From Terriglobia bacterium (GTDB lineage Bacteria > Acidobacteriota > Terriglobia > Terriglobales > Acidobacteriaceae): a DNA stretch of 64,000 bases. Positions within the stretch are counted from its first letter, which is position 1. The number at the start of each line of letters is the position of its first letter. Under the pieces are notes generated by a model. That model had not been told where the DNA came from, made no database searches, and worked only from the letters and a program-made list of their open reading frames with translations. The position numbers were made by a program, and so were the translations under genes. This document shows, in pieces, positions 1-64,000 of the stretch. The stretch lies in contig JAIQGE010000012.1 of the NCBI GenBank assembly GCA_020072815.1, forward strand, positions 62,001-126,000, written 5' to 3'.

Positions 1-180
1 GACCAGTTCTCGATTGACGGCAACGGCAATGTGCCTCTCTTCCAGGGAAGAATGCAGTGTGCCACCTGCCATGATCCTCATGCAGGCCCCAGCGCCGGAG
101 TCAGCTTGTTCTTCCGGACGTTCCCCAGCACACCAGCGCAGACCCTGACGGGGTCATTCTGCGTATATTGCCACCTGTAA
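1..180 (+). CDS. C-terminal end of a c-type cytochrome (partial)
   Basis: The frame is open from the first base and stops with TAA at 178-180, so only the last 59 residues are visible. Two haem-binding motifs can be read, CATCH followed by DPHAG, and CVYCH two residues from the end. The CxxCH-DPH pattern is typical of multihaem cytochromes of the doubled-CxxCH type, which carry electrons in the periplasm or at the outer membrane. The number of haems in the whole protein cannot be known. It is followed by a strong hairpin and then by an outer-membrane barrel gene on the same strand, which suggests it belongs to the same electron-transfer cluster. Confidence 0.85.
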   Translation, partial: DQFSIDGNGNVPLFQGRMQCATCHDPHAGPSAGVSLFFRTFPSTPAQTLTGSFCVYCHL

Positions 181-189
181 GAAGCACAC

Positions 190-242
190 ACGGAGGGGGC
201 CAACGGGCCTCGCAAACCAAAAGCCCCCTCCGTATTTTTTTT
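190..242 (+). terminator. Rho-independent terminator or attenuator
   Basis: An 11-bp perfect stem, ACGGAGGGGGC at 190-200 and GCCCCCTCCGT at 223-233, encloses a 22-base loop and is followed by A and then eight T residues (235-242). This is a classical intrinsic terminator for the upstream cytochrome. The next start codon (254) lies only 11 bases beyond the T run, so no separate promoter fits between them. Expression of the next gene therefore needs read-through or a promoter upstream of the hairpin. Confidence 0.85.
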
Positions 243-253
243 GGCTTGGGCTG

Positions 254-2140
254 ATGAGGAACGACCTTCAAATTCGGCATTGGCTGCTTACCACCGCGCT
301 GGTGTTTGTCTGCGGCACTGTGGCCGGCGCGCAATACCAATATCCAGGCTATGAGGCCCCGCGCTGGCACCTCAACGGATTTGGCGGTTTCGATATTACC
401 CACACCACGCAAAGCACCACGCCCTCCGCTACCGAAACCAGCCAGCTCTTTCCTCTCGGAGACCTGCGGCTGAACAGCGACGGCTTTCTTCTTGATCCCA
501 AGTTTCTGCATCTCAACGCGGCGTTCGACTACCAGAAGGGCGCCAACACTTCAGAGCGGGGGGACCTGGGAACAGGCGGCACCAACATTGCGGTCAGCAG
601 CATCTTTCTGCCCAGGAGCCACGTGCCGTTTCGCGCCAGCTACACCAAGACCAACCACGGCGTGACCGGGCTGGGACTGGACCAGAATGACGACAATTCC
701 CGGCTGGACCTGCAGTGGAGCATGCTCTTCCCCAGGCTGCCGCAGCTCAATGTGTCCTTTCAGAAGTACAGCAACACGGTTCACGTGCCTTCGTCCTTCG
801 CCGACCGCAGCAGTAACGACATGGCCTTCAACACCGGGCTGTCCGATTCCTGGAAGGAGTGGCGCTGGGCGGGAAACTTTTCCATAGGCAGTGGGAACTC
901 CACAGGCGTCTCGCAAATCAGCCTGAACAGCCCGTTCGATAATTCCACCCGCGCCGGCGCTTTTCACCTGAGCCGCGGTTTCTGGGACAACAAAGCGCGC
1001 CTGTCTTTTGAAAACCGCGAGGTATGGCGCCGCGACCATCTGGGAGGCGACGGCACCAGCAAGAGCAGTGAACTCACCAACAACGCGAACTTTAACCTGC
1101 AGGTCACCCAGCATGTATCCGTGGACGCCGGTTATGGTTTTTCGCAACTGGATTTTCAGGGTGACGGCTTCGGCAACGTGCTGGTTCCCGGCGGCGGGAC
1201 GGTGCAGGTGGTTTCTTTCGCGTCCAGCACCTCCAACTCTGTCAACGGACGCGTGGACTACCATCCTCTGGACTGGCTGCGCTTCACGGAAGAAGTTCGT
1301 ACCGCGCTTTTCACGCCGGCAGCAGGCGTGGCGGAAAGCCGGACGTCCTTTACCGAGATGGCGTCCTCCATCGCTGCCAACCATCGCTGGCGCAGCCTGG
1401 AACTGAGCGGCGCCTATACCGGCCGCTTTCAGCTTTCCGGCACCACGTTGGACCATGCGCCCGATTCATGGTCCAACAGTTTCAACGGACGCGTGGGCTG
1501 GGGCGACGCCCGCTATGTCCGTTTGACCGCGGCCGCCCAGGACACGCATCTCAATCTGGTGGAACAGATCGGCGGATTTACCGACGAAAAACGCCTTGGC
1601 ATGGAAGTGGAAACCCATCGCATCAAGTTCTTCCGGCTGCGCAGCAGCGCGGAATATTCCAACGTGGAGCTGCTGAACATCAGCGGCAATACGCGCACCA
1701 AGATGACGTCATTCTCCCTGCAAGCGGACCAGCGGCGCTTCACCGTGGCCTTCAACAAATCCTTCATGGACGGCGCTGGTGCACTCTTCCCTGACGGCCT
1801 GATTGACCGCACGTTCCTGGTGGTTCCGCTGCCCATCAACGCCCTGCTGGCCACTCCTTTGCTCAACCGCACCACCCACACGCAGACCGTGAGTCTGATC
1901 GGCCGGCCGCGCCGCCGGCTGGATGTGGCCGTGGCGTGGCGCAAGGAAGACACGCGCTTGGTCAATTCGGAGCAGACTTTCAACATCTTGCAGGCGGACG
2001 CCCGTTACCGTCTGGGCAAGTTTTCGCTGGAAGGCGGCTACTCCCGCAACATAAATGACGTGACAGTTGTCACAGGCCCTTCCGGCACTCGTTTGGCACT
2101 CTGGTACTTCCGCATTGGGCGGGATTTCAGGGTCTTTTGA
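254..2140 (+). CDS. Probable outer-membrane beta-barrel protein of a porin-cytochrome cluster
   Basis: The 628-residue product has a signal peptide (hydrophobic stretch at about residues 10-24, then AGAQ). The rest is almost wholly alternating polar and hydrophobic strands rich in Asn, Ser, Thr and aromatic residues, and it ends in RDFRVF with a C-terminal aromatic residue. That pattern is usual for proteins inserted by the BAM machinery. There is no haem motif. It lies between a cytochrome and an NHL/multihaem cytochrome pair. This context suggests a role like MtrB/PioB, the barrel that holds cytochromes across the outer membrane. No family signature was recognised, so the assignment rests on architecture and neighbours. 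The start follows a terminator-like hairpin and has only a weak ribosome binding site. Confidence 0.8.
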   Translation: MRNDLQIRHWLLTTALVFVCGTVAGAQYQYPGYEAPRWHLNGFGGFDITHTTQSTTPSATETSQLFPLGDLRLNSDGFLLDPKFLHLNAAFDYQKGANTSERGDLGTGGTNIAVSSIFLPRSHVPFRASYTKTNHGVTGLGLDQNDDNSRLDLQWSMLFPRLPQLNVSFQKYSNTVHVPSSFADRSSNDMAFNTGLSDSWKEWRWAGNFSIGSGNSTGVSQISLNSPFDNSTRAGAFHLSRGFWDNKARLSFENREVWRRDHLGGDGTSKSSELTNNANFNLQVTQHVSVDAGYGFSQLDFQGDGFGNVLVPGGGTVQVVSFASSTSNSVNGRVDYHPLDWLRFTEEVRTALFTPAAGVAESRTSFTEMASSIAANHRWRSLELSGAYTGRFQLSGTTLDHAPDSWSNSFNGRVGWGDARYVRLTAAAQDTHLNLVEQIGGFTDEKRLGMEVETHRIKFFRLRSSAEYSNVELLNISGNTRTKMTSFSLQADQRRFTVAFNKSFMDGAGALFPDGLIDRTFLVVPLPINALLATPLLNRTTHTQTVSLIGRPRRRLDVAVAWRKEDTRLVNSEQTFNILQADARYRLGKFSLEGGYSRNINDVTVVTGPSGTRLALWYFRIGRDFRVF

Positions 2141-2165
2141 AAGGGCCATGGAACGAGGCACTCCC

Positions 2166-3218
2166 ATGAAGCTTCAGTCCCGACTGACGCTGACGATCAT
2201 CGTTGCCGCCGTGCTTCTGCTGGGGCTGGCTGTGAGCGCCTATTCGCGGACGACTCCACCCGCGCCCACCACGCCGGTTTCCGCCGGCGTTGTGGACTAC
2301 CTGGGTGCTCTGCGTACTCCCGCCGACGTGAAAGGCAAGCCCTCCGGTTTTAAGCGCGTGGTCAACAAGATTCTCGGATTGGACGCGGACCATCGTGGCA
2401 TGGCACTGCCGCACGGAGTGGCCGTGGATGGCAGCGGGCGCGTTCTGGTGGCGGACACCAAGGGCCAGGTGGTCCACATGTTTGACGCGGCGGGACGCAA
2501 GTACAAGCAGCTGCATCCGCCCGACTCCGATCCCTTCCTCTCCCCTATCGCCATCGCGTTGGACAGCCAGGGGCGCATCTACGTGACTGATTCCGGACGC
2601 TCGCGCATTTTCGTCTTTCGTCCCGACGGCAAGTTTCTTCATACGCTCGGCGCGCTGGGAAAGAATGAAAGCATTTTCAAGCGGTGCACCGGCCTGGCCA
2701 TTGACCGCAAGCGTGACGTGCTCTACGTGGTGGATACCATCGCCCACCGCATCGTGGTACTCACCACGGACGGCAAAGTGCTAGATCGCTTCGGCAAACG
2801 CGGTGACGGACCAGCCGAGTTCAACTATCCCACGCACATCGCACTGGCTGCGGACGGCACTCTGTGGGTGGTTGACTCGCTCAACTTCCGCGTTCAGCAC
2901 CTGGATGCTTCCGGCAAATTCCTATCGGCCTTCGGCGGACAAGGAGACCGCCCCGGCGAATTCGATAAGCCCAAAGGCATCGTGGTGGACGGCCAGGGGC
3001 GCGTGCTCGTGGTGGAAGGAAGATTTGACCGCGTCCAAGCCTATAACGGCGACGGGCAAATGGCCTTCTCCTTCGGCGTTACCGGAAATGGGCCAGGACA
3101 ATTCTTTCTTCCCACCGGAATCGCCCTGGACACCGACGGCAAGATCTATGTGGCTGATGGGCAAAACGGACGTGTGGAAATCTTTCGCTTAAATGCCGGC
3201 CTTGAAGGAGGCCGCTGA
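2166..3218 (+). CDS. Secreted six-repeat NHL beta-propeller protein
   Basis: The product has 350 residues from ATG at 2166, preceded by a GAGG-type ribosome binding site. Upstream in-frame starts (2067, 2148) lie in or against the preceding gene and are less likely. A signal peptide occupies roughly residues 1-27. Six NHL-type strands can be read, for example HGVAVDGSGRVLVADT, IAIALDSQGRIYVTDS, THIALAADGTLWVVDS and TGIALDTDGKIYVADG, enough for a six-bladed propeller. Propellers of this kind are found beside multihaem cytochromes as docking or scaffold proteins. The next gene begins directly after the stop codon, which indicates tight co-expression with the cytochrome. The ligand is unknown. 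Confidence 0.88.
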   Translation: MKLQSRLTLTIIVAAVLLLGLAVSAYSRTTPPAPTTPVSAGVVDYLGALRTPADVKGKPSGFKRVVNKILGLDADHRGMALPHGVAVDGSGRVLVADTKGQVVHMFDAAGRKYKQLHPPDSDPFLSPIAIALDSQGRIYVTDSGRSRIFVFRPDGKFLHTLGALGKNESIFKRCTGLAIDRKRDVLYVVDTIAHRIVVLTTDGKVLDRFGKRGDGPAEFNYPTHIALAADGTLWVVDSLNFRVQHLDASGKFLSAFGGQGDRPGEFDKPKGIVVDGQGRVLVVEGRFDRVQAYNGDGQMAFSFGVTGNGPGQFFLPTGIALDTDGKIYVADGQNGRVEIFRLNAGLEGGR

Positions 3219-5087
3219 GTGCGCCGCGCCGCCGCCATCACGCTGCTGTTGCTGGCCGCCGGCGCCGCCACGCTCACCTTCCCTCAGGTCAACAACAAGT
3301 CTTCCATCATCAACAGCAAGCATGACTTTCGCGCGGCTTCCTCGACGCAACTGCGTTCGTCTGCCGGCAACGATGCATGTGTCTTCTGCCACACGCCGCA
3401 CAACTCCTCACCCGGAAGCTATCTGTGGAACCACACGCTTTCGTCGCGTGACTTTCCCGCCTACAGCAGCAGCACGATGCAGGCGACGGTGACCGCCATC
3501 CAACCGCAAGACGTTTCCAAACTGTGCTTGAGCTGCCATGACGGGACCATCGCGCTGGGCGACACGGTGAATGACGGCGCCATTGCCTTTGTCCAAGGCA
3601 ACAATTACACCTTGCCGGCGGATTCCGCGTCCAATCTTGCGGGCGACCAGACGTTCGCCAACGATCATCCCTTTGGGTTCGTGCCGCGCGTGGGCCCGGA
3701 GACGATGAATCCTCCTGCGCTTGATCCGGTCCGCCTGGACAGGGCCGGCAAATTGCAGTGCACCACTTGCCATGACCCGCATAAAGAAGATGCTGACGCG
3801 ACGACACGCAAGTTTCTGGTGAAGAGCAATCAGGCGTCAGGTCTGTGCCTGACGTGCCACCAGAAAATTGGCTGGGACGGGTCCGCGCACAGCCTTCCGC
3901 CGGATTCAGCCGAAGACCTGCGTTACACGCAGAACCAGGGCGCGCACACGGGATACACCGGCGTCAGGAACAACGGTTGTGAGAGCTGTCATCGTCCGCA
4001 CGCACCGCAGGTGGCACAGCGCCTGGTGAAGAGCACGGAAGAAAACGTCTGCTTCCAGTGCCATGACGGCACTGTAACCAACCGCAATATCAAGTCCGAA
4101 TTCATGAGCAAGACGTACAAGCATCCGGTGCTGCTCACGCCTTCTTCGCATGATGCCGCGGAAAACCCCAATTCCGCGGCCCATCCCCTGCCGGAGACCG
4201 CCAGCGGCGCTCCGCGCCACGCCGAATGCATGGATTGCCACAATTCGCACCAGTCCACCGCCGCATCCGCGCTGCCGCCCCTGGCCAGCGGCGCTCTGGC
4301 CGGCGCGAAAGGACAATCGTCCTCCAACGGCTTCCTGCCTTCCGTTGCCAACGAATACGAAGTCTGCTTCAAGTGCCATGCGGACAGCGCCAACAAACCG
4401 CAGTCTCTGGACGCGAGCACGGTGGGCATCGGGTACGGACGCAATCCACAGCGCCAGTACAACGCCGGGAGCCTCAACGCTTTTAACACGCGCGTAGAGT
4501 TCACCCAAGGGATGTCGTATCACCCGGTCACCCAGCCGCGAAATCTTTCCACGGTGGAAGTACCCAGTTTGCGGTCCAACGTGCTCAGTTCCAGCGGCGC
4601 CGCCGTTACCAGCAGGCCGCTTTCCAGCGGCAGCATGATTTATTGCACGGACTGCCACAACAATGACAGTGGACGCAATCTTGGTGTTTCCAGTATCGGA
4701 CCCAGCGGCCCGCATGGATCGAACCTGCCGCACCTGCTGGAGCGCGCGAACGTACTGGAACCTGCGCCCGCCACGCCGGGACGCGGCAGCGGGACCGCTT
4801 TCGCGTTGTCCAACTATGCGCTGTGCGATAAGTGCCATGACGTGGCCAACAGCGTGATGGCGGACAAGAGCTTCCGCTACCACAACCTGCACGTTAGCGG
4901 GCAGGGCGCGGCTTGCTCCACGTGCCATGATCCACATTCCTCGTCGTCGCCCATGCTGGTCAATTTTGACCGCAGCGTGGTCGCCGCCAGCAACCAGGGT
5001 GGGTTGCAGTTCACCCGCACCAGCCCGGGACACGGCAGCTGTGCGCTGCGCTGCCACAACGCGAATCACAACAATCGGGCTTATTGA
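3219..5087 (+). CDS. Dodecahaem c-type cytochrome
   Basis: The 622-residue product starts at GTG immediately after the preceding stop. It has a short signal peptide (RRAAAITLLLLAAGAATL). Eleven CxxCH motifs occur in order: CVFCH, CLSCH, CTTCH, CLTCH, CESCH, CFQCH, CMDCH, CFKCH, CTDCH, CDKCH and CSTCH. A twelfth motif of CX3CH form (CALRCH) lies near the C-terminus. Several motifs are followed by DPH, DGT or RPH, as in doubled-CxxCH cytochromes. Histidines scattered through the chain could supply bis-His ligation. The protein probably acts in the periplasm or outside the cell as an electron conduit with the barrel encoded two genes upstream. Substrate and redox direction cannot be inferred. 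Confidence 0.93.
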   Translation: MRRAAAITLLLLAAGAATLTFPQVNNKSSIINSKHDFRAASSTQLRSSAGNDACVFCHTPHNSSPGSYLWNHTLSSRDFPAYSSSTMQATVTAIQPQDVSKLCLSCHDGTIALGDTVNDGAIAFVQGNNYTLPADSASNLAGDQTFANDHPFGFVPRVGPETMNPPALDPVRLDRAGKLQCTTCHDPHKEDADATTRKFLVKSNQASGLCLTCHQKIGWDGSAHSLPPDSAEDLRYTQNQGAHTGYTGVRNNGCESCHRPHAPQVAQRLVKSTEENVCFQCHDGTVTNRNIKSEFMSKTYKHPVLLTPSSHDAAENPNSAAHPLPETASGAPRHAECMDCHNSHQSTAASALPPLASGALAGAKGQSSSNGFLPSVANEYEVCFKCHADSANKPQSLDASTVGIGYGRNPQRQYNAGSLNAFNTRVEFTQGMSYHPVTQPRNLSTVEVPSLRSNVLSSSGAAVTSRPLSSGSMIYCTDCHNNDSGRNLGVSSIGPSGPHGSNLPHLLERANVLEPAPATPGRGSGTAFALSNYALCDKCHDVANSVMADKSFRYHNLHVSGQGAACSTCHDPHSSSSPMLVNFDRSVVAASNQGGLQFTRTSPGHGSCALRCHNANHNNRAY

Positions 5088-5145
5088 GGAAGGTTTTGCT
5101 GAAGAACGGAATCTTGAAACGGTTTTGAGAAATAAAGAGGCAATC

Positions 5146-5889
5146 ATGAAAAAGGTCATACTCGTCGCCGTCGTCATAGTCCTGCTGGCCGCCGTGGCCG
5201 TAGGCCTGATCGGTATTGCTGCGCCCGCCACAGTGGTTGCCGGCGCGCCACAGCCCGCGTTTACCGCCCGCCTGGAAGCCGGGTTGAAAGCCCGCTTCAC
5301 CAACGGCAAGGCGGAACTCCAGCGCTCCTTTGACGCCAAGAAAGAAATCAAGAGTTTCCGCATGAAGACCGTATTGCAGTTGCACCCCGGCCATCCCCTG
5401 GAAACCGTGATTGAAGTCTCTTGCCCGGACCGCGAGCGCTTCACCACCACGATTGGGGACCGTGCGTTCCACGCCGTGCGCATCGGCAGCAAAGCGTACG
5501 TCGAACAGCAAGATGGCTCGTGGACAACGCAGGAAACGCAGCCTGTGGGCTGGTCGCCCTGCGGTGACAATCCGGGAGAGCCTGCGCCCTGGGCCGTGAT
5601 GAATGAAGGCCGCGACCCAACGGCGGTCCTGGCGAAAATCTCAAGCAACGCGGACATCTCCCGCGGGAACTTTATCTCTACCAGGGACGGCGCATGCCAG
5701 CAATGGCTGGTGAGCCTGCAGATGCCGGGCGGCACTGCGCACGGCCACGGCAACAACGGCCTGCGCTATACGTTATGCATTGATCCCCGGCAGCACCTGC
5801 CGGTGTCAGTGACCATGGGCAGTGGTGGCTCGATTACCACTTACTCTGACTGGAACCAGCCCATAAAGATTGACGCGCCGAACATGTGA
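5146..5889 (+). CDS. Exported or membrane-anchored protein of unknown function
   Basis: The 247-residue product starts at ATG 5146 behind a strong AAAGAGG ribosome binding site five bases upstream. Residues 1-25 form one hydrophobic segment after MKK, so the chain is either secreted or held by an N-terminal anchor. The remainder is mixed alpha/beta in composition, with four scattered cysteines and no haem motif. No family was recognised. It follows the dodecahaem cytochrome by 58 bases on the same strand and may be the last gene of that operon. A role in assembling the cytochrome complex is possible, but only as inference from position. Confidence 0.75.
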   Translation: MKKVILVAVVIVLLAAVAVGLIGIAAPATVVAGAPQPAFTARLEAGLKARFTNGKAELQRSFDAKKEIKSFRMKTVLQLHPGHPLETVIEVSCPDRERFTTTIGDRAFHAVRIGSKAYVEQQDGSWTTQETQPVGWSPCGDNPGEPAPWAVMNEGRDPTAVLAKISSNADISRGNFISTRDGACQQWLVSLQMPGGTAHGHGNNGLRYTLCIDPRQHLPVSVTMGSGGSITTYSDWNQPIKIDAPNM

Positions 5890-6210
5890 TTCCCCATCGA
5901 AAGGTGGCTTTCCGCTGAGAATCCCTAAGGGAATTACGTTGGGCTCTTGCGCGCGGGCAAACGGGTCGAGGCCCCAACTCGGAGCCAAAGTTCCTGTCGA
6001 TTCGCTCCAAAACCGCTTGTGAATTGTCGTCGCAGGCCATTCTGTCAGCGTCCGTGACTGCGCTGCTCCCCGCTAATCGGGCAAGCAGACTAGCGCGGCG
6101 ACTGCTTGAGACCCTTCGACTCCCCTTCGACCCGGCAGGTTGCACGACTCTTGCATCTCTCAGTCCCCGGGTTCGGCCGGGCATCCTCAGTTTCTTTAGA
6201 TTCAATCACC

Positions 6211-6226
6211 TGTGACATTCGTCACA
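6211..6226 (+). promoter_or_regulatory. CRP/FNR-family operator
   Basis: TGTGACATTCGTCACA is a perfect palindrome matching the CRP consensus TGTGA-N6-TCACA. It lies about 140 bases before the Cyc2-like gene. Its centre (6218.5) is 41.5 bases from the transcription start predicted from the -10 element at 6248-6253, the class II activator position. Which Crp/Fnr-family protein binds is not known. Confidence 0.7.
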
Positions 6227-6247
6227 TCCTAGCTTGATGGGATTGCC

Positions 6248-6253
6248 TAACAT
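6248..6253 (+). promoter_or_regulatory. Predicted -10 element of the cytochrome-porin promoter
   Basis: TAACAT matches four of six consensus -10 bases. No good -35 hexamer stands upstream, which fits an activator-dependent promoter whose -35 region is covered by the palindrome at 6211-6226. The predicted start is near 6260, giving a leader of about 105 bases. Confidence 0.45.
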
Positions 6254-6364
6254 CTCGCTCTGAGAACTTTCATTAATCACAATTTACAAGTGATTTGGCT
6301 GTAAGAAGCTGAATGCCGGTACCAAGCTGAGCCGGTGTTCCAAATCTAGCAAAAAGGAGCACTT

Positions 6365-7990
6365 ATGAAGAAGCAGTCCATCTTGCCGCAAATCGCGATG
6401 TGGAGCATTGGCTGTTTGGTATTTGTCTTAATCCCCACCGCGAGCCAGGCCATCCCGGCATTTGCGCGGCAGTATCAGACATCATGCACCACTTGCCACT
6501 CAGATTTTCCCAAGCTCAACGATTTTGGCAAAGCCTTTAAGGATGCCGGCTTCAAGTTTCCCGCTGACGATGAGACTTTCCTGAAGGTCCCACCGGTCAT
6601 GTTGGGCGCGCCTGCGCAGAAAGACCTCTTTCCCAAAGCTGTGTGGCCGGGAACCATTCCTGGTTTGCCGCCCATCGGTCTGCGGATGAACACCTTCTTC
6701 CAGAAGACCAGCGGGAATCGCGGCAACTTTGATTCGCTCGTCCCGGCCGGAACGCCTGCGCCTTTCATCCCCAAGACCGATTTCAGCACCGGCCTGTTCA
6801 GCATCTTCATGGCCGGCAACTTTGGCAGCGATATCGCCTTCTGGGTGGATGAAGACATCAGCGTGGCCGGCGACAACGCGTCCGGCGGCCTGGGCGACGG
6901 CTACCTGAAGTTTGTGAACATCGGCCGCATCATGAAGCTGCCCAAGGACTCGCTCAGCTTCCGCGTGGGCCGCTTCGAACTCGATCTGCCTTTCAGCCCG
7001 GCGCGCAGCCATAACATCAGCGGCTGGGACATCTTTGATCAGAACAATCTTGGCGCCGTGAACCCGGCATTTACAGCGCAGCACAATGTAAACAACCAAC
7101 TCACCATGGCGGACGCGATGAATGGCATAGAGTTCAGCGGCGGCCACCAGTACGGCGGCTATCATTATTCCATCGCCTTCATTGACCAGAACACCAGCGG
7201 ACTAAGCCAGGCAGGCAACGACAGCGCATTTGTTCCTTCGCCGGCGGGCTTTGCTTCGGATTCCAACTTCAAGGACATCTACGCGCGATTCTCCTACCGC
7301 TTCAATCTGGAACGCGATCCTGCCAGCAGAAACGCAGTCCAGGCTGCGGGTGCAAGCGGACCGCGCGATCACACTTACGTCAACTTGGGTACCTTCTGGT
7401 TCTACGGACGCTCGGTGCAGCGCTTCAGCGGCGAGAACCTGCTTGGCGATCCGGTGGTGCTCACGGCACGCGAGCCGTTCTACCGCACAGGCGGCGACTT
7501 CAGCGTCAACTACCGCAATCTCAACGTCTACGGCTTGTTCATGTACGGGCACGACCACAACCTGCTGCCTGTGGATGGCGTAGGCGCGCTGGTTCCGTTG
7601 CCGATCGCGGGTGCGCCTTCTCCGACCGTGGGATTCATCCGCGGGACGCCAGCGACCTTTGCCGGCGGGTTTGTGCAAGCCGACTATCTCATCCATCCCT
7701 GGCTGATCGCCATTATGCGGTGGGACGCGGTCAACTCCGGGCCGGACAAACTCAACGGTCTGGCTGGGAGCACCGATTCGCCGTTTGTGCTGCCCTTCCG
7801 CCAGACCCGCAACCGGATCACACCTGGCGTCCAGTTCCTGATCCACGCTAACATCAAAGCGTCATTCGAATACCAGTTCCGGCCGCAGCAGTTTGTGACC
7901 GTGGTGACCAATCCCATCACCGGATTGCCGACGGCGGTCAATCAATTCCGCACAAATACTGCAGTAACCGCGCTGGAATGGGTGTTCTAA
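6365..7990 (+). CDS. Cyc2-like fused monohaem cytochrome-porin
   Basis: The 541-residue product has a signal peptide ending at about A29, then IPAFARQYQTSCTTCH with the haem cysteines at 41 and 44 and His45. This is followed by SDFPKLNDFGKAFKDAGF. The order AxPAFARQ, CxxCH, PxL, G-x-x-F-K-x-x-G matches the N-terminus of Cyc2, the outer-membrane Fe(II) oxidase in which one haem is fused to a porin barrel. Residues from about 95 on look like barrel strands, and the chain ends in LEWVF with a terminal aromatic residue. The resemblance is by motif only; Cyc2 proteins are somewhat shorter, and many acidobacterial relatives have no tested function. It heads a pair with the copper protein at 8018 and is preceded by a CRP-type site. 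Confidence 0.8.
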   Translation: MKKQSILPQIAMWSIGCLVFVLIPTASQAIPAFARQYQTSCTTCHSDFPKLNDFGKAFKDAGFKFPADDETFLKVPPVMLGAPAQKDLFPKAVWPGTIPGLPPIGLRMNTFFQKTSGNRGNFDSLVPAGTPAPFIPKTDFSTGLFSIFMAGNFGSDIAFWVDEDISVAGDNASGGLGDGYLKFVNIGRIMKLPKDSLSFRVGRFELDLPFSPARSHNISGWDIFDQNNLGAVNPAFTAQHNVNNQLTMADAMNGIEFSGGHQYGGYHYSIAFIDQNTSGLSQAGNDSAFVPSPAGFASDSNFKDIYARFSYRFNLERDPASRNAVQAAGASGPRDHTYVNLGTFWFYGRSVQRFSGENLLGDPVVLTAREPFYRTGGDFSVNYRNLNVYGLFMYGHDHNLLPVDGVGALVPLPIAGAPSPTVGFIRGTPATFAGGFVQADYLIHPWLIAIMRWDAVNSGPDKLNGLAGSTDSPFVLPFRQTRNRITPGVQFLIHANIKASFEYQFRPQQFVTVVTNPITGLPTAVNQFRTNTAVTALEWVF

Positions 7991-8017
7991 CGAGTGTTGT
8001 CAAATTAGAGAGGAATC

Positions 8018-8581
8018 ATGAAAAAGCAATTCGTGTTCGTACTGATGGCAATCGTTCTTGTAGGTTCCCAGATATGCATGGCGGGCTCCATCAAAGGCAA
8101 AGTAACACCGGGCAAATCAGTCGTCTATGTTGAAGGCACGCCGGTGATGGTGGACAAAACCGTTGTTATTGACCAAAAGGGACTACTGTTCCAGCCCCAC
8201 GTTGCAGTGATCCAGGTGGGAACCACGGTGGAGTTCCTGAACAGCGACAAGGTGCAGCACAACGTTTTCTGGCCGCACATCTCCGGCGACAAGAAGAAGA
8301 CCCACAACATGGGCACCTGGCCGCAGGGACAGAAGCGTCCATTCAAGTTTACGGACCCGGGCGTGGTTACGCTGCTGTGCAACGTGCATCCTGAAATGTC
8401 CGGCTACATTATTGTTTCTCCCACACCGTACTTCGCTGAAACCGCGGCGGACGGCACCTACACGATCGCCAATATTCCAGACGGCCAATACAATGTGACC
8501 GCATGGCATGAAGGCAAAAAAGTCCAATCCAAGCCAGTCACCGTCAGCGGCGCCGCCACCGCCGATTTCACTCTGCAATAG
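8018..8581 (+). CDS. Plastocyanin-like type 1 copper protein
   Basis: The 187-residue product has a signal peptide (residues 1-22) and a cupredoxin domain to about residue 135. The ligands of a type 1 copper site can be read: His81 in VQHNVF, then Cys121, His124 and Met127 in LLCNVHPEM. The last 50 residues (ADGTYTIANIPDGQYNVTAWHEG) form a carboxypeptidase-regulatory-like beta domain, as in several methylamine-utilisation-type cupredoxins. ATG follows an AGAGAGGAA ribosome binding site. It stands 27 bases after the Cyc2-like gene. It is a plausible soluble acceptor or donor for the outer-membrane haem, since cupredoxins play this role beside Cyc2 in iron oxidisers. Direct partnership is inferred. 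Confidence 0.88.
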   Translation: MKKQFVFVLMAIVLVGSQICMAGSIKGKVTPGKSVVYVEGTPVMVDKTVVIDQKGLLFQPHVAVIQVGTTVEFLNSDKVQHNVFWPHISGDKKKTHNMGTWPQGQKRPFKFTDPGVVTLLCNVHPEMSGYIIVSPTPYFAETAADGTYTIANIPDGQYNVTAWHEGKKVQSKPVTVSGAATADFTLQ

Positions 8582-8587
8582 CTGCAT

Positions 8588-8617
8588 GGAGCAGGAAGGC
8601 CTGCGCTTTCCTGCTCC
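8588..8617 (+). terminator. Strong hairpin after the cupredoxin gene
   Basis: A perfect 10-bp stem (GGAGCAGGAA at 8588-8597, TTCCTGCTCC at 8608-8617) with a 10-base loop begins six bases after the stop codon. There is no T run, so it may protect mRNA 3' ends or separate the upstream pair from the following operon rather than be a full intrinsic terminator. Confidence 0.55.
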
Positions 8618-8650
8618 AACCCCTTGCCCTAGAATTGAGAGCCCGATCTC

Positions 8651-10636
8651 ATGAGCAAAAGATTTGAAAACAAGGCGGTGGACCGGGATTGGCTGAATAC
8701 CAATTTCCCCTGCATGATGGCATGTCCGGCGCACACCAACGCCGGGCGCTACGTCGCCCTGATTGCCGAAGGCCGCTTTGAAGAAGCTTATCGCTTCGCG
8801 CGCGATCCCAATCCCCTGGCCAGCATTTGCGGCCGCGTGTGCGCGCACCCTTGCGAGACGGCTTGCCGCCGCGGTGAAATTGACCGGCCCATCCAGATTC
8901 GCGCACTCAAGCGCTTTCTTACCGAACGCCATGGGCCGGAATCCAGAAACTTCAAAGCGTCTTCCGTTGAACCGCTTCCCAAGCTTGGATTAAAGGTCGC
9001 AGTCATTGGGGCAGGTCCCGTCGGGCTTTCTGCCGCCCACGACCTGGCGCTGATGGGCTACTCGGTCACCATCTTTGAAGCGGCCGCGGTCCCCGGTGGC
9101 ATGTTGTATCTCGGAATCCCGGAATATCGCCTGCCGCGCGACGTGGTGGAAGCGCAAGTCCGCGAGATTCTTGAGACCGGTGACGTCACTCTGAAGCTGA
9201 ATCAGCGCGCCGGCAAAGATTTTTCCATCGAAGAACTTCGGTCGCAGGGCTTCGACGCCGTGCTCATCGCGGTGGGCGCGCACCGCAGCCGCGATCTTTC
9301 CATCCCCGGCGTTGACCTCGACGGCGTCTACAAAGGCATTGATTTTCTGCTCAACGTGAACCTGGGCTACAAGTTCACCATCGGCAAGAAAGTTGTGGTG
9401 ATCGGCGGCGGCAACGTGGCCATGGACGTGGCACGCTCGGCGGCGCGTGAAGTTGTCCGCCAGCATGAAGCGCAGAGTCCCGGCGCCCGGAACGTAGGCC
9501 CTGAGACACCCAGTGAAGACTGGGAGAAAAACGTCACCACGGTAGCCACCAACGAAATGGTGGATATCTCGCTTTCCGCGCTGCGCTTGGGCGCCAGTGA
9601 AGTCAACATCGTTTGCATTGAGCGTCGCAACGAGATGCCGGCAGCTCTGGAAGAAATTGAGGAAGCTGAAACCGAAGGCGTCATCATTCATGCCGGGCAA
9701 GGCCCCAGCCGAGTGATCGGCCAAAACGGCCGCGTGACAGCGCTTGAAACCGTCCGCACGGCGCGCGTGTTCGACGAAAACGGCCGATTCAATCCTCAGT
9801 TTGAACCCGGCAGCGAGTCCCTGGTGGAATGCGACACGGTCATTCTGGCCATCGGCCAGTCTCCCAACCTGGACTTCCTCGGTACGGACTCCAAAGTCGC
9901 CATCTCTCCTCGCGGTTTGATTTCTGTGGACCGCGAGAACCTGATGACTTCTGTCCCCGGCATCTTCGCCGGCGGCGACTGCGTCTTTGGCCCGCGCCTG
10001 ATCATTGACAGCGTTGCCGACGGCAAGCGTGCCGCCGTAGGCATTGACGAGTTTCTTCGCGGACAAAAACACGCTGACCCGGTGCTGGAAGTTGAAGTCC
10101 TGGACATGCACCAGATGATCACCAACTACATGGAGATTGCGCGGCACTCGGTCCCCATGGTGCCGCTGGAGCGGCGCACCGGCGTCACGGAAGTGGAAGT
10201 CGGATTTGATGAAGCCACCGCCGTCGAAGAAGCCCAGCGCTGCCTGCGCTGCTGGATCAATACCGTCTTTGAGGGCACGGAGGTTGACGGCTCGGAGTGC
10301 ATTCTCTGCGGCGGCTGCGTGGACGTTTGCCCGGAACAGTGCCTCCAGCTCGTCCCGCTGGAGCAATTGGAAATTCCCGAGCCCGTTTTAGCCTACTTGG
10401 GCCAAAACGAAGCAGCCTACGGAGTTGAACTGCGCGGCGTTACGCCGCAGGAATTATCCGAAGGGCCGATGGTCGGCGCCGTGATGGTGAAAGACGAGAC
10501 GCGCTGCATCCGCTGCGGCTTGTGCGCCATGCGCTGTCCGGTAAAGGAAATCACCATGGAAGCTTTCCATTTCAAGTCCGCCGAAAGCACTGGCCTGATT
10601 CCCATTCAGTCTTTCGATTTGAGGAGCAAATCATGA
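8651..10636 (+). CDS. GltD-like FAD/NAD(P) oxidoreductase with ferredoxin domain
   Basis: The 661-residue product resembles the small subunit of glutamate synthase and related flavoproteins. The N-terminus has cysteine sets for iron-sulfur clusters (FPCMMACPAH; ICGRVCAHPCETACRRGE). A first dinucleotide fold (GAGPVGLSAAHDL, about residue 118) should bind FAD, and a second (GGGNVAMDVARSA, about residue 255) NAD(P)H. The C-terminal 120 residues hold two ferredoxin-type 4Fe-4S motifs (CILCGGCVDVCPEQC and CIRCGLCAMRCP). No large glutamate synthase subunit is nearby. Its stop overlaps the Rieske start by ATGA, which indicates translational coupling. It may pass electrons between NAD(P)H and the Rieske/cytochrome b complex, but this link is inferred from position. 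Confidence 0.9.
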   Translation: MSKRFENKAVDRDWLNTNFPCMMACPAHTNAGRYVALIAEGRFEEAYRFARDPNPLASICGRVCAHPCETACRRGEIDRPIQIRALKRFLTERHGPESRNFKASSVEPLPKLGLKVAVIGAGPVGLSAAHDLALMGYSVTIFEAAAVPGGMLYLGIPEYRLPRDVVEAQVREILETGDVTLKLNQRAGKDFSIEELRSQGFDAVLIAVGAHRSRDLSIPGVDLDGVYKGIDFLLNVNLGYKFTIGKKVVVIGGGNVAMDVARSAAREVVRQHEAQSPGARNVGPETPSEDWEKNVTTVATNEMVDISLSALRLGASEVNIVCIERRNEMPAALEEIEEAETEGVIIHAGQGPSRVIGQNGRVTALETVRTARVFDENGRFNPQFEPGSESLVECDTVILAIGQSPNLDFLGTDSKVAISPRGLISVDRENLMTSVPGIFAGGDCVFGPRLIIDSVADGKRAAVGIDEFLRGQKHADPVLEVEVLDMHQMITNYMEIARHSVPMVPLERRTGVTEVEVGFDEATAVEEAQRCLRCWINTVFEGTEVDGSECILCGGCVDVCPEQCLQLVPLEQLEIPEPVLAYLGQNEAAYGVELRGVTPQELSEGPMVGAVMVKDETRCIRCGLCAMRCPVKEITMEAFHFKSAESTGLIPIQSFDLRSKS

Positions 10637-11160
10637 GCGACCCCAAAGACCAAACTCCTGGCGTCGCGCCCCACGGCGCCCCAGCGGCTGAAGACGCGAA
10701 AGACGCCAGCCGCCGCGACTTCCTCACCAAGCTGGGTGTTGGATCCCTGCTGGTCGCCGGAGCCGGCACCGGCTTGTTCACCTACGAATACTTCTCGCCC
10801 AACGTGCTGTTTGAAGCACCGCCCATCGTCAAGGCCGGCAAACCTGACCAGTTCCCTGCTGGCAGCGTTACGCTCGATCCGGCCAGCGGCATTTATCTCA
10901 TCAACAGCGCCAAGGGCTTTTACGCTCTGGGCGCCGTCTGCACGCACCTGGGTTGCCTCACCGCGTGGAAGCCGGAGCTCGGCACGGACGGATTGATCGC
11001 GTGTCCTTGCCACGGCAGCCGCTTCAATCGTGACGGCATCAAGGTCGCCGGACCCGCGCCGCAGCCGCTGCCCCGCCTGAAAGTCTGGCTGGCCGAAGAC
11101 GGCTACCTCATGGTTGACCGCTCCACCACCCTGAAAGCCGAGGAGTTCGTAAAAGCATAG
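10633..11160 (+). CDS. Rieske iron-sulfur protein of a cytochrome bc/b6f-type complex
   Basis: The 175-residue product has a twin-arginine-like N-terminus ([10 protein letters not shown], residues 26-35) and one transmembrane anchor. The soluble domain carries both cluster boxes: CTHLGC gives ligands Cys103 and His105, and CPCHGSRF gives Cys124 and His127, with Cys108 and Cys126 able to form the usual disulfide. It transfers electrons from quinol to the cytochrome c side of the complex at the outer face of the inner membrane. It overlaps the upstream flavoprotein by four bases and lies two bases before cytochrome b. Confidence 0.95.
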
Positions 11161-11162
11161 CC

Positions 11163-11903
11163 ATGGCCACATTGATCAAAGATGAATTTGAACGCATCAG
11201 GAACTCTGAAGTCTGGCGCACCATTTTCCGCAGTGGCGCCGGCTCCAGCAACCTGCACCGCTCGCAGGCCGTTCAGCAGAACGTGTTCCTGCATCTCTTC
11301 TCGGTCAAGATCCGCTCGCGCGCGCTGGAGTTCAGCCCCACCTGGTACCTGGGCGCGCTGACGCTGAGCACATTCCTGGTGCTGATCGCCACTGGCATAC
11401 TGCTGATGTTTTACTACCACCCTTCAGTTCCGCAGGCTTACAACGACATGAAGGACCTGCAGTTCGTGGTGGCTTCCGGCGTTTTTCTGCGCAACCTGCA
11501 TCGCTGGGCCGCGCACGCCATGGTCTTTCTGGTCTTCGCCCACATGTTCAAAGTTTTCTACCGCGGAGCGTACCGTCCGCCGCGGCAGTTCAACTGGGTG
11601 ATCGGCATCTTCCTGCTGTTGGCCACGTTGCTTCTCAGCTACACCGGTTACCTGCTGCCCTGGGACCAGTTGGCATACTGGGCGGTCACCGTGGGATCGA
11701 ACATCGCCAAGGCCGTGCCGGTGATGGGAAAACACATTCGGTTCCTGATGCTGGGCGGCAATGAAGTCAACGCCAACGCGCTGCTGCGCTTTTACGTGTT
11801 GCACTGCGTGATCCTGCCGCTGGCGGCGCTTCTGCTGGTGGCTGTGCACTTCTGGCGCATCCGCAAGGACGGCGGACTGTACGTTCCGGAGACAAAATCA
11901 TGA
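11163..11903 (+). CDS. Cytochrome b6-like subunit (N-terminal half of cytochrome b)
   Basis: The 246-residue membrane protein has four hydrophobic helices. Helix B holds a His pair spaced by 13 residues ([19 protein letters not shown]). Helix D holds a pair spaced by 14 ([18 protein letters not shown]), the spacing of b6-type rather than mitochondrial-type cytochrome b. [14 protein letters not shown] matches the conserved b6 loop. It carries the two b haems of the quinol-oxidising complex. The C-terminal half is a separate gene overlapping by four bases (ATGA at 11900), again as in b6f complexes. About 40 residues before helix A are extra. Confidence 0.95.
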
Positions 11904-12658
11904 GCGACACGCCCAAGCTGCAAGCTGAAGTTCAGTCTGACGTGCGCAAAAACCCGCGCCGCGTGGCCTTCATTCTGCGGCGTACCTCACCGCACGTCCG
12001 CGCGCAGGACGATGACCGCGTGATGACCCACCCCACGGCGCTGGTCCGTTTCCTGGTGGCGCTGGAAGTTGCATTTCTGGCGCTGGTATGGGTGTCACTG
12101 GTCTGGAACGCACCGCTCGAAGGCATCGCCGACCCCATGCACACGCCGAACCCAGCGAAAGCGCCATGGTATTTTCTGGGGTTGCAGGAGTTGCTGCATT
12201 ACTTTCCGCCTTTTGTCGCCGGCGTGTTGATTCCCGGCATGGTGGTGGGCGCGCTGATCGTGATCCCGTATTTCAACATCAACATTGAAGGCCAGAGCAT
12301 CTGGACCAATCGCAGCCAGCGCGCACGCATCATCGGCGGCGTGCTGGGATTTGCCGCGCTCATCTTCCTATTGTTTGACCTGAAGCAGATCCTTTACCCC
12401 TCAGAAGCCGTACCCATGGTGGACCGCCTGCTGGACATGATCGTCCCCATGGTCCCCACCGTGTTGGTCGGAGGCGCGCTGCTGCTTTCGTCAACGTACT
12501 CCGCGGAATCGCCCAAACCGTTGCAACGCTGGTTGTTTGGCCGCCCGCTCTACTTCTGGATCATGACCTGGTTCCTAGTGGAGTTGATCGTGCTCACCGC
12601 CGTGGGAACGTTTTTCCGTGGTCCGGGATGGTCCTGGGTATGGCCCTGGCAATTATGA
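11900..12658 (+). CDS. Subunit IV-like C-terminal half of cytochrome b
   Basis: The 252-residue product has a soluble N-terminal extension of about 50 residues followed by helices E, F and G and further hydrophobic segments, making it longer than plant or cyanobacterial subunit IV (about 160 residues). The quinol-site motif normally read PEWY is APWYF here ([20 protein letters not shown]), so the catalytic Glu is replaced by Ala. This variant is known in several multihaem-linked bc complexes. It overlaps the b6-like gene by ATGA and must be co-translated. Together with the Rieske and octahaem proteins it forms the membrane core of the complex. Confidence 0.92.
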
Positions 12659-12716
12659 AGAGGAAATTTGCGATGCAGCATGAAGGCGTACCAAGAAAGA
12701 GGATGGAGAAGCCCCT

Positions 12717-14759
12717 GTGAACGATGACAACAAGCCCGCTCCGCTGCGCAGCCGGCCTCTACTGCGTGAACTCATGGCCTTTGGCGTGGTCAGCGCGCTG
12801 CTGCTGATCTCGCTGGCCATTGCGCCCAGCAAGAATTATTTCAGTGACTGGCGCGGTTATCAGCATTCCTACTTGAAGATCGCCGGGGAAAAACAAAGCG
12901 GCACGCTGGTGCGCAGCTTCCAGAGCGGAATCCGCCAGACGTGGATCGCCAAACTGGGCGTGGTGGACCGCTGTGAAACCTGCCATGTAAACCTGAACGG
13001 CGCGCTGGTTGGGCCTTTGGGGCAGCCGTTCCACAAGCATCCCGCCGTGCCGCACGATCTCACCGAATTTGGCTGCACTCTTTGTCATCGTGGACAGGGC
13101 GCGGCAACTTCGGTAGAAGAGGCCCACTATGCGACGGAGGCCTGGGAGCAGCCTTTACTTCCCGCTCGCTACCTGGAATCTGGATGCGGACAATGTCACC
13201 TGGGCAATCTGGAAGGGACGCCTCGCCTGAACGAAGGACGCAAGCTGCTTTCCACCATGGGTTGCGTGCACTGCCACAACGTAACCCAGCCGGACGGCAA
13301 TATCCTGAAAGCGGATGACGATCCTCCATCGCTGGCGAACGTGGCTGACAAGACGAGCCGCGAATGGATTTACGCCTGGATCAAGAACCCGCAAGCCTAC
13401 GCAGCCCAGGCCACCATGCCTAACTTCCAGCTCAGCGACTCAGACGCGACTGACATTTCTGCTTTCCTGATCGCGCAGAGCAAGCCCTTGCCCGGAGCCG
13501 GCGCGCAGAAGGCTCTGCCGAGCGTGAGTCCGGAAGCTGCTACCGAGGCCGCGTCGCTTTACGGCGCTTCCTTCTGTTCTTCGTGCCATGCCGTACAGAA
13601 CGCCGCGGGCAATCTGGTTGGCGGGACCCTGGGGCCGGAGCTGACGCGCGTCGGCAGCAAAGTAAACGCTGAGTGGCTCCGCCGCTGGCTCAACAACCCG
13701 CATGACTACGATCCGGGCACGCTCATGCCGCACTACCGCTTTGACGACAAGCAAATTGCGCTGCTCTCCAGCTTCCTGCTGGCCAAGAAAGACGACGACT
13801 TCATTTCCAAGACGGCCTTACCGCCGGCCGACGCCAACAGCATCGCCCGCGGCAAGAAGCTGGTCACGGAAAGCGGATGCGCGGCGTGCCATCAGATCAA
13901 CGGGGTAAACCCGCCGCAGAACTTTGCGCCGTCGCTGGAACGCGTGGGCAGCCGCGCGCTCGCGCAAGTGGTCTTTGCGAAGGGCATGAAGCATACACTG
14001 CCGGACTACATCGCTGCCAAGATTCGAGATCCTCGTTCCTTCGGCGCTGCCCTGAAAATGCCCAAGTTCACCCTCACCGGCGAACAAATGGACGCTCTCA
14101 CCACAGCGCTTCTCGCGCAAACCGACCGCGCTGCCGGACTACCGCGCGAGTTGATCACCTCCGCTGAGCGCGGGACCAACTATCACGCCGGCGGCGAAGC
14201 GGGCCGCCTGATGGAAGACCTGCGCTGCCTGAGCTGCCATGCCATCAACGGCAACGGTGGCGACATGGCGCCGGACCTTACGCGCGAAGGCGGGGCCGTA
14301 CAGCGCGCCTGGCTGGAAGAATTCCTCAAGAACCCCAACACGTTGCGTCCGGCACTCATCCGTCGCATGCCTAAGTTCAATCTCACGCCGGCGGAGATCA
14401 AAACGCTTTCGGACTACATCCAGGTCGCGTATCAGCCCCCAGGCTTCGATTCATCAGCCCTGGACCAACGCACTTTGAACGCCGACGCAGCCGCGCGCGG
14501 CAAACAGTTGTTTTATTCCAAATACGGATGCAACTCCTGCCACATCGCCGACTACAAGAATGACAAAGGCTACGTTGGACCGGCGCTGGTCAGCGTTGGC
14601 AAACGCCTGACGCCGATTTGGACATATAAATGGTTGAAAGACCCTGGCGGCCTCCGTCCCGGAACGCTGATGCCTAACTTTGCTTTGCAGGACAACGAGG
14701 CCCGCGATCTCACGGCGTTTCTCATGACATTGAAGGCCACGCAGGGAGGTGGCAAATGA
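12717..14759 (+). CDS. Membrane-anchored octahaem c-type cytochrome of the bc complex
   Basis: The 680-residue product begins at GTG behind GGAGAA; no in-frame ATG exists just upstream. One N-terminal transmembrane helix (residues 14-33) anchors a chain of cytochrome c domains. Eight CxxCH motifs occur in order: CETCH, CTLCH, CGQCH, CVHCH, CSSCH, CAACH, CLSCH and CNSCH. Several domains carry Met residues in MPNF/MPHY/MPKF contexts suitable as distal ligands (LMPNFALQDNEARDLTAFL is typical class I). It replaces the single cytochrome c1 or f of canonical complexes and would accept electrons from the Rieske protein. It overlaps the following lipoprotein gene by four bases. Confidence 0.93.
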   Translation: MNDDNKPAPLRSRPLLRELMAFGVVSALLLISLAIAPSKNYFSDWRGYQHSYLKIAGEKQSGTLVRSFQSGIRQTWIAKLGVVDRCETCHVNLNGALVGPLGQPFHKHPAVPHDLTEFGCTLCHRGQGAATSVEEAHYATEAWEQPLLPARYLESGCGQCHLGNLEGTPRLNEGRKLLSTMGCVHCHNVTQPDGNILKADDDPPSLANVADKTSREWIYAWIKNPQAYAAQATMPNFQLSDSDATDISAFLIAQSKPLPGAGAQKALPSVSPEAATEAASLYGASFCSSCHAVQNAAGNLVGGTLGPELTRVGSKVNAEWLRRWLNNPHDYDPGTLMPHYRFDDKQIALLSSFLLAKKDDDFISKTALPPADANSIARGKKLVTESGCAACHQINGVNPPQNFAPSLERVGSRALAQVVFAKGMKHTLPDYIAAKIRDPRSFGAALKMPKFTLTGEQMDALTTALLAQTDRAAGLPRELITSAERGTNYHAGGEAGRLMEDLRCLSCHAINGNGGDMAPDLTREGGAVQRAWLEEFLKNPNTLRPALIRRMPKFNLTPAEIKTLSDYIQVAYQPPGFDSSALDQRTLNADAAARGKQLFYSKYGCNSCHIADYKNDKGYVGPALVSVGKRLTPIWTYKWLKDPGGLRPGTLMPNFALQDNEARDLTAFLMTLKATQGGGK

Positions 14760-15472
14760 AGGTCCTGGGCATTACAGTAGCTGCCATGGCAATCTTCCTG
14801 GCAGGATGCAAGCGGTCAACATCACCCGTGTTGCAGCCTGCGAAATACGGCGTGAAAATCACGGAAGTCAGCGGCAGCAAACAGTTGGCGCAAGTCGGGT
14901 CAGCACTGCCGCAGCCGGTCGTCGTCCAGGTGAACGGAGCGGACGGCAATCCCGTGGCCGGCGCTCTGGTCACCTTTCACGGTGAAGGCGTGCAGTTCAC
15001 TCCGTCACAAGCGCTCAGCGATCCCAGCGGCCAGGTTACGGCGGCAGTGCAGTTGGGCTTCAGCGCCGGCGACTACCAGATCGTTGCGGAGACACCCAAA
15101 CCCGGCGGCGGCAGTGATACGCTCACTTTGCACGAGACGGCTCTGGGCTACGAACAAACGCTGGGCCAGGCCGTGAATGACAAATACTGCATTCGCTGCC
15201 ACAACAATGAATCCACGCCGGAGCGCGTTTCCAACTTTGACAATCTTTCTCCTGCGCCGCACTTCTTTACTGACGGCGCCACTCTGAACCGCATGTCAGA
15301 CGCGGACTTGATCAGCATCACTTCCCGCGGCGGAGCAGCGATGGGGAAATCGCCGCAAATGCCCGCGTACAGTTCCACGTTGACGCCGGCAGAACTGAAA
15401 GCAGTTGTGGCGTACATTCGCGCGGTCGCCGATCCGCCTTACCCATCCCCCGGAGCGAAATATGCCAAGTAA
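14756..15472 (+). CDS. Lipoprotein with Ig-like domain and C-terminal cytochrome c domain
   Basis: The 238-residue product begins with a lipoprotein signal (AAMAIFLAGCKR, lipobox Cys near residue 18). Residues 35-125 read as a bacterial Ig-like beta domain (VVVQVNGADGNPVAGALVTF, DPSGQVTAAVQLG). The last 100 residues form a cytochrome c domain with CIRCH and a probable Met ligand in SPQMPAY. The combination places one haem at the membrane surface next to the octahaem chain. Its start overlaps the octahaem stop (ATGA) and its end overlaps the next gene by 11 bases, so it is firmly inside the operon. Confidence 0.88.
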   Translation: MKVLGITVAAMAIFLAGCKRSTSPVLQPAKYGVKITEVSGSKQLAQVGSALPQPVVVQVNGADGNPVAGALVTFHGEGVQFTPSQALSDPSGQVTAAVQLGFSAGDYQIVAETPKPGGGSDTLTLHETALGYEQTLGQAVNDKYCIRCHNNESTPERVSNFDNLSPAPHFFTDGATLNRMSDADLISITSRGGAAMGKSPQMPAYSSTLTPAELKAVVAYIRAVADPPYPSPGAKYAK

Positions 15473-16751
15473 GCCCGTGTTCCGCGTGCTGGCGGTTGTT
15501 CTCCTCACCGGAATCTCTTGTTCGGCGCAAATCCTTTCTTTGGGCAAGGTCACTGATCCTGAGTGCCGCAACCTGCAACAGCAGTATGCTGACCAGTTGC
15601 AGCAAATCGCCGGGGACGCCTCCGCCATCCACTTTCCGTTTCCCTTCTATTTCAGCCAGACGCTGGATATTGACGAAGTCCGGCAGAAGCAATTGCCGCA
15701 AGGGTCCATCCACTTTGAGCGCGTGAACGGACAAATCGCCCTGGCCATCACCGGCAACTATTACATTTCGTATTCTGCTGAGGCGCTCACCAAGAACGCG
15801 CGGGCACACCGGACGTTCCAGGACGTGGTCCTGCCCATCCTGAAAGCCGCGGTCGCCCGGTCGGGACGCGCCATGCCTTTCGAGTCTTATGCTTTTGAAG
15901 TTTCCCACCATGTGCGCTCGAAAGTCCTCAAGGTGGGGACTGAAGGTCCGGAAAACCTGATGTTGTTCCTTCCCCGTCCGGTGGCGGACCGCCTGGCCCA
16001 GGCGAAGGACGTAGAAGGGCAACAGGCGGCGCTTCTCGACGGTGAGGCGTACGTCAACGGCGAACCTCTCACGCTTTGGCTTACCGGCGACGACGCGCCC
16101 GCTGACGTCCGCGACCGCTACCTGGCTCGTCACAGCCGCGACAAAAAGCCTGCAACGCTGGCTGCGGCTGAGCCTGCCGAACCGGGAACGCTGGTCAGCC
16201 CCCACCTGCTTCCTCAGTCAGACCTGTTGAGCAAAGTCCGTGACAGCAAGAACGCGCCGCACGATGTTTCATCTGTGGAGTTGGAGAAATTGCAGACCAT
16301 GCATGAGGCCAGCGTACGCAAACTGGTTGCCGACCTCAATGCCCAGGCGCATTTTGTGGACTATGCTCCTCCGGCGTTCGTCGCGTTCCATGACGGCGCG
16401 TATCTGCAGCTCAGCATGAACACGGACCTGGAGCAGCCGGCCGGCTCGTCGCAATATCGCATCGCCGCGCTGGCGTTTGATAATCACATTGCCCATCTGC
16501 TGCGCGCGGTTTCCAAGTATTTTCACGAAGGCGCGCGCTTTGATGGAATTAACTTCAGCACCACGGTCCATCAAGCGGCGCAGCCGGCGAGTTTGTCGGT
16601 TGAGTATGTGGTCCCGTTTGCGGCGCTGGTGTGTTACGAAAAGTACGATTGCACGGGACAGGAACTCATCAACCGCAGCATCGTCCTGATCAACGGAGAA
16701 CGGGTCACGCTTGATCTGCAGCGCGCAGAGGCAGATTACAACGGGAAATAG
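15462..16751 (+). CDS. Secreted protein of unknown function ending the cytochrome operon
   Basis: The 429-residue product starts at ATG 15462, overlapping the upstream gene by 11 bases; an earlier in-frame ATG (15405) would put 19 residues before the obvious signal peptide and is unlikely. Residues 1-22 (PVFRVLAVVLLTGISCSAQ) form a signal peptide. The rest has no haem motif, membrane helix or motif I recognise. It has a basic and acidic middle segment rich in Ala and Glu, and a C-terminal beta-rich part. By position it could be an accessory or assembly factor of the Rieske/cytochrome complex. Confidence 0.75.
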   Translation: MPSKPVFRVLAVVLLTGISCSAQILSLGKVTDPECRNLQQQYADQLQQIAGDASAIHFPFPFYFSQTLDIDEVRQKQLPQGSIHFERVNGQIALAITGNYYISYSAEALTKNARAHRTFQDVVLPILKAAVARSGRAMPFESYAFEVSHHVRSKVLKVGTEGPENLMLFLPRPVADRLAQAKDVEGQQAALLDGEAYVNGEPLTLWLTGDDAPADVRDRYLARHSRDKKPATLAAAEPAEPGTLVSPHLLPQSDLLSKVRDSKNAPHDVSSVELEKLQTMHEASVRKLVADLNAQAHFVDYAPPAFVAFHDGAYLQLSMNTDLEQPAGSSQYRIAALAFDNHIAHLLRAVSKYFHEGARFDGINFSTTVHQAAQPASLSVEYVVPFAALVCYEKYDCTGQELINRSIVLINGERVTLDLQRAEADYNGK

Positions 16752-16756
16752 AACAG

Positions 16757-16775
16757 GGGAACGAAATCCGTTCCC
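16757..16775 (+). terminator. Hairpin closing the cytochrome operon
   Basis: GGGAACG (16757-16763) pairs with CGTTCCC (16769-16775) around a five-base loop, beginning five bases after the stop codon. No T run follows, so it is a terminator-like or 3'-end protecting hairpin. Confidence 0.45.
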
Positions 16776-16814
16776 TCGCAAATCTGACCATTCGATGTAA
16801 GTGATTGAAAAGGT

Positions 16815-16891
<77 letters not shown>

Positions 16892-16896
16892 ACTTG

Positions 16897-16925
16897 ATAC
16901 TAACAGTGCAATTACGCACGGTCAA
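16897..16925 (-). promoter_or_regulatory. Promoter of tRNA-fMet
   Basis: On the minus strand TTGACC (16920-16925) is followed after 17 bases by TAGTAT (16897-16902). The expected start falls at about 16889-16891, the mature 5' end of the tRNA itself, so the transcript would have almost no leader. Confidence 0.6.
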
Positions 16926-17075
16926 ATTTGCGGAGCTTGATGAACATGCCATTCGCTCAAAGAACCAAGCAAGATGTCGCGCGGATCTGGCGCGCACCAG
17001 TTTGGTAGGCGCACATTGATGGCGCGCGGAATTCCCGCGAGATGGGTAGCTGCCGGCGAAAAGTGTCCCGATCTT

Positions 17076-18476
17076 TTACCTGGTGCGCGGCGAAACTCGG
17101 GAGAGGCCATTTGCCACTTCCGCCGGCTGACGTCCTACGCTGTAATAGGAGAGGCCGGCGCTGCCCATTTGCTTCGCGGTATAGAGGTTGCGGCCGTCCA
17201 GGACGATTGGATAGCGCAAGAGTTTCTTCATCCGTTTCAAGTCAAGGTGCAGAAACTCCCGCCATTCGGTCAGGATCAGGAGCGCATCAGCGCCTTCCGC
17301 GGCGGAATACGCGTCCGGCGCGTAGTGGATGGAGTCACCCAGGATCAGCTTGGCCCGTTCTGCGGCAGCGGGATCGTAAGCAGTGATATGGGCGCCTTCT
17401 TCCAGAAGACTCTTGATGACTTCAATGGCTGCTGAATCGCGGACGTCGTCGGTTCCGCATTTGTACGCCAGTCCCAGCACGGCCAGACGTTTCCCCTTCA
17501 GGGTCCAAAGCGCGGCGCGGACCTTGCGCACAAAACGGACTCGCTGCTCATCGTTGATCCTGCGGACTTCATCCAGCAATCCGAATTCAACGCCCAATTC
17601 GCGGGCGACGCAACGAAACGCGGCAACGTCTTTGGGGAAGCACGACCCGCCGTAGCCCAGGCCTGCGTGCAGGAAATCGCTGCCGATGCGGCGGTCGCTG
17701 CCAATTCCCTTGCGGACCTCTTCGATATCAGCTCCGGCGGCTTCGCAAACATTGGCCACTTCATTGATGAAAGAGATCTTCATCGCCAGGAAGGCGTTCG
17801 AAGCATGTTTGATCAGTTCAGCGCTTTGCGGCGATGTTTCCAGATAGATGGGCTCAGGGCGCGCCTTCTCCGGTTTGGGCACGGCGCCTGACTGCTGCGC
17901 GTACGAGCCATCCAGGATGGGCGCGTAAACATCACGCATCACCCGGGCGGCCCGGTCGGTCTTGGCGCCCACAATGATCCGGTCGGGATAAAGGAAATCA
18001 GTGACCGCGGAGCCTTCGCGCAGGAATTCAGGGTTCGATACCACATCGAATTCGTTGCGGTCGCGGCCGTCCAGCAGCATGGCGCGCTGGATCCATTCAC
18101 TGGTATAGACCGGCACGGTGCTCTTCTCGACGATTACTTTGTGCCCCTGCGCGCACTGGGCAATGGCCCGCGTAACCGACTCCACAAACGAGAGGTCCGC
18201 CGCGCCATTGACGGCCGAGGGCGTGCCGACGGCAATAAAGATGACCAGCGAATCTCTGACCGCTGCTTCAATCGAAGTGGAGAATTTGAGCCGGGCTCCC
18301 CGGTGGCGCGAGAGCAGTTCTTGCAGGTAAAGCTCATGGATGAGCGTGCCACCCGCTTCCAGGGTGGCGATCTTTTCAACGTCGTTATCAACGCAAATTA
18401 CGTGATGCCCTAACTCTGCCAGACAGGTCGCAGCTACCAGACCTACATAACCCGAACCAACGACAGTCAGTCGCAT
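17076..18476 (-). CDS. ugd: UDP-glucose 6-dehydrogenase
   Basis: The 466-residue enzyme oxidises UDP-glucose to UDP-glucuronate with two NAD+ in the cytoplasm, supplying acidic sugars for polysaccharide. The N-terminal NAD fold is clear (LTVVGSGYVGLVAATCLAELG). The catalytic cysteine is in GYGGSCFPKDVAAF (about residue 265), and a C-terminal UDP-binding domain follows (GLAYKCGTDDVRDSAA). Length is usual for the UDP-glucose/GDP-mannose dehydrogenase family. It is monocistronic, with a sugar transferase gene further along on the other strand. Confidence 0.96.
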   Translation of the reverse strand: MRLTVVGSGYVGLVAATCLAELGHHVICVDNDVEKIATLEAGGTLIHELYLQELLSRHRGARLKFSTSIEAAVRDSLVIFIAVGTPSAVNGAADLSFVESVTRAIAQCAQGHKVIVEKSTVPVYTSEWIQRAMLLDGRDRNEFDVVSNPEFLREGSAVTDFLYPDRIIVGAKTDRAARVMRDVYAPILDGSYAQQSGAVPKPEKARPEPIYLETSPQSAELIKHASNAFLAMKISFINEVANVCEAAGADIEEVRKGIGSDRRIGSDFLHAGLGYGGSCFPKDVAAFRCVARELGVEFGLLDEVRRINDEQRVRFVRKVRAALWTLKGKRLAVLGLAYKCGTDDVRDSAAIEVIKSLLEEGAHITAYDPAAAERAKLILGDSIHYAPDAYSAAEGADALLILTEWREFLHLDLKRMKKLLRYPIVLDGRNLYTAKQMGSAGLSYYSVGRQPAEVANGLSRVSPRTR

Positions 18477-19770
18477 GAATTTGTCACCTAATCAAAGCCA
18501 AGTTCTGCACAACTAGAGTTTATAGTTGCCAGTATCTACACCTCGCATAACGGCGTCAACCAATCTTTGCGAGTGGACTCTGTGGGAAACCTTCTTCGAC
18601 AACAGCAAATCAGCCGGAGCAGAATGCGAAAGAAACGCGGACAAAAGCGTTTGATGCTTGCGTCCGCGCCATGCGATGCCCAGCTCTTGCGCGGAGCAAA
18701 AAGTCTCTCACACGGCTGAGCGTGACGGCAGCCGCGAAACCCGGATCTCCTGTGTTTTGAAGGGCAAACAGCGTCTCGCGAAACGAAGCGATGCGCAATG
18801 GTGGCGCCGAGGAAGGCGCGGTCCTGGAGGCAACTTTGATCGGCAGCAGCGCAAAATTCTCACTTCAATTGCAGCGGAGAATGCATTTTCGTCCGGCGAA
18901 AACAGCTAGATTGAACTCTTGAAGTACATGCACTCTTGAATGCAACGCGCGCGTGCATTCTCCAACAAGTTCGCTGCCGCAATCTCAGAGCTGCACACCA
19001 AGATCCACCTGCGAAGTTTCCATCTTTGAAAACTAGAACGTTGAGGACATGAACCATTGGGTGTGACGCGCAGCCAGCAGCAGCCGGACTTTGGTTCGGA
19101 CAGATTGATTTCTCGCCGTCGCCCTAAGCTCTGCGACTCCCACTCCGGCTTGCCACGCCAAGTCCCGGATAGCCGCTGAAGTGCAGTCACCAAAGTTCAG
19201 TGATTTTGAAAATGGACGCGTGACAATGCGTCAATTCTTTCTTATGCTGCGTATAGCAACAAGAAACAACTTGCGGGCCGTGGGAAACAGAGTGAACGCA
19301 GGCCTTGACTTGCACCCAAGTTGTGCGCCCAGCGTTCAACCAACCAAGTCCAGAGCCGTTGTCCGGCTCAAGCTTCCATGATCCTAAGGCGTTCGCCTGA
19401 ATGCACCGGTTTCTGGGCGATGGTTTCCGTTTTCAGTCCTGGTTGTCCGCTGACTACGGGAGATTAACGATATTTATAGGGAATAAACCTGCCATGGTGC
19501 TGGTTACTGGGGAGGTTTATAATCGGAACGCCATGCGTTTTGCTGCGCGGCCGCGACGGAATCCCTGGTCTTAGGTTCCTGAGTTGCGGCTTCGTATGCG
19601 GCGACGATTGCCGCCGGTTTCTTAGCGGGACCCGGTTGTAACGGCAAGCAACTCTTTTTGTGCTTGCGTGTTTGGGAAGGGGAAATTGCAATTTTTCATT
19701 GGAGAGTATTTTGAACAACCCGCCGCTTGCCAGAGCACACCGAGTTGAATCGGGCAGACATTTCGGTTGC
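18477..19770. other. 1.3-kb gene-poor region
   Basis: Several short open frames exist on both strands, but none has a good ribosome binding site, biased codon use or a recognisable product. Base composition is more AT-rich than the flanks, and short direct and inverted words such as TGCATTC/GAATGC recur around 18880-18965. A perfect TATAAT at 19518-19523 is the best promoter signal for the downstream sugar transferase, giving a long leader of nearly 400 bases. The region may hold decayed genes, a long leader or an untranslated RNA. Confidence 0.5.
19518..19523 (+). promoter_or_regulatory. Candidate -10 element upstream of the sugar transferase
   Basis: TATAAT is a perfect -10 hexamer; the region 17 bases upstream (TGGTGC) is a poor -35, so an activator may be needed. 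It is the only strong match between ugd and the sugar transferase on the plus strand. Confidence 0.35.
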
Positions 19771-19920
19771 ATGAATTTTCATTACGCCATCGCGCTCCTT
19801 GCCGTTTCGAAAAGCTTTCGCGAGAAACTGCATTCATCCCCCGTCCCGGATGGCGCTGTCTTGCTCGATCGCCTGGAAGATTTGAACGAACTGCCAACAT
19901 ATTCAGATAGGAGGCCCTAA
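19771..19920 (+). CDS. Possible 49-residue leader ORF
   Basis: An ATG at 19771 opens a 49-residue frame whose TAA (19918-19920) lies between the AGGAGG ribosome binding site and the GTG start of the sugar transferase. The peptide (MNFHYAIALLAVSKSFREKL at its start) has no known family, no clear ribosome binding site and only moderate third-position GC. The arrangement would allow translational coupling, but the frame may be chance. Confidence 0.3.
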   Translation: MNFHYAIALLAVSKSFREKLHSSPVPDGAVLLDRLEDLNELPTYSDRRP

Positions 19921-19921
19921 C

Positions 19922-21412
19922 GTGTCGAGTGCGACAGGCATAGCGAGAGAGCAAGAACGGCTCGCTGGACTCGCCGGCTTTGCAGAAAGCGAAACCCTGA
20001 CCGGTGCTATTCCCAGCACCAAGACCGGGCGGGGCGGACTTTTTGCCGCGGCGGACGGCCTGGTGGTGATCGGGTCCGGGTTGCTCGCGTTCGGCCTTAG
20101 CCAATCCGTTGGAGGCTGGCTGGGGACCGCGCCGCTGGGCGCCGGTGACGCGCATCACGTCCGCTTGCTGGTTTTGCTGGTCATTTACGCCTGTCTCACC
20201 ATTGTCTGCAATATGGCGCAAGACCTCTACTCGGAAGGCGTGATCCACTCGGCGGACGCCGCGCGCAAACTCGCCAAAGCTTTTTTGCTCTCTTCCCTGC
20301 TGGCGGTCATGGTGATGTTTGTCGCCGGAGAAAAAGCAGTCCCGCGCCTGATCTTTGTCACCACCGCCACTTTCAGTCTGGCTGGCCTGGTGGTGCTGCG
20401 TTATGGGGTGCAGATCCGCAACGTCAAGCGCATCGCGCGCGGTGAAGGTACGCGCCACGTGCTCATTGTGGGCGCCGGCACTATCGGGCGCGCCTTCCAC
20501 CGCTACCTGCGGACCCATCGCTACCTGGGCAAGAAAGTCTGCGGTTTCGTGGATGACACGCCGCGGACTTCGTCCTTGTGGCTGGGCACCACCGCCGATT
20601 TGCCTCGTCTGGTAAAAGAGCACTTCATTGACGAAATCTATTTCACGCCCGGCGCCAGCCGCGATGTGGTCATCAACGTGGCCATGCAGGCGCGCGAGGA
20701 ACGCATCAGCGTGAAAGTTGTCCCCGACCTCTATGGCGGACTGGCTTTGGGCGCGCGTTTGACCTGCATCGGCGATATTCCCGTGCTGGAACTGAACCGC
20801 CAGCCCATTCCGGCCGGCGGGTTGCTCATCAAGCGAGTCATTGACTTCATGGTCGCCAGCGTGCTGGCACTGATCTCCGCCCCGGTGATGCTGCTGGCCG
20901 CTCTGGCCATCAAGCTGGATTCGCCCGGCCCGGTCTTCTATTCCGCCTGGCGCGTGGGACGCAAAGGACGCAGGTTCCGTTGCTACAAGTTCCGCACCAT
21001 GATTGCCGACGCCGATGACCGCAAAGACGAGCTTCGCCACCTCAACGAGCGCAACGGCGCGACCTTTAAGATCACCAACGACCCGCGCATTACCCGAGTG
21101 GGCCGCGCTCTTCGCAAATTCAGCATTGACGAACTGCCGCAACTGCTCAATGTGATGAAGGGCGACATGAGCATGGTGGGGCCGCGCCCGCACCCGGTTG
21201 ACGACTACGACCAGTACCGGCTGGAAGACCTTCGCCGCCTGGACGTTTTACCCGGCGTCACCGGCTTGTGGCAAGTCAGCGCCCGCCGCGATCCCTCCTT
21301 CGAGACCAACGTGATGCTTGACCTGGAATACATCAACAATTGGAACCTCTTCCTGGATTTGAAGATTCTTTTGAAGACGGTTCCGGAAGTTTTTCGCGGG
21401 TCAGGCCACTAA
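19922..21412 (+). CDS. Undecaprenyl-phosphate sugar phosphotransferase (WcaJ/EpsZ-like)
   Basis: The 496-residue inner-membrane enzyme starts at GTG behind AGGAGG. Residues 40-160 contain four to five hydrophobic helices, followed by a nucleotide-fold domain (LIVGAGTIGRAFHRYL). The C-terminal 200 residues form the bacterial sugar transferase domain: KRVIDFMVAS with a membrane-associated helix, then KFRTM, and DELPQLLNVMKGDMSMVGPRP. It transfers sugar-1-phosphate from a UDP-sugar to undecaprenyl phosphate, the first step of exopolysaccharide or capsule repeat assembly. No other polysaccharide genes follow, so the rest of the pathway must be elsewhere. Confidence 0.94.
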   Translation: MSSATGIAREQERLAGLAGFAESETLTGAIPSTKTGRGGLFAAADGLVVIGSGLLAFGLSQSVGGWLGTAPLGAGDAHHVRLLVLLVIYACLTIVCNMAQDLYSEGVIHSADAARKLAKAFLLSSLLAVMVMFVAGEKAVPRLIFVTTATFSLAGLVVLRYGVQIRNVKRIARGEGTRHVLIVGAGTIGRAFHRYLRTHRYLGKKVCGFVDDTPRTSSLWLGTTADLPRLVKEHFIDEIYFTPGASRDVVINVAMQAREERISVKVVPDLYGGLALGARLTCIGDIPVLELNRQPIPAGGLLIKRVIDFMVASVLALISAPVMLLAALAIKLDSPGPVFYSAWRVGRKGRRFRCYKFRTMIADADDRKDELRHLNERNGATFKITNDPRITRVGRALRKFSIDELPQLLNVMKGDMSMVGPRPHPVDDYDQYRLEDLRRLDVLPGVTGLWQVSARRDPSFETNVMLDLEYINNWNLFLDLKILLKTVPEVFRGSGH

Positions 21413-21445
21413 CCCGCCGTATCACGCCGGCGCGCAGCGCGGAAA

Positions 21446-22714
21446 TCAGCTCTTCATCAAAAGGCCGACGATCGCCGCCGACATCAGATTGGCCATCGTG
21501 CCGGCCAGCATGGCACGGAACCCCAGCTTGGCCAGTTGCTCCCGTTTGTTCGGCGCCAGCGCGCCGATTCCGCCGATCTGAATGCCAATCGAACTGAAGT
21601 TGGCAAAACCACACAGGGCGTAAGTCGCTATGGTGAATGAACGCGGATCCAATGACGCTTGTTGTCCGCCCAGAAGCGTATAGGCGTAGAGTTCGTTGAT
21701 CACCATGCGCGAGCCCAGCAGGTTACCGATGGCCGTGCAGTCTTTCCAGGGCACTCCGATCACCCAGGCGACCGGCGCGAAGATCACGCCCAGCACATGC
21801 TCAATGCTCTCCGGAAAAAAGCTGAAGTGGCTGTGAATGCCGCCCATGATGCCGTTGAGCAAAGCGATCAGCGCGATAAAAGAGATCAACATGATCCCCA
21901 CGTTAAACGCCAGCTTGCCGCCGTCAATGGTGCCGCGGGCAATGGCCGCCAGCAGGTTGGAGTCGCGGTGCATTTCCTCTTCGGCGATTTCCACAGTCCC
22001 GGCAGTTTTGGGCTGCTCGGTCTCCGGCACCAGCATTTTGGCCATCAGGATGGTGCCGGGCGCGGTCATAATCACCGCGGCCAGCAGGTTTTCGGCCTTG
22101 ATTCCATATTGGATGTAAGCCGCCATGATCCCGCCAGAAACGTGTGCCATACCCGCGGTCATGATGGTCATCAGCTCGGACTTGGTGCAGTCCGGCAGCA
22201 GCGGGCGAATGCTCAGCGGAGCTTCCGTCTGGCCCATGAAGATGGACGCGGCAACGTCCAGAGATTCAGCCCCGCTCACGCCCATGAACCGGTTCATCAC
22301 CCAGGCCATGGCTTTGATGATCATCTGCATCACGCCCAGGTGATAAAGCACGGCAAAAAACGCTGAAATAAAAATGATGGTGGGGAGCACCTGAAACGCA
22401 AAGATAAAACCCGTCTTCGAGAAACCCGGGGGGAGGAACGGCAACGCGGCATTGGGATTGGCTGGGAAGCCCAGGTTGCCGAAGACAAACGACGATCCGG
22501 CAAAGGCGTAGGAAAGCAGTTTGTTCACCGCTTGGCCGGCCACACCCAGCGCGCGCTGGCCCCAACTGAAGTGGAGCACCGCAAACGCAAACAGGAACTG
22601 CAGGCCCAGCCCCCACAGAATGGTTTTCAGGCGGATGGAGCGCCGGTTGGTGGAAAACAGATAGGCAAACGACAACAGAACAATGATGCCCAGCAGGCCT
22701 GCGAATCGTGACAT
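21446..22714 (-). CDS. nupC: Concentrative nucleoside transporter, NupC family
   Basis: The 422-residue membrane protein has the CNT layout: three N-terminal helices (GLLGIIVLLSFAYLFSTNRR is the first), a gate domain (VLPTIIFISAFFAVLYHLG) and the conserved core (SLDVAASIFMGQTEAPL; MTAGMAHVSGGIMAAYI). It imports nucleosides by cation symport. Its neighbour at 22929 is a secreted adenosine deaminase on the same strand, and three further nucleoside enzymes follow, so it is the import step of a scavenging cluster. It ends 33 bases from the convergent sugar transferase. Confidence 0.95.
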   Translation of the reverse strand: MSRFAGLLGIIVLLSFAYLFSTNRRSIRLKTILWGLGLQFLFAFAVLHFSWGQRALGVAGQAVNKLLSYAFAGSSFVFGNLGFPANPNAALPFLPPGFSKTGFIFAFQVLPTIIFISAFFAVLYHLGVMQMIIKAMAWVMNRFMGVSGAESLDVAASIFMGQTEAPLSIRPLLPDCTKSELMTIMTAGMAHVSGGIMAAYIQYGIKAENLLAAVIMTAPGTILMAKMLVPETEQPKTAGTVEIAEEEMHRDSNLLAAIARGTIDGGKLAFNVGIMLISFIALIALLNGIMGGIHSHFSFFPESIEHVLGVIFAPVAWVIGVPWKDCTAIGNLLGSRMVINELYAYTLLGGQQASLDPRSFTIATYALCGFANFSSIGIQIGGIGALAPNKREQLAKLGFRAMLAGTMANLMSAAIVGLLMKS

Positions 22715-22799
22715 GGCAATCCTTTTCGGGCCGGCGCACGCCAGCGGATTTCATTCCTGGCTCAGAAATTCCCGATCATTGTAGCCGGAGTGTCAAGCT

Positions 22800-22930
22800 G
22801 AGGCGCTAGCGAACGTGAGCGTTAACCGGGGACCCCGGCGCGCCCGGTTTTGGCGTGTTGGGGTGGGTAGCGGGAGCCCGCTGCCGAAATCTGAGCGCGT
22901 AGCGCCGCCAAGCGCGAAGTCGAAAGACCT
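22800..22930. repeat. Palindromic intergenic repeat
   Basis: The gap between nupC and the deaminase holds hairpins in a GC-rich block, including the perfect AGCGGG/CCCGCT pair at 22869-22882 and a nested ACCGGG/CCCGGT block just before it. The style is that of dispersed repeats in acidobacterial genomes. No second copy occurs in this window, so the assignment as a genomic repeat is inferred. Confidence 0.4.
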
Positions 22931-24365
22931 AGAATTTGCGCTCAAACTCGGCGAAAGCCTTTTCCAGCGTTTCCTTGGCTTTGGTCTTCTCTTGATCGGG
23001 AAGAAAACTGAACGCGAGGCTGGCTCGCGCCATCTTCTTCAAGTCGGCGTAACTGAGATGATAGGTTTCCGCGGCGCGCTGGTATTCCTGGGTCATGTTC
23101 GAGCGGGCAACGCCTTCATCGTCAGTGGCCAGCGCCACGGGGACACCAAACTTGAGATACACCGGCAGCGGGTGCCGTGCGCCCGTCACGCCCAGAATCA
23201 CATCGTTGCTGGTCAGGCAGACTTCCACCAGGATTCGCTCGCGCGCCATCTTCTTGAGCAGTTCAGTGGGATTGGGTTCGCGCATCACGTCCACGCCGTG
23301 TCCGATGCGCTCAGCCTGGCCTTTCTCGATGGAAGCGCGAATGTGGAACAGTTCCTCCGGCGCGGCGATCTCCGGCGTCAGCTCGCCGGCATGGAGCGTG
23401 ATGTGCACCTTGGGGTAGAGCTTGTGGAGGAAGTCCAGCATGTCCATGTGCAGGTTGAAGTCATGGACGGGGACGTACCAGTCTTCGGCCATCACCATAT
23501 TCAGGCCGACGACGCGCGGATCGCGCGTTGCCATCTCAAATCCGGTGAGCAACTGGGCAAAGACCATTTCCTTCGGGATACCGCGCGCCACCTGGTAGAG
23601 ATAGCGGGCCTGCACGGCACAACCGGCGTCAGCTTGCGGCTGATCGCAATGCATGATTTGCTTTTCGGCCGCTTCAATCTGGTCCAGGTTCTTGCTGGTG
23701 TCGGCGAATACTTTGTCGAGCCCGCCGGCGAGCAGCCCATCGCGCATCTTGACGAAATCGTCATTCCAGCCCAGTTGGCGCCCGAGTCCGGATGCTGCTC
23801 CGCCGTCCGGCGTAAACATCAGCTCCATGTATTGCAGGTGCTCAGCGGCCGCGCGGGAGCGCACTTCCGCCAGCATGTCCGCGGTGTGGCCATTGCCGGC
23901 GGCGCCAAACTTGCCGAAGGTGGCAAAGAAGTGGTCATGCCCGGACTCTCGCGCCGGGAGCCAGCCGCGCATGGAGAATGCGTCCAAAAGCTGGTTGTAA
24001 AGCCCCTGGTCTTGATATGCGGCGCCGGCCGGAGGACGGTCTTTGGTGGCATCGCAAGGTGGCGGCGAAATGGAAGACGTGGGGCGGTCAATGCACAGGC
24101 CGTCCTGTACGGCCCACTTCACAAAGCTTTCCGCATACACGGCGCCCGACAAATGATTGTGCAGGTCCGCGCCCTTGGGCATTTGTTTGAGGAAATCCAT
24201 CAGCAGTGACGGCTGATTGCGCACCGACTCAAAATAGCGTGCTGTTTTTTGTTCAGGACCGGCAGGTGTTTTCTGGATTTTGATGGCCTGCGGCCAGGCC
24301 GGGATGGCGGAAAGCAATAGCAGCAGGACGACAACACGGCGGCATACGGAACGAAGTTCTGACAT
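22929..24365 (-). CDS. Secreted adenosine deaminase family protein
   Basis: The 478-residue product begins with a signal peptide (VVVLLLLLSAIPAWPQA), unusual because most adenosine deaminases are cytoplasmic. The metal-site motifs of the amidohydrolase fold are present: ADLHNHLSGA (HxH), TLHAGEL, ERIGHGVDV and ALATDDEGV. It resembles the secreted ADGF/CECR1-like group in having extra residues between the HxH and the barrel core. It would convert adenosine to inosine outside the inner membrane, and the product would be imported by the neighbouring NupC and split by the phosphorylase at 24456. Confidence 0.92.
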   Translation of the reverse strand: MSELRSVCRRVVVLLLLLSAIPAWPQAIKIQKTPAGPEQKTARYFESVRNQPSLLMDFLKQMPKGADLHNHLSGAVYAESFVKWAVQDGLCIDRPTSSISPPPCDATKDRPPAGAAYQDQGLYNQLLDAFSMRGWLPARESGHDHFFATFGKFGAAGNGHTADMLAEVRSRAAAEHLQYMELMFTPDGGAASGLGRQLGWNDDFVKMRDGLLAGGLDKVFADTSKNLDQIEAAEKQIMHCDQPQADAGCAVQARYLYQVARGIPKEMVFAQLLTGFEMATRDPRVVGLNMVMAEDWYVPVHDFNLHMDMLDFLHKLYPKVHITLHAGELTPEIAAPEELFHIRASIEKGQAERIGHGVDVMREPNPTELLKKMARERILVEVCLTSNDVILGVTGARHPLPVYLKFGVPVALATDDEGVARSNMTQEYQRAAETYHLSYADLKKMARASLAFSFLPDQEKTKAKETLEKAFAEFERKF

Positions 24366-24455
24366 GGACGGAACTATAGCATTTACAATTTGATTTCTAA
24401 AATACAGCCGCGGCCTTTACAGGCCGGGGCAGCCATAGGCAGGTCAGCGAGCAGA

Positions 24456-25298
24456 GTGAGCGACCAATTCAGTCAAGCGGAAGAAGCAGCCAAATTCGTT
24501 TTGTCACGCACGCCGTTGCGTCCCAGCGTGGCGGTGGTGCTGGGATCGGGGCTGGGAGGATTCGCCGACGAGATGGCAGACGCGGTCCGCGTCCCTTATC
24601 AGGAGATACCTCACTTCGCGCGTTCCACTGCGATCGGCCACGCCGGCCAGTTGGTGATCGGCAACATTGCCGGCAGCCCGGCGGTGGTGATGCAAGGCCG
24701 GTTCCATCTGTATGAAGGCTATCCGGCTGAAACCGTCGTCTTCCCTATGCGAGTCTTTGCGCGCATGGGCGTCCGCGCCGCCGTGCTTACCAACGCCGCC
24801 GGCGGCATCAAGCTCGAGTACGGACAAGGACGGCTGGTGGTGGTCACCGACCACATCAATCTGCAGGGCCAGAACCCGTTGGTTGGCGCGGAAGATCCAC
24901 GGCTTGGCGCGCGGTTCATTGATATGACGGAAGCTTATTCAAAGAGCTATCGCCAGATCGCGCTGGAAGCCGGCAAGCGACTGGCCATTGAACTGGGCCA
25001 GGGCGTGTATGCCGGGATGCTCGGCCCCAGCTATGAGACTCCGGCGGAGATTCGTTTCTTGCGCGCCATCGGCGCCGATCTGGTCGGGATGTCCACGGTG
25101 GCGGAAGTGATTGCCGCGCGTCAGTTGGGCATCAAAGTCCTGGCCATTTCCTGCGTGACCAACATGGCCGCGGGAATCCTGGACCAGCAGATCAGTCACC
25201 AGGAAGTGCTGGAGACCGGGCAAAAGATATCCGGGCAGTTCAAGGCCTTATTGCGCGAAGTGGTGCCGCGGATTGCGCAGGATGTATCGAATGCTTAG
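24456..25298 (+). CDS. punA: Purine nucleoside phosphorylase (trimeric PNP family)
   Basis: The 280-residue enzyme splits inosine or guanosine with phosphate to base and ribose 1-phosphate. Family motifs are VVLGSGLGGFADEM near the N-terminus, TNAAGGI and GPSYETPAEIRF (substrate pocket), and ISCVTNMAAGI. The GTG at 24456 gives the usual family N-terminus (SDQFSQAEEAAKFVLSR); an in-frame TTG at 24390 would add 22 residues without resemblance. It is divergent from the adenosine deaminase and converges on the pyrimidine phosphorylase, with four bases of overlap at the stops. Confidence 0.93.
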   Translation: MSDQFSQAEEAAKFVLSRTPLRPSVAVVLGSGLGGFADEMADAVRVPYQEIPHFARSTAIGHAGQLVIGNIAGSPAVVMQGRFHLYEGYPAETVVFPMRVFARMGVRAAVLTNAAGGIKLEYGQGRLVVVTDHINLQGQNPLVGAEDPRLGARFIDMTEAYSKSYRQIALEAGKRLAIELGQGVYAGMLGPSYETPAEIRFLRAIGADLVGMSTVAEVIAARQLGIKVLAISCVTNMAAGILDQQISHQEVLETGQKISGQFKALLREVVPRIAQDVSNA

Positions 25299-26614
25299 CT
25301 GCTCTGGTCCCCAATAATGCGTTTCACCAGTTGCCTGGTCTGCGTAGGCGGCGTCGCGTCAATCTTGTAGCTTTGCAGAATAAGTGGCCGCGCTTGCTCA
25401 AGCCGTTCCTGCGAATTGTAGTAGACGGTGCATAGCGGCTCTCCGGCGGACACCTTGTCGCCGAGCTTTTTATGCACGATGATTCCGACTGCGGGGTCCA
25501 CAGAATCTTCCTTCTTTTCTCTTCCGCCGCCGAGAAGCACGCAGGCCGTGCCGATTTGCTCGCACATGATGCTGGTAACGTAGCCTGGTCCCGGGCTGGC
25601 GATGTCAGCTTGCTGCTTGGCTTGCGGCAGCAGAGCGGGATTGTCCATCACCGCCGGGTTGCCGCCCTGGAGGCGGATCATCTCGCGGAATTTCTCGCGC
25701 GCTTTTCCGCCGGCGATAAGCTCTTCTGCCAGCTTTCTACCTTCGTCCACCGTGGCCACGCGTTTGCCCAGCAGGAACATCCAGGCGCTGAGCGCCAGGC
25801 AAAGTTCGCGCAGATCGTCAGGGCCTTTGCCGTTGAGGACGTCAATGCACTCGGCGACTTCATTGGCGTTGCCCACGGCCCGGCCCAGCGGCTGGTCCAT
25901 GTCGGTAATCAGGGCCACGATGCGCTTGCCCAGTCGCTGGCCGGTTTCGACCATCAACTCTGCGAGGAACGCGGCGTCTTTCTCTGACTTCATGAACGCT
26001 CCGCTGCCGGTCTTCACATCGAGCACCAGCGCGTCAATGCCTTCCGCCAGTTTCTTGCTCATGATGGACGCGCAGATCAGGTATGGGCTTTCTACCGTGC
26101 CGGTCACATCGCGCAGCGCGTAAATGCGCTTGTCCGCGGGAGCAATCTCCGCCGTCTGGCCGATCATCCCCGCGCCGCACTGCGCCAAGACGCGGCGAAA
26201 TTCGGTGACGGAGAGATTCACGTTGAAGCCGGGGATGGACTCCAGTTTGTCGAGCGTGCCTCCGGTGTGGCCCAGGCCTCGTCCGCTGATCATGGGCACG
26301 TACAGACCTCCGGCGGCAGCCACAGGGGCCAGGACGAGTGAAGTCTTATCGCCCACGCCGCCGGTGGAGTGCTTGTCCACTTTGGGCGCGGGAAGGTCGG
26401 AGAGGTCCAGCACCTGGCCGGAGTTCAGCATGGATTCGGTGAGCGCGGCCAGCTCGGCGCGGGTCATCCCGCGAATGACAACCGCCATCAGCCACGCGGA
26501 CATCTGGTAGTCAGGGATGGCGTCGCGGGTGTAGCCGTTGATCAGGAATTCGATTTCTTCGCGCTGGAGTTCGCCGCCATCGCGCTTGCGCCGGATCAGG
26601 TCAGTGACGTGCAT
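25295..26614 (-). CDS. deoA: Pyrimidine-nucleoside (thymidine) phosphorylase
   Basis: The 439-residue enzyme splits thymidine or uridine with phosphate. Motifs are KHSTGGVGDKTSLVLAP (phosphate-binding Lys and Ser) and the family signature SGRGLGHTGGTLDKLES. ATG at 26614 gives the standard start MHVTDLIRRKRDGGEL; an earlier start at 26659 lies inside the upstream gene. It lies seven bases after cytidine deaminase, forming a cdd-deoA operon. Together they turn cytidine into uridine and then uracil and ribose 1-phosphate. Confidence 0.95.
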   Translation of the reverse strand: MHVTDLIRRKRDGGELQREEIEFLINGYTRDAIPDYQMSAWLMAVVIRGMTRAELAALTESMLNSGQVLDLSDLPAPKVDKHSTGGVGDKTSLVLAPVAAAGGLYVPMISGRGLGHTGGTLDKLESIPGFNVNLSVTEFRRVLAQCGAGMIGQTAEIAPADKRIYALRDVTGTVESPYLICASIMSKKLAEGIDALVLDVKTGSGAFMKSEKDAAFLAELMVETGQRLGKRIVALITDMDQPLGRAVGNANEVAECIDVLNGKGPDDLRELCLALSAWMFLLGKRVATVDEGRKLAEELIAGGKAREKFREMIRLQGGNPAVMDNPALLPQAKQQADIASPGPGYVTSIMCEQIGTACVLLGGGREKKEDSVDPAVGIIVHKKLGDKVSAGEPLCTVYYNSQERLEQARPLILQSYKIDATPPTQTRQLVKRIIGDQSS

Positions 26615-26621
26615 CTGAAGG

Positions 26622-27035
26622 TCAGGATAAACGGAAGCTGTGCGGCAGTAAATCCTCAATGGACATCTCTAGATACCCCTGCTGCCCCTTGAAGATGACC
26701 ACGGCATGGTCGCCGAACTCAAAAATCACCTGGCGGCAGGCACCGCAGGGCGAACATGGAACGTCGTCGCCGGTGACGACTGCCACGGCGCGGATGGAGA
26801 GCTTGGCCGCTTTGGTCAGCTGGACGGCGGTGAAGATGGCTGAACGTTCAGCACAATTGGTAAGCCCGTAAGAGGCATTTTCCACGTTGACTCCGGTGAA
26901 GACTTCACCTTGGTCGGTGAGCACAGCGGCTCCCACGCGGAAGTTGGAATAACGGGCGTAAGCGCGTTCCAGCGCCTTGCGGGCGGCGGCGATCAGCATT
27001 TCGCGGTCTTGCGCCGTAAGAGAACTGGGCGGCAT
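26622..27035 (-). CDS. cdd: Cytidine deaminase
   Basis: The 137-residue enzyme deaminates cytidine and deoxycytidine. The zinc-site motifs are NCAERSAIF (Cys ligand and catalytic Glu) and PCSPCGACRQV (two Cys ligands); the YSNFRVGAAVLT segment is the usual substrate loop. ATG 27035 lies behind a GGAG box. A GTG at 27077 would add 14 residues unlike the family. It is the first gene of the cdd-deoA operon. Confidence 0.95.
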   Translation of the reverse strand: MPPSSLTAQDREMLIAAARKALERAYARYSNFRVGAAVLTDQGEVFTGVNVENASYGLTNCAERSAIFTAVQLTKAAKLSIRAVAVVTGDDVPCSPCGACRQVIFEFGDHAVVIFKGQQGYLEMSIEDLLPHSFRLS

Positions 27036-27429
27036 GGCAATGGCTCCAATAGACCCCAATACATTACCACTAGGCACGATCCTTTGTTAAATCAATGATT
27101 TGGAGGGATTGAGAGGCTGCTTATGGTCGCCACAAACAGCCCCTGAACCATCCTCAACAAAGAGGCCCAAAAGCACCAAAAAGCTGTTCCGCACGGATTG
27201 GTGATGGGTCTTAATCATGTTGGGAGGAATTTACGGCGTGGCTGCGCAGACTACCATGGCACCTTCAATCGGCTCCTTGCGGGCAGAACCTTGCCAGGAC
27301 TGCTCGCTGGAGCGGGCGGGAGGCGCTACGGCTAGTCACCACACTGGTGAACTGGCGTTGTCACCGGCACGTGGCAACGCCGCTTCACTGGAGGCCCGCA
27401 GAAGGGGCGGGGTTGCTATAATCCCGGCG
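27036..27429. other. 394-bp divergent intergenic region
   Basis: It separates cdd (minus) from the sigma factor (plus). The plus-strand frame is open through much of it, but the encoded residues before the sigma domain do not resemble the family. The clearest signal is the extended -10 element at 27413-27422. Nothing else was recognised. Confidence 0.5.
27413..27422 (+). promoter_or_regulatory. Extended -10 promoter giving a probable leaderless transcript
   Basis: The sequence TTGCTATAAT contains a perfect TATAAT (27417-27422) with the upstream TGN extension. Only seven bases separate it from the ATG at 27430, so transcription would begin at or next to the start codon. No ribosome binding site precedes that ATG, which fits leaderless translation. 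Confidence 0.5.
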
Positions 27430-28020
27430 ATGGCCTGGGAAGAGCTTGCAGACGAGGCCCTAATCGCAAAATACCGCGAGGAAGCCGACAAGCAGACCGC
27501 GGAACAGTATGTAAACGAACTGTTTCGACGCCACCACGTGAAGGTGGCCCGCTGGTGCTTGTCATTCGCGCCGGACCGAGAATCGGCGGCCGACCTGGCC
27601 CAGGAAATCTGCGCCAAAGCCTACCAAAAACTCTCCTTGTTCAAAGGAGATTCAAAATTTTCAACTTGGTTGTTCTCCGTGGCCCGGAACCACTGTCTTA
27701 ATAGTGTGCGGTCGCGAGCCAACGCTCCGGTGATGGAAACTGACGAGACGGTCATGGAAACCCTGCCCGACCTGGTCAGCGACAATCCCCTGAAAACAGT
27801 GGAACGCAACCAACTGGCGGGACTTGCGCGCCAACTGATCAATGAAACGCTGGAAGAAACCGAAAAGACGGTCTTCACGCTTCATTATGCAGAAGAGGTC
27901 CCCCTGGATGTGATTACCCGCATGTTGAAATTGGACAACGCCAGCGGAGCCAAGGCTTACCTGGTAAGCGCCAAGAGAAAGCTGGAACGAGCCACAAAGA
28001 GATGGAAGGCAAGTCAGTAA
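27430..28020 (+). CDS. ECF-type RNA polymerase sigma factor
   Basis: The 196-residue product has sigma region 2 (residues 25-100; DRESAADLAQEICAKAYQKL and FKGDSKFSTWLFSVARNHCLN). A region 4 helix-turn-helix fills the C-terminus (TVFTLHYAEEVPLDVITRML). ATG 27430 is chosen because it begins the conserved part; the long upstream open frame encodes Gly/Ala/Arg-rich sequence unlike sigma factors. The next gene encodes a probable anti-sigma factor with a zinc-binding HxxxCxxC motif. The pair faces the BlaI-M56-CHAT operon, a grouping that suggests a linked stress or proteolytic response. Confidence 0.9.
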   Translation: MAWEELADEALIAKYREEADKQTAEQYVNELFRRHHVKVARWCLSFAPDRESAADLAQEICAKAYQKLSLFKGDSKFSTWLFSVARNHCLNSVRSRANAPVMETDETVMETLPDLVSDNPLKTVERNQLAGLARQLINETLEETEKTVFTLHYAEEVPLDVITRMLKLDNASGAKAYLVSAKRKLERATKRWKASQ

Positions 28021-28043
28021 CCCGGGTCCTCAGGAGAAGTAAC

Positions 28044-28754
28044 ATGGCCGACAACGCGAACAACACGAAAATCTGGCAGGAAGCAGTATCCGCCACCAAA
28101 GATTGTCCTCCAATTGAAATGCTGGAGAACGTGGAGCTGGGCTCCGCCGATCCCAAGGCCCAGCATGTGGCCGGCTGTGCGCACTGCCAGACCGAATTGG
28201 CCATGCTGAGAAGCTTTGAAGCAGCGACTCCTTCTGCCGACGAAGGCGCCGCCGTGGCCTGGATCACCGCCCAGTTGCAGCGCAACCAGAATCCTGCTGT
28301 TCAACCCAAAGGGAGGGTGCTGGCGTGGCGCAGTTTATTCAAAGTCCCTTACATGGCGGCCGCGGCAGCATTGATCATCGCCATCACTCTGGGAGTATCG
28401 CTGTATGACCGTTCCGGCCCGGGGCCGATCAATGGACAGGTGGGCACGGGAAACATGAGATCGGGAAGCATTCATCTGGTCGGTCCGATTGGCAACGTGC
28501 CTCAAGTTCCGCAGCAGTTGCAATGGGAAGCCGTTGCCGGCGCCGCCAGCTACACCGTGGAAGTCATGGAAGTGGATGGCCACGTAGATTGGACTGGACA
28601 AACGTCTCAGACTTCTCTGGCCGCCGCATCTGAAGTGAAGACCCTGGCCGCGATTCCCCACAAGCCCCTGGAGTGGAAAGTGACGGCATACGACGCCGCA
28701 GGCAAAGAGATTGCCGCGTCGGGCGCGCAGAGATTTGAAGTCACAGCGAAGTAG
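28044..28754 (+). CDS. Putative zinc-finger anti-sigma factor with transmembrane helix
   Basis: The 236-residue product starts at ATG 28044 behind AGGAGAAG, 23 bases after the sigma factor. The cytoplasmic part has HVAGCAHCQTEL (residues 36-47), the HxxxCxxC zinc motif of anti-sigma domains. One transmembrane helix follows near residues 105-125 (PYMAAAAALIIAITLGVSLY). The outer part reads as a fibronectin-like beta domain (LQWEAVAGAASYTVEVMEVD). It should hold the upstream sigma factor inactive until an envelope signal arrives. The ligand of the outer domain is unknown. Confidence 0.85.
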   Translation: MADNANNTKIWQEAVSATKDCPPIEMLENVELGSADPKAQHVAGCAHCQTELAMLRSFEAATPSADEGAAVAWITAQLQRNQNPAVQPKGRVLAWRSLFKVPYMAAAAALIIAITLGVSLYDRSGPGPINGQVGTGNMRSGSIHLVGPIGNVPQVPQQLQWEAVAGAASYTVEVMEVDGHVDWTGQTSQTSLAAASEVKTLAAIPHKPLEWKVTAYDAAGKEIAASGAQRFEVTAK

Positions 28755-28796
28755 TAAAGCGAGCTGAGCGCAGAACAGCAAATGCCGCAACTCCTT

Positions 28797-31409
28797 CTAG
28801 GACCTGTTCACAGTCCCCTGGACGGTCTCTGCTGATCTGCGCTTGGCGCGAACCTGAAACAACACAAGCACAGCGGCCAGCACAACCAGCAGGGGAAGCA
28901 ACAGCATTTGCCAGGGAATGAATCTGGGCACGGGATCCATGCCGTCGCCATTCAGGACGAACGCCGCCCAGTATTTGGGATGGCTCAATTCCGTCCCCGA
29001 TCGCAGGAACTCCAGCTTGGTGAGGCGCAAGGCTTCCGCCTTGGATTTATGCTTCTTCAGCAGGAAATAATAAAACTGCTTCATGAACTCGGCAGTGGGG
29101 CCGTCCGGCACGCGCCACAGCGTGGTCAGCGCGGAGCGTGATCCCGCGGCCAGCAGCGCGCGGCTGAAAGCCTGCACGCCTTCGCCCGGCACCAGACGCC
29201 CGCGTTCCGTATCGCACGCCGAGAGCGTTGCCAGGTCCACGCCGCGCAGGTCCAGGTCATACAGTTCTTTCAGGAAGAGATAGTTGTTGGGCTCACCCGG
29301 CTGGTCGGGCGAAAAAAGCAGTCGCGAGCGCTCCGGGTTGTCCATGTCAGCCACGGCGTGCGTGCTCACGTGCAGCAGTGCGGCGCGCGAACGGGTGGAA
29401 TCAAAAAAACTCGGCTTAACGTCCTCCGGACCAAGGAACAGCTTGGCGCGACCGGCGCTCATACCGGCAATGGCGCGAATCTCATCTGCCGAACTGGGAA
29501 GGCGGCCAAGCTCGCCGCGCGAGGCGCCCACCAGCGAGCTCTCTCCGCTGCCGACTACCGAGGGATCACCGAAGGCCACCAGTTGTCTCTGCCATGGATA
29601 TCCCAGGCCTGCCGACTTCTGCAAGGCTCCGCGCAAAAGCAAGATCGCGCTGGGCAAATACGTTACGTCGTGACTCTCCAGCACGGCGCTCCCTTGCGAG
29701 ATCGGCAGGAGTTCGAACGGAACCATGCTGAGGAAGCCGTCCGGCACGATCAGGAGATGGGGGTAGCGGACGTCAGACAGCGGGGCGATTCCGCTGGGCA
29801 GCAGCGCGCTGATCTTCTGAAAATCATTCTTCCAGTCCGATCCAAGATTTTCCGGCATGCTGGAAACCAACTGGGCGAGCTGGTCAACTTCGCCTGGCGC
29901 GAACTTTTTCAGCGCGATCCCGGTGGAGTCGCGAGTCACCCAGACAGCCGCCACCGCATCTTTGCCTTGCCAGAATTCAACCAGCGCCGTGCCAGCCGGC
30001 AAGCGGCCCTGGATTGACGCCACCGTGAGCAAAGATGGCGCTACCGTGCCGGTGAAGAAGCGGTCCTGAAAGACGCGCGCGCGGCTGCGTTCCATGAACT
30101 CAAACGCAGCGCCAGAGTCATTGCGGTCCAGCAGCAACTGGATGAGCGCGTCATAAACCTCGCGCTTGTCGGCGAGAAAATCAGTCCGCAAACGCGATAA
30201 CTGCAGTTTGAAACGCAAACTTTCAATGCGCTTGATGGCGTCACGAAACTTCTGCTCGGCCACGTCCGCGCGGCCCTGGCTTTGCGCGATCTGTCCCAGG
30301 GCGTAGAGGGCCTTCCATTGTTCTTCCACCGTGTTCAGTTGCTCAGCAGCAGCCAGCGCAGCTTCCAACTCCTTGGACGCCTCCGGGAACCGTTGCAACT
30401 GGCGCAGCGCTTCTCCGCGATAGAGCGTGGTTTGCATGACTTCACGCCGGTTCCCCGTCTTCTCCGCCCGCGCCCGCGCGCGATCAAACGTCTTGAGGGC
30501 CTCCTGCGGCTTGCGCAGGTCCATGACCTCGACAATGCCTCGGTTCTTAAGAACGCCGATTTCGCCGTCAGCATCTTTTTCGCGAGCGTAAGCAAGTTCC
30601 GCCTGCTGGTAATTGACCAGCGTGCTGTGGATGTCTTCCAAGCGTCGAAACGCCACACCCAGGTTGATGTGCATTTGCGCCACGTCGCGCGGCGAAAGCC
30701 CCTGGGCCTTCCCGGATTCGAGGATGTCCTGGTAAATGGCGATGGCCCGGCGGTTATTTCCGATGCGCTGATACAACGTAGCCAGATTGGCCTGCGTGAT
30801 CTGGCGCCAGAACGCGGTCCACGGCTGGCCCGCGCCTTTCTCCACATACTGCATGGCCGATTCATACGTGCGCAGCGCCTCAGAGTATTTGGCTTCGTAA
30901 TACTGCACGTTGCCCAGATTGTTGAGGATGAGCACAGCGGTTTGCGGGTCGCTGCCCTCGCCGGCCAGCTTCAAGGCCAGTTCCAGCTCTTCAGCGGCCT
31001 CAGGATATTTTCCGGCGTTCAAGAAGGCGAAACCGGCATCATTGCGGGCTTCGGCTTCGCAATTCTTGTCCTGCAATTTCTGGCAAACTCTCGTGCTCTC
31101 GCGCGCCAGGGCCACCGCCTGGTCGTAATCGCCGGCGGAATTAGCGATGTCACTCAGATTGTTCAGAACGGTAGCAAGGTCCTGGCTGGGCCCGCGGGAA
31201 CGAAGCTGCGGCAGAAGGGACTGGAACACTTTCTGCGCTTCGTCCGGGGAGTTTGCGACGCGCAAAGACTTGGCCTTTTCGATCTGGGCTTTGATATCGG
31301 ACGAAGCATCCTGCGCCGCAGGGGCTGGCAGTCCTGCGGACCAGATCACTGAGGCCAATATCAGGAATGCAAGAAGTCTAGGCACGGTCAGGGCAAGTAT
31401 ATTGCACAC
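28797..31409 (-). CDS. TPR-CHAT caspase-like protease
   Basis: The 870-residue product has an N-terminal signal or anchor, about ten TPR-like helical repeats (residues 40-430), a C-terminal CHAT peptidase domain and a final transmembrane helix (MLLLPLLVVLAAVLVLFQV) with a short basic tail. The CHAT catalytic dyad can be read as His in LLHVSTHAVADM (about residue 681) and Cys in LATLSACDTERG (about residue 730). CHAT proteases cleave protein partners in response to signals; in several bacteria they work in defence or programmed death. It is the last gene of a run blaI - M56 - CHAT, 30 bases after the M56 stop. The start is GTG 31409; GTG 31385 is an alternative that gives a neater signal peptide. 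Confidence 0.9.
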   Translation of the reverse strand: MCNILALTVPRLLAFLILASVIWSAGLPAPAAQDASSDIKAQIEKAKSLRVANSPDEAQKVFQSLLPQLRSRGPSQDLATVLNNLSDIANSAGDYDQAVALARESTRVCQKLQDKNCEAEARNDAGFAFLNAGKYPEAAEELELALKLAGEGSDPQTAVLILNNLGNVQYYEAKYSEALRTYESAMQYVEKGAGQPWTAFWRQITQANLATLYQRIGNNRRAIAIYQDILESGKAQGLSPRDVAQMHINLGVAFRRLEDIHSTLVNYQQAELAYAREKDADGEIGVLKNRGIVEVMDLRKPQEALKTFDRARARAEKTGNRREVMQTTLYRGEALRQLQRFPEASKELEAALAAAEQLNTVEEQWKALYALGQIAQSQGRADVAEQKFRDAIKRIESLRFKLQLSRLRTDFLADKREVYDALIQLLLDRNDSGAAFEFMERSRARVFQDRFFTGTVAPSLLTVASIQGRLPAGTALVEFWQGKDAVAAVWVTRDSTGIALKKFAPGEVDQLAQLVSSMPENLGSDWKNDFQKISALLPSGIAPLSDVRYPHLLIVPDGFLSMVPFELLPISQGSAVLESHDVTYLPSAILLLRGALQKSAGLGYPWQRQLVAFGDPSVVGSGESSLVGASRGELGRLPSSADEIRAIAGMSAGRAKLFLGPEDVKPSFFDSTRSRAALLHVSTHAVADMDNPERSRLLFSPDQPGEPNNYLFLKELYDLDLRGVDLATLSACDTERGRLVPGEGVQAFSRALLAAGSRSALTTLWRVPDGPTAEFMKQFYYFLLKKHKSKAEALRLTKLEFLRSGTELSHPKYWAAFVLNGDGMDPVPRFIPWQMLLLPLLVVLAAVLVLFQVRAKRRSAETVQGTVNRS

Positions 31410-31439
31410 GCAACAGGTCAGCTAGCCGAGCGGAGGAGC

Positions 31440-32423
31440 TCAGCGAACGAGAAATTCCAGAATGTCGTGGATCGCCGGCAGAACAACCGGAACAGCGATG
31501 GCATAGCCGAGCACAGCCAGGGTAGCGAAAAGAAGAAGCCGGGCGCTCAGGGGTCCACGTTGCGCGGGCCTGGCCAGATTGCCGCCGCCTTCTTCCAGGA
31601 GTTCCTGCAAGTGCATGACGCGGGCTTCCAGTGAGCTTCCGCATGGAAGCAGATGGGAAGCTGCCAGAGGACCCATGGGCAACGGAGGCCGGCTGAGTCG
31701 CCCAACCTTGACCAGGGCCGATGACAGGTCCAGCGCCGAAGCGCCCGCGGTCAAAGCAGCTTGATCGGCGGCGACTTCTGACGCTTGGGTCCACGCGGTG
31801 TCCACGGCGCGGACCATTGTGATTTGCTCCGGCAGCCGGGTGATTCCCAGCAGCAGCCGGCGCAGGTTATCAAAAGATTTTACGTGGGCCATCTCATGGG
31901 CCAGCGCCGCAGACAACTCCTCGGCGGAGAGCGTTTCCAAGATTTCTTTAGCAATAAATACCCGGGGACGCAGAAACCCTGTAACCGCCAGGAGTGAAGC
32001 GCAGCCTGCAACCCGGTAGATGGGAAATGTCATGCCGGGGAGGTGCAGAGGCTCGCTGTTCGCCAGCCACTGATCCTGCGCCAGGCGCGTGGCGCGAAGA
32101 ATACGCAAGCCGCGGACCAGCATGACGATCAGCACCAGAGCGCCAGCCGTCGCCAGGGCCGCCAGCCGCAGACTCATGCCTTCACCGGTGGATGCCGGTT
32201 CAAACTCCACAAAGGCCGGCAAGACAAATCCCACCGTCACCAGTGAGGCCAAGGCCAAGGGCAGCATGCGGATGGCAAACAGCAGATTGGCGCTGTGCGC
32301 CGGCGCGATGGCCCCTGCCCGCTGGCGGAAAAGTTTCACCGCAGGCAGGCAAAGTATAGAGGCGGCGGCCAGCACGATGAACAGGACCGCCAGGCAGAGC
32401 GCAATCGCCAGCGCGTAAAACAT
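31440..32423 (-). CDS. M56-family (BlaR1-like) membrane metallopeptidase
   Basis: The 327-residue product has three or four transmembrane helices and the zinc-peptidase motif ALAHEMAHVKSFDNLRR (HExxH, about residue 176). Unlike true BlaR1/MecR1 it lacks an extracellular penicillin-binding sensor domain; the C-terminus ends in a hydrophobic helix. M56 enzymes of this type cleave or inactivate a BlaI-family repressor, here encoded four bases upstream. The downstream CHAT protease is probably part of the same regulon. Confidence 0.92.
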   Translation of the reverse strand: MFYALAIALCLAVLFIVLAAASILCLPAVKLFRQRAGAIAPAHSANLLFAIRMLPLALASLVTVGFVLPAFVEFEPASTGEGMSLRLAALATAGALVLIVMLVRGLRILRATRLAQDQWLANSEPLHLPGMTFPIYRVAGCASLLAVTGFLRPRVFIAKEILETLSAEELSAALAHEMAHVKSFDNLRRLLLGITRLPEQITMVRAVDTAWTQASEVAADQAALTAGASALDLSSALVKVGRLSRPPLPMGPLAASHLLPCGSSLEARVMHLQELLEEGGGNLARPAQRGPLSARLLLFATLAVLGYAIAVPVVLPAIHDILEFLVR

Positions 32424-32427
32424 GGGG

Positions 32428-32853
32428 CTACTCCGGACGGCGCAGCGCGCGCCGCTTGGCTTTCACCAGTTGCTCCAGACGGTCGAGCATCCGCTGGTCG
32501 CGCTCACTCACGGCGTCCACAAAACTGGAAAGGACCGCCTGGCTGTTAACGCCTTCATGCAACACCATCCCGAACAGATGCTGCGCCACGCGCTCCTGGT
32601 ATTCCTTCTCCGTGAACGCGGGGACATAGAAATAGGCTTTGCCCACTTTGCGCCGCTGCAACAGGCCCTTCTTGTAGAGACGATCCAAGGTGGTCATCAC
32701 CGTGGTGTAGGCCAGGCGGCCAGAGAATTCCTGATGGAGATCGCGGACGCTGATCTCGCCGCGCGCCCAGATGCGCTCCATGACCTCCGACTCCAGCTTT
32801 CCCAGTTGGTCCACGGCGGCGGAGCGCGCTCCAAAATGTCGTTTCAGCCACAT
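32428..32853 (-). CDS. BlaI/MecI/CopY-family transcriptional repressor
   Basis: The 141-residue product has a winged helix-turn-helix (LGKLESEVMERIWARGEISVRD at its start; then AYTTVMTTLDRLYKKGLL, the recognition part) and a C-terminal dimerisation and cleavage region. It should repress its own operon until cleaved by the M56 peptidase encoded next. A palindrome directly upstream (32861-32880) is a candidate operator. No beta-lactamase gene is present, so the target process is not classical resistance. Confidence 0.93.
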   Translation of the reverse strand: MWLKRHFGARSAAVDQLGKLESEVMERIWARGEISVRDLHQEFSGRLAYTTVMTTLDRLYKKGLLQRRKVGKAYFYVPAFTEKEYQERVAQHLFGMVLHEGVNSQAVLSSFVDAVSERDQRMLDRLEQLVKAKRRALRRPE

Positions 32854-32860
32854 GAAGAAA

Positions 32861-32880
32861 GAGTCTTGTTTGCCAGACTC
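32861..32880 (-). promoter_or_regulatory. Candidate BlaI operator
   Basis: GAGTCT at 32861-32866 and AGACTC at 32875-32880 form a perfect inverted repeat with an eight-base spacer, starting eight bases before the blaI start codon. Position and symmetry suit repressor binding, though the sequence differs from the TACA/TGTA core of staphylococcal operators. Confidence 0.4.
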
Positions 32881-32970
32881 ACTTTATCAGAAGGCCGGGG
32901 CGGCGTGGAAATGAAAAGCCCGCTTGCAGCAAAAGCCCGTTCGCTGTTCCAAGAGATGGCCGAAGAGGCT

Positions 32971-33903
32971 TCAGTTCGCTTTGGCCATATGCTCAACCAG
33001 GCTTGCGAAGATGCGATCTAAATGGGCGTTCCACTGGTTCCAGTCGTGCCCGCCGGGATTGACGTGAAACTCGTAGCGCAAATGGCGCGGATCCAGCAGC
33101 AGCGCGAACTTGCGGTTTGCCGGCAACAGACCTTCTTTGTCGCCGCATGAGAGATACAGGTATGGGACCTTGGCTGGCTCGGCGGACCGGGCCAGGACGA
33201 AGGGATCGTTGTCCCGTCGCGTCTGGCTTCCCCACGGGCCAAAGATGGAACTGTGATGGCGCCACTGGTCAACGCGCTTGATGGAAAACGGACGGCTGGG
33301 AACGTCAATGGCCGGGCTGACGCCAGCAGCAAAGAAGAACAAGTCAGGATGTTTCAACGCCATGTTCACTGCGCCGAATCCGCCCATCGAGACACCGATG
33401 ATGGCGCGGCTGGCGCGGCCGGGAGCCGCGGGAAATTTGCTCTCAACATCAGCGATCAGATCATGAACAATGTAGTCTTCGTATCGTTCCTGCTGATGAT
33501 CGGCGGAATTGGTGTAGTAAGAAGAATGGCCTTCCGGCATCACCAGGATCAAGCCCCGTTCGGCAAAGTGAGGCTCGGCGAAACGCGCAACGTCGGAGTC
33601 GTTCGACCAACTGCGAAAACCTTCGCCCCCACCATGGAGCAAATAAACCACAGGCAGCTTCTGGCCCGAGGAAATCTTGGCAGGCAATATGACGCGGTAT
33701 GGCATGTCGCGATTGAGAGCGGCGTTGTGGAACGTGACATCGCGCATTATCACGCCGGGAGTGAGGCGGGGATGATCCGGCGGCGACGACGCGTTCTTGG
33801 TACAACAGACCAGCAGCGCCAGGGCGATCAAAGAGAGCATGGGCGCATACAGTGAGCGCGATCGAATCAAGTGGACACTTCGCTGCGTAGGTGTATCTGT
33901 CAT
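32971..33903 (-). CDS. Secreted or lipoprotein esterase (esterase D-like alpha/beta hydrolase)
   Basis: The 310-residue product has a hydrophobic segment ending LALLVCCTKN, which could be a lipobox. The catalytic fold of the esterase family that includes FrmB/antigen 85 follows: LPVVYLLHGGGEGFRSW (oxyanion loop), IIGVSMGGFGAVNMAL with the nucleophile Ser, and NPGGHDWNQW with the catalytic His. The start is uncertain: ATG 33903 is used, but ATG 33840 just before the hydrophobic segment is a good alternative and ATG 33948 is possible. Substrate is unknown. It is transcribed toward and away from blaI as a separate unit. Confidence 0.85.
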   Translation of the reverse strand: MTDTPTQRSVHLIRSRSLYAPMLSLIALALLVCCTKNASSPPDHPRLTPGVIMRDVTFHNAALNRDMPYRVILPAKISSGQKLPVVYLLHGGGEGFRSWSNDSDVARFAEPHFAERGLILVMPEGHSSYYTNSADHQQERYEDYIVHDLIADVESKFPAAPGRASRAIIGVSMGGFGAVNMALKHPDLFFFAAGVSPAIDVPSRPFSIKRVDQWRHHSSIFGPWGSQTRRDNDPFVLARSAEPAKVPYLYLSCGDKEGLLPANRKFALLLDPRHLRYEFHVNPGGHDWNQWNAHLDRIFASLVEHMAKAN

Positions 33904-33999
33904 AATGAGGATGGCTCTAGCAGTCTGCCCGATAAGAGATAGGCGCACTTGCGTGTCTGTAAATGTTAGCCTCTCGCAGCAGGTTCTGGAGGAGCAACT

Positions 34000-34488
34000 G
34001 TGATTTGGATTAAAAGACTTATCGTAGCATCGCCTTTTATGGTTGCTGCTGTTTTAACCATACTCATAAATGTAGCTGACCGATTTCACTGGCGACATGA
34101 ACACATCGCCGGATATGGCTTTCTATTTGGCGCACCTTGGGCTTGGCTTCTAGACCGCAGCTGGTTCGGAAGCGTTCACCCGCGATGGTTGGAAGCACTC
34201 ATCGGTCAGTGCGTTATTCTGTGGGTTCCTGCCATCCTTTACTCTGCTTGCCTGTGGCTGATGCTTCGCGGCATCGGCTTTGTCGCTCATCGAGCGTCCC
34301 CGATAGGGGTGCCGTTCACGGGCAGTTGTTGGTACCCATGTCGAGAGAGAGTCACGAAGGCCTTTCTTTCCGCTCCTTCTCGCGTTCGGCGGCTTTATCG
34401 CGCAGGGCGCGGCCTTTGTCCGGAGTGGGATCAGGCACCAGGCCGTAGGCTTTGCGTCCGTCGTGGTCTTCAGGGAGGTATTCGGTGA
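34000..34488 (+). CDS. Small membrane protein with doubtful C-terminus
   Basis: The GTG start at 34000 follows a strong GGAGGAG ribosome binding site. Residues 1-100 contain three hydrophobic segments (KRLIVASPFMVAAVLTILIN; a middle segment near residue 45; CVILWVPAILYSACLWLML) and look like a genuine membrane protein. After about residue 105 the frame becomes Arg/Pro/Cys-rich and runs 137 bases into the oppositely oriented reductase gene, which is certain. This suggests a frameshift or truncation that removed the true end. No family was recognised. Confidence 0.5.
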   Translation: MIWIKRLIVASPFMVAAVLTILINVADRFHWRHEHIAGYGFLFGAPWAWLLDRSWFGSVHPRWLEALIGQCVILWVPAILYSACLWLMLRGIGFVAHRASPIGVPFTGSCWYPCRERVTKAFLSAPSRVRRLYRAGRGLCPEWDQAPGRRLCVRRGLQGGIR

Positions 34489-34777
34489 TGGGCAGGCCAT
34501 CTTTGTTCACGAACAACAGACAGTGGCAGTACTTGTAGATCTGCATGTCATCGCAGGCGCAAATCCATGTGCGATGGGTGATCTCTTCTTTCTTGTCGGG
34601 ATAGAAACGGCAGGGACAGAGCGGCTTGCCCAGCGTGTCAAGATGCTTGGCCAGCCCGACGACCACGCATTCCAATACTTCCGGGTCAGGGTGGGTGGTG
34701 GTGCCGGATTTCTCGCAGTATTTTTCAACGAACTTGCGGATGCGCTGCAAGGATTGCTCAGTGGCTTTGTCGCTCAT
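34352..34777 (-). CDS. Ferredoxin-thioredoxin reductase catalytic subunit
   Basis: The 141-residue product has the exact cysteine pattern of the FTR catalytic chain: Cys54-Pro-Cys56, sixteen residues, Cys73-Ala-Cys75, eight residues, Cys84-His-Cys86. These hold a 4Fe-4S cluster next to a redox-active disulfide that reduces thioredoxin with electrons from ferredoxin. No variable subunit, ferredoxin or thioredoxin gene is adjacent. The last 25 residues are a charged tail rich in Lys, Arg and Glu absent from plant enzymes. Confidence 0.92.
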   Translation of the reverse strand: MSDKATEQSLQRIRKFVEKYCEKSGTTTHPDPEVLECVVVGLAKHLDTLGKPLCPCRFYPDKKEEITHRTWICACDDMQIYKYCHCLLFVNKDGLPITEYLPEDHDGRKAYGLVPDPTPDKGRALRDKAAEREKERKERPS

Positions 34778-34796
34778 GCCGTGGTTGCCTTTCGCG

Positions 34797-35501
34797 TTAG
34801 TCGAAGAGGGTCATTCGTTGCGCAGGCGCCAAGACAATCTCCGCCGCGCACTCCGGATCATCATACTTCACGTTGTTCACGCGCGTGCTGACCGGATACT
34901 TTTTCATCAAGCGGGCATCGAACGGCTGGAGCAGGCGGGCGACGCGCGCTGGATCAGTCACTCCGGGGTCGAGCCATAGGTCGTAGTCGCCGGGGCGCAG
35001 GATGACCGGCATGCGATCGTGGATTTCGCGCACCAGCGCGTTGCTGTCAGTGGTGAGAACGGTACAGGTTTCCAGCAGGTCGCCCGCGGGGCTGCGCCAG
35101 CGGTCCCACAGTCCGGCAAAGGCGAAGACGGAGCCATCCGCCATGCCGATGTTGTAGGGCTGCTTGCTCTTGGCCAGCTTCTGCCATTCATAGAAGCCGT
35201 CCGCGGGAAGCAGGCACCGGCTCTTGCGCATGGCTTCACGAAACGCAGGTTTTTCCGCGGCAGTTTCCGACATGGCGTTGACGGTCTTGAAACCAATCGC
35301 GGGGTCCTTGGCCCAATACGGAATCAAGCCCCAGCGCAGCAGGCTGAAGCTGCGCTTGGGTTCGGACGGATTCTGGCGGACCGCGAGCACCGGCTGGCTG
35401 GGTGCAATGTTGTAACGCGGCGCCCACTCCAGCTCGTCTTCAATGCCGAAGTGGTCGCGCAGGTAGCGCTCTTTGGCCGTGAGTCGGTAGCGTCCGCACA
35501 T
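34797..35501 (-). CDS. yedK: SOS response-associated peptidase YedK (HMCES family)
   Basis: The 234-residue product begins MCGRYRLT, placing the catalytic Cys at position 2 after Met removal, where it bonds to abasic sites in single-stranded DNA. Other family motifs are YNIAPSQPVLAV, WGLIPYWAKD, NAMSETAAEKPAF, CLLPADGFYEW and IHDRMPVIL with the conserved His. It protects abasic lesions in replication forks. It is 19 bases upstream of the FTR gene on the same strand and may share its transcript. Confidence 0.95.
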   Translation of the reverse strand: MCGRYRLTAKERYLRDHFGIEDELEWAPRYNIAPSQPVLAVRQNPSEPKRSFSLLRWGLIPYWAKDPAIGFKTVNAMSETAAEKPAFREAMRKSRCLLPADGFYEWQKLAKSKQPYNIGMADGSVFAFAGLWDRWRSPAGDLLETCTVLTTDSNALVREIHDRMPVILRPGDYDLWLDPGVTDPARVARLLQPFDARLMKKYPVSTRVNNVKYDDPECAAEIVLAPAQRMTLFD

Positions 35502-35718
35502 GTGTATTTAGGATACGGCAAGCTCACCGGCGTTGCCCAATCCGCATCTTCGCTCTTGGCATTTCGGCGCTGGCAAGCAACGCAAAATGGGAGCACAATA
35601 GCAGTAGTTTGACGTTTGCATCCGGCTCGCGTTCGGATAACGGATGGAGCGTGCGGACGTCAATATTGAGTGGGTTTCTGCAAAACGCGCCGGTCAACAG
35701 TTGGCTTGAGGTGGCTCC

Positions 35719-36741
35719 ATGAATCGCAGACGATTTCTCCAAGACGCAACAACCCTGGGAGGCGCGGCGTTGCTGGCGCCCTCGCTCCTGAAGGCGTTGG
35801 AATTCGCTCCCGCGCCGGGCACGGTAGCACGCGTGGCTTTTGTGAAAACTACGGATCGCGCGGCGGGCGTGAGCCGGGCCATTGACCTGCTGGCCAAGGA
35901 CAAGTTTCACGGCAAAGACCTTTTCATCAAGCCCAACTTCAACAGCGCGGACGTGACCCCCGGCTCCACACATGAAGACACCTTGGCCGCGGTGGTGCGC
36001 AAGTTGAAAGCCCTGGGCGCCGGGCCGCTGACCATCGGCGACCGCAGCGGCATGGGCAACACGCGCGAGGTCATGGAGAAGAAACACGCCTTCGTGATGG
36101 GCAAAGAGCTGGACGCCAAAGTGGTGGTGTTCGACGAACTCGGCGCCGGCGACTGGGAGCTGCTGAAGCATCCTGACAGCCACTGGCAACAAGGCTTCGC
36201 CCTGCCGCGCGTGGTGCGCAAAGCCGGCGGCGTGGTGCAAACCTGCTGCCTGAAGACGCATCGCTACGGCGGGCATTTTACTTTGTCGCTGAAGAATTCC
36301 GTGGGACTGGCGGCCAAGCTGGTTCCAGGCGACAGCTACAATTTTATGCGCGAACTGCACTCGTCATCGAACCAGCGGCGGATGATCGCCGAGATCAACG
36401 CCGGGTACAAGCCAGACCTGATCGTCCTGGATGGCGTGCAGGCATTCGTGAACGGCGGTCCGGACCAGGGCAAGCTGGTGAGCGCCAACGTAATCCTGGC
36501 AGGGACAGACCGCGTGGCCATTGACGCCGTGGGCGTGGCCTTGCTGCGCTACTTTGGCACCACGCCGGAAGTGAGCCAGGGCGCCATCTTTGATCAGGAG
36601 CAGATTGCGCGCGCCGTGCAGCTGGGCATTGGCGTGGGCAGCCCCAAGCAGATTGAGTTGGTCACCGGCGACAAAGAAAGCGCCGAGTACGCCAAGCCAA
36701 TCCGCGCGTTGCTGGATGGAGCGCCGGCCAAAGCTGCCTGA
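35719..36741 (+). CDS. DUF362 domain protein with Tat signal
   Basis: The 340-residue product starts with a twin-arginine-type signal (NRRRFLQDATTLGGAALLAP), so it is exported folded. The body matches DUF362: VAFVKTTDRAAGVSRAIDLL, LFIKPNFNSAD, CCLKTHRYGGHFTLSLKNSVG and GVQAFVNGGPDQG. Members are linked to iron-sulfur or redox proteins, but their reaction is unknown; this copy has no C-terminal ferredoxin motif. It is monocistronic and ends before a bidirectional terminator. Confidence 0.9.
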   Translation: MNRRRFLQDATTLGGAALLAPSLLKALEFAPAPGTVARVAFVKTTDRAAGVSRAIDLLAKDKFHGKDLFIKPNFNSADVTPGSTHEDTLAAVVRKLKALGAGPLTIGDRSGMGNTREVMEKKHAFVMGKELDAKVVVFDELGAGDWELLKHPDSHWQQGFALPRVVRKAGGVVQTCCLKTHRYGGHFTLSLKNSVGLAAKLVPGDSYNFMRELHSSSNQRRMIAEINAGYKPDLIVLDGVQAFVNGGPDQGKLVSANVILAGTDRVAIDAVGVALLRYFGTTPEVSQGAIFDQEQIARAVQLGIGVGSPKQIELVTGDKESAEYAKPIRALLDGAPAKAA

Positions 36742-36819
36742 CGCCGAGTATCCATCAACCAGAAGAGATCCTGCAGCGAACTTGCCTTGCGACGACGGCG
36801 GAAAATCGTCCTGAACGAC

Positions 36820-36844
36820 AAAAAGCGGCACATGGCCGCTTTTT
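36820..36844. terminator. Bidirectional intrinsic terminator
   Basis: AAAAAGCGGC (36820-36829) pairs with GCCGCTTTTT (36835-36844) around a five-base loop. A T run follows the stem on both strands, so it can end the DUF362 transcript and the convergent cspA transcript. Confidence 0.75.
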
Positions 36845-36849
36845 AGATT

Positions 36850-36875
36850 GCCGCCTGGCTGAAGAACCAGGCGGC
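36850..36875. repeat. Second hairpin between DUF362 and cspA
   Basis: GCCGCCTGG (36850-36858) pairs perfectly with CCAGGCGGC (36867-36875) around eight bases. It has no T run and may be a stabiliser or a repeat remnant beside the terminator. Confidence 0.4.
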
Positions 36876-36951
36876 GGTGTTTCATTGCGAGCTGAACGAA
36901 CTGACGGAGCCGATCTTCATTGCTTCCGTCTGCAGCGCGGTTGCGCGAGAG

Positions 36952-37152
36952 TTAGAGGACGCGAACGTTCTCTGCCTGCCAGCCCTTTTGACCTTTGGTT
37001 ACAGTGAATTCAACAGCCTGTCCTTCTTCCAGGCTGCGGTATCCGCCGCTCTGGATGGCGGAAAAATGCACGAAGACATCTTCTCCGCTCTGGCGTGAAA
37101 TAAAACCAAAACCTTTTGCGGCGTTGAACCACTTTACTGTTCCTTGTTCCAT
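36952..37152 (-). CDS. cspA: Cold-shock protein, CspA family
   Basis: The 66-residue product is a complete cold-shock domain: [17 protein letters not shown] holds RNP1, and DVFVHFSAI holds RNP2. It binds single-stranded RNA and DNA as an RNA chaperone. An AAAAAGAAAC purine tract precedes the ATG. About 120 bases of AT-rich leader upstream would suit the structured 5' UTR typical of this family, though no specific fold was confirmed. Confidence 0.97.
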
Positions 37153-37447
37153 TTGTTTCTTTTTATCCTATTGTTTGATTTGACGCTGGAATTAAATATC
37201 GAAGTGTTCGGCAGAGCGAGGGTTGTCGCGATTGCAGAAGATCAACCATTCAATTTCTAACGCAATTACATCATACCACACTTTCGGGTGGCGGGTTAGT
37301 CTAGGTTTTTCACCACTTTCCTCTGGCCTTCATCGCTATCGCGATGACGTCTGCCTAAAGGCCCGCAATTCGCAAGCGAATCGCTAGACGCTGATACGGG
37401 TAGTGGCTCAGTCGAAACTGACCCACAAACCCACTTTCGCCCGATTT
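37153..37447. other. Intergenic region upstream of cspA
   Basis: The part next to cspA (to about 37290) is AT-rich and likely contains its promoter and leader on the minus strand; TATTTAAT-like tracts are present, but no single promoter stands out. The remainder is GC-rich and lies downstream of the hydrolase at 37448. No gene was recognised. Confidence 0.4.
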
Positions 37448-38425
37448 TCATCCTTCTTTTAGCCCGGCGGCCACAAAGCCCGCCACTTCCCGCAGGGCCA
37501 GCATGGCCTCCGGAATCAGCCCCACGGCCAGGGGCCAATCATGCGGCAGGCCGGGATAAGCACGCAGCTTGCTCGGGACGCCGCAGCTCAGGGCCTTTTC
37601 GTGCAGACGAGCGGCATCGTCGAGAAGCATCTCGCTGGCGCTCGCCAGAATGAATAAAGGAGGCAGGCCGCCAAGGTCGGCAAACAAGGGCGAAGCTTCT
37701 TCCGCCTCCGCGGGCGCGCCGTTCAGGTAGAGCGACGCAAAGTTGGCGATGTCGCTGGGCCGGAACATGGCGCATGACTCGGCGTTGCGATACGCAAACT
37801 TTCCGGTCAAATCCACCCAGGGAGAAAGACACGCCGCACACGCCGGCAGAGGCTGCTTTTCCCGGCGCAGCCGAAGCAACGTGGCGACAGTCAGGCCGCC
37901 GCCGGCGGAGTCGCCCGCAATGGCGATGTTGCGCGGCGCAAAGCCCTGGCTTAAAAGCCAGCGATAGGCCGCCGACGCGTCGTCCACGGCGGCAGGGAAC
38001 GGATGCTCCGGCGCCAGACGATATTCCAGAGAAAAGACGCGCTGCCCCAGCAGGCGCGCCAGGTTCGCCGTGATAGGCCGGTGCGAGCGCGGAGAACAAC
38101 TCACGTAACCGCCGCCGTGCAAATAGAGAAGAACTTTTCTTTGTGGCGCGCCTGATTTGGGGACGAGCCACTCGCCGCGAACTCCGCCCTCGCTCACGCT
38201 GGTGACTTCAAGGCCGTGCAAATGGAGAAAACTCATGAACCCGGGACTATTGAAAAACCGTCGCGCCCAGCGCAGGGCGTCCTGCGGGCCGCGGCGCGGC
38301 CAGCCCTTCAGCACGCGCCGGACGATCGCCGTGAGGATGCGCGCACGCAGGCTCGGTGGAGGCGGCGGGGCTTCTGCGGCGAGCGACCTTGCGTTTTGCG
38401 GAACGTTGATGGATGCGTTCATCAC
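37448..38425 (-). CDS. HSL-family alpha/beta hydrolase (carboxylesterase)
   Basis: The 325-residue cytoplasmic product shows hormone-sensitive-lipase family motifs: VLLYLHGGGYVSCSPRSHR (oxyanion HGGG), IAIAGDSAGGGLTVATLL (nucleophile GDSAGG), and AYPGLPHDWPL with the catalytic His. The acid residue is probably in the SASEMLLDDA segment. Such enzymes hydrolyse short-chain esters. It is separated from DUF1028 upstream by 17 bases, so both are likely on one transcript. Confidence 0.93.
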   Translation of the reverse strand: MMNASINVPQNARSLAAEAPPPPPSLRARILTAIVRRVLKGWPRRGPQDALRWARRFFNSPGFMSFLHLHGLEVTSVSEGGVRGEWLVPKSGAPQRKVLLYLHGGGYVSCSPRSHRPITANLARLLGQRVFSLEYRLAPEHPFPAAVDDASAAYRWLLSQGFAPRNIAIAGDSAGGGLTVATLLRLRREKQPLPACAACLSPWVDLTGKFAYRNAESCAMFRPSDIANFASLYLNGAPAEAEEASPLFADLGGLPPLFILASASEMLLDDAARLHEKALSCGVPSKLRAYPGLPHDWPLAVGLIPEAMLALREVAGFVAAGLKEG

Positions 38426-38442
38426 TCTCTGACTCAGCGACG

Positions 38443-39456
38443 TTATTCAGGCACTCCGTTGGGGAACAGCTTCTGCAAAAACTCTTTGTCGGCGACCATC
38501 GGCTTGAAGGGAGCGTAGTCGGCTTCTTCCTTCCAATCTTTGTTGAAGGCCGTCGGATTCAGCGCGCGGGCCTTGGCGAACTCATCCAGCGCCGCCTGCT
38601 TGTCGCCCGCCAGGTAATGAACAAACGCAACGTTCATGTGAATGCCGTAATTGTTCGGCGCGTACGACGCGGCTTTCACCCCGGCGGCCTGGGCTTTCTT
38701 GGCATCCATCGCGCCCGACTCCGGCAGCGCTTTGTACATTTGATCAACGCAAATGTAAGCAAGGTTCAGGTCGAGCAAGCGGCGCAGTTCGGCGAAGGGG
38801 TCCGTGCTGTCGTCCACGTTGATGTAAACGTAGCGGTCATTGTTGATGTTGCGCCCGCCGCGCTTGCGGACGACCAAAATGGAAGCCGACTGGCGGCCGC
38901 GTGCGTCGCCACCGGCGGCGTCTCCGGCTTTGAGCGCGGCGAAGAGTTTTTCCGCCAGCTCGCCGGACGTGGATTCAAACGCTTTGCCCATGGCCTCCGG
39001 CACCTGCGGCCCGACCAATATATTTCCCTGCGCCGACCAGGTTTTGCCCTGGCGGTCGCCTGCCCACTTGGGCGCGTTTGGCCCGGTGTAAGCGGCCACG
39101 TTACCTTTGGCGTCCACGATTGCTACCTGGCGTCCGTCTTTGCCTTCGAATTTGTCGTCAGCCAGAATCTTCTTGAGGACTTCCGGGGCGGACATTCCGT
39201 TGCGAAGAAGGTCAATCGCCTGCTGCCCGTAGCCGACGTTGACGTTGGCCTGCGTGGCGACCGCGCCCACGTCCGCCATGGCCCACGGCACCACCGAGCC
39301 CACGGAGAAATAGCGCGACGCCACGGCGATTCCCAGGTCTCCGTTTTGCGGGTCAATGGCCACGATGGAGAAGGTGGAGACCGTGGGGAGAGTTTGAGGG
39401 AAAGCGAAAGTTGAAACGCTCAATAAGCAAAAGAGAATGACAAAACGAGTTTTCAT
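38443..39456 (-). CDS. Secreted DUF1028 family protein
   Basis: The 337-residue product has a signal peptide (FVILFCLLSVSTFAFPQ) and then a DUF1028 domain (STFSIVAIDPQNGDLGIAVA; GAVATQANVNVGYGQQAIDLL; VGPQVPEAMGKAFES), which has an Ntn-hydrolase-like fold. The C-terminal 100 residues hold a TPR-like pair (ALDEFAKARALNPTAF). Function is unknown; some members are linked to bacterial amide hydrolysis. It is the first gene of a probable pair with the hydrolase at 37448. Confidence 0.9.
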   Translation of the reverse strand: MKTRFVILFCLLSVSTFAFPQTLPTVSTFSIVAIDPQNGDLGIAVASRYFSVGSVVPWAMADVGAVATQANVNVGYGQQAIDLLRNGMSAPEVLKKILADDKFEGKDGRQVAIVDAKGNVAAYTGPNAPKWAGDRQGKTWSAQGNILVGPQVPEAMGKAFESTSGELAEKLFAALKAGDAAGGDARGRQSASILVVRKRGGRNINNDRYVYINVDDSTDPFAELRRLLDLNLAYICVDQMYKALPESGAMDAKKAQAAGVKAASYAPNNYGIHMNVAFVHYLAGDKQAALDEFAKARALNPTAFNKDWKEEADYAPFKPMVADKEFLQKLFPNGVPE

Positions 39457-39527
39457 GTTGGTGTTTCCTATTTCGCGCTGGGTCTAGTTTCTTGGTGCCG
39501 CCCCTACGGGGCTCAATCTCTTTTCTC

Positions 39528-39688
39528 GTCTACCCAGGCCTCCCGGCCTGGGCTAACTCATTTCGCGCCTACGGCGCTGGAGCATCGTGTTGCATGCATC
39601 GTCGTCAGAGTCCGCCGGCACGTGGTAAAGTCTACTCAGGCCTCCCGGCCTGGGCTAACTCATTTCGCGCCTACGGCGCTGGAGCATC
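39528..39688. repeat. Two direct copies of a 59-bp double-hairpin repeat
   Basis: Copies at 39528-39586 and 39630-39688 differ at one base. Each contains CAGGCC-TCCC-GGCCTG-type and GCGCC-TAC-GGCGC hairpins. The single change turns a C-G pair of the first stem into a T that can wobble with G, so folding is preserved. A similar short hairpin, GCCCCTACGGGGC, lies just before at 39499-39511. This looks like a dispersed palindromic element. It lies between the DUF1028 start and the DUF1634 end. Confidence 0.75.
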
Positions 39689-39705
39689 TTGGGGCAACTA
39701 GTTTG

Positions 39706-40041
39706 TCACACTTTGATGCCCAGGGCGTAGGCCAGCACCATGATTCCCAGCACCACCAGGGAGACCAGCGCGTATTTCCAATCGCGCTCATGGACGAATT
39801 GCGCGCCCGCAACCACAATGCGCACCACCGGCGTCGCCAGCAGCACCAGTAATCCGGCCGCGGCAATTTTTGCTGAGCCGGGAACAAATGGCAATAAAAC
39901 CAACCCGGTGACAATCAGCACAAACGCGGTGTAGGCCCCAATCTTCAGGGTCAACGCTACCACGCGATCAGCGGCGGGATCGGTGCGGTGCGGCGGCAGT
40001 ATTGGCGGCGGCGTTTGCGGCGACTGGGGCGTCGAGTTCAA
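39706..40041 (-). CDS. DUF1634 membrane protein
   Basis: The 111-residue product has three transmembrane helices (TAFVLIVTGLVLLPF; IAAAGLLVLLATPVVRIV; LVSLVVLGIMVLAYALG). DUF1634 proteins are regularly encoded next to TauE/SafE permeases and probably act with them. It starts at TTG, overlapping the permease stop as TTGA, which supports the start and translational coupling. Confidence 0.88.
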   Translation of the reverse strand: MNSTPQSPQTPPPILPPHRTDPAADRVVALTLKIGAYTAFVLIVTGLVLLPFVPGSAKIAAAGLLVLLATPVVRIVVAGAQFVHERDWKYALVSLVVLGIMVLAYALGIKV

Positions 40042-40826
40042 TGCACGCCTCCGGTCATGATGCGGTAGAACATCTGCACGCCCAGCCAGCCCAGCAGGAC
40101 CACCAGCAGCATCAGGACGTACGCCGGACGGACTTTGGGCGCCAAGCGCGCGCCCAGCAGCGATCCCGCGAAGACGCCCGCCACCAGCGGCGTGGCCACG
40201 GCGGTGTTCACGTCGCCGCGTCCCCAGTAGATCAGCGCGCTGGTGGCGGCGGTAACGCCGATCATGAAGTTGCTGGTGGCCGCGGCCACGCGCAGCGGAA
40301 CTTTCATAAACAGGTACATCACCGGGACTTTGATTGGCCCGCCGCCAATGCCCAGCAGCCCGGAAAGTCCTCCGGCAACAAACGACGCGCCCAATCCCAG
40401 CGGATAGTTGTGGACGGTGTAGTCGCCGGGCGTCTCCGGAACCTTCTCTTTGCGCGTGCCCCAGGCCTTCTTCACCAGGGACAGCGCCGTGTACGTCAGG
40501 AAGCTGGCAAACAACAGCGCCAGGGTCCGGCGATTGATGCTGGGCGCCAGCAGGGCGGCGATCATCGCACCGACGGTGGTGGCAATCTCCAAGGTCATGC
40601 CCAGGCGAATGTCGGTTACATGGCGCTCCACAAAAAGAGACGAGGTCGCGGTGGACGTGGCGATCACCGCCACCAGCGTCACACCGATGGCTTGCTGCAA
40701 CGGCAATCCAAAATAGATGGCCAGGAGCGGCGTGATGATCACGCCTCCGCCGACGCCGGCAACGGCGCCAAAACCGCCGGCAAAGAAGCCGATGGCCACC
40801 AGGGCCAGCAAGATTCCCAGACTCAT
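40038..40826 (-). CDS. TauE/SafE-family sulfite/organosulfonate exporter
   Basis: The 262-residue permease has about eight helices and the two family repeats (GFGAVAGVGGGVIITPLLAI; LGASFVAGGLSGLLGIGGG). Members export sulfite, sulfoacetate or related anions. ATG 40826 is preceded by AAAGGAAC and overlaps the stop of the upstream EamA gene as ATGA. A longer frame to 41222 is only the shadow of that gene. Genes are transcribed EamA, TauE/SafE, DUF1634. Confidence 0.92.
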   Translation of the reverse strand: MSLGILLALVAIGFFAGGFGAVAGVGGGVIITPLLAIYFGLPLQQAIGVTLVAVIATSTATSSLFVERHVTDIRLGMTLEIATTVGAMIAALLAPSINRRTLALLFASFLTYTALSLVKKAWGTRKEKVPETPGDYTVHNYPLGLGASFVAGGLSGLLGIGGGPIKVPVMYLFMKVPLRVAAATSNFMIGVTAATSALIYWGRGDVNTAVATPLVAGVFAGSLLGARLAPKVRPAYVLMLLVVLLGWLGVQMFYRIMTGGVH

Positions 40827-41824
40827 TCGGAGTTCCTTTGAACGGCTGGCCTTTGAACTGCTGGTTCTTGGCTTGCTGCCGCTTCTTCCTGGCTTATCAA
40901 GACCCTGCCGCTTGCGTCTTTCGGTTGTTCGTTTTGATTGCGCGCCAAAAGCACGGCGCCCACCGCGCCCAGAATTACGATGATTGCCAGCGCAACCAAG
41001 AGCGGTACCGGCTCCTGCCGGATCAACGCGCCTTCCAGGACGGCAATCACGGGGACGATCAGGCTGATGGTGGAGAGTTGATAGGGCTGCATTTTTTTCA
41101 GCAACCAATAATAAATGACGAAGGCGGCGCACGAGCCAAACAAGGTGAGGAAGACCATGGCCCACAGCGCCGGATGGGTCCACACCGCGTGGCGATGGGC
41201 TTCCAGCGCCCAGGTGGCCCACGCCAGCATCACGCCGCCGAACAACAGTTGCAGCGCCGTGGCCACCACGGAGTCCACGTCGTGCAAGCGAGCTTTGGCG
41301 TATATCGCGGACCAGGAACTCATCAGCATGGCCAGCAGCACCGCGGCTCCGCCCATCATGGCCCGCCCGCTGTAGCTCAGACCGTCAATGAAAACGGTGA
41401 GCAGACCGCCAAAGGCAACCACCATGGCGAACACCGCGCGTCGCGGGACGGTGCGATGGGTCATCATCGGCGTGAACAGGGCCACAGCCAGGGGCATGGC
41501 CGAATAGAGGACGGCGGTCATCGAAGACGTGACGTACTGTTCGGCCCAAAACAGCAGCCCGTAGGGGATGGCAATCATGGTCACGCTCAAGACCAGCAAC
41601 GCGATCCATTGGCCGGGATCACGCGGCCAGCGTTTCCTTTGCGCTGCGGCCAGCGCCGTGAGCAGAGCAGCTGCGGCAAAAAAGCGGATGGCCGCGGCTT
41701 CCAGTGGAGGAATGTCCTGCACCGCGATGCGGATGGCCAGCCAGGTGCTTCCCCAGATCAGGCAAAGCGCAACATAGCCCACCAAGTGGCTGCGGGGAAA
41801 CGATGGCTGGTCAGCGCGGGTCAT
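40823..41824 (-). CDS. EamA/DMT-superfamily metabolite exporter
   Basis: The 333-residue product has ten transmembrane helices in two EamA repeats (VGYVALCLIWGSTWLAIRIA; AFVIYYWLLKKMQPYQLSTI). Members export amino acids or other small metabolites; the substrate is unknown. ATG 41824 begins the conserved part; earlier starts add Pro/Arg-rich residues unlike the family. The C-terminal 35 residues after the last helix are hydrophilic and contain a QxPAVQ repeat. First gene of a three-gene operon. Confidence 0.93.
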   Translation of the reverse strand: MTRADQPSFPRSHLVGYVALCLIWGSTWLAIRIAVQDIPPLEAAAIRFFAAAALLTALAAAQRKRWPRDPGQWIALLVLSVTMIAIPYGLLFWAEQYVTSSMTAVLYSAMPLAVALFTPMMTHRTVPRRAVFAMVVAFGGLLTVFIDGLSYSGRAMMGGAAVLLAMLMSSWSAIYAKARLHDVDSVVATALQLLFGGVMLAWATWALEAHRHAVWTHPALWAMVFLTLFGSCAAFVIYYWLLKKMQPYQLSTISLIVPVIAVLEGALIRQEPVPLLVALAIIVILGAVGAVLLARNQNEQPKDASGRVLISQEEAAASQEPAVQRPAVQRNSE

Positions 41825-41897
41825 GAAGTAACAGTGTAATGGACGGCGAGGGCGGGCTGCGGGCGCGCACGAATCCGGGCGATGAACCATTTCGCGC

Positions 41898-41926
41898 TTG
41901 ACATGGCGAACAAAACACGTTAATAT
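41898..41926 (+). promoter_or_regulatory. Strong sigma-70-type promoter without a gene
   Basis: A perfect TTGACA (41898-41903), a 17-base spacer and TAATAT (41921-41926) make one of the best promoters in the window. About 40 bases downstream, GATCTTTGACAAC (41969-41981) resembles the boxA antitermination element of rRNA and other untranslated operons. No gene follows before the IS1595-family element at 42090. Confidence 0.65.
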
Positions 41927-42089
41927 GGGCAAAGGCCAAATCGGCCACCAGCGGACTGGCTGGAGCGATCTTTGACAACTGAATAGGAAAGCACTTAGGA
42001 GTTGGAAAACTGCAAACCCGCTGGTTTACCGCAAAAGACGCTAACTACGCAAAGAACCAAATGGTTAAGCGATTAAATTTACTCTGTGG

Positions 42090-42113
42090 GATGATTATTC
42101 ACTTGACAAAGGG
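42090..42113 (+). repeat. Left terminal inverted repeat of the IS1595-family element
   Basis: The 24-base end contains GATTATTCACTTGAC at 42093-42107 followed by AAAGGG. It matches the right end at 21 of 24 positions and directly abuts the target duplication. Confidence 0.88.
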
Positions 42114-42139
42114 TGCCGTCTTTGGTAACGTTTTTAATC

Positions 42140-42289
42140 ATGGACGTTACCCATTTCCTTTCTTTGGCTTATCGGTTTCTGACTCGCGTAGCATTCTGCG
42201 AAGGTCGCGCTTTATCCCTGCGACCAGTTTACGGGTCGGTACTCGCTCCAAAGGCGACTTGGGTTTCTTCTGCTTACGAGGCTGCATAA
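42140..42289 (+). CDS. Possible 49-residue ORF coupled to the transposase
   Basis: ATG at 42140 opens a 49-residue frame (begins MDVTHFLSLAYRFLTRVAF) whose TAA shares bases with the transposase start as TAATG. No family is known and no clear ribosome binding site precedes it. The stop-start overlap is what one expects from a translationally coupled leader that would limit transposase synthesis, but chance cannot be excluded. Confidence 0.35.
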   Translation: MDVTHFLSLAYRFLTRVAFCEGRALSLRPVYGSVLAPKATWVSSAYEAA

Positions 42290-43197
42290 TGACCATCCCT
42301 GAAATCAATATTCTTTTTCCTACAGATGCACGTTGCCGTGCGTTGCTTCAACGTCTGCGCTGGCCGGAAGGTGTTATGTGTCCGCGCTGCAAAGACACGC
42401 GAGTTTCTGTGCTTCAGGACTATGGCCGGTTTGAGTGTGTTGGATGTGAGTACCAGTTCACGGTTACCAGCGGAACTATTTTCCATGACTCTCACTTGCC
42501 CCTTACAAAGTGGTTTCTTGCCGTCCTGCTTCTGGTTGAAGCCCGTAAGGGAATCAGCGCGAAACAGTTGCAACGCACAATTGGCATGGGCTACAAAACC
42601 GCGTGGTATCTGTGTCACCGCATCCGGAAAGCTATGGCCGGAGCGCACAAGCCCATGCTGGACGGAACGATTGAAATGGACGAAACCTATGTGGGTGGAA
42701 AGCAACGCGGCCTTGGGCACGGATGGCGCACACGCAAAACAAAGCAAGTAGTCATTGGAATCAGACAGCGCAGCGGAGACGTGCGATTTTTCCATGCAGA
42801 AGACGCCAAAACCGGAACCCTGGCCAAGTACATCAAAGAAAATATCAGCACAGATGTGGACGTGATCGTGACTGACGATCTCCCTGCATATCAGAAAGCC
42901 GTTGGAAAAGCCAAACATGAAACCGTCAATCACACAGCCAAGGAATATGTTCGCGGAGACATTCACACGAACACGGTGGAATCCGCATTCTCTCTCTTGA
43001 AGCGCGGCATTATTGGTACGTGGCATAAAATCAGCGCGAAGCATCTCGCCGCATACCTTGAGGAAATGGAATTCCGATTTAACCGCCGGAAGCGCTCCGA
43101 TTTGTTTGTTGATACCTTGCGTCATATGATTACAGCCAATCCGTTAACTTTTGAAAATTTAACTGCTGCGTCTAAAGAGGAACCTGTGCATGGATAA
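42289..43197 (+). CDS. IS1595-family transposase (ISXO2-like)
   Basis: The 302-residue product has an N-terminal zinc-binding domain (CPRCKDTRVSVLQDYGRFEC to GC; two CxxC pairs) and the ISXO2-like DDE domain. Acidic residues appear in TIEMDETYVGGK and VIVTDDLPAYQ, and the family end motif is NTVESAFSLLKRGIIGTWHK. Length is standard. ATG 42289 is used; the open frame continues upstream to 42061, outside the element, which is fortuitous. It overlaps the next gene by eight bases. Confidence 0.95.
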   Translation: MTIPEINILFPTDARCRALLQRLRWPEGVMCPRCKDTRVSVLQDYGRFECVGCEYQFTVTSGTIFHDSHLPLTKWFLAVLLLVEARKGISAKQLQRTIGMGYKTAWYLCHRIRKAMAGAHKPMLDGTIEMDETYVGGKQRGLGHGWRTRKTKQVVIGIRQRSGDVRFFHAEDAKTGTLAKYIKENISTDVDVIVTDDLPAYQKAVGKAKHETVNHTAKEYVRGDIHTNTVESAFSLLKRGIIGTWHKISAKHLAAYLEEMEFRFNRRKRSDLFVDTLRHMITANPLTFENLTAASKEEPVHG

Positions 43198-43450
43198 TGA
43201 AACTCTTCGAGCCATATTTCAGATGTTCGGCGACAAACTCTACGACTTGCAGGTAGGCTTTGCTGCCATGTTCAACATGTGCATAGATCACCATGCATTC
43301 ACAGAGCGGGCTTTTCTGGCGGAGAAGGGCCGACTTGAGGCTCTTCCCGATTTTCAGAAGCTTCGAGAAACTTTGGAGAAGCTGCGTAGCTCCAAGGAGG
43401 AGGCAGACTTTGAATCATTTCTGCGAGCCTACAAAGGGCCTGTTCAATAG
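43190..43450 (+). CDS. Passenger protein of unknown function
   Basis: The 86-residue product (starts MDNETLRAIFQMFGDKLYDL) is mostly helical and acidic, with a likely coiled-coil in the second half (LEALPDFQKLRETLEKLRSS). Its ATG overlaps the transposase end by eight bases, so the two are co-translated. No family was recognised. It may be a transposition accessory factor or a cargo gene. Confidence 0.7.
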   Translation: MDNETLRAIFQMFGDKLYDLQVGFAAMFNMCIDHHAFTERAFLAEKGRLEALPDFQKLRETLEKLRSSKEEADFESFLRAYKGPVQ

Positions 43451-43493
43451 TCCGTCTTCTAGGATTCAGCCAACGTATAATCTGTAAGTTCAT

Positions 43494-44405
43494 TTAGGGG
43501 AGACCTCGTTTCGCATCTCGGGTTTTTGTTTCAGAGAGTTTTTTACGTTCCCGCCGTTGTTGCATTTTCTTAAACACTTTATTGACTTGATCTGTGAACG
43601 CTGGACCGGGCGATTCCAGCTTCTTTGAAAATGATTGGATAGTCTCAGATACCTTCATGCGTTGAATTAGAATTTGCATTGAGGAATCAAATGTTTTTAG
43701 TGCAGATTCGGCGGATTCAGATGTAGCACTAGGCCGAGATATAGCCAATAATAAATCCGATACAGCTTCATCAATGTCTGCGGATTGCTGCTCGGCAATA
43801 GTGATTTGATAGGTTTCTACGCTGCTCATTTCGCCGGTTGCCATCAGTTTTACAAACTCACTATCTCCACCACAAGCATCGTCATAACTCTTGATTCTTT
43901 GGAGAGCGTTTATGGCAATCGTCAAAACTTCATCAAAATCTTTGTCTGACTCTTGGTAAAGGGAGCGAATGAGATAGTGTGCTAAATATGCACCAGCCCC
44001 TACACAATCGTAACCGCGTAATTCATTAACGGCAGTGTCTTGAGTAGTAAGTAATTTTAAGCCGCCTGATGGAGACCAGAGGCCAATTAGGTATTGGACT
44101 TCCGGCTTGTCGGGATGGGGAAAGAGATATCCATGATGCAAAGTTCTCACAGTATCTCTTACAATCTTGGCCATCCCCAGCGTAGTACGTTTTGCCGCTG
44201 GAATAGCCTTAATGCCAGATTCAATCGCCTGCATACCCATTCGTGCATACATCACATCGCCAGCAATAACGATTACAGACTTGGAACCATCGCTATAAGT
44301 TTCATGGAATATCTTGGAGGCTGATAGTTTCATCTGCGCTGAATGCTTTTTGTCGGCACATAACAGAATTCCATCTTTAAAAATGAACCCTGCGGCTATC
44401 GTCAC
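43494..44405 (-). CDS. Proteasome-like Ntn hydrolase carried by the IS element
   Basis: The 303-residue product begins MTIAAGFIFKDGILLCADKK. After Met removal the N-terminal Thr is residue 1, with Asp at position 17 and Lys at 30 in ASKIF. This matches the Thr1/Asp17/Lys33 plan of proteasome beta subunits and HslV. VIVIAGDVMYARMGMQAIE resembles the second strand-helix unit of that fold, and YDCVGAGAYLAHYLI the later GSG-type turn. Residues 215-303 form an added helical, charged tail (VFKKMQQRRERKKLSETKT). It is the last feature before the right inverted repeat and reads opposite to the transposase. No proteasome ATPase is nearby. Fold assignment is by motif only. Confidence 0.75.
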   Translation of the reverse strand: MTIAAGFIFKDGILLCADKKHSAQMKLSASKIFHETYSDGSKSVIVIAGDVMYARMGMQAIESGIKAIPAAKRTTLGMAKIVRDTVRTLHHGYLFPHPDKPEVQYLIGLWSPSGGLKLLTTQDTAVNELRGYDCVGAGAYLAHYLIRSLYQESDKDFDEVLTIAINALQRIKSYDDACGGDSEFVKLMATGEMSSVETYQITIAEQQSADIDEAVSDLLLAISRPSATSESAESALKTFDSSMQILIQRMKVSETIQSFSKKLESPGPAFTDQVNKVFKKMQQRRERKKLSETKTRDAKRGLP

Positions 44406-44465
44406 GGGAGTCCTCCAAGGCAGCGGTCTTTCTTGCCGTCTCCTTGGATAATAGGCACAGTTGTC

Positions 44466-44489
44466 CCCTTGGTCAAGTGAATAATCCTG
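44466..44489 (-). repeat. Right terminal inverted repeat of the IS1595-family element
   Basis: Read on the minus strand from 44489 it gives CAGGATTATTCACTTGAC then CAAGGG, matching the left end apart from three positions. It abuts the second CTCTGTGG copy at 44490. Confidence 0.88.
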
Positions 44490-44497
44490 CTCTGTGG

Positions 44498-44807
44498 TAA
44501 ACAGTTGGGTGACCGTTGGGTCGAATAGCGCAACCCCTTTGTTTGCAGCAGAGGGCTATGGGGAGGGGTGGGCGGTGGATTGTCCAAGCGGTAATTAACG
44601 TTCTAGTAAACCGGGATCACCTGGGGTCAAGTCGTGTAAGCCCTTTAGAATCCTAGTTGAAGGCAGAGGGGGCTGGGGTAGGCAATCGCCGAGATCGCAC
44701 GTGATCGCCGTAATCGGGAAGAACACCGCCAAGGGCGTCGCATCGGAGACGTGGCAGTGCCACGTCTTCTGGCAAGAGTGCGGTCTTTATCCGTGACGCC
44801 CGCTTCC
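44498..44807. other. Gene-free stretch right of the IS element
   Basis: No gene was recognised. With the IS removed this stretch would join 41927-42089 directly, so it may be the interrupted remainder of whatever the promoter at 41898 transcribes. A perfect nine-base hairpin AGACGTGGC/GCCACGTCT at 44747-44767, 40 bases beyond the stop of the minus-strand gene at 44808, may end that gene's transcript. Confidence 0.45.
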
Positions 44808-45644
44808 CTACTGCGGAGTCGCCGGGTGGCTGGGCAGCTGCGTGGTGGCCACGTTCTTGGGGGTGGAGAGATACCCGATGACCTGGTCCTTGGTCACGGT
44901 GTTGATCACCACTTCAAATAGCGCGCGCTCGCGTCCGGTATAGAACTGCAAAGGCTCGTTGATGTTGCGGTCTTTCTTTTCGATCTTCTTGTCCTCGGCC
45001 AGCACGTTCAGCGTGAACTTGCTCTTCTTGGGATCAGTCTTCTTCAATTCCAGGCTGATGATGGAGACGTGCGTGGGCGCTTTGCCTTTGTGCAGCGTGA
45101 ATTCAAAGTAGTCGCGGTCGCCGCGATGCTTGAGGAACTCCAGTTCGTCATGCGAAGTGGCGATCAGTTCGCTGTGCTTGTTCAAGTCGCCGATGGCGTG
45201 TTCCAGCTTGCCCTTGGTGGTGGCCAGGTCAGCCTTGGTGTCGGTGACGTCGGCGCTCACCTTGCTGACTTCGCCCTTCACGCCGCTGACTTCGCCCGCC
45301 ACCTGCCCGAATTGCTGCTTGGTGGATTCTTCGTCGGCCTTGAGCCGCGCCTGCGTGGCCTGTTCCTGTGCCTGCAGGTCGGTGGCCTTCTTGCTCAACT
45401 CTTTGTGGGTCATGCCGACTTTGTCGGCCAGCACGTTCACCTGGGCCTGCGTCCGGCCGGTGGTGTCCTCCAGCCTCTTGGCGATCTCTTTCAGGGTCTT
45501 TTTCTGGTTTTCCTCTATATCGTTGAGACGGTTGTGGGCCTGGACCATAAAAATGACAGTCCCCACCATAAAGATGCCTGCTACTACCATCAAAATGTTG
45601 CGGACCATAGGACTGCCGCCGTCGCCCTGAGGCATATCGGACAT
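44808..45644 (-). CDS. Membrane-anchored coiled-coil protein of unknown function
   Basis: The 278-residue product starts at ATG 45644 behind GGAGAA. One transmembrane helix lies at residues 14-34 (VRNILMVVAGIFMVGTVIFM). A long coiled-coil follows to about residue 165 (repeating EVSGVKGEVSKVSADVTDTK, DLATTKGKLEHAIGDL). A globular C-terminus of about 110 residues reads as beta-rich (DYFEFTLHKGKAPTHVSIIS). It probably faces the periplasm. No family was recognised. A much longer frame extending to 46574 is a shadow of the opposite gene. Confidence 0.85.
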   Translation of the reverse strand: MSDMPQGDGGSPMVRNILMVVAGIFMVGTVIFMVQAHNRLNDIEENQKKTLKEIAKRLEDTTGRTQAQVNVLADKVGMTHKELSKKATDLQAQEQATQARLKADEESTKQQFGQVAGEVSGVKGEVSKVSADVTDTKADLATTKGKLEHAIGDLNKHSELIATSHDELEFLKHRGDRDYFEFTLHKGKAPTHVSIISLELKKTDPKKSKFTLNVLAEDKKIEKKDRNINEPLQFYTGRERALFEVVINTVTKDQVIGYLSTPKNVATTQLPSHPATPQ

Positions 45645-45773
45645 AGATTCTCCATTCGAAAACAGGTTTTGGGGAGGACTTGAGACATTGTTCAAGAGAA
45701 TTTGCTTTGTGTCAATGTGACGAGGGGAGCTGGTGATGAAGGGAGCGCGGTGACGCGTTGTTAGAATATCCAC

Positions 45774-46841
45774 GTGAAATGCTGGGACGCGATTATCGCC
45801 GGCGCGGGCATCATTGGCGTGGCCACGGCGCTGGAGCTGCGCGAGCGCGGCGCTGAAGTGCTGCTGCTGGACCGCGGTGAGCCGGGCCGCGAAGCTTCGT
45901 CCGCCGCGGCCGGCATGCTGTGCGGGGTTGATCCGGAGACGCCCTTGCGCTTGAGGGACATGGCCCGCGAATGCGCGCGGGTTTATCCGGGCTTTGTGGC
46001 GAAGGTGGAGGGCGCTTCGGGAATTCGCGTGGACCATCGCCGCCAGGGAACGATTGCGCTGGATCCGGAAGACGGTGATGCTGCGCTGCCTGAAGAATTC
46101 CGCGCGCTGTCTCTCGCCGAGTTGAGCGATCTGGAACCTGCTCTCCAGTCGCGTAATCTGAAGGCGTTTTTTGTCCAGGAAGACTGCGTTGATCCTGATT
46201 TGCTGATGCAGGCCCTTGTGCGAACCGCCGAGTTGAGGGGAATAGAAATCAGAAGAGGCGTCGCCATGCGGGAGATGCGCGCGGTTCCGGGGCGAAGTAC
46301 GGGAGGTCTGATCGAAGTGGTTACCAACGCTGGGCCGCTCGTCGCCAAGGCAACGGTGAACTGTTGCGGATCGTGGTCGGGTGCGCCGGTCGCACCACGC
46401 AAGGGCCAGATGCTTTACGTGCAGCCGCAGCGCGCCGGATTGATGCAACACGTGGTGCGCGCACCGGATTCCTACATGGTCCCGCGCAGCAACGGCAAGG
46501 TTCTTCTCGGCACCACGGTGGAAGATGCCGGGTTCGACAAGAGCGTAGTGCCTGCCACCATCCAGAAGCTCCACGCGGCCGCTGCGCGCTACTTTCCTGA
46601 ACTGGCCTCGGCCCCGGTGACCGCCACCTGGACCGGGCTACGCCCCGGTTCGCCCGACGATCTGCCGCTTATGGGCGAAACCGAGACACCGGGCGTCTTT
46701 GTGGCCAGCGGACACTTCCGCAACGGCATCCTGCTGGCGCCTTTGACCGCGCAAATCATGGCCAATCTGGTGATGGGCAAGCCTCCGGGGACGGACATCT
46801 CAGCGTTTTCGCCGCTGCGCTTCGCGGGCAAAGACCAATAA
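45774..46841 (+). CDS. FAD-dependent amine oxidase, glycine oxidase ThiO-like
   Basis: The 355-residue product belongs to the D-amino-acid/glycine oxidase fold. It starts with a Rossmann motif (DAIIAGAGIIGVATALELRE, GTG start), followed by SSAAAGMLCGVDPE, RKGQMLYV near residue 205 and the C-terminal FAD-closing segment VASGHFRNGILLAPLTAQ. The sequence pattern AGML...P fits ThiO, which makes the glycine imine used in thiamine synthesis. No thiamine gene is adjacent, so the substrate is not certain. It is divergent from the coiled-coil gene. Confidence 0.9.
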   Translation: MKCWDAIIAGAGIIGVATALELRERGAEVLLLDRGEPGREASSAAAGMLCGVDPETPLRLRDMARECARVYPGFVAKVEGASGIRVDHRRQGTIALDPEDGDAALPEEFRALSLAELSDLEPALQSRNLKAFFVQEDCVDPDLLMQALVRTAELRGIEIRRGVAMREMRAVPGRSTGGLIEVVTNAGPLVAKATVNCCGSWSGAPVAPRKGQMLYVQPQRAGLMQHVVRAPDSYMVPRSNGKVLLGTTVEDAGFDKSVVPATIQKLHAAAARYFPELASAPVTATWTGLRPGSPDDLPLMGETETPGVFVASGHFRNGILLAPLTAQIMANLVMGKPPGTDISAFSPLRFAGKDQ

Positions 46842-46902
46842 GGCGGAGAATGCTCTCAAAACAAAACTCCTCCCTGCCGCGAATCCGTGAAAAAATAGCG
46901 GT

Positions 46903-48261
46903 GTGAATCTTGAATTACTGATGATCCAGCTTTTGGTCAAGCTGGCTGCGGCTACGGCCGTTTCCAGTACACTGGGACGCGCACGCGAATTCAAGAAGCT
47001 GCTCTTCACCGAGCGCCGTTCGCGGCAGAAGAACATCCTTTTCGTCCTGTTCACTTCCATTCCCTTCGCGCTGGGCGTTTACATCCGTTGCCGGGTCAAG
47101 ACGTTCATGGCCGCGGACATGGGATTTGAGGCCTCTATCCTGATCGGCGTGATGGGCGGCCGCGTGGCCGGAACGCTGGCCGGGGCCATCACCGCGCTGC
47201 CCGCGGTATTTTACGGCGAGTACCTCACGCTTCCGGTCAACGTGCTGGCCGGAATGCTGGCCGGATCGCTGCGCCACTTCTGCCGCAACGAAGAAGAAAT
47301 ATGGACGTTTTCGCCATTTGTGGATCTCAGTATCTATCGCTGGTTCAAGCGTAATCTGCGCCATCCGCGCATTGACTGGCAGACGGCGTTTTTTCTCATC
47401 ATTATTGCCCTACAGGCTGCGCGGCTGGAGCTTCATTACGTAGCTCCGCATGCGCTTTGGGTTTTGTCCTTGCAATCGCCGTGGGCCTTGCTGGCGGTGT
47501 TCGCCTTTACTGTGGCCACCATCGCCACGCCGATCAAGATATGGAACCTCACGCGCATTGAAATGAAGCTGGAAGAGCAGGAAAAGCTTCTGCTGGAAGC
47601 GCGCCTGGACGCGCTGCAAAGCCAGATCAATCCGCATTTTTTGTTCAACACGCTAAACTCTATTTCGTCGCTGGTGCGCTTTGATCCCGACCGCGCGCGC
47701 GAACTGATCGTCAAGCTTTCCAAGATTCTCCGCCGGCTGCTGGGCCGGCACGATGAGTTCGTGCAACTCCGCGAAGAAATAGAATTCGTGGACGACTACC
47801 TGGACATTGAAGTGGTCCGCTTTGGCCGCGACAAGCTGCGCGTGTACAAACATCTGGACCCTGACACGCTGGACATTGTGGTGCCCGCCATCATTCTGCA
47901 GCCGCTGGTGGAAAACAGCATCAAGCACGGTCTGGCGCCCAAAGTGGATGGCGGCAGCATCACCATCCGCAGCCGGTTGCAGGACGGCAAGCTGATGATT
48001 CAGGTGGAGGACGACGGCGTGGGCATGAGTTCTCCGCCGGCTGTGGCCGCACAGACCAAAGGCTCAGGACGCGGCATTGGCATGATGAATGTAGCGGAGC
48101 GCCTGCACGTGCTCTTTGGCGACGCCGGCAAGATGACGGTCCAAAGCCGCGACGGCCAAGGCACGCTGGTGATGCTGGAAGTGCCGGTGCTCCAGCAGGA
48201 GATGCTGGGGGAAAGCGCGTCCGCCGCGATCTACGCCGCGCGCTCCAGCACGCGCTTGTAA
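46903..48261 (+). CDS. LytS-type sensor histidine kinase
   Basis: The 452-residue product has about six N-terminal transmembrane helices, including a 5TM-Lyt-like part (ILIGVMGGRVAGTLAGAITA). A short coiled linker follows, and then the His-kinase domain with phospho-acceptor motif QSQINPHFLFNTLNSISSL (about residue 247). The ATPase part shows PAIILQPLVENSIKHGL (N box) and VEDDGVGMS and GIGMMNVAERL (G boxes). No LytTR response regulator is adjacent. Its last 31 bases overlap the convergent bshA gene. It starts at GTG. Confidence 0.93.
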   Translation: MNLELLMIQLLVKLAAATAVSSTLGRAREFKKLLFTERRSRQKNILFVLFTSIPFALGVYIRCRVKTFMAADMGFEASILIGVMGGRVAGTLAGAITALPAVFYGEYLTLPVNVLAGMLAGSLRHFCRNEEEIWTFSPFVDLSIYRWFKRNLRHPRIDWQTAFFLIIIALQAARLELHYVAPHALWVLSLQSPWALLAVFAFTVATIATPIKIWNLTRIEMKLEEQEKLLLEARLDALQSQINPHFLFNTLNSISSLVRFDPDRARELIVKLSKILRRLLGRHDEFVQLREEIEFVDDYLDIEVVRFGRDKLRVYKHLDPDTLDIVVPAIILQPLVENSIKHGLAPKVDGGSITIRSRLQDGKLMIQVEDDGVGMSSPPAVAAQTKGSGRGIGMMNVAERLHVLFGDAGKMTVQSRDGQGTLVMLEVPVLQQEMLGESASAAIYAARSSTRL

Positions 48262-49379
48262 AACTCCTCGTATTCCGGAATGATCCTCGTGGTGCAGAAG
48301 CGCGATTGCGCTTCCCATCGCGCCAGCTTGCCCATTTCGCGCAGGCGCTTCTCGTCGGACAAAATATCAATCGCGTAACCGGCCATGGTTTCCACGTCGC
48401 CCACCGGGGCGAGAAAGCCGGTGCGTTCGTGCTCAATCACTTCCGGCACGCCGCCGACCGAGGTTCCTACCGTCGGCACCTCGCTCGCCATGGCTTCCAG
48501 GGCCGCCAGGCCGAATGATTCCATCTCGCTGGGCACCAGCATCAGATCCGCGAATGCCAGCTTTTCATTCACGCGGTCCACTTTGCCCAGAAATTCCACC
48601 TTGTCGCGCAGCCCCTTTTGGCTCACCAGCCATTCGGCGCGCGAGCGATCCGGGCCATCGCCCATCAGCAGCAGCCGCGAAGGCATTTTCTTGTGCACGC
48701 GGTCAAAGATTTCAATCACGTCACAGATGCGCTTGACGGGACGGAAATTGGAAACGTGTACCAGGATCCGCTCGTCTTTGTCGGCAAATTCCGCGCGCTT
48801 TTCGGCCGCCTTGGGATCACGCATGTAGGTATCACAGTTGACGAAGTTGTAAATCACTTCAATGGGACGCCGGATCGCAAACTCTTGCAGCGTGACCTTC
48901 TTCAGGTAATTGGAAATGGCGGTAACACCGTCGCTCTGTTCGATGGCATAGCGCGTCACCGGAAGATAGGAGCGGTCCGCGCCAACGATCGTAATGTCCG
49001 TGCCGTGCAGCGTGGTCACAAACGGCAGTTTGCGCGCCTTGCTACCTTCCTGCGCCGCGAGCATTTGCCGCGCCAGCAGCGCGCTCACCGAATGCGGAAT
49101 GGCGTAATGCACGTGGAGAATATCCAGCTCGTAGATCTCCGCCACTTCCGCCATGCGCGTGGCCAGCGCCAGATCATACGGAGGATACTCAAACAGCGGG
49201 TATTGCGACACCGTAACTTCGTGAAAGAAAATCTGGGGGTGCGCGTTAGTCAGACGAATAGGCTGCTGGTAGGCGATGAAGTGAACTTCATGGCCGCGCG
49301 CCGCCAGCTCAATGCCCAGCTCGGTGCCGACCACGCCGCTGCCGCCGTAGGTGGGATAGCAGGTAATACCGATTTTCAT
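48231..49379 (-). CDS. bshA: N-acetyl-alpha-D-glucosaminyl L-malate synthase BshA
   Basis: The 382-residue GT4 glycosyltransferase begins KIGITCYPTYGGSGVVGTEL, characteristic of BshA, and continues with HFIAYQQPIRL, DILHVHYAIPHSVSALLAR and FVTTLHGTDITIVGADRSY. The C-terminal donor site has MLVPSEMESFGLAALEAMA with the conserved E(x7)E. It joins GlcNAc from UDP-GlcNAc to malate, the first step of bacillithiol synthesis. bshB and bshC are not in the window. The 3' end overlaps the convergent kinase by 31 bases. Confidence 0.95.
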   Translation of the reverse strand: MKIGITCYPTYGGSGVVGTELGIELAARGHEVHFIAYQQPIRLTNAHPQIFFHEVTVSQYPLFEYPPYDLALATRMAEVAEIYELDILHVHYAIPHSVSALLARQMLAAQEGSKARKLPFVTTLHGTDITIVGADRSYLPVTRYAIEQSDGVTAISNYLKKVTLQEFAIRRPIEVIYNFVNCDTYMRDPKAAEKRAEFADKDERILVHVSNFRPVKRICDVIEIFDRVHKKMPSRLLLMGDGPDRSRAEWLVSQKGLRDKVEFLGKVDRVNEKLAFADLMLVPSEMESFGLAALEAMASEVPTVGTSVGGVPEVIEHERTGFLAPVGDVETMAGYAIDILSDEKRLREMGKLARWEAQSRFCTTRIIPEYEEFYKRVLERAA

Positions 49380-49579
49380 TGTCTATGTCGCTCCGCTCCA
49401 CACCGCTATAGTGACGAGTGAAGCCCCTGGCTTCTTCCGCACTTCCGACAGCCCGCTCGGCGCGCAAGCCGGCCCTGCGGGCAGATTCGATTGGGCCTTG
49501 GTCTAACTCCTCAGACACATGACGTGCGCCATGGTTTGATTCCGGGAAGTGCGCGCGGATTCACAATTGTTGGGCTGTC

Positions 49580-50440
49580 TCACGACAGGTCCGCATACGA
49601 AATCAACTCAATCCCGCAGCGTGAGATTAGACTCTTGGTCTCCGCCGACGTAAGCGCCTGCAACTCGGCTTCGCGTGACCCCAGCAACCTCGTGCCCGCT
49701 GACTGCAGATCGGCGTCCGCGTATCCGGGATGGCAAACCAGTTCCCAGATGCCTTCCGGCAACCCTTTGAGAATCGCCGCCAGCATTTTCTGATCAAGCA
49801 CCCCGGTGGCGGCAATGCCCACCGTGCCGTCGGTGGTGAGCATGTTGGCTTCGCGAACAGCCTTGTGAAATTCGGCTACAAACGTACGCAGCATGAAAAC
49901 TTCGGCAGCTCGCACCCACAGCGCCGGCGCGCCCAGAACTTTTCCTACGGGCCAACTGCGCCGCGGCTCAAAGGGATTGCGCACCGCGCGCAGCCCGCAA
50001 GCTCTCGCCGCGCGCAACACCGGACGCAACACATGCGGGAACATGTGCGTGTGTTTGTGGGTGTCTACGTGGGTGAGCGCGATGCCGGCGGCTTGGATCT
50101 TGCGAATCTGCGCCGCGGCTTCACGCTCGATTTCGTCGGCGGAGATCTTCTTGCGTACTGCCGCCAGCGCAAATTGCTTCAGGCTGGAGCGAAATCGCGT
50201 TCCACCGTTGGTAAGAGACGCCAAGCCGGAAGAAACAGGCTCACCGTCAATCAGCACGACGTGGCAACCGGTTTTGAGTCCGGGCAAAGCCTTCGCCGAC
50301 GCTACTGCTTCATCAAACGCTCGCGAGTTGGCCATGATGGTGGCCGAGGTCACCACGCCGGAACGGCTGGCCTCCCTAATGGCGCGGTTTACGCCCTGGG
50401 TCAGGCCAAAATCGTCAGCGTTGATGATCAGGCGGCGCAC
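49580..50440 (-). CDS. ChbG/HpnK-family (YdjC-like) carbohydrate deacetylase
   Basis: The 286-residue product begins RRLIINADDFGLTQGVN (two Asp for metal binding) and has GCHVVLIDGEPVSS and ALTHVDTHKHTHMFPHVLR (metal histidines) and the terminal LVCHPGYADADL. The set fits the YdjC/HpnK fold, which removes N-acetyl groups from oligosaccharides or glycolipids such as hopanoid glycosides. The substrate is unknown. GTG start. It stands 200 bases from bshA on the same strand. Confidence 0.92.
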   Translation of the reverse strand: MRRLIINADDFGLTQGVNRAIREASRSGVVTSATIMANSRAFDEAVASAKALPGLKTGCHVVLIDGEPVSSGLASLTNGGTRFRSSLKQFALAAVRKKISADEIEREAAAQIRKIQAAGIALTHVDTHKHTHMFPHVLRPVLRAARACGLRAVRNPFEPRRSWPVGKVLGAPALWVRAAEVFMLRTFVAEFHKAVREANMLTTDGTVGIAATGVLDQKMLAAILKGLPEGIWELVCHPGYADADLQSAGTRLLGSREAELQALTSAETKSLISRCGIELISYADLS

Positions 50441-50463
50441 TGGTGAAGTCTAACAAAAGGCGA

Positions 50464-50654
50464 TTTACCACAGAGGGCACAGAGGAACACGGAGTGGGCA
50501 AAGTGAACCGCGACCTCACACCGCGACCGTACGAGTCATGTGAGTAGCTCACCGCACACAGAAGAAAGATCGCTATTTTCGCTTCGCACCGCTAGAAGGG
50601 GCGAAAGGGCCAAGTTGAGCTTTGCCTCCGTGCCCTCTGTGCCCTCTGTGGTAA
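50464..50654. repeat. MITE-like inverted-repeat element
   Basis: Perfect 22-bp inverted ends (50464-50485 and 50633-50654) built of a doubled CAGAGG word flank a 191-bp unit without a gene. Beyond the perfect ends the similarity continues imperfectly (ACGGAG and CAAAG words) to about 45 bases. Words of the type CCACAGAGGGCACAGAGG are common between genes in many bacterial genomes. It sits between the deacetylase start and the stop of the BNR protein. Confidence 0.7.
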
Positions 50655-50667
50655 AGCGCTTCCAGCG

Positions 50668-53600
50668 CTACTCTCCCGGCCGCAGGTACAACGCCGGCAC
50701 GTTGCTGGTCTTCACCAGTTCGTTGAATGCCGGGACGTCGGTGAACATGATCTGCTTCCATGCTGCCAGTTGTTCGTCCACCTGGCCGCGCAGCATTTTG
50801 AAGACTTCATACTGCTGTCTGGTTGGTGCGCCGTCGCCGAACTGGACGATGGTGCTGAAGGTGTCCAACTGCTCGTTGAACATGTTGGGGAACGCCAGGT
50901 TGCCCTCCGATCCCTTCATGTTCACCTGAATCAGCCGTTCTTCCACCGGAGTCATCTTTTTGTCGAGGGCGTCCGCCTGGGAGAGCAGCGGCTTCATGGC
51001 GGCATCGCTCTCCAGCCGCTGATGCAGGGCTTTGAGTTCAGCACGCAGGGCGCGAATCTGGTTTACGCCGCGGTGCAGATCGGTGTTGGCGTCGCGCACC
51101 TGCATGGCCAGGTCAAATTGTTTCTGCAGGTCGTCCAGCTTCATGTCTTTCGTGCGCGGATCAAGCGCCAGTTCCAGCGTTTGTGTCTGGCTTTGGCCGC
51201 CCGCGGTGAGCTTCACCGTGTATTGCCCTGGCATGGCGATAGGCCCCTGGGGGCCTTGTCCGCTGTAAAAGGCTCCGGGAATTTTTACCGGCTGCTCCCA
51301 GCGCAGGTTCCAGGCATATCGATTCATGCCGGCCGCGGCGGGAATGGTGGTGACTTCTTTCACCTGGTCGGGCCATTCCTGCGGCTGCTCAAATTCTTTC
51401 TTCTCTTTGCTGGAAAGCCGGCGCACCAGCTTGCCGCCGCTGTCAAAGATCTCCAGCGTCGCCTCGTCCTTGGGCGCGGTCTTGAAGTAGTAATTAATGA
51501 TGGCGCCGGGCGGCGGGTTGTCGCCTACCGGACCACGGCGCTCAATGTCCGTGGGCAAGTGCAGGCGCAGTGCGATCTGCGGCTTATAGAGCGTCATCTC
51601 GGCGACAGCCATGCCTGGTTCCACCTGACGCAGAGGGGTGATGTCATCCAGCACCCAGAACGAGCGGCCGTGGGTGGCGGCAATCAGATCGTCATCATGG
51701 ATTTCCAGGTCGTGAATGGGGACTACGGGCAAGTTGAGCTTCAGGGCCTGCCAGTGGCCGCCGTCGTCGGTGGAGAAATAGACGCCGGTCTCCGTGCCGG
51801 CAAAGAGCAGGCCTTTGCGCTTGGGATCTTCCCGCACGGAACGCACGTACGAACCTTCTGGAATGCCGCCAGCGGTGAGGATCCACGTTTTGCCGGAATC
51901 GCGAGTGCGGAAGATCAGCGGGCGGAAGTCGTCCAGCTTATGGCGGTCCACGGCGACGTAGGCCGTGCCCGCATCGTAATGCGATGCCTCAATGATGCTG
52001 ATCAAGCTCCATTCCGGCATGTCTTTGGGCGTAACGTTGCTCCAGTGCTGGCCGCCGTCCGCGCTCAATTGGACCAGGCCATCGTCGGTGCCCGCCCAGA
52101 TGGTGTCTTTCTTTACCGGCGATTCGGCCACGGCAAAGATGGTGTCAAAATACTCCACGCTCGTAATGTCCAGCGTGATGGGCCCTCCGGACGGCTTCTG
52201 CTTGGATTTGTCATTGCGTGTCAGGTCCGGACTGATGGCGTCCCAGCTTTGCCCTGCATTGGTGGACTTGAAAAGTTTCTCGCCCGCCCAGTAAAGGGTG
52301 TTGGGATCGTGCGGCGAAATCAGCAGCGGTGAAGTCCAGTTGAAGCGCAGCGGCAGGCTTTCAGCGCCGTTGCCGGAAACGTCGAGCGGCATCACGGAAA
52401 TGTCCACCAGTTGCTCGGTGCGCTTGTCAAAGCGCGAGATGAAAGCCTCAGCTCCGGCGAAAGTGATGCTGGGATCCGGCGGGTAGGGCGCGATGTATCC
52501 GCTTTCACCGCCGCCGACGGCGAACCAGTCTTGCCGCCCGATGACGCCGTCATCGTCATAACTCTTGATGGCGATGGTGGAGTTGTCCTGCTGCGCGCCA
52601 TAGATGTAATACGGCCAGCGCTTGTCGGTAATCACGTGGTAAAACTGCGCGGTGGGCTGGTTGTATTGCGTGCTCCAGGTGGCGCCGCCGTCGGTGGAGA
52701 CCGTTGCTCCGCCGTCGTTACCGTTGATCAAGCGCTGCGGATTGTCAGGATCAATCCACAGGCCGTGATGATCACCGTGCGGCGCGGGCAACAGGGTGAA
52801 CGTCTTGCCGCCGTCAGTGGAACGAAACAGTCCCGTGTTCAGGGCGTATACCGTGTCGGGCGACTTGGGATCGGCAAAGATGTGGGTAAAGTACCAGGCA
52901 CGCTGGCGGAAACGGCCTTCGTCGTTCACGCGAGCCCAGTTTTCGCCGCCGTCGTCAGAGCGATACAGGCCGCCGTTATCTTTGTTCTCAATCATGGCGT
53001 ACACGCGGCTGGAGTCGGCTCCGGAAACCGAGACGCCAATGCGTCCCAGAAGGCCCGCGGGAAGGCCGTTCCCTTCCAGGTGCGTCCATGTGCTGCCGCT
53101 GTCCGTGGATTTGTAGAGACCGCTGCCGGCGCCGCCGCTGTTCAGGCTCCACGGCGTGCGATAGACCTCCCACATCGCGGCGAACAGCGTGCTGGAATTG
53201 CTGGGATCAAAGACCACATCAATCGCGCCGGTCTTCGCATCTTTGAAGAGAACTTTCTGCCAGGTAGTTCCCCCGTCAGTGCTGCGGAAGACGCCGCGCT
53301 CTTCATTGGGACCATAAGCGTGGCCCAGCGCCGCGACAAAGACGATGTTCGCGTTCTTGGGATCAACAATCAGGGCGCCGATGTGCCGCGTGTCCTTCAG
53401 GCCAATGTTCTTCCAGGTCTTTCCGCCATCCAGGCTCTTGTACACGCCGTTGCCGTAAGAAATGTTGCCGCGGATACAGGCCTCGCCGGAGCCGACATAG
53501 ATAATGTTGTGGTCCGAGGGCGCAACCGCGATGGCCCCGATGGACGCAATCGGCTGCTTATCGAAGATGGGCTGCCAGTTGGCGCCGGCGTCACTGGACT

Positions 53601-53850
53601 TCCAGACGCCGCTGGACGCTCCGCCAAAATAGAAGACGCTAGGCTCGCCCGGCACGCCGGTCACGGCCAGCACTCTCCCGCCGCGAAACGGGCCCACTTG
53701 CCGCCAGCGCATGGCGTTGAACAGCTTTTCGTCAATCTGTGGAGGCTGCGGAGTTGCAGTTGCTTTTGGCGGTTTCGGTTTCGGCTGACCAAAACCGAGC
53801 GTTCCACAAGCAGCAAGAGTGGCGACGACAACTAATTTCCGGAAGTTCAT
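50668..53850 (-). CDS. Large secreted BNR/VPS10-like beta-propeller protein
   Basis: The 1060-residue product has a signal peptide (LVVVATLAACGTLGFGQ). Residues 45-700 are a double propeller with many Asp-box words (GVWKSSDAGANW, GVYKSLDGGKTW, GVFRSTDGGTTW, GLYKSTDSGSTW, GLYRSDDGGENW and others). This pattern is shared by sortilin/VPS10-like and sialidase-like repeat proteins. The last 300 residues form a beta domain and a helical tail. No catalytic residues were recognised. It is probably an extracellular or periplasmic binding protein. Confidence 0.9.
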   Translation of the reverse strand: MNFRKLVVVATLAACGTLGFGQPKPKPPKATATPQPPQIDEKLFNAMRWRQVGPFRGGRVLAVTGVPGEPSVFYFGGASSGVWKSSDAGANWQPIFDKQPIASIGAIAVAPSDHNIIYVGSGEACIRGNISYGNGVYKSLDGGKTWKNIGLKDTRHIGALIVDPKNANIVFVAALGHAYGPNEERGVFRSTDGGTTWQKVLFKDAKTGAIDVVFDPSNSSTLFAAMWEVYRTPWSLNSGGAGSGLYKSTDSGSTWTHLEGNGLPAGLLGRIGVSVSGADSSRVYAMIENKDNGGLYRSDDGGENWARVNDEGRFRQRAWYFTHIFADPKSPDTVYALNTGLFRSTDGGKTFTLLPAPHGDHHGLWIDPDNPQRLINGNDGGATVSTDGGATWSTQYNQPTAQFYHVITDKRWPYYIYGAQQDNSTIAIKSYDDDGVIGRQDWFAVGGGESGYIAPYPPDPSITFAGAEAFISRFDKRTEQLVDISVMPLDVSGNGAESLPLRFNWTSPLLISPHDPNTLYWAGEKLFKSTNAGQSWDAISPDLTRNDKSKQKPSGGPITLDITSVEYFDTIFAVAESPVKKDTIWAGTDDGLVQLSADGGQHWSNVTPKDMPEWSLISIIEASHYDAGTAYVAVDRHKLDDFRPLIFRTRDSGKTWILTAGGIPEGSYVRSVREDPKRKGLLFAGTETGVYFSTDDGGHWQALKLNLPVVPIHDLEIHDDDLIAATHGRSFWVLDDITPLRQVEPGMAVAEMTLYKPQIALRLHLPTDIERRGPVGDNPPPGAIINYYFKTAPKDEATLEIFDSGGKLVRRLSSKEKKEFEQPQEWPDQVKEVTTIPAAAGMNRYAWNLRWEQPVKIPGAFYSGQGPQGPIAMPGQYTVKLTAGGQSQTQTLELALDPRTKDMKLDDLQKQFDLAMQVRDANTDLHRGVNQIRALRAELKALHQRLESDAAMKPLLSQADALDKKMTPVEERLIQVNMKGSEGNLAFPNMFNEQLDTFSTIVQFGDGAPTRQQYEVFKMLRGQVDEQLAAWKQIMFTDVPAFNELVKTSNVPALYLRPGE

Positions 53851-53893
53851 GGCAGGTGGCGCTCCTCAGGATCAGGCGAGCCATGATAAGAGG

Positions 53894-54062
53894 GCGATTG
53901 GCAATTAGCAAATGGGGGGAAGGAGCAAATAGCAATTGGCGACTAGCAATTAGCCGAAGAACAATAGGAGTGTTTCGACGGGCGCAGCCGGACCAGAACG
54001 GCAGGAAACAATTGCCAATTGAATCGTGGCGATGATCTGGCCAATTGCTAATTGCCAATTGC
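53894..54062. repeat. Second inverted-repeat element, AT-rich
   Basis: GCGATTGGCAATTAGCAA at 53894-53911 is an inverted match (17 of 18) to 54045-54062, and further GCAATTGGC and GCAATTAGC words lie inside, giving a low-complexity nested palindrome of 169 bp. The right end touches the stop codon of the gene at 54062. No gene is inside. Confidence 0.65.
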
Positions 54063-55546
54063 TACTTGCCTAGCTCCACCACGCCGTCGCGATAATTGAG
54101 CGTCACCTTCATCTTTTGCAGAAGATCGTATCCGATGAAGCCGGAGACTTCCGTCCCCAGCTCCTTGCTGAGCGACGGGCGATCAAAGGCCACGAGAGTG
54201 TCCACCGTTTGGGTTGCGGGAGAAAAGCGCAGCGCGGCGTCGTCCAGGGCAAATACCTTTTTTACTTCGCCGCTCATGCCGCTGACGTGGGGCGTAGCGT
54301 CACGCAGTTTGCCGGCTTGCCGGGCCAATGCAGTGGTGATGGAACTGGCATTGGCCCCCGTGTCCAGGAGGAAGAGGCCGTTGGCAGAGCCATTCACCAG
54401 CGTGGGAAGAAGGAGGAGATGTCCAAAGCTGAAGAACAGCCGCACCCGCTCTGCCGGAGCATCGGCGCGGACGCGGGCTTCACTTGGCGCGGCGGAAGGC
54501 GCGGGCAACGGTGTCAGGCGCAGGCGGTGCGCGGGAAAATCCAGCGTGACCAGATGCTGAGCAAGAACGTTGACACCCACGATGCCTTCAATGTCTCCCA
54601 TGTCGCCCTTCATGGAGACGTGGACCAGGCAATCGTGGAATTCCAGTTCGCCGATGGCCACCTTGTCCACCCAGGCAAAATACCCGGCTGCCGGCCCGGA
54701 CTCGCCGGCGCCTTCCAGTCCGTAGTCGGAAATCCTCCTGGCGCCAATTTTTTCGGCCAGCTTGCGAGGAATGGTGACCCATGTGGCGCCGGTGTCGAGC
54801 AGCAGAGTGGCGCTGGTGGAATCATTGAACCTGACGCGCAGGCCCGCGCCCCGCACCATCCGCGGGCGGGGCGTGACGATTTCCATTTTGATTTCCGCCT
54901 GGCTCACGTCTTTCGCCGCGACCCAGAACTTGCGGCCGGCAATGTGCCGGAGCAGTTCCACAAAATCGCGCTCGCGGCGCTCTTGGTCGCGGTCAGAGCG
55001 GTATTCCGCCAGATGCTTTTCCAGCCCGCGGACGTTCTCCGGATACGGCAGCAGCGCCGCCCAGTTGTAGAGGATGTCTCCGTCATCCGGGGCCAACTCA
55101 TGAGCCTTTGTGAACGCCGCCTGGGCCTGGGCCTGGCGAGACATCGCCAGCAAGAGCTTCCCTTTCCCCAGCCACGCACGGGGACACTTCGCGTCCAGTT
55201 TACTGGCGGACTCGTACTCCGCTTCGGCTTCCGCCATCAGCCCGCGGCGGAAGTAAACGTCGCCGCGCGTCGAGTGTAGCAGCGCGGACTGGGGAAAATG
55301 TTCCAGCGCTCTGCGCGATTCGTCTTCCGCGCTTGCCACGTCATCCAGTTTGAGCAGGCTCTGCACCAGGCCGGCGTACGGATCCGGCGAAGGGTTACGG
55401 CTTGCCAGCACGCGATATGCGTCGGCAGCGGCGCGGAAGTCGCCGTGGCGAAACAATACCTGTGGTTCAACCGGGGACGGAGTTGGCCGGGGACCACTCC
55501 CTTGCCCTGGCAATAACACTACAGCCAGAAGAAATACGCCCGCCAA
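54062..55546 (-). CDS. TPR plus double retropepsin-like aspartic protease
   Basis: The product is about 494 residues. TPR repeats fill residues 25-170. Two retroviral-type aspartic protease domains follow, marked by ATLLLDTGATWVTI (about residue 250) and GLFLLDTGANASSI (about residue 390). Each catalytic Asp sits in the D-T-G-A motif, so the pair could fold as an internal dimer. The N-terminal hydrophobic part (VFLLAVVLLPGQG) suggests export. The only usual start is TTG 55546, but the open frame upstream continues with a basic KKSVRSRSAALRSAALAG segment that would improve the signal peptide. It lies 71 bases after its paralogue. Confidence 0.85.
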   Translation of the reverse strand: MAGVFLLAVVLLPGQGSGPRPTPSPVEPQVLFRHGDFRAAADAYRVLASRNPSPDPYAGLVQSLLKLDDVASAEDESRRALEHFPQSALLHSTRGDVYFRRGLMAEAEAEYESASKLDAKCPRAWLGKGKLLLAMSRQAQAQAAFTKAHELAPDDGDILYNWAALLPYPENVRGLEKHLAEYRSDRDQERRERDFVELLRHIAGRKFWVAAKDVSQAEIKMEIVTPRPRMVRGAGLRVRFNDSTSATLLLDTGATWVTIPRKLAEKIGARRISDYGLEGAGESGPAAGYFAWVDKVAIGELEFHDCLVHVSMKGDMGDIEGIVGVNVLAQHLVTLDFPAHRLRLTPLPAPSAAPSEARVRADAPAERVRLFFSFGHLLLLPTLVNGSANGLFLLDTGANASSITTALARQAGKLRDATPHVSGMSGEVKKVFALDDAALRFSPATQTVDTLVAFDRPSLSKELGTEVSGFIGYDLLQKMKVTLNYRDGVVELGK

Positions 55547-55617
55547 AGCGGCCGAACGAAGCGCAGCGGACCTTGAGCGGACCGACTTCTTGCAGCTCGG
55601 AGTTTGGGTGAAATTGT

Positions 55618-57219
55618 CTATTCCTGGGCCTTCTTGAATTGATACACCTCAAGATTGACGAGCCCGTCACGATAGTCAATGGTCATCTTCATTTGCACCA
55701 GGGTCCTGATCCCGATGAGGCCGGCGATCTCCGTACCTTCAGAATTGCTGATGGAGTCCGTGGAGAACACCGGTATGTCGTGGCTCTCAACCCGCATTTT
55801 GGCAAACTGCAAGATCGCTTTCTTGCCGGTCATGACTTTTTGCACCTTGCCACTGACGCCCTTCATTTCATAGTCGCCGTCATAACTAGCCGTAGTAACT
55901 TGCGCGGCGATTGTGGGGCTCATCACGTTGAGCTCTGATCCAGTGTCCAGGATGAAGTTGGCAACGGCTTTGTCGCTGACAACCACGGGAACTACCAGGT
56001 CATGCCCAAAACTGTAGAACTTGGTAAATGCCTGCATCTCAGGAGCGATGTAGCGGTCCTGCGCGGCCATGTCATCGTCTGGCGCCGTCGGACTCCTGGG
56101 CAAGGGCGTGAGGTTCATTTTCCAGTCGTGAAAATCGAGCGTAATCAGGAATTTGTCAAAAACATCAGGACCAATCAGCCCAGCTTCGTCCGCCACATTG
56201 TTTTTGCTGGAGACGATGACTGTACAATTGCGGAATTCCAGGCCGCCGATGTTTATCTTGTCCACCCAGGCCACGTAGCTGCGTACCGGACCCTGATCGC
56301 CGATGCCTCCAATACGGGTTTCCGCGATCCTGACTGCGCCGGCCCGCTCCGCCAGCTTGTTCCCAATGGTAATGCCGCCGGCTCCCGTGTCCAGCAGGAG
56401 CACAGCGGATGCGCGATCGTTGAACTTCACTTGCAGGCCGTATCCTTTGCTGATCGTCACCGGCCCGCTGCGTCTAATGTCATAGACGCCGGTTTCCTGT
56501 CTGCCGTATGGCAACATTTTCATTTCCATCGGCTTGAGCTCGCTGGACATCACCCAAGGTTTCTTCTGCGTGATGGCAGTAAGGTACTTGATCCTCTCGC
56601 CTTCCCGACCGGAAGGATGGTCGCCGTTCCGTTTTTTTTCGTTGTCGAGCTGTTCCGCAGGAGTCAGAAGCTCCAGCCAGTGCTCGTAGATCTCATCGTC
56701 ATCAGGAGCTAGTTCGTGCGCCCGGGCAAAGACGTCCCTGGCGCGCTTGTGCATTGATACCGTGTCATAAATGCGGCCCATGCCATACAAACCGCGGGCG
56801 GAGTTCGCATCCGCCTTGACAGCTGCCCGGTAGGCGGACTCCGCGTCGCCGAGTTTGCCTGCGCGGAAAGCTACGTCCCCTACCGCAGCCTGCACCAGGT
56901 CCGACGCGCCAATAGCAGCCACCGCTTTCTTGCCGGCTTCTCCGGCCTCATCAACCTTGTGGGCGCGCAACAAGCTGCGAATCAGCCCGGCTTGGGCCTC
57001 AGGGGACTCAGGAGTTTTTTCTACAACGGCCTTAAATGCGCCGGCGGCATCTTGGTAATTGCCCTTTTTGAACAAAGCCCGTGCGGACGCAAGCGGGCTC
57101 TCAGCGGCGGAGGAAACAGCCGGCGGCGGTGAGGAAGGATCGGCCAGCTTGCCACCAGAGGCAACTTGACTCCAGGCAGCGGCAGAAAGACACAATACGA
57201 GCACTATGCGGGGAATCAT
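55618..57219 (-). CDS. TPR plus double retropepsin-like aspartic protease (paralogue)
   Basis: The 533-residue product has a signal peptide (MIPRIVLVLCLSAAAWSQ) and TPR units over residues 45-185. Two aspartic protease domains have active sites AVLLLDTGAGGITI (about residue 290) and ANFILDTGSELNVM (about residue 425). Order and spacing match the next gene at 54062, so they arose by tandem duplication. Both probably work outside the inner membrane. They follow a sigma/anti-sigma operon on the same strand. Substrate is unknown. Confidence 0.9.
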   Translation of the reverse strand: MIPRIVLVLCLSAAAWSQVASGGKLADPSSPPPAVSSAAESPLASARALFKKGNYQDAAGAFKAVVEKTPESPEAQAGLIRSLLRAHKVDEAGEAGKKAVAAIGASDLVQAAVGDVAFRAGKLGDAESAYRAAVKADANSARGLYGMGRIYDTVSMHKRARDVFARAHELAPDDDEIYEHWLELLTPAEQLDNEKKRNGDHPSGREGERIKYLTAITQKKPWVMSSELKPMEMKMLPYGRQETGVYDIRRSGPVTISKGYGLQVKFNDRASAVLLLDTGAGGITIGNKLAERAGAVRIAETRIGGIGDQGPVRSYVAWVDKINIGGLEFRNCTVIVSSKNNVADEAGLIGPDVFDKFLITLDFHDWKMNLTPLPRSPTAPDDDMAAQDRYIAPEMQAFTKFYSFGHDLVVPVVVSDKAVANFILDTGSELNVMSPTIAAQVTTASYDGDYEMKGVSGKVQKVMTGKKAILQFAKMRVESHDIPVFSTDSISNSEGTEIAGLIGIRTLVQMKMTIDYRDGLVNLEVYQFKKAQE

Positions 57220-57261
57220 GCGGTCATCTTACAACAAAGCTACCGAGCGGCTAAGGGCAAA

Positions 57262-57317
57262 TTCTAGCAAACTAGAAGGTTAGACTAACCAACCGGGGGC
57301 GCAGCCGGCCCCCGGTT
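57262..57317. other. Three consecutive perfect hairpins
   Basis: TTCTAG-CAAA-CTAGAA (57262-57277), GGTTAG-A-CTAACC (57278-57290) and AACCGGGGGC with GCCCCCGGTT around seven bases (57291-57317) stand end to end. They lie between the stop of the gene at 57329 and the start of the protease at 57219. The array may terminate one transcript, protect RNA or bind a regulator. Confidence 0.65.
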
Positions 57318-57328
57318 CCGCTCTTACT

Positions 57329-57892
57329 CTAGTCAACCTTGGTTACCGTAACTTCAATCTGCGTACGCTTTTTGCTGTTGACGTCATCGATGGTAGAGAG
57401 AATGGTAGGCTTTCCCGGAATCACAACAGTCCCGGTGCTGACGCTGGCAGTTCGCAGCATCGGTCCTGCGCTGTTCTTAGGGTCAGCAAACTGCTGCTCC
57501 AGTACAAAGTTGCTGATGTTGATGTCGCACTGCACGGGCAGTTTGCCGGCCAGGGGCTCTTTCAGCCAGCAACGAAGCTCCAGGCCGGCATCAATGTACT
57601 GGAGCTTCTTTTCCTCCACGTAGATAGGCACCCGCGTAGACACGCGGATGGTCGCCGGAGGACCGCCGCTGGTACTCCTGATCATGCTGTATTCGCGCTG
57701 GTTGATGCGTTTGCCGTCTTCCGCTTCAGAGATGACAAAACTTAATTTGTAGAAGTTTTCTGTAGAGGACGCTTTGGATTCTTGCTCCGGGGCGTCTTTC
57801 TTGGCGGACTGGTCTGCGCTTTTGGCCGGGGGTTGGGCAAACAGCGCAGGGACTAATCCAAGGATAACCACAATTTTCCATAGTGATTTCAT
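57329..57892 (-). CDS. Secreted protein of unknown function
   Basis: The 187-residue product has a signal peptide (IVVILGLVPALFAQ) and a Lys/Gln/Ser-rich linker. It ends in a beta-rich domain of about 130 residues (FYKLSFVISEAEDGKRINQR; VVIPGKPTILSTIDDVNSKK). The last part resembles short beta domains seen in secretin-associated proteins, but not enough to assign. It lies nine bases after the anti-sigma-like gene and so belongs to the sigma operon. Confidence 0.8.
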   Translation of the reverse strand: MKSLWKIVVILGLVPALFAQPPAKSADQSAKKDAPEQESKASSTENFYKLSFVISEAEDGKRINQREYSMIRSTSGGPPATIRVSTRVPIYVEEKKLQYIDAGLELRCWLKEPLAGKLPVQCDINISNFVLEQQFADPKNSAGPMLRTASVSTGTVVIPGKPTILSTIDDVNSKKRTQIEVTVTKVD

Positions 57893-57901
57893 AAACCTCT
57901 C

Positions 57902-58501
57902 CTATCGAGTATTGCTGGGTTGATTTGTAGATCCGCGAGCCGGCAAGGCCGATTGATCTTGCGGCGCCCCGTCGGCCGGCGGCTCATCGGGATGGCTCTG
58001 AGCGACCAGTTCTTCCCGCGGCGTCGCCCTCAGGTAGCTGAGCAACAGCTTTTCCTGCTCGGACAACGGCGAGGGTGAAGGAAAGACATCCTTCCGTACA
58101 TCCGCCACTTGGACTTCCGGACTCAGTTTGCGATGAGCCGCGCGCGGCTGCGCTTCTTTTGTGCTTTTCTGGCTTGCGCTTTCCTGCGGCGGCGTATGGG
58201 TTGGCGCGACAATCTGGGGCGCTGTCGGATTGACCACGACTTGCGGCGCCTGCTGCGGCGCCGGCCGGAAGAGATAAGCTGCCAGCAGAATTGCAGCCAC
58301 CGCGGCGGCCGCCCCTCCAGCCCACATCCAGATCAGGTTCCATCCCCCGCTGGTCTTTACGGACTCTTCCTGCAGATTCGCCAGAATGCGGGTCTCCAGT
58401 CCGGGACGCGGCTCCGCCAAAGAGTACGACGAGAGCAGGCTGTCCAGCATTGCGTCCAGCTTTTCGTCTTTATCCTGCTTGTCTTTTCTCTGTTCAGGCA
58501 C
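57902..58501 (-). CDS. Probable anti-sigma factor with one transmembrane helix
   Basis: The 199-residue product has a charged cytoplasmic segment (residues 1-50), one helix (WNLIWMWAGGAAAAVAAILL) and a Pro/Gln/Ala-rich outer tail. It lacks a zinc motif, but its place directly after and overlapping (eight bases) the sigma factor gene is that of an anti-sigma. GTG start. It may hold the sigma factor at the membrane. Confidence 0.75.
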   Translation of the reverse strand: MPEQRKDKQDKDEKLDAMLDSLLSSYSLAEPRPGLETRILANLQEESVKTSGGWNLIWMWAGGAAAAVAAILLAAYLFRPAPQQAPQVVVNPTAPQIVAPTHTPPQESASQKSTKEAQPRAAHRKLSPEVQVADVRKDVFPSPSPLSEQEKLLLSYLRATPREELVAQSHPDEPPADGAPQDQSALPARGSTNQPSNTR

Positions 58502-59135
58502 GGTTCTTCACCTCCAGCAATGCGGAAAACTTCTCTTTCAGCAGGCGGCGCGCGCGCATCAGCCGGGTGCGCACCGAGCTTTCCGGAATGCCCATCACGT
58601 CAGCGATCTCCGCCGAATTCAGTTCCTGCACGGTGGAAAGCTCCAGCGGCTGGCGCAAATCTTCCGGAAGGCCGGCGATCAGCTTTTCCAGCAGTTGCGC
58701 CATCTGGCGTCCGGCAGCTTGCTCGTCAGGCGCCACCGCGCTGTCAGGAATTTGTTCCAGCGCCGCGTGTCCTAAGAAATCATCGCCAGATGCTTCGACT
58801 GCGGCTTCCGCTGAAACCTCATGGTCTCCGGATACAGCCCGTCGCGAACGGCGGTCCAGCGCGGTGGTCCAGGCGACGCGCGCCAGCCACGTTTTGGTAT
58901 TGCGCACTTGCGCTAAGAGATCTTTGGATCGCTGCGCCGACTTCAGCGCCTTGAGGAAGCATTCCTGCGCGGCATCTTCCGCGTCATGATGGTTGCGCAG
59001 GATGGAGTAGGCGATGCGGAAAACCATCAGCGTGTGCTCGGCCACCAGGGATTCCACGATTACTCCCGGGGTTTGCGCCGCGCTGACGCTTGTCTGTTTC
59101 AGGACCGTCTCTCCCAGAATTGCCTGCCCAGCCAT
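58494..59135 (-). CDS. ECF-type RNA polymerase sigma factor
   Basis: The 213-residue product has region 2 (MVFRIAYSILRNHHDAEDAA, CFLKALKSAQ, TWLARVAWTTALD) and region 4 (PEDLRQPLELSTVQELNSAE followed by IADVMGIPESSVRTRLMRAR). It starts at ATG 59135. It is the first gene of an operon with the anti-sigma-like and secreted genes, and probably drives the two aspartic protease genes that follow. Confidence 0.94.
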   Translation of the reverse strand: MAGQAILGETVLKQTSVSAAQTPGVIVESLVAEHTLMVFRIAYSILRNHHDAEDAAQECFLKALKSAQRSKDLLAQVRNTKTWLARVAWTTALDRRSRRAVSGDHEVSAEAAVEASGDDFLGHAALEQIPDSAVAPDEQAAGRQMAQLLEKLIAGLPEDLRQPLELSTVQELNSAEIADVMGIPESSVRTRLMRARRLLKEKFSALLEVKNRA

Positions 59136-59219
59136 TATGCCTTCCTGAATAGAAGGACTGCAGGAGAACGGAAAGTGTTCTGATTTTTTGCGAAGGGATT
59201 TAAGACAGAATGCCGGCGA

Positions 59220-61256
59220 TCAGGACGCCACGGCCGCTTCCGCGCTGGCCACCGCCAGCACCGGCAGTTCAAGAGCGACGCGGGCGCCGCCGGGTTCCAG
59301 GTTCACGGCGTGAATTTCACCACCATGCTCTTTCACAATGCCGTAGCAGATGCTCAAGCCCAGCCCGGTGCCCTTGCCGACGGGCTTGGTGGTATAGAAA
59401 GGATCGAAAACGCGGTTGGGATCGGTAAATCCGGGGCCGTTATCGTCAAAGAACATGACCACGCGGTCGCCGCGGCGGGCCGCCTCTATGCGAATGCGTT
59501 TTTGGCGGTTGCTCTCCAGGGCGTCCATGGAATTATTCAGCAGGTTGAGCAGGATCTGCTTGAACTGGTCTTCATCGAGCGCCACCTGCGGGAGATCAGA
59601 GGCCACGTTCATTTGCACGTCAACATCATTGTTGCGGATGTGGTATTCGCGCAGCGCCAGCACCTCCACCAGCAGCGTTTGCAGGTTGGCCGACTTCTTT
59701 TCCAAACTGTTTTTCCGGGCGAAGCGCAACAGGTTCTCAATGATGCGCCGCATGCGCTGGGCTTCACGGATCATCTTGTCCAGCTTGTGGCGGGCCGGAC
59801 CGGACTTGAGGTCGTCGGTCATAAGTTCGGAGTAGCCGATGATGGAAGCCAGCGGGTTGTTCAGCTCGTGGGCCACGCCGGCCACCAACTGGCCAATCGC
59901 CGCCATTTTTTCTGAGCGCACCAGTTGGCGGTGCAGAGCGGCATTGTCCACCGTCACCGCCAAGTCGCCGGCCAGCAGTTCAATCTTGGACATCTCTTCC
60001 GCGTTCACGCGCGCAAGGTCGCGGGGATCGTCGAGGGAAATCACGCCCACGTAGGCCCCGCGTGTGGATTGTAGCGGCACAAACAGCCGGTCTCCTTTGC
60101 TCCAGCGCGGGTCATCAGGAATCTCAAGTTCGCTCACCGTCAAGTGATACGCGGTGAGTTCGTGTGCTCGGACCAGGCGTGAGGTCCCGCCCAACCGGGT
60201 CCCTTTATGAAAGATCTTGACGAGATCTTCCATGGTCCACAGGCTGACGCAGTTGTTTCTGATCTGCTCCACCTCTGTCTCGGTCATGCCCGCGCACCCG
60301 GCCGAATAAAGGTTGCGGCTGTCACTGCAGAGCACGATGCTCACGCGCCGGAAAGTGCTGGTCTCACTGATGGCCAGGGCAATCTCTTGGCTCAGCGAGT
60401 TTACGTCCACGCCAGTCAGCAGGCGCGAAGTGATGCCGGCAAACTTCTGCATCTGCTCGTTGACTTCGTATTCGCGATTGATGGCCACCTGCAACACTTC
60501 TGACTTCTCTTCCAGCAAGGTGAGAATCATGCCGAATGCCACGAAGAGCTTGGGTGTATTCCAAAGTTCAGGGCTGATCTTTAGGTTCGGGAAGTGGACG
60601 TCAAGGAATTGCCCCAGGGGAAATACCATGCCCCACAGCAAAAAGCCGCCTGCGCTGGTGATGACGCCGGGAGTCCAGCGGCGGTAGCGCCGCCAATAGA
60701 GGAAAGCTGGCAGGCCAAAGCCGGCCGTCAGCAACGCCAGCAGGCCGAAGTCGTAGTCATGATGCCAGATTCGATAAATAGAGAACGTGCCCGCAACAAT
60801 GACCGGCGGCATCCAGATCAGGGCCTCACCCGTAGGCTTTCTGAACGTGGTCACGAAGACCGGAGCGCCATAAAAGATCAAGGCAATGCAGACGATATAG
60901 AGGGCGCGCCAGTGGCTCTCAAACGCATAGGCCACCGTGTATCCCAGCATGGGCACACCTGCCAGAGCCACCAACCCGGCAGTCAGCTTCTTGTTCTCAA
61001 AGAAAGAGGTCAGTGAAGCAATGAAGAACAACGATGCCAGCAGAAGAGCGCCTTGGTCCGCGATGAACTGCTCAGGAGTCAGGTTGCGGTCCGCGGGCTC
61101 AAAGATGCCCACGACGAAGTGGACAAAGATCAGGATCCAGGCCACGGTCCACAGATTCATGCGCGCCGAATTTACCCGGCGACGCAGGGCCACGAAGATT
61201 CCCACCAGTACGGCCAGTACTAAAATCGTGGGAAGTTTGTCGAATAATGCAGGCAT
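59220..61256 (-). CDS. Membrane sensor histidine kinase with GAF domain
   Basis: The 678-residue product has about seven N-terminal transmembrane helices (residues 8-235) and a GAF-type domain (residues 270-430). A HisKA domain follows with the phospho-acceptor in GVAHELNNPLASIIGYSELM, then a HATPase (NLLNNSMDALES, FFDDNGPGF, PVGKGTGLGLSICYGIV). No response regulator is adjacent, so it is an orphan kinase. The signal sensed by the membrane part is unknown. Confidence 0.94.
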   Translation of the reverse strand: MPALFDKLPTILVLAVLVGIFVALRRRVNSARMNLWTVAWILIFVHFVVGIFEPADRNLTPEQFIADQGALLLASLFFIASLTSFFENKKLTAGLVALAGVPMLGYTVAYAFESHWRALYIVCIALIFYGAPVFVTTFRKPTGEALIWMPPVIVAGTFSIYRIWHHDYDFGLLALLTAGFGLPAFLYWRRYRRWTPGVITSAGGFLLWGMVFPLGQFLDVHFPNLKISPELWNTPKLFVAFGMILTLLEEKSEVLQVAINREYEVNEQMQKFAGITSRLLTGVDVNSLSQEIALAISETSTFRRVSIVLCSDSRNLYSAGCAGMTETEVEQIRNNCVSLWTMEDLVKIFHKGTRLGGTSRLVRAHELTAYHLTVSELEIPDDPRWSKGDRLFVPLQSTRGAYVGVISLDDPRDLARVNAEEMSKIELLAGDLAVTVDNAALHRQLVRSEKMAAIGQLVAGVAHELNNPLASIIGYSELMTDDLKSGPARHKLDKMIREAQRMRRIIENLLRFARKNSLEKKSANLQTLLVEVLALREYHIRNNDVDVQMNVASDLPQVALDEDQFKQILLNLLNNSMDALESNRQKRIRIEAARRGDRVVMFFDDNGPGFTDPNRVFDPFYTTKPVGKGTGLGLSICYGIVKEHGGEIHAVNLEPGGARVALELPVLAVASAEAAVAS

Positions 61257-61404
61257 CTTGCGCCCAACTCAAGGCTGGGCCGAGCGTAGCACAGGGGTCT
61301 CAGGGGGACATAGACCTTACGGCGGGCCACCAGTCACTTTAGTAACCAGCGAAAACACCCCTCAGCACAGCGGGCTGGAGGGTTCGGGGTCCTTCCCCAG
61401 CGTT

Positions 61405-61433
61405 TTGACCAGGGGCGGCGGTACTTCTATACT
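61405..61433 (+). promoter_or_regulatory. Promoter of tRNA-Val
   Basis: TTGACC (61405-61410), a 17-base spacer and TATACT (61428-61433) place the start near 61440, giving a leader of about 19 bases before the tRNA. Confidence 0.75.
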
Positions 61434-61458
61434 TCAATGCAGCACCGCGCTGGCGGCG

Positions 61459-61535
61459 GGGCGGTTAGCTCAGCTGGTTAGAGCGCCTGCCTTACAAGCA
61501 GGAGGTCCACGGTTCGAGTCCGTGACCGCCCACCA
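61459..61535 (+). tRNA. tRNA-Val (anticodon TAC)
   Basis: The 77-nt gene folds as a standard cloverleaf: acceptor GGGCGGT/ACCGCCC, anticodon loop CTTACAA with TAC on stem CCTGC/GCAGG, T arm CACGG-TTCGAGT-CCGTG, and encoded CCA at 61533-61535. An integrase remnant lies 64 bases downstream, which fits use of the tRNA 3' end as an attachment site. Confidence 0.97.
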
Positions 61536-61573
61536 TATGAATCAATAAGTTACCGAGTTTACTGTTTAGTAAC

Positions 61574-61594
61574 TGTGACGTAAAATGTGACGTA
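61574..61594 (+). repeat. Direct repeats near the tRNA/integrase junction
   Basis: TGTGACGTA occurs at 61574-61582 and 61586-61594, 12 bases apart, after an AGTTAC/GTAACT inverted pair at 61548-61574. Such sites may be integrase arm or accessory binding sites. Confidence 0.35.
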
Positions 61595-61598
61595 GTTT

Positions 61599-62213
61599 TC
61601 AATTGACCCGATTTTCCTGCTCAGGTTTGGCGCGCGCCGCGTTCAGCGCCGTCCTTACGTGTTCCAGGTCGGGGTGTTGATACTGCATTGCTGCCTTGGT
61701 GCTGGTCTGTCCCATGACTCGCATTACCAAGGCGAGGTTGCCAGTGCGTTGTAGCATCTCTGTTCCGAAATCGTGACGGCTACAGTAGAGCTTTAGTCCA
61801 GATGGCAAATCGGCATCTGCTCGTGCTTTTCGGAACTGTTTATCGATGGTGGTGATGTGGCCTGACGCAGAGTCAGCGGGAAAGACCCAGCCCTCACGCC
61901 TGCCGGCACATCGCACCATCAGTAGATCCAGCACCCGATCACTCATCGGAATGAACCGGCGCCCGGTCGGAGTCTTACTGTCAGGAACAAAAATGACCCG
62001 GCTAGTCCAATCCAGATTCTCGATCCGCATTGGAAACAGTTCTTTCTTTGGTCGCATTCCTGTATCACGCAGCAAAATAATGATGTCGCGCAACAGCGGT
62101 CCACAAAAAAGAAGCAGTTTGCGCTCAGCTTCTTCATTGAGGAGCAAACTGCGTCCAATTTCTTTTGCGAGTTTGAAGATCCTGTACATTTTTGACTTCC
62201 ACGACGGTTCCAC
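61599..62213 (-). pseudogene. Truncated tyrosine recombinase (phage-type integrase)
   Basis: About 200 residues of the catalytic domain remain. The core begins near LLLNEEAERKLLLFCG and shows the first catalytic Arg in LLRDTGMRPKE, YCSRHDFGTEML in place of the usual HxLRH, MGQTSTKAAMQYQHP with the nucleophile Tyr, and a charged tail. The N-terminal arm and core-binding domains are missing: upstream the frame enters a toxin-like gene in another phase. The GTG at 62213 is not a convincing start. The enzyme is therefore probably inactive. Confidence 0.8.
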
Positions 62214-62763
62214 GCGATTGAACTGTCAGATCTGGATCGAAGTCTGGAACGCGATATCCTCCTGGCCCCGTTCCAGGCACCGTCGCTTGGCCAGGCCCGA
62301 TATTCCTTGGAATACCGATGGTGTCGGACACGATATTCTCCCCAGCTACGCCAATCTCGTTGGCAGTTTGTCCAGCAGCCGCATCGGCGGACGCCCATGC
62401 TTCGACGGAAACAATTGCCGCTGCCCCTAAGCGAAAGGCCGCCTCAGCAGTGACTTGAACTGCCCACCCGAAAGCGCCCCCGAACAGACCCCACGCGCAA
62501 CCAGTCGCCGCATAGCGAGCGGTGGTCCGAGAGCCTGCCTGCCAGGTCGTAGGTGTAGCCGACAGTCCGTCCGGAAATGTCGGTCGCCTGGGTGATGCGC
62601 TTCTGCGCATCATAAGCCAGGTTGATGTAGCGGCCGTTGGCGAGGTAATTCTCGTGAGCGCACATGACGGGGCCGGCACGCGGGTGAATTTGATGGTATT
62701 GCCGTAGCGGTCTTTTATCTGGATCAGGGCCTGGCATTCAGGATTGCCGTCTTGGCGGCTCAT
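62134..62763 (-). pseudogene. RHS-repeat fragment with a nuclease-like C-terminal domain, frameshifted
   Basis: From ATG 62763 one frame reads IKDRYGNTIKFTR and LTRITSP. It then shifts to a second frame with ANGRYINLAYDAQKRITQAT and ISGRTVGYTYDLAGRL, typical RHS/YD repeats. It returns to the first frame for GCAWGLFGGAFGWAVQVTAE and GYRVPDFDPDLTVQSRGTVV-EVKNV. The last part has the PD...ExK pattern of restriction-endonuclease-like polymorphic toxins. Two frame changes and a missing RHS core mark it as a pseudogene or orphan tail. Its end overlaps the integrase remnant in another phase. Confidence 0.7.
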
Positions 62764-62803
62764 CTCTGCAGAACATCGCTCTGGACACGACTTGACTTTA
62801 TAT

Positions 62804-62858
62804 CCCACCCTTTCGCCGAAGCTGAAAAACCAACAGCCAACTTCGGCGAAAGGATGGG
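62804..62858. repeat. 18-bp inverted repeat with 19-base loop
   Basis: CCCACCCTTTCGCCGAAG (62804-62821) pairs with 62841-62858 at 17 of 18 positions. It stands between the zinc-ribbon gene and the RHS fragment and is either a terminator-like hairpin or a dispersed palindrome. Confidence 0.6.
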
Positions 62859-62950
62859 GCACCCACGAGTATGGTGAGAGACAGAGAAAGAATCGGGGGA
62901 AGGGTGGACCACCCGCCATTCCCTTTTATAGAACACCCATCCCTTGTTTT

Positions 62951-63274
62951 TCACTTGTCCTCAAAGATTGACTTGCCGCAATGCCTGCAAATCTTAGGAG
63001 GATAGATCCAAGGTATTGCTTTCTTGAACGACTGCCCACACTGCGGGCATACTCGTTCATCTATCTGTCGAGCCACAACAATCCAGCGCCACAGCAAGAA
63101 GAGCGAAGGGATCCCTGCTACAACCCCGGATAGAACCGTATTTCCTGTCAGATAAAACGCAGTAATGTACAGCGCAACCAAAAGGACCACGGTAAATGCA
63201 GGCAAAGCATGATATGACCTAACCGCTCGCTGATATGCGCGCTGTTCGAGCCTGGAGCCCATTTGAAACCTCAT
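62951..63274 (-). CDS. Small membrane protein with zinc ribbon; candidate immunity protein
   Basis: The 107-residue product has two transmembrane helices (FTVVLLVALYITAFYLTG; VVAGIPSLFLLWRWIVVA) and a C-terminal zinc ribbon with two CxxC pairs (CPQCGQSF and CRHCGKSIF). Its ATG overlaps the stop of the RHS-like gene upstream as ATGA. Toxin tails and their immunity genes are often joined in this way. The role is inferred from this arrangement only. Confidence 0.8.
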   Translation of the reverse strand: MRFQMGSRLEQRAYQRAVRSYHALPAFTVVLLVALYITAFYLTGNTVLSGVVAGIPSLFLLWRWIVVARQIDERVCPQCGQSFKKAIPWIYPPKICRHCGKSIFEDK

Positions 63275-63999
63275 TTCTTGCAGAAGGGTATGAAGATGCT
63301 AGGACCGATTTGACCACCAATACCCACTTCAGCACCAGCACCGAGGCCAAAGGTCCCCGTGATTGCCCCGCTACTTGTAATGGTCCCGCCAGCACCGAGA
63401 ACAGCCCCTCCTGCCGCACTTATACTGAAACTCGGACCGCTAATATCATCAATCGGATTAGGCGAGGTTAGCACCGTCAGGCCGAGGGCACCACCGGCTC
63501 CCCAACGGGAGCCGCTCGAACCCTTAAAACCAGCACCCCCGATTGACCATGAGTTGAGTATTCCGCTATTGCCTGTCTGATCAGCTACGATGACGGTCGA
63601 TGCGGAACCCCCAACTCCGAAATTCAGCTTGCCGGGTCCTATGCCGCCCGCGGCGTCCAACCCTGCTCCAAAACCGAAAGTCCATCCTGTGAGCTTTGCA
63701 TAAGTTTCGGCGGCATCCAACTGTGCCTTTTCGATCCAACTAAGTACGTTCTTATCAACGCATACTATCTGCTTATTGGCACCTTTGACGTCACCTCCGC
63801 CGGAGTTGCTGCTATCGCCGCAAGGCCCGCCGCCGCATGGGTCCGCAGGAATGCCGCCGCCTGAAGGAGGGGCGCTTACACTGGATATCCCAGGATCTCC
63901 CCAATCCTGAAAACTGAGGTTGCCCTCCTGATCCATGCCCCAACACTCAATAAGCACTCCGTCAGTGGTATACATGCAGCCGGATCCAGTAAAGTGAGC
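63271..63999 (-). CDS. C-terminal tail of an RHS-like or polymorphic-toxin protein (partial)
   Basis: The frame is open to the right edge of the window, so the N-terminus is missing; 243 residues remain. Sequence near the edge (YTTDGVLIECWGMD) and a Pro/Gly/Cys linker (SGGGIPADPCGGGPCGDSSN) resemble the variable tails that follow RHS cores. The last 140 residues are a Gly/Ala/Ser-rich beta domain (WTFGFGAGLDAAGGIGPG; GTFGLGAGAEVGIGGQIGP) ending FIPFCKK. No catalytic motif was recognised, so toxin activity is open. It is directly followed, with four bases shared, by a small membrane gene. Confidence 0.75.
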   Translation of the reverse strand, partial: AHFTGSGCMYTTDGVLIECWGMDQEGNLSFQDWGDPGISSVSAPPSGGGIPADPCGGGPCGDSSNSGGGDVKGANKQIVCVDKNVLSWIEKAQLDAAETYAKLTGWTFGFGAGLDAAGGIGPGKLNFGVGGSASTVIVADQTGNSGILNSWSIGGAGFKGSSGSRWGAGGALGLTVLTSPNPIDDISGPSFSISAAGGAVLGAGGTITSSGAITGTFGLGAGAEVGIGGQIGPSIFIPFCKK

Positions 64000-64000
64000 A

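Follow-up and report, generated by a model that had tools for sequence, protein, structure and literature searches.

The window, i.e., the whole stretch of 64,000 nucleotides analyzed here, contains a complete 2.4-kb IS1595-family element (positions 42090–44489), inside which one gene, encoding a predicted proteasome-like hydrolase, faces the transposase gene. We consider it likely, with a probability of roughly 0.6, that this element is a transporter IS whose exchangeable cargo, a proteasome-like peptidase or an enzyme with a related Ntn activity, benefits the host or the element rather than serving transposition. Judging solely by the pattern of exchange and diversity, the cargo most plausibly has a function of the defense or competition type that favors diverse variants.

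The IS1595-family element and its proteasome-like hydrolase

The element and its immediate borders comprise the following features.

42082–42089, no strand: left target-site duplication CTCTGTGG, read directly and by script
42090–42113, forward strand: left terminal inverted repeat (core 42093–42113), containing TTGACA reading into the element
42289–43197, forward strand: IS1595-family transposase, 302 aa, with zinc ribbon and DDE domain (Pfam, NCBIfam)
43190–43450, forward strand: ORF of 86 aa, its start codon overlapping the stop codon of the transposase (ATGGATAA)
43494–44405, reverse strand: predicted proteasome-like Ntn hydrolase, 303 aa (PF00227, PDB profile, model and Foldseek, conserved Thr1/Asp17/Lys)
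44412–44416, reverse strand: Shine–Dalgarno-like GGAGG before the GTG start of the hydrolase (sequence)
44448–44453, reverse strand: −10-like TATTAT, with 17-nt spacing to the −35 (promoter-like site scoring)
44466–44489, reverse strand: right terminal inverted repeat (core 44466–44486), containing the −35-like TTGACC (44471–44476) for the hydrolase
44490–44497, no strand: right target-site duplication CTCTGTGG, read directly and by script

The limits of the element follow from the exact 8-bp duplication CTCTGTGG, which flanks both ends and thus fixes the tips of the 21-bp terminal repeats (42093–42113 and 44466–44486, 95% complementary); the resulting interval is wider than 43494–44405, the one given in the preliminary description. 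The transposase matches NF033547 with E = 8.5e-60 (202 bits, the cut-off being 75), and the Pfam domains PF12762 (1.6e-36) and PF12760 (2.3e-11). Target duplications of 8 bp are a feature of the IS1595 family, and the window element combines such a duplication with a DDE transposase and terminal inverted repeats, as expected of the family, while the gene unrelated to transposition between its repeats makes it a transporter IS. The preliminary description, which had placed the hydrolase inside the inverted repeats of an IS1595-family element, was correct in this respect.

Relative to the gene order in the same genus, the element is inserted. The right-hand flanking gene is present in seven relatives from this genus; four of these have the left-hand flanking gene at distances of approximately 113, 113, 747, and 883 bp from it, compared to approximately 2,983 bp in the window (distances derived from tblastn ends and an ATG assumed at 41824), and in the remaining three it falls outside the stretch compared. 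When the empty site was joined and compared with the relatives, the alignment extended no further than 30 bases, and it is gene order alone that evidences the insertion. The 86-aa ORF has no match in Pfam, NCBIfam, or PADLOC, and tblastn finds it solely in copies of this same locus.

The hydrolase ORF starts with GTG, and the N-terminus of its product reads M-T-I-A-A-G. As already pointed out in the preliminary description, the Met–Thr start is accompanied by catalytic-type residues Thr1, Asp17, and Lys30 (numbered after Met removal), and in the profile alignment Lys30 falls on Lys33 of a solved proteasome beta subunit. The Pfam Proteasome domain (PF00227) is matched with E = 1.5e-8 (35 bits, cut-off 22.4). 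The AlphaFold2 model, built from a ten-row alignment that included nine relatives, has a mean pLDDT of 79 and pTM of 0.71; a single-sequence model with a mean pLDDT of 38 was discarded. In this model, a core (approximately residues 1–195) is followed by helices (approximately residues 198–299), in agreement with the helical tail proposed earlier. By ten-residue blocks, pLDDT is mostly 80–96 in the core, 59–68 in three loops, 47–78 in the tail, and lower in the last residues. The fold search suggested together with the claim of an Ntn hydrolase yielded the expected relatives: Foldseek reports 1,125 matches to PDB at E ≤ 0.001, with archaeal proteasome chains of about 200 residues at the top (by target length, TM is 0.83 for 1pma, E = 2.2e-11, and 0.79 for 1j2q) and Anbu among the first ten.

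A profile of 48 homologues matches 335 distinct PDB sequences with E values not exceeding 0.01, the best being 6e-16, in a register that places the second position on the mature Thr1, and the Lys, on Lys33. In the 48-row alignment, Asp17 and the Lys are retained in all rows, while position 1 is Thr in 47 rows and Ser in one. The Thr count is partly a matter of choice, because candidate start codons were favored if Thr came next; no such preference applied to Asp and Lys, and according to a rough estimate a start codon followed by Thr would occur by chance in fewer than one in ten such stretches. Against a mean column identity of 18%, the invariant positions are Asp18 and Lys31 (Met counted). 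Taking the sequences and the model together, the protein is a proteasome-like Ntn hydrolase with the predicted fold and an intact Thr1/Asp17/Lys33-type set, and the anticipated retention of this set in homologues, often inside IS elements, is indeed seen.

The supporting residues of the 20S proteasome, Asp166, Ser129, and Ser169, correspond in the profile alignment to residues 175, 139, and 178 of the window hydrolase, respectively, and are not conserved among the 48 rows: Asp is found at 175 in eight rows, Ser at 139 in four, and Ser at 178 in none, the latter position being occupied by Cys (30) or Val (18). The alignment is loose in this region, and 15 of the 48 rows have Asp at 176. Going by the aligned sequences, this is a real departure from the 20S proteasome, and hence catalysis may differ. 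The window hydrolase also scores far below the cut-offs of the NCBIfam equivalog models for HslV and the 20S proteasome (best TIGR03634, 25 bits versus 224). A much stronger PF00227 match (91 bits) is encoded on another contig of the same genome (G000:C8), and probably is the genome's own HslV. With PADLOC, the window hydrolase has no match at E ≤ 0.05.

The GC content of the hydrolase gene is 43.5%, compared to 58.9% in the window. In the 130 nt upstream of it, the best promoter-like site consists of TTGACC in the terminal repeat, a 17-nt spacer, and TATTAT, and none of 100 shuffles reaches its score. Among 20 loci with a recognizable repeat, the best promoter-like site starts within the repeat in 18; the score is reached by at most five of 100 shuffles in only ten of these 18, and thus we claim with moderate confidence that the terminal repeat supplies a candidate promoter for the hydrolase. 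Of 11 close pairs tried, three were usable by both methods, with dN/dS (NG86) of 0.09, 0.16, and 0.11.

Recurrence of the hydrolase on IS elements

A profile search of 300 genomes of the family identified hydrolase homologues in 56, at 65 places in total. The search profile comprised five sequences, three IS-linked and one beside an IS scrap, and hence may favor IS-linked homologues. The 65 places hold 66 ORFs, since one gene (L045) is split into two, and several places end at contig edges; the alignment used above contains 48 of the 66, short, split, distant, or startless ORFs having been left out, as well as L073 and L081. An IS1595 or IS1-type transposase ORF is found within 1.5 kb at 36 of the 65 places, and at 30 of these it lies downstream of the hydrolase and faces it. 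IS1595 transposases account for 22 places (20 downstream and facing, two on the same strand), and IS1-type transposases, for 14 (ten downstream and facing, two upstream on the other strand, and two on the same strand). In many elements the 3′ ends of the hydrolase and transposase genes overlap or lie within about 40 bp.

At the remaining 29 places, no IS1595 or IS1-type transposase ORF reaching 100 aa lies within 1.5 kb. Four of these 29 (L006, L044, L061, L087) have a transposase scrap beside an open hydrolase gene; the one in L006, with a terminal repeat upstream, was read by eye and is not reported by tblastn at E = 1e-4. In three others (L047, L089, L090) a terminal repeat alone accompanies the hydrolase. 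Neither was detected by these tests at the rest, several of which are truncated by contig edges.

Terminal repeats together with an exact duplication of at least 8 bp enclose the hydrolase in 16 of 34 real flank pairs, as compared to two of 1,122 mismatched pairs; repeats alone occur in 258 of the mismatched pairs, because the elements share their ends. An added search with one IS1-type repeat (similar to GGTAGTGGGTCAGTTT) increased the total to 20 of 34 (14 of 20 IS1595 and six of 14 IS1-type elements), the general repeat finder having missed most IS1-type ends and the mismatched-pair control covering the first method only. Five of the 34 elements (L043, L050, L056, L060, L069) are cut on one side by a contig end. 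The three elements at L040, L052, and L072 are inserted in a GGCACGACTTCAGTCGTGCC-type palindrome and have a duplication of 10 bp (GACTTCAGTC or GACTTTAGTC), possibly reflecting a target preference. In a separate observation, an IS1-type element contains a 100-aa lysine-rich ORF beside its transposase (L009:10441–10743, reverse strand).

Across the phylum, homologues were found in 31 of 396 genomes. Of 26 new places, 20 were considered, at least four of them from the same family as the window, and none has an IS1595 or IS1-type transposase in the stretch examined. At L183 (373–1647 and 2013–3044, both forward strand), an IS-free homologue from another family is located near an ORF that by eye resembles a patatin-type lipase. 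A search of genome_contigs with the alignment A3 yielded ten loci, all from Acidobacteria, Acidobacteriaceae, Acidobacteriales, or Terriglobia; at least seven of them (L100, L101, L103–L107) are loci already counted and do not constitute independent evidence. The same alignment identified no locus in viral_contigs, and single-sequence scans for homologues produced no match in either collection. With tblastn, no relative of the window hydrolase was found in plasmids or phages, nor of those from L040 and L085 in plasmids, nor of that from L046 in phages.

The cargo slot can also be approached starting from the transposases. A scan of 150 genomes listed 52 IS1595 matches, from which the best locus of each of 30 genomes was used. 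Fifteen of these 30 loci have downstream sequence and a transposase that is 61% or more identical to that of the window; ten of the 15 carry the hydrolase according to the profile of the 48 homologues, three (L128, L133, L138) have a divergent ORF that starts alike in the slot, and two (L131, with only 727 bp of downstream sequence, and L136), something else. In a profile comparison with the 48 homologues, the probability is 89% for L133, 82% for L138 (second half only), 16% for L128, and 0.1% for the control, L136. At lower identity, one of 12 IS1595 loci with downstream sequence (L140) has the hydrolase. The corresponding list for the IS1-type contained 57 matches, and 30 loci were chosen from it; out of 27 with downstream sequence, three carry the hydrolase and one more, a divergent one (L161, 80%). 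The window's genome encodes 11 IS1595 transposases; the two nearest to that of the window (100% and 72% identity) are accompanied by the hydrolase, and the other nine (36–39%), by none detectable with the same profile. Thus, this IS1595 subgroup carries the hydrolase more often than any other cargo, though not exclusively.

Other contents of the slot deserve mention. In L136, L141, L142, and L112 it is filled by ORFs that look by eye like membrane proteins and have no Pfam match. In the window's genome, a DUF4145 ORF (L113:2591–3346, reverse strand) faces another IS1595 transposase and matches PD-T7-4 in PADLOC (E = 7.4e-12), with no target duplication found there; such cargo is a weak hint at defense.

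Exchange of the hydrolase and its possible role

The hydrolase ORF is replaced while its flanks stay alike, and this happens across two transposase families. For 18 of the 22 IS1595 loci, the others having a weak transposase match or no start, the 153 pairwise comparisons yield 53–95% identity (mean 68%) for transposases and 11–49% (mean 21%) for hydrolases, with rho of −0.15; the 91 pairs formed by 14 IS1-type elements average 70% for transposases and 22% for hydrolases, the latter ranging from 14 to 75%, with rho of 0.13. Thus, in L040 and L072 the transposases are 95% and the hydrolases 22% identical, and for the window and L098 from the same genome the values are 72 and 14%. The counter-case is L050 and L060 from one genome, with 95% identical transposases and 75% identical hydrolases.

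At the DNA level, L040 and L072 are alike over the terminal repeat (89%) and the transposase (86%), and within the hydrolase ORF the similarity is confined to the last bases. The same arrangement, with similar ends and transposase and nothing within the hydrolase beyond its 3′ end, is observed for six of seven element pairs, the seventh, L075/L080, having one similar piece of 74 nt inside the hydrolase. Conversely, the hydrolases of L007 (IS1-type) and L040 (IS1595) are 56% identical, and the DNA similarity begins at the start codon. Positive selection was considered as the source of the diversity and is disfavored: with flanks of L040 and L072 at 86–89% enclosing an unalignable ORF, point changes can hardly explain it.

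The hydrolase tree (50 rows) implies at least ten switches between IS1595 and IS1-type; firm branches alone force six changes for IS1595 and three for IS1-type, each label being set against all other rows. Some clustering on the tree is seen for the IS1-type label (24 of 500 shuffles are as low) and none for the IS1595 label (457 of 500); scrap loci were labeled by hand, L006 and L061 as IS1595, L044 and L087 as IS1-type. With 12 of 47 branches starred and many long ends, it is the mixing, rather than the branch order, that can be trusted.

Since the ORF is replaced in elements of two transposase families, a cargo role under pressure for variation is favored over a role in transposition, and this bears on a role considered in the preliminary description, regulation of the transposase amount. 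A hydrolase belonging to the transposition machinery, which would degrade or process its own transposase and limit transposition, agrees with the downstream, facing position at 30 of the 65 places, with the 3′ ends that overlap or nearly touch, and with L050 and L060 being alike in both genes. Since transposases as close as those of L040 and L072 are coupled with such dissimilar hydrolases, a transposase-specific regulator is quite improbable; besides, one hydrolase group serves both IS1-type and IS1595 transposases, and in L136, where the IS1595 element possesses both terminal repeats and a target duplication, the slot is occupied by an unrelated ORF. Another role suggested there, addiction, in which a toxin-like gene would penalize cells that lose the element, would suit a single, compact gene that occurs in diverse versions and is preceded by its own promoter-like site. 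We regard it as very unlikely: no conserved partner gene supports it, the sole extra ORF checked (the 86-aa one, by homology) having no homologue in the other loci compared, and the overlapping or closely spaced hydrolase and transposase ends in many elements also argue against it.

An ordinary accessory peptidase beneficial to the host, e.g., in peptide turnover or stress, could have been captured several times, with the diversity reflecting age and a large chromosomal pool of homologues rather than an arms race. This explanation is consistent with the homologues, both in the family and beyond it, that have no transposase close by, with the four loci that retain an open hydrolase beside a transposase scrap, and with purifying selection in the three usable pairs; by itself it leaves the repeated refilling of one slot with the same enzyme family unaccounted for; we consider it unlikely. 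As for an accidental link, with the hydrolase being a chromosomal neighbor or a chance ORF, the 29 places without a transposase ORF of these kinds nearby might be taken to favor it. The enclosing repeats and duplications in 20 of 34 elements (two of 1,122 in the control for the first method), together with the proteasome-like fold and conserved catalytic residues, leave it a negligible chance in general, and for the window it is refuted by the repeats, the duplication, and the gene order.

The preferred reading, a transporter IS with an exchangeable peptidase, would work as follows. The element would move by means of its own DDE transposase, and the cargo slot, bounded by one of the terminal repeats and the stop codon of the transposase gene, would accommodate one gene facing the transposase. 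As the promoter-like −35 lies within the terminal repeat, the hydrolase could be expressed wherever the element lands. The protein would be made without a propeptide, so that removal of Met exposes Thr1; by analogy with Anbu, its subunits may assemble through the core and the helical tail; and the enzyme would act as a cargo peptidase or a related Ntn enzyme for the host or the element, host benefit being among the roles suggested in the preliminary description. A more specific variant, which is conceivable though doubtful, is that two acidobacterial IS groups share a hypervariable hydrolase pool as a proteolytic immune or exclusion system, its variants being aimed at different proteins of phages or mobile elements. 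If so, the IS pays its way by arming the host, and a family with the proteasome fold is kept and spread by simple IS.

Comparison with known systems

HslV and Anbu start with Met–Thr and have no propeptide, and the window hydrolase shares this start; more generally, it resembles proteasome beta subunits, HslV, and Anbu in the predicted fold and in the register of Thr1, Asp17, and Lys33. It differs from them in that it has 12–20% identity to the solved chains compared, falls far below the NCBIfam equivalog cut-offs, and is IS-borne. Anbu has a C-terminal helix beyond the core, and the fifth helix holds its subunits together (PMC8665760); the model of the window hydrolase likewise has helices C-terminal to the core.

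Cargo on a simple IS is usually taken to be an exception. In the IS1595 group considered here, by contrast, a single enzyme family occurs as cargo more often than any other; its body turns over much more rapidly than the transposase does, with the catalytic set preserved. Why a mobile element should have a proteasome-like hydrolase on board thus becomes a testable question. Passenger genes on IS elements are known from two papers that cite the IS1595 paper, Siguier et al., 2009 (PMC3129680, PMC7986276). The window element is similar to transporter IS (tIS) of the IS1595 family in its DDE transposase, terminal repeats, 8-bp duplications, and one passenger, and differs from them in that one hypervariable enzyme family fills the slot in most elements of the subgroup and is common to an IS1-type group. 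A literature search covering titles and the openings of abstracts in one open library revealed no proteasome-like IS passenger; the passenger list of Siguier et al. (2009) could name one.

According to the part of the text consulted, Fuchs et al. (2021) reported 22 further proteasome homologues, phage-borne PPH and AAH among these, and no genomic context suggestive of function (PMC8665760). Compared by these descriptions, the acidobacterial hydrolases are likewise divergent prokaryotic members of the group, some of which are phage-mobile, with variable C-termini, and differ in residing on IS elements; words beginning with "transpos" or "acidobacteri" are absent from the text of that survey examined (PMC8665760). 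Thus, with respect to that part of the 2021 survey (PMC8665760), the IS link provides a genomic context for one group of proteasome homologues, and, if the activity is proteolytic and variant-specific, this group may reveal a new kind of defense or a new use of the proteasome fold.
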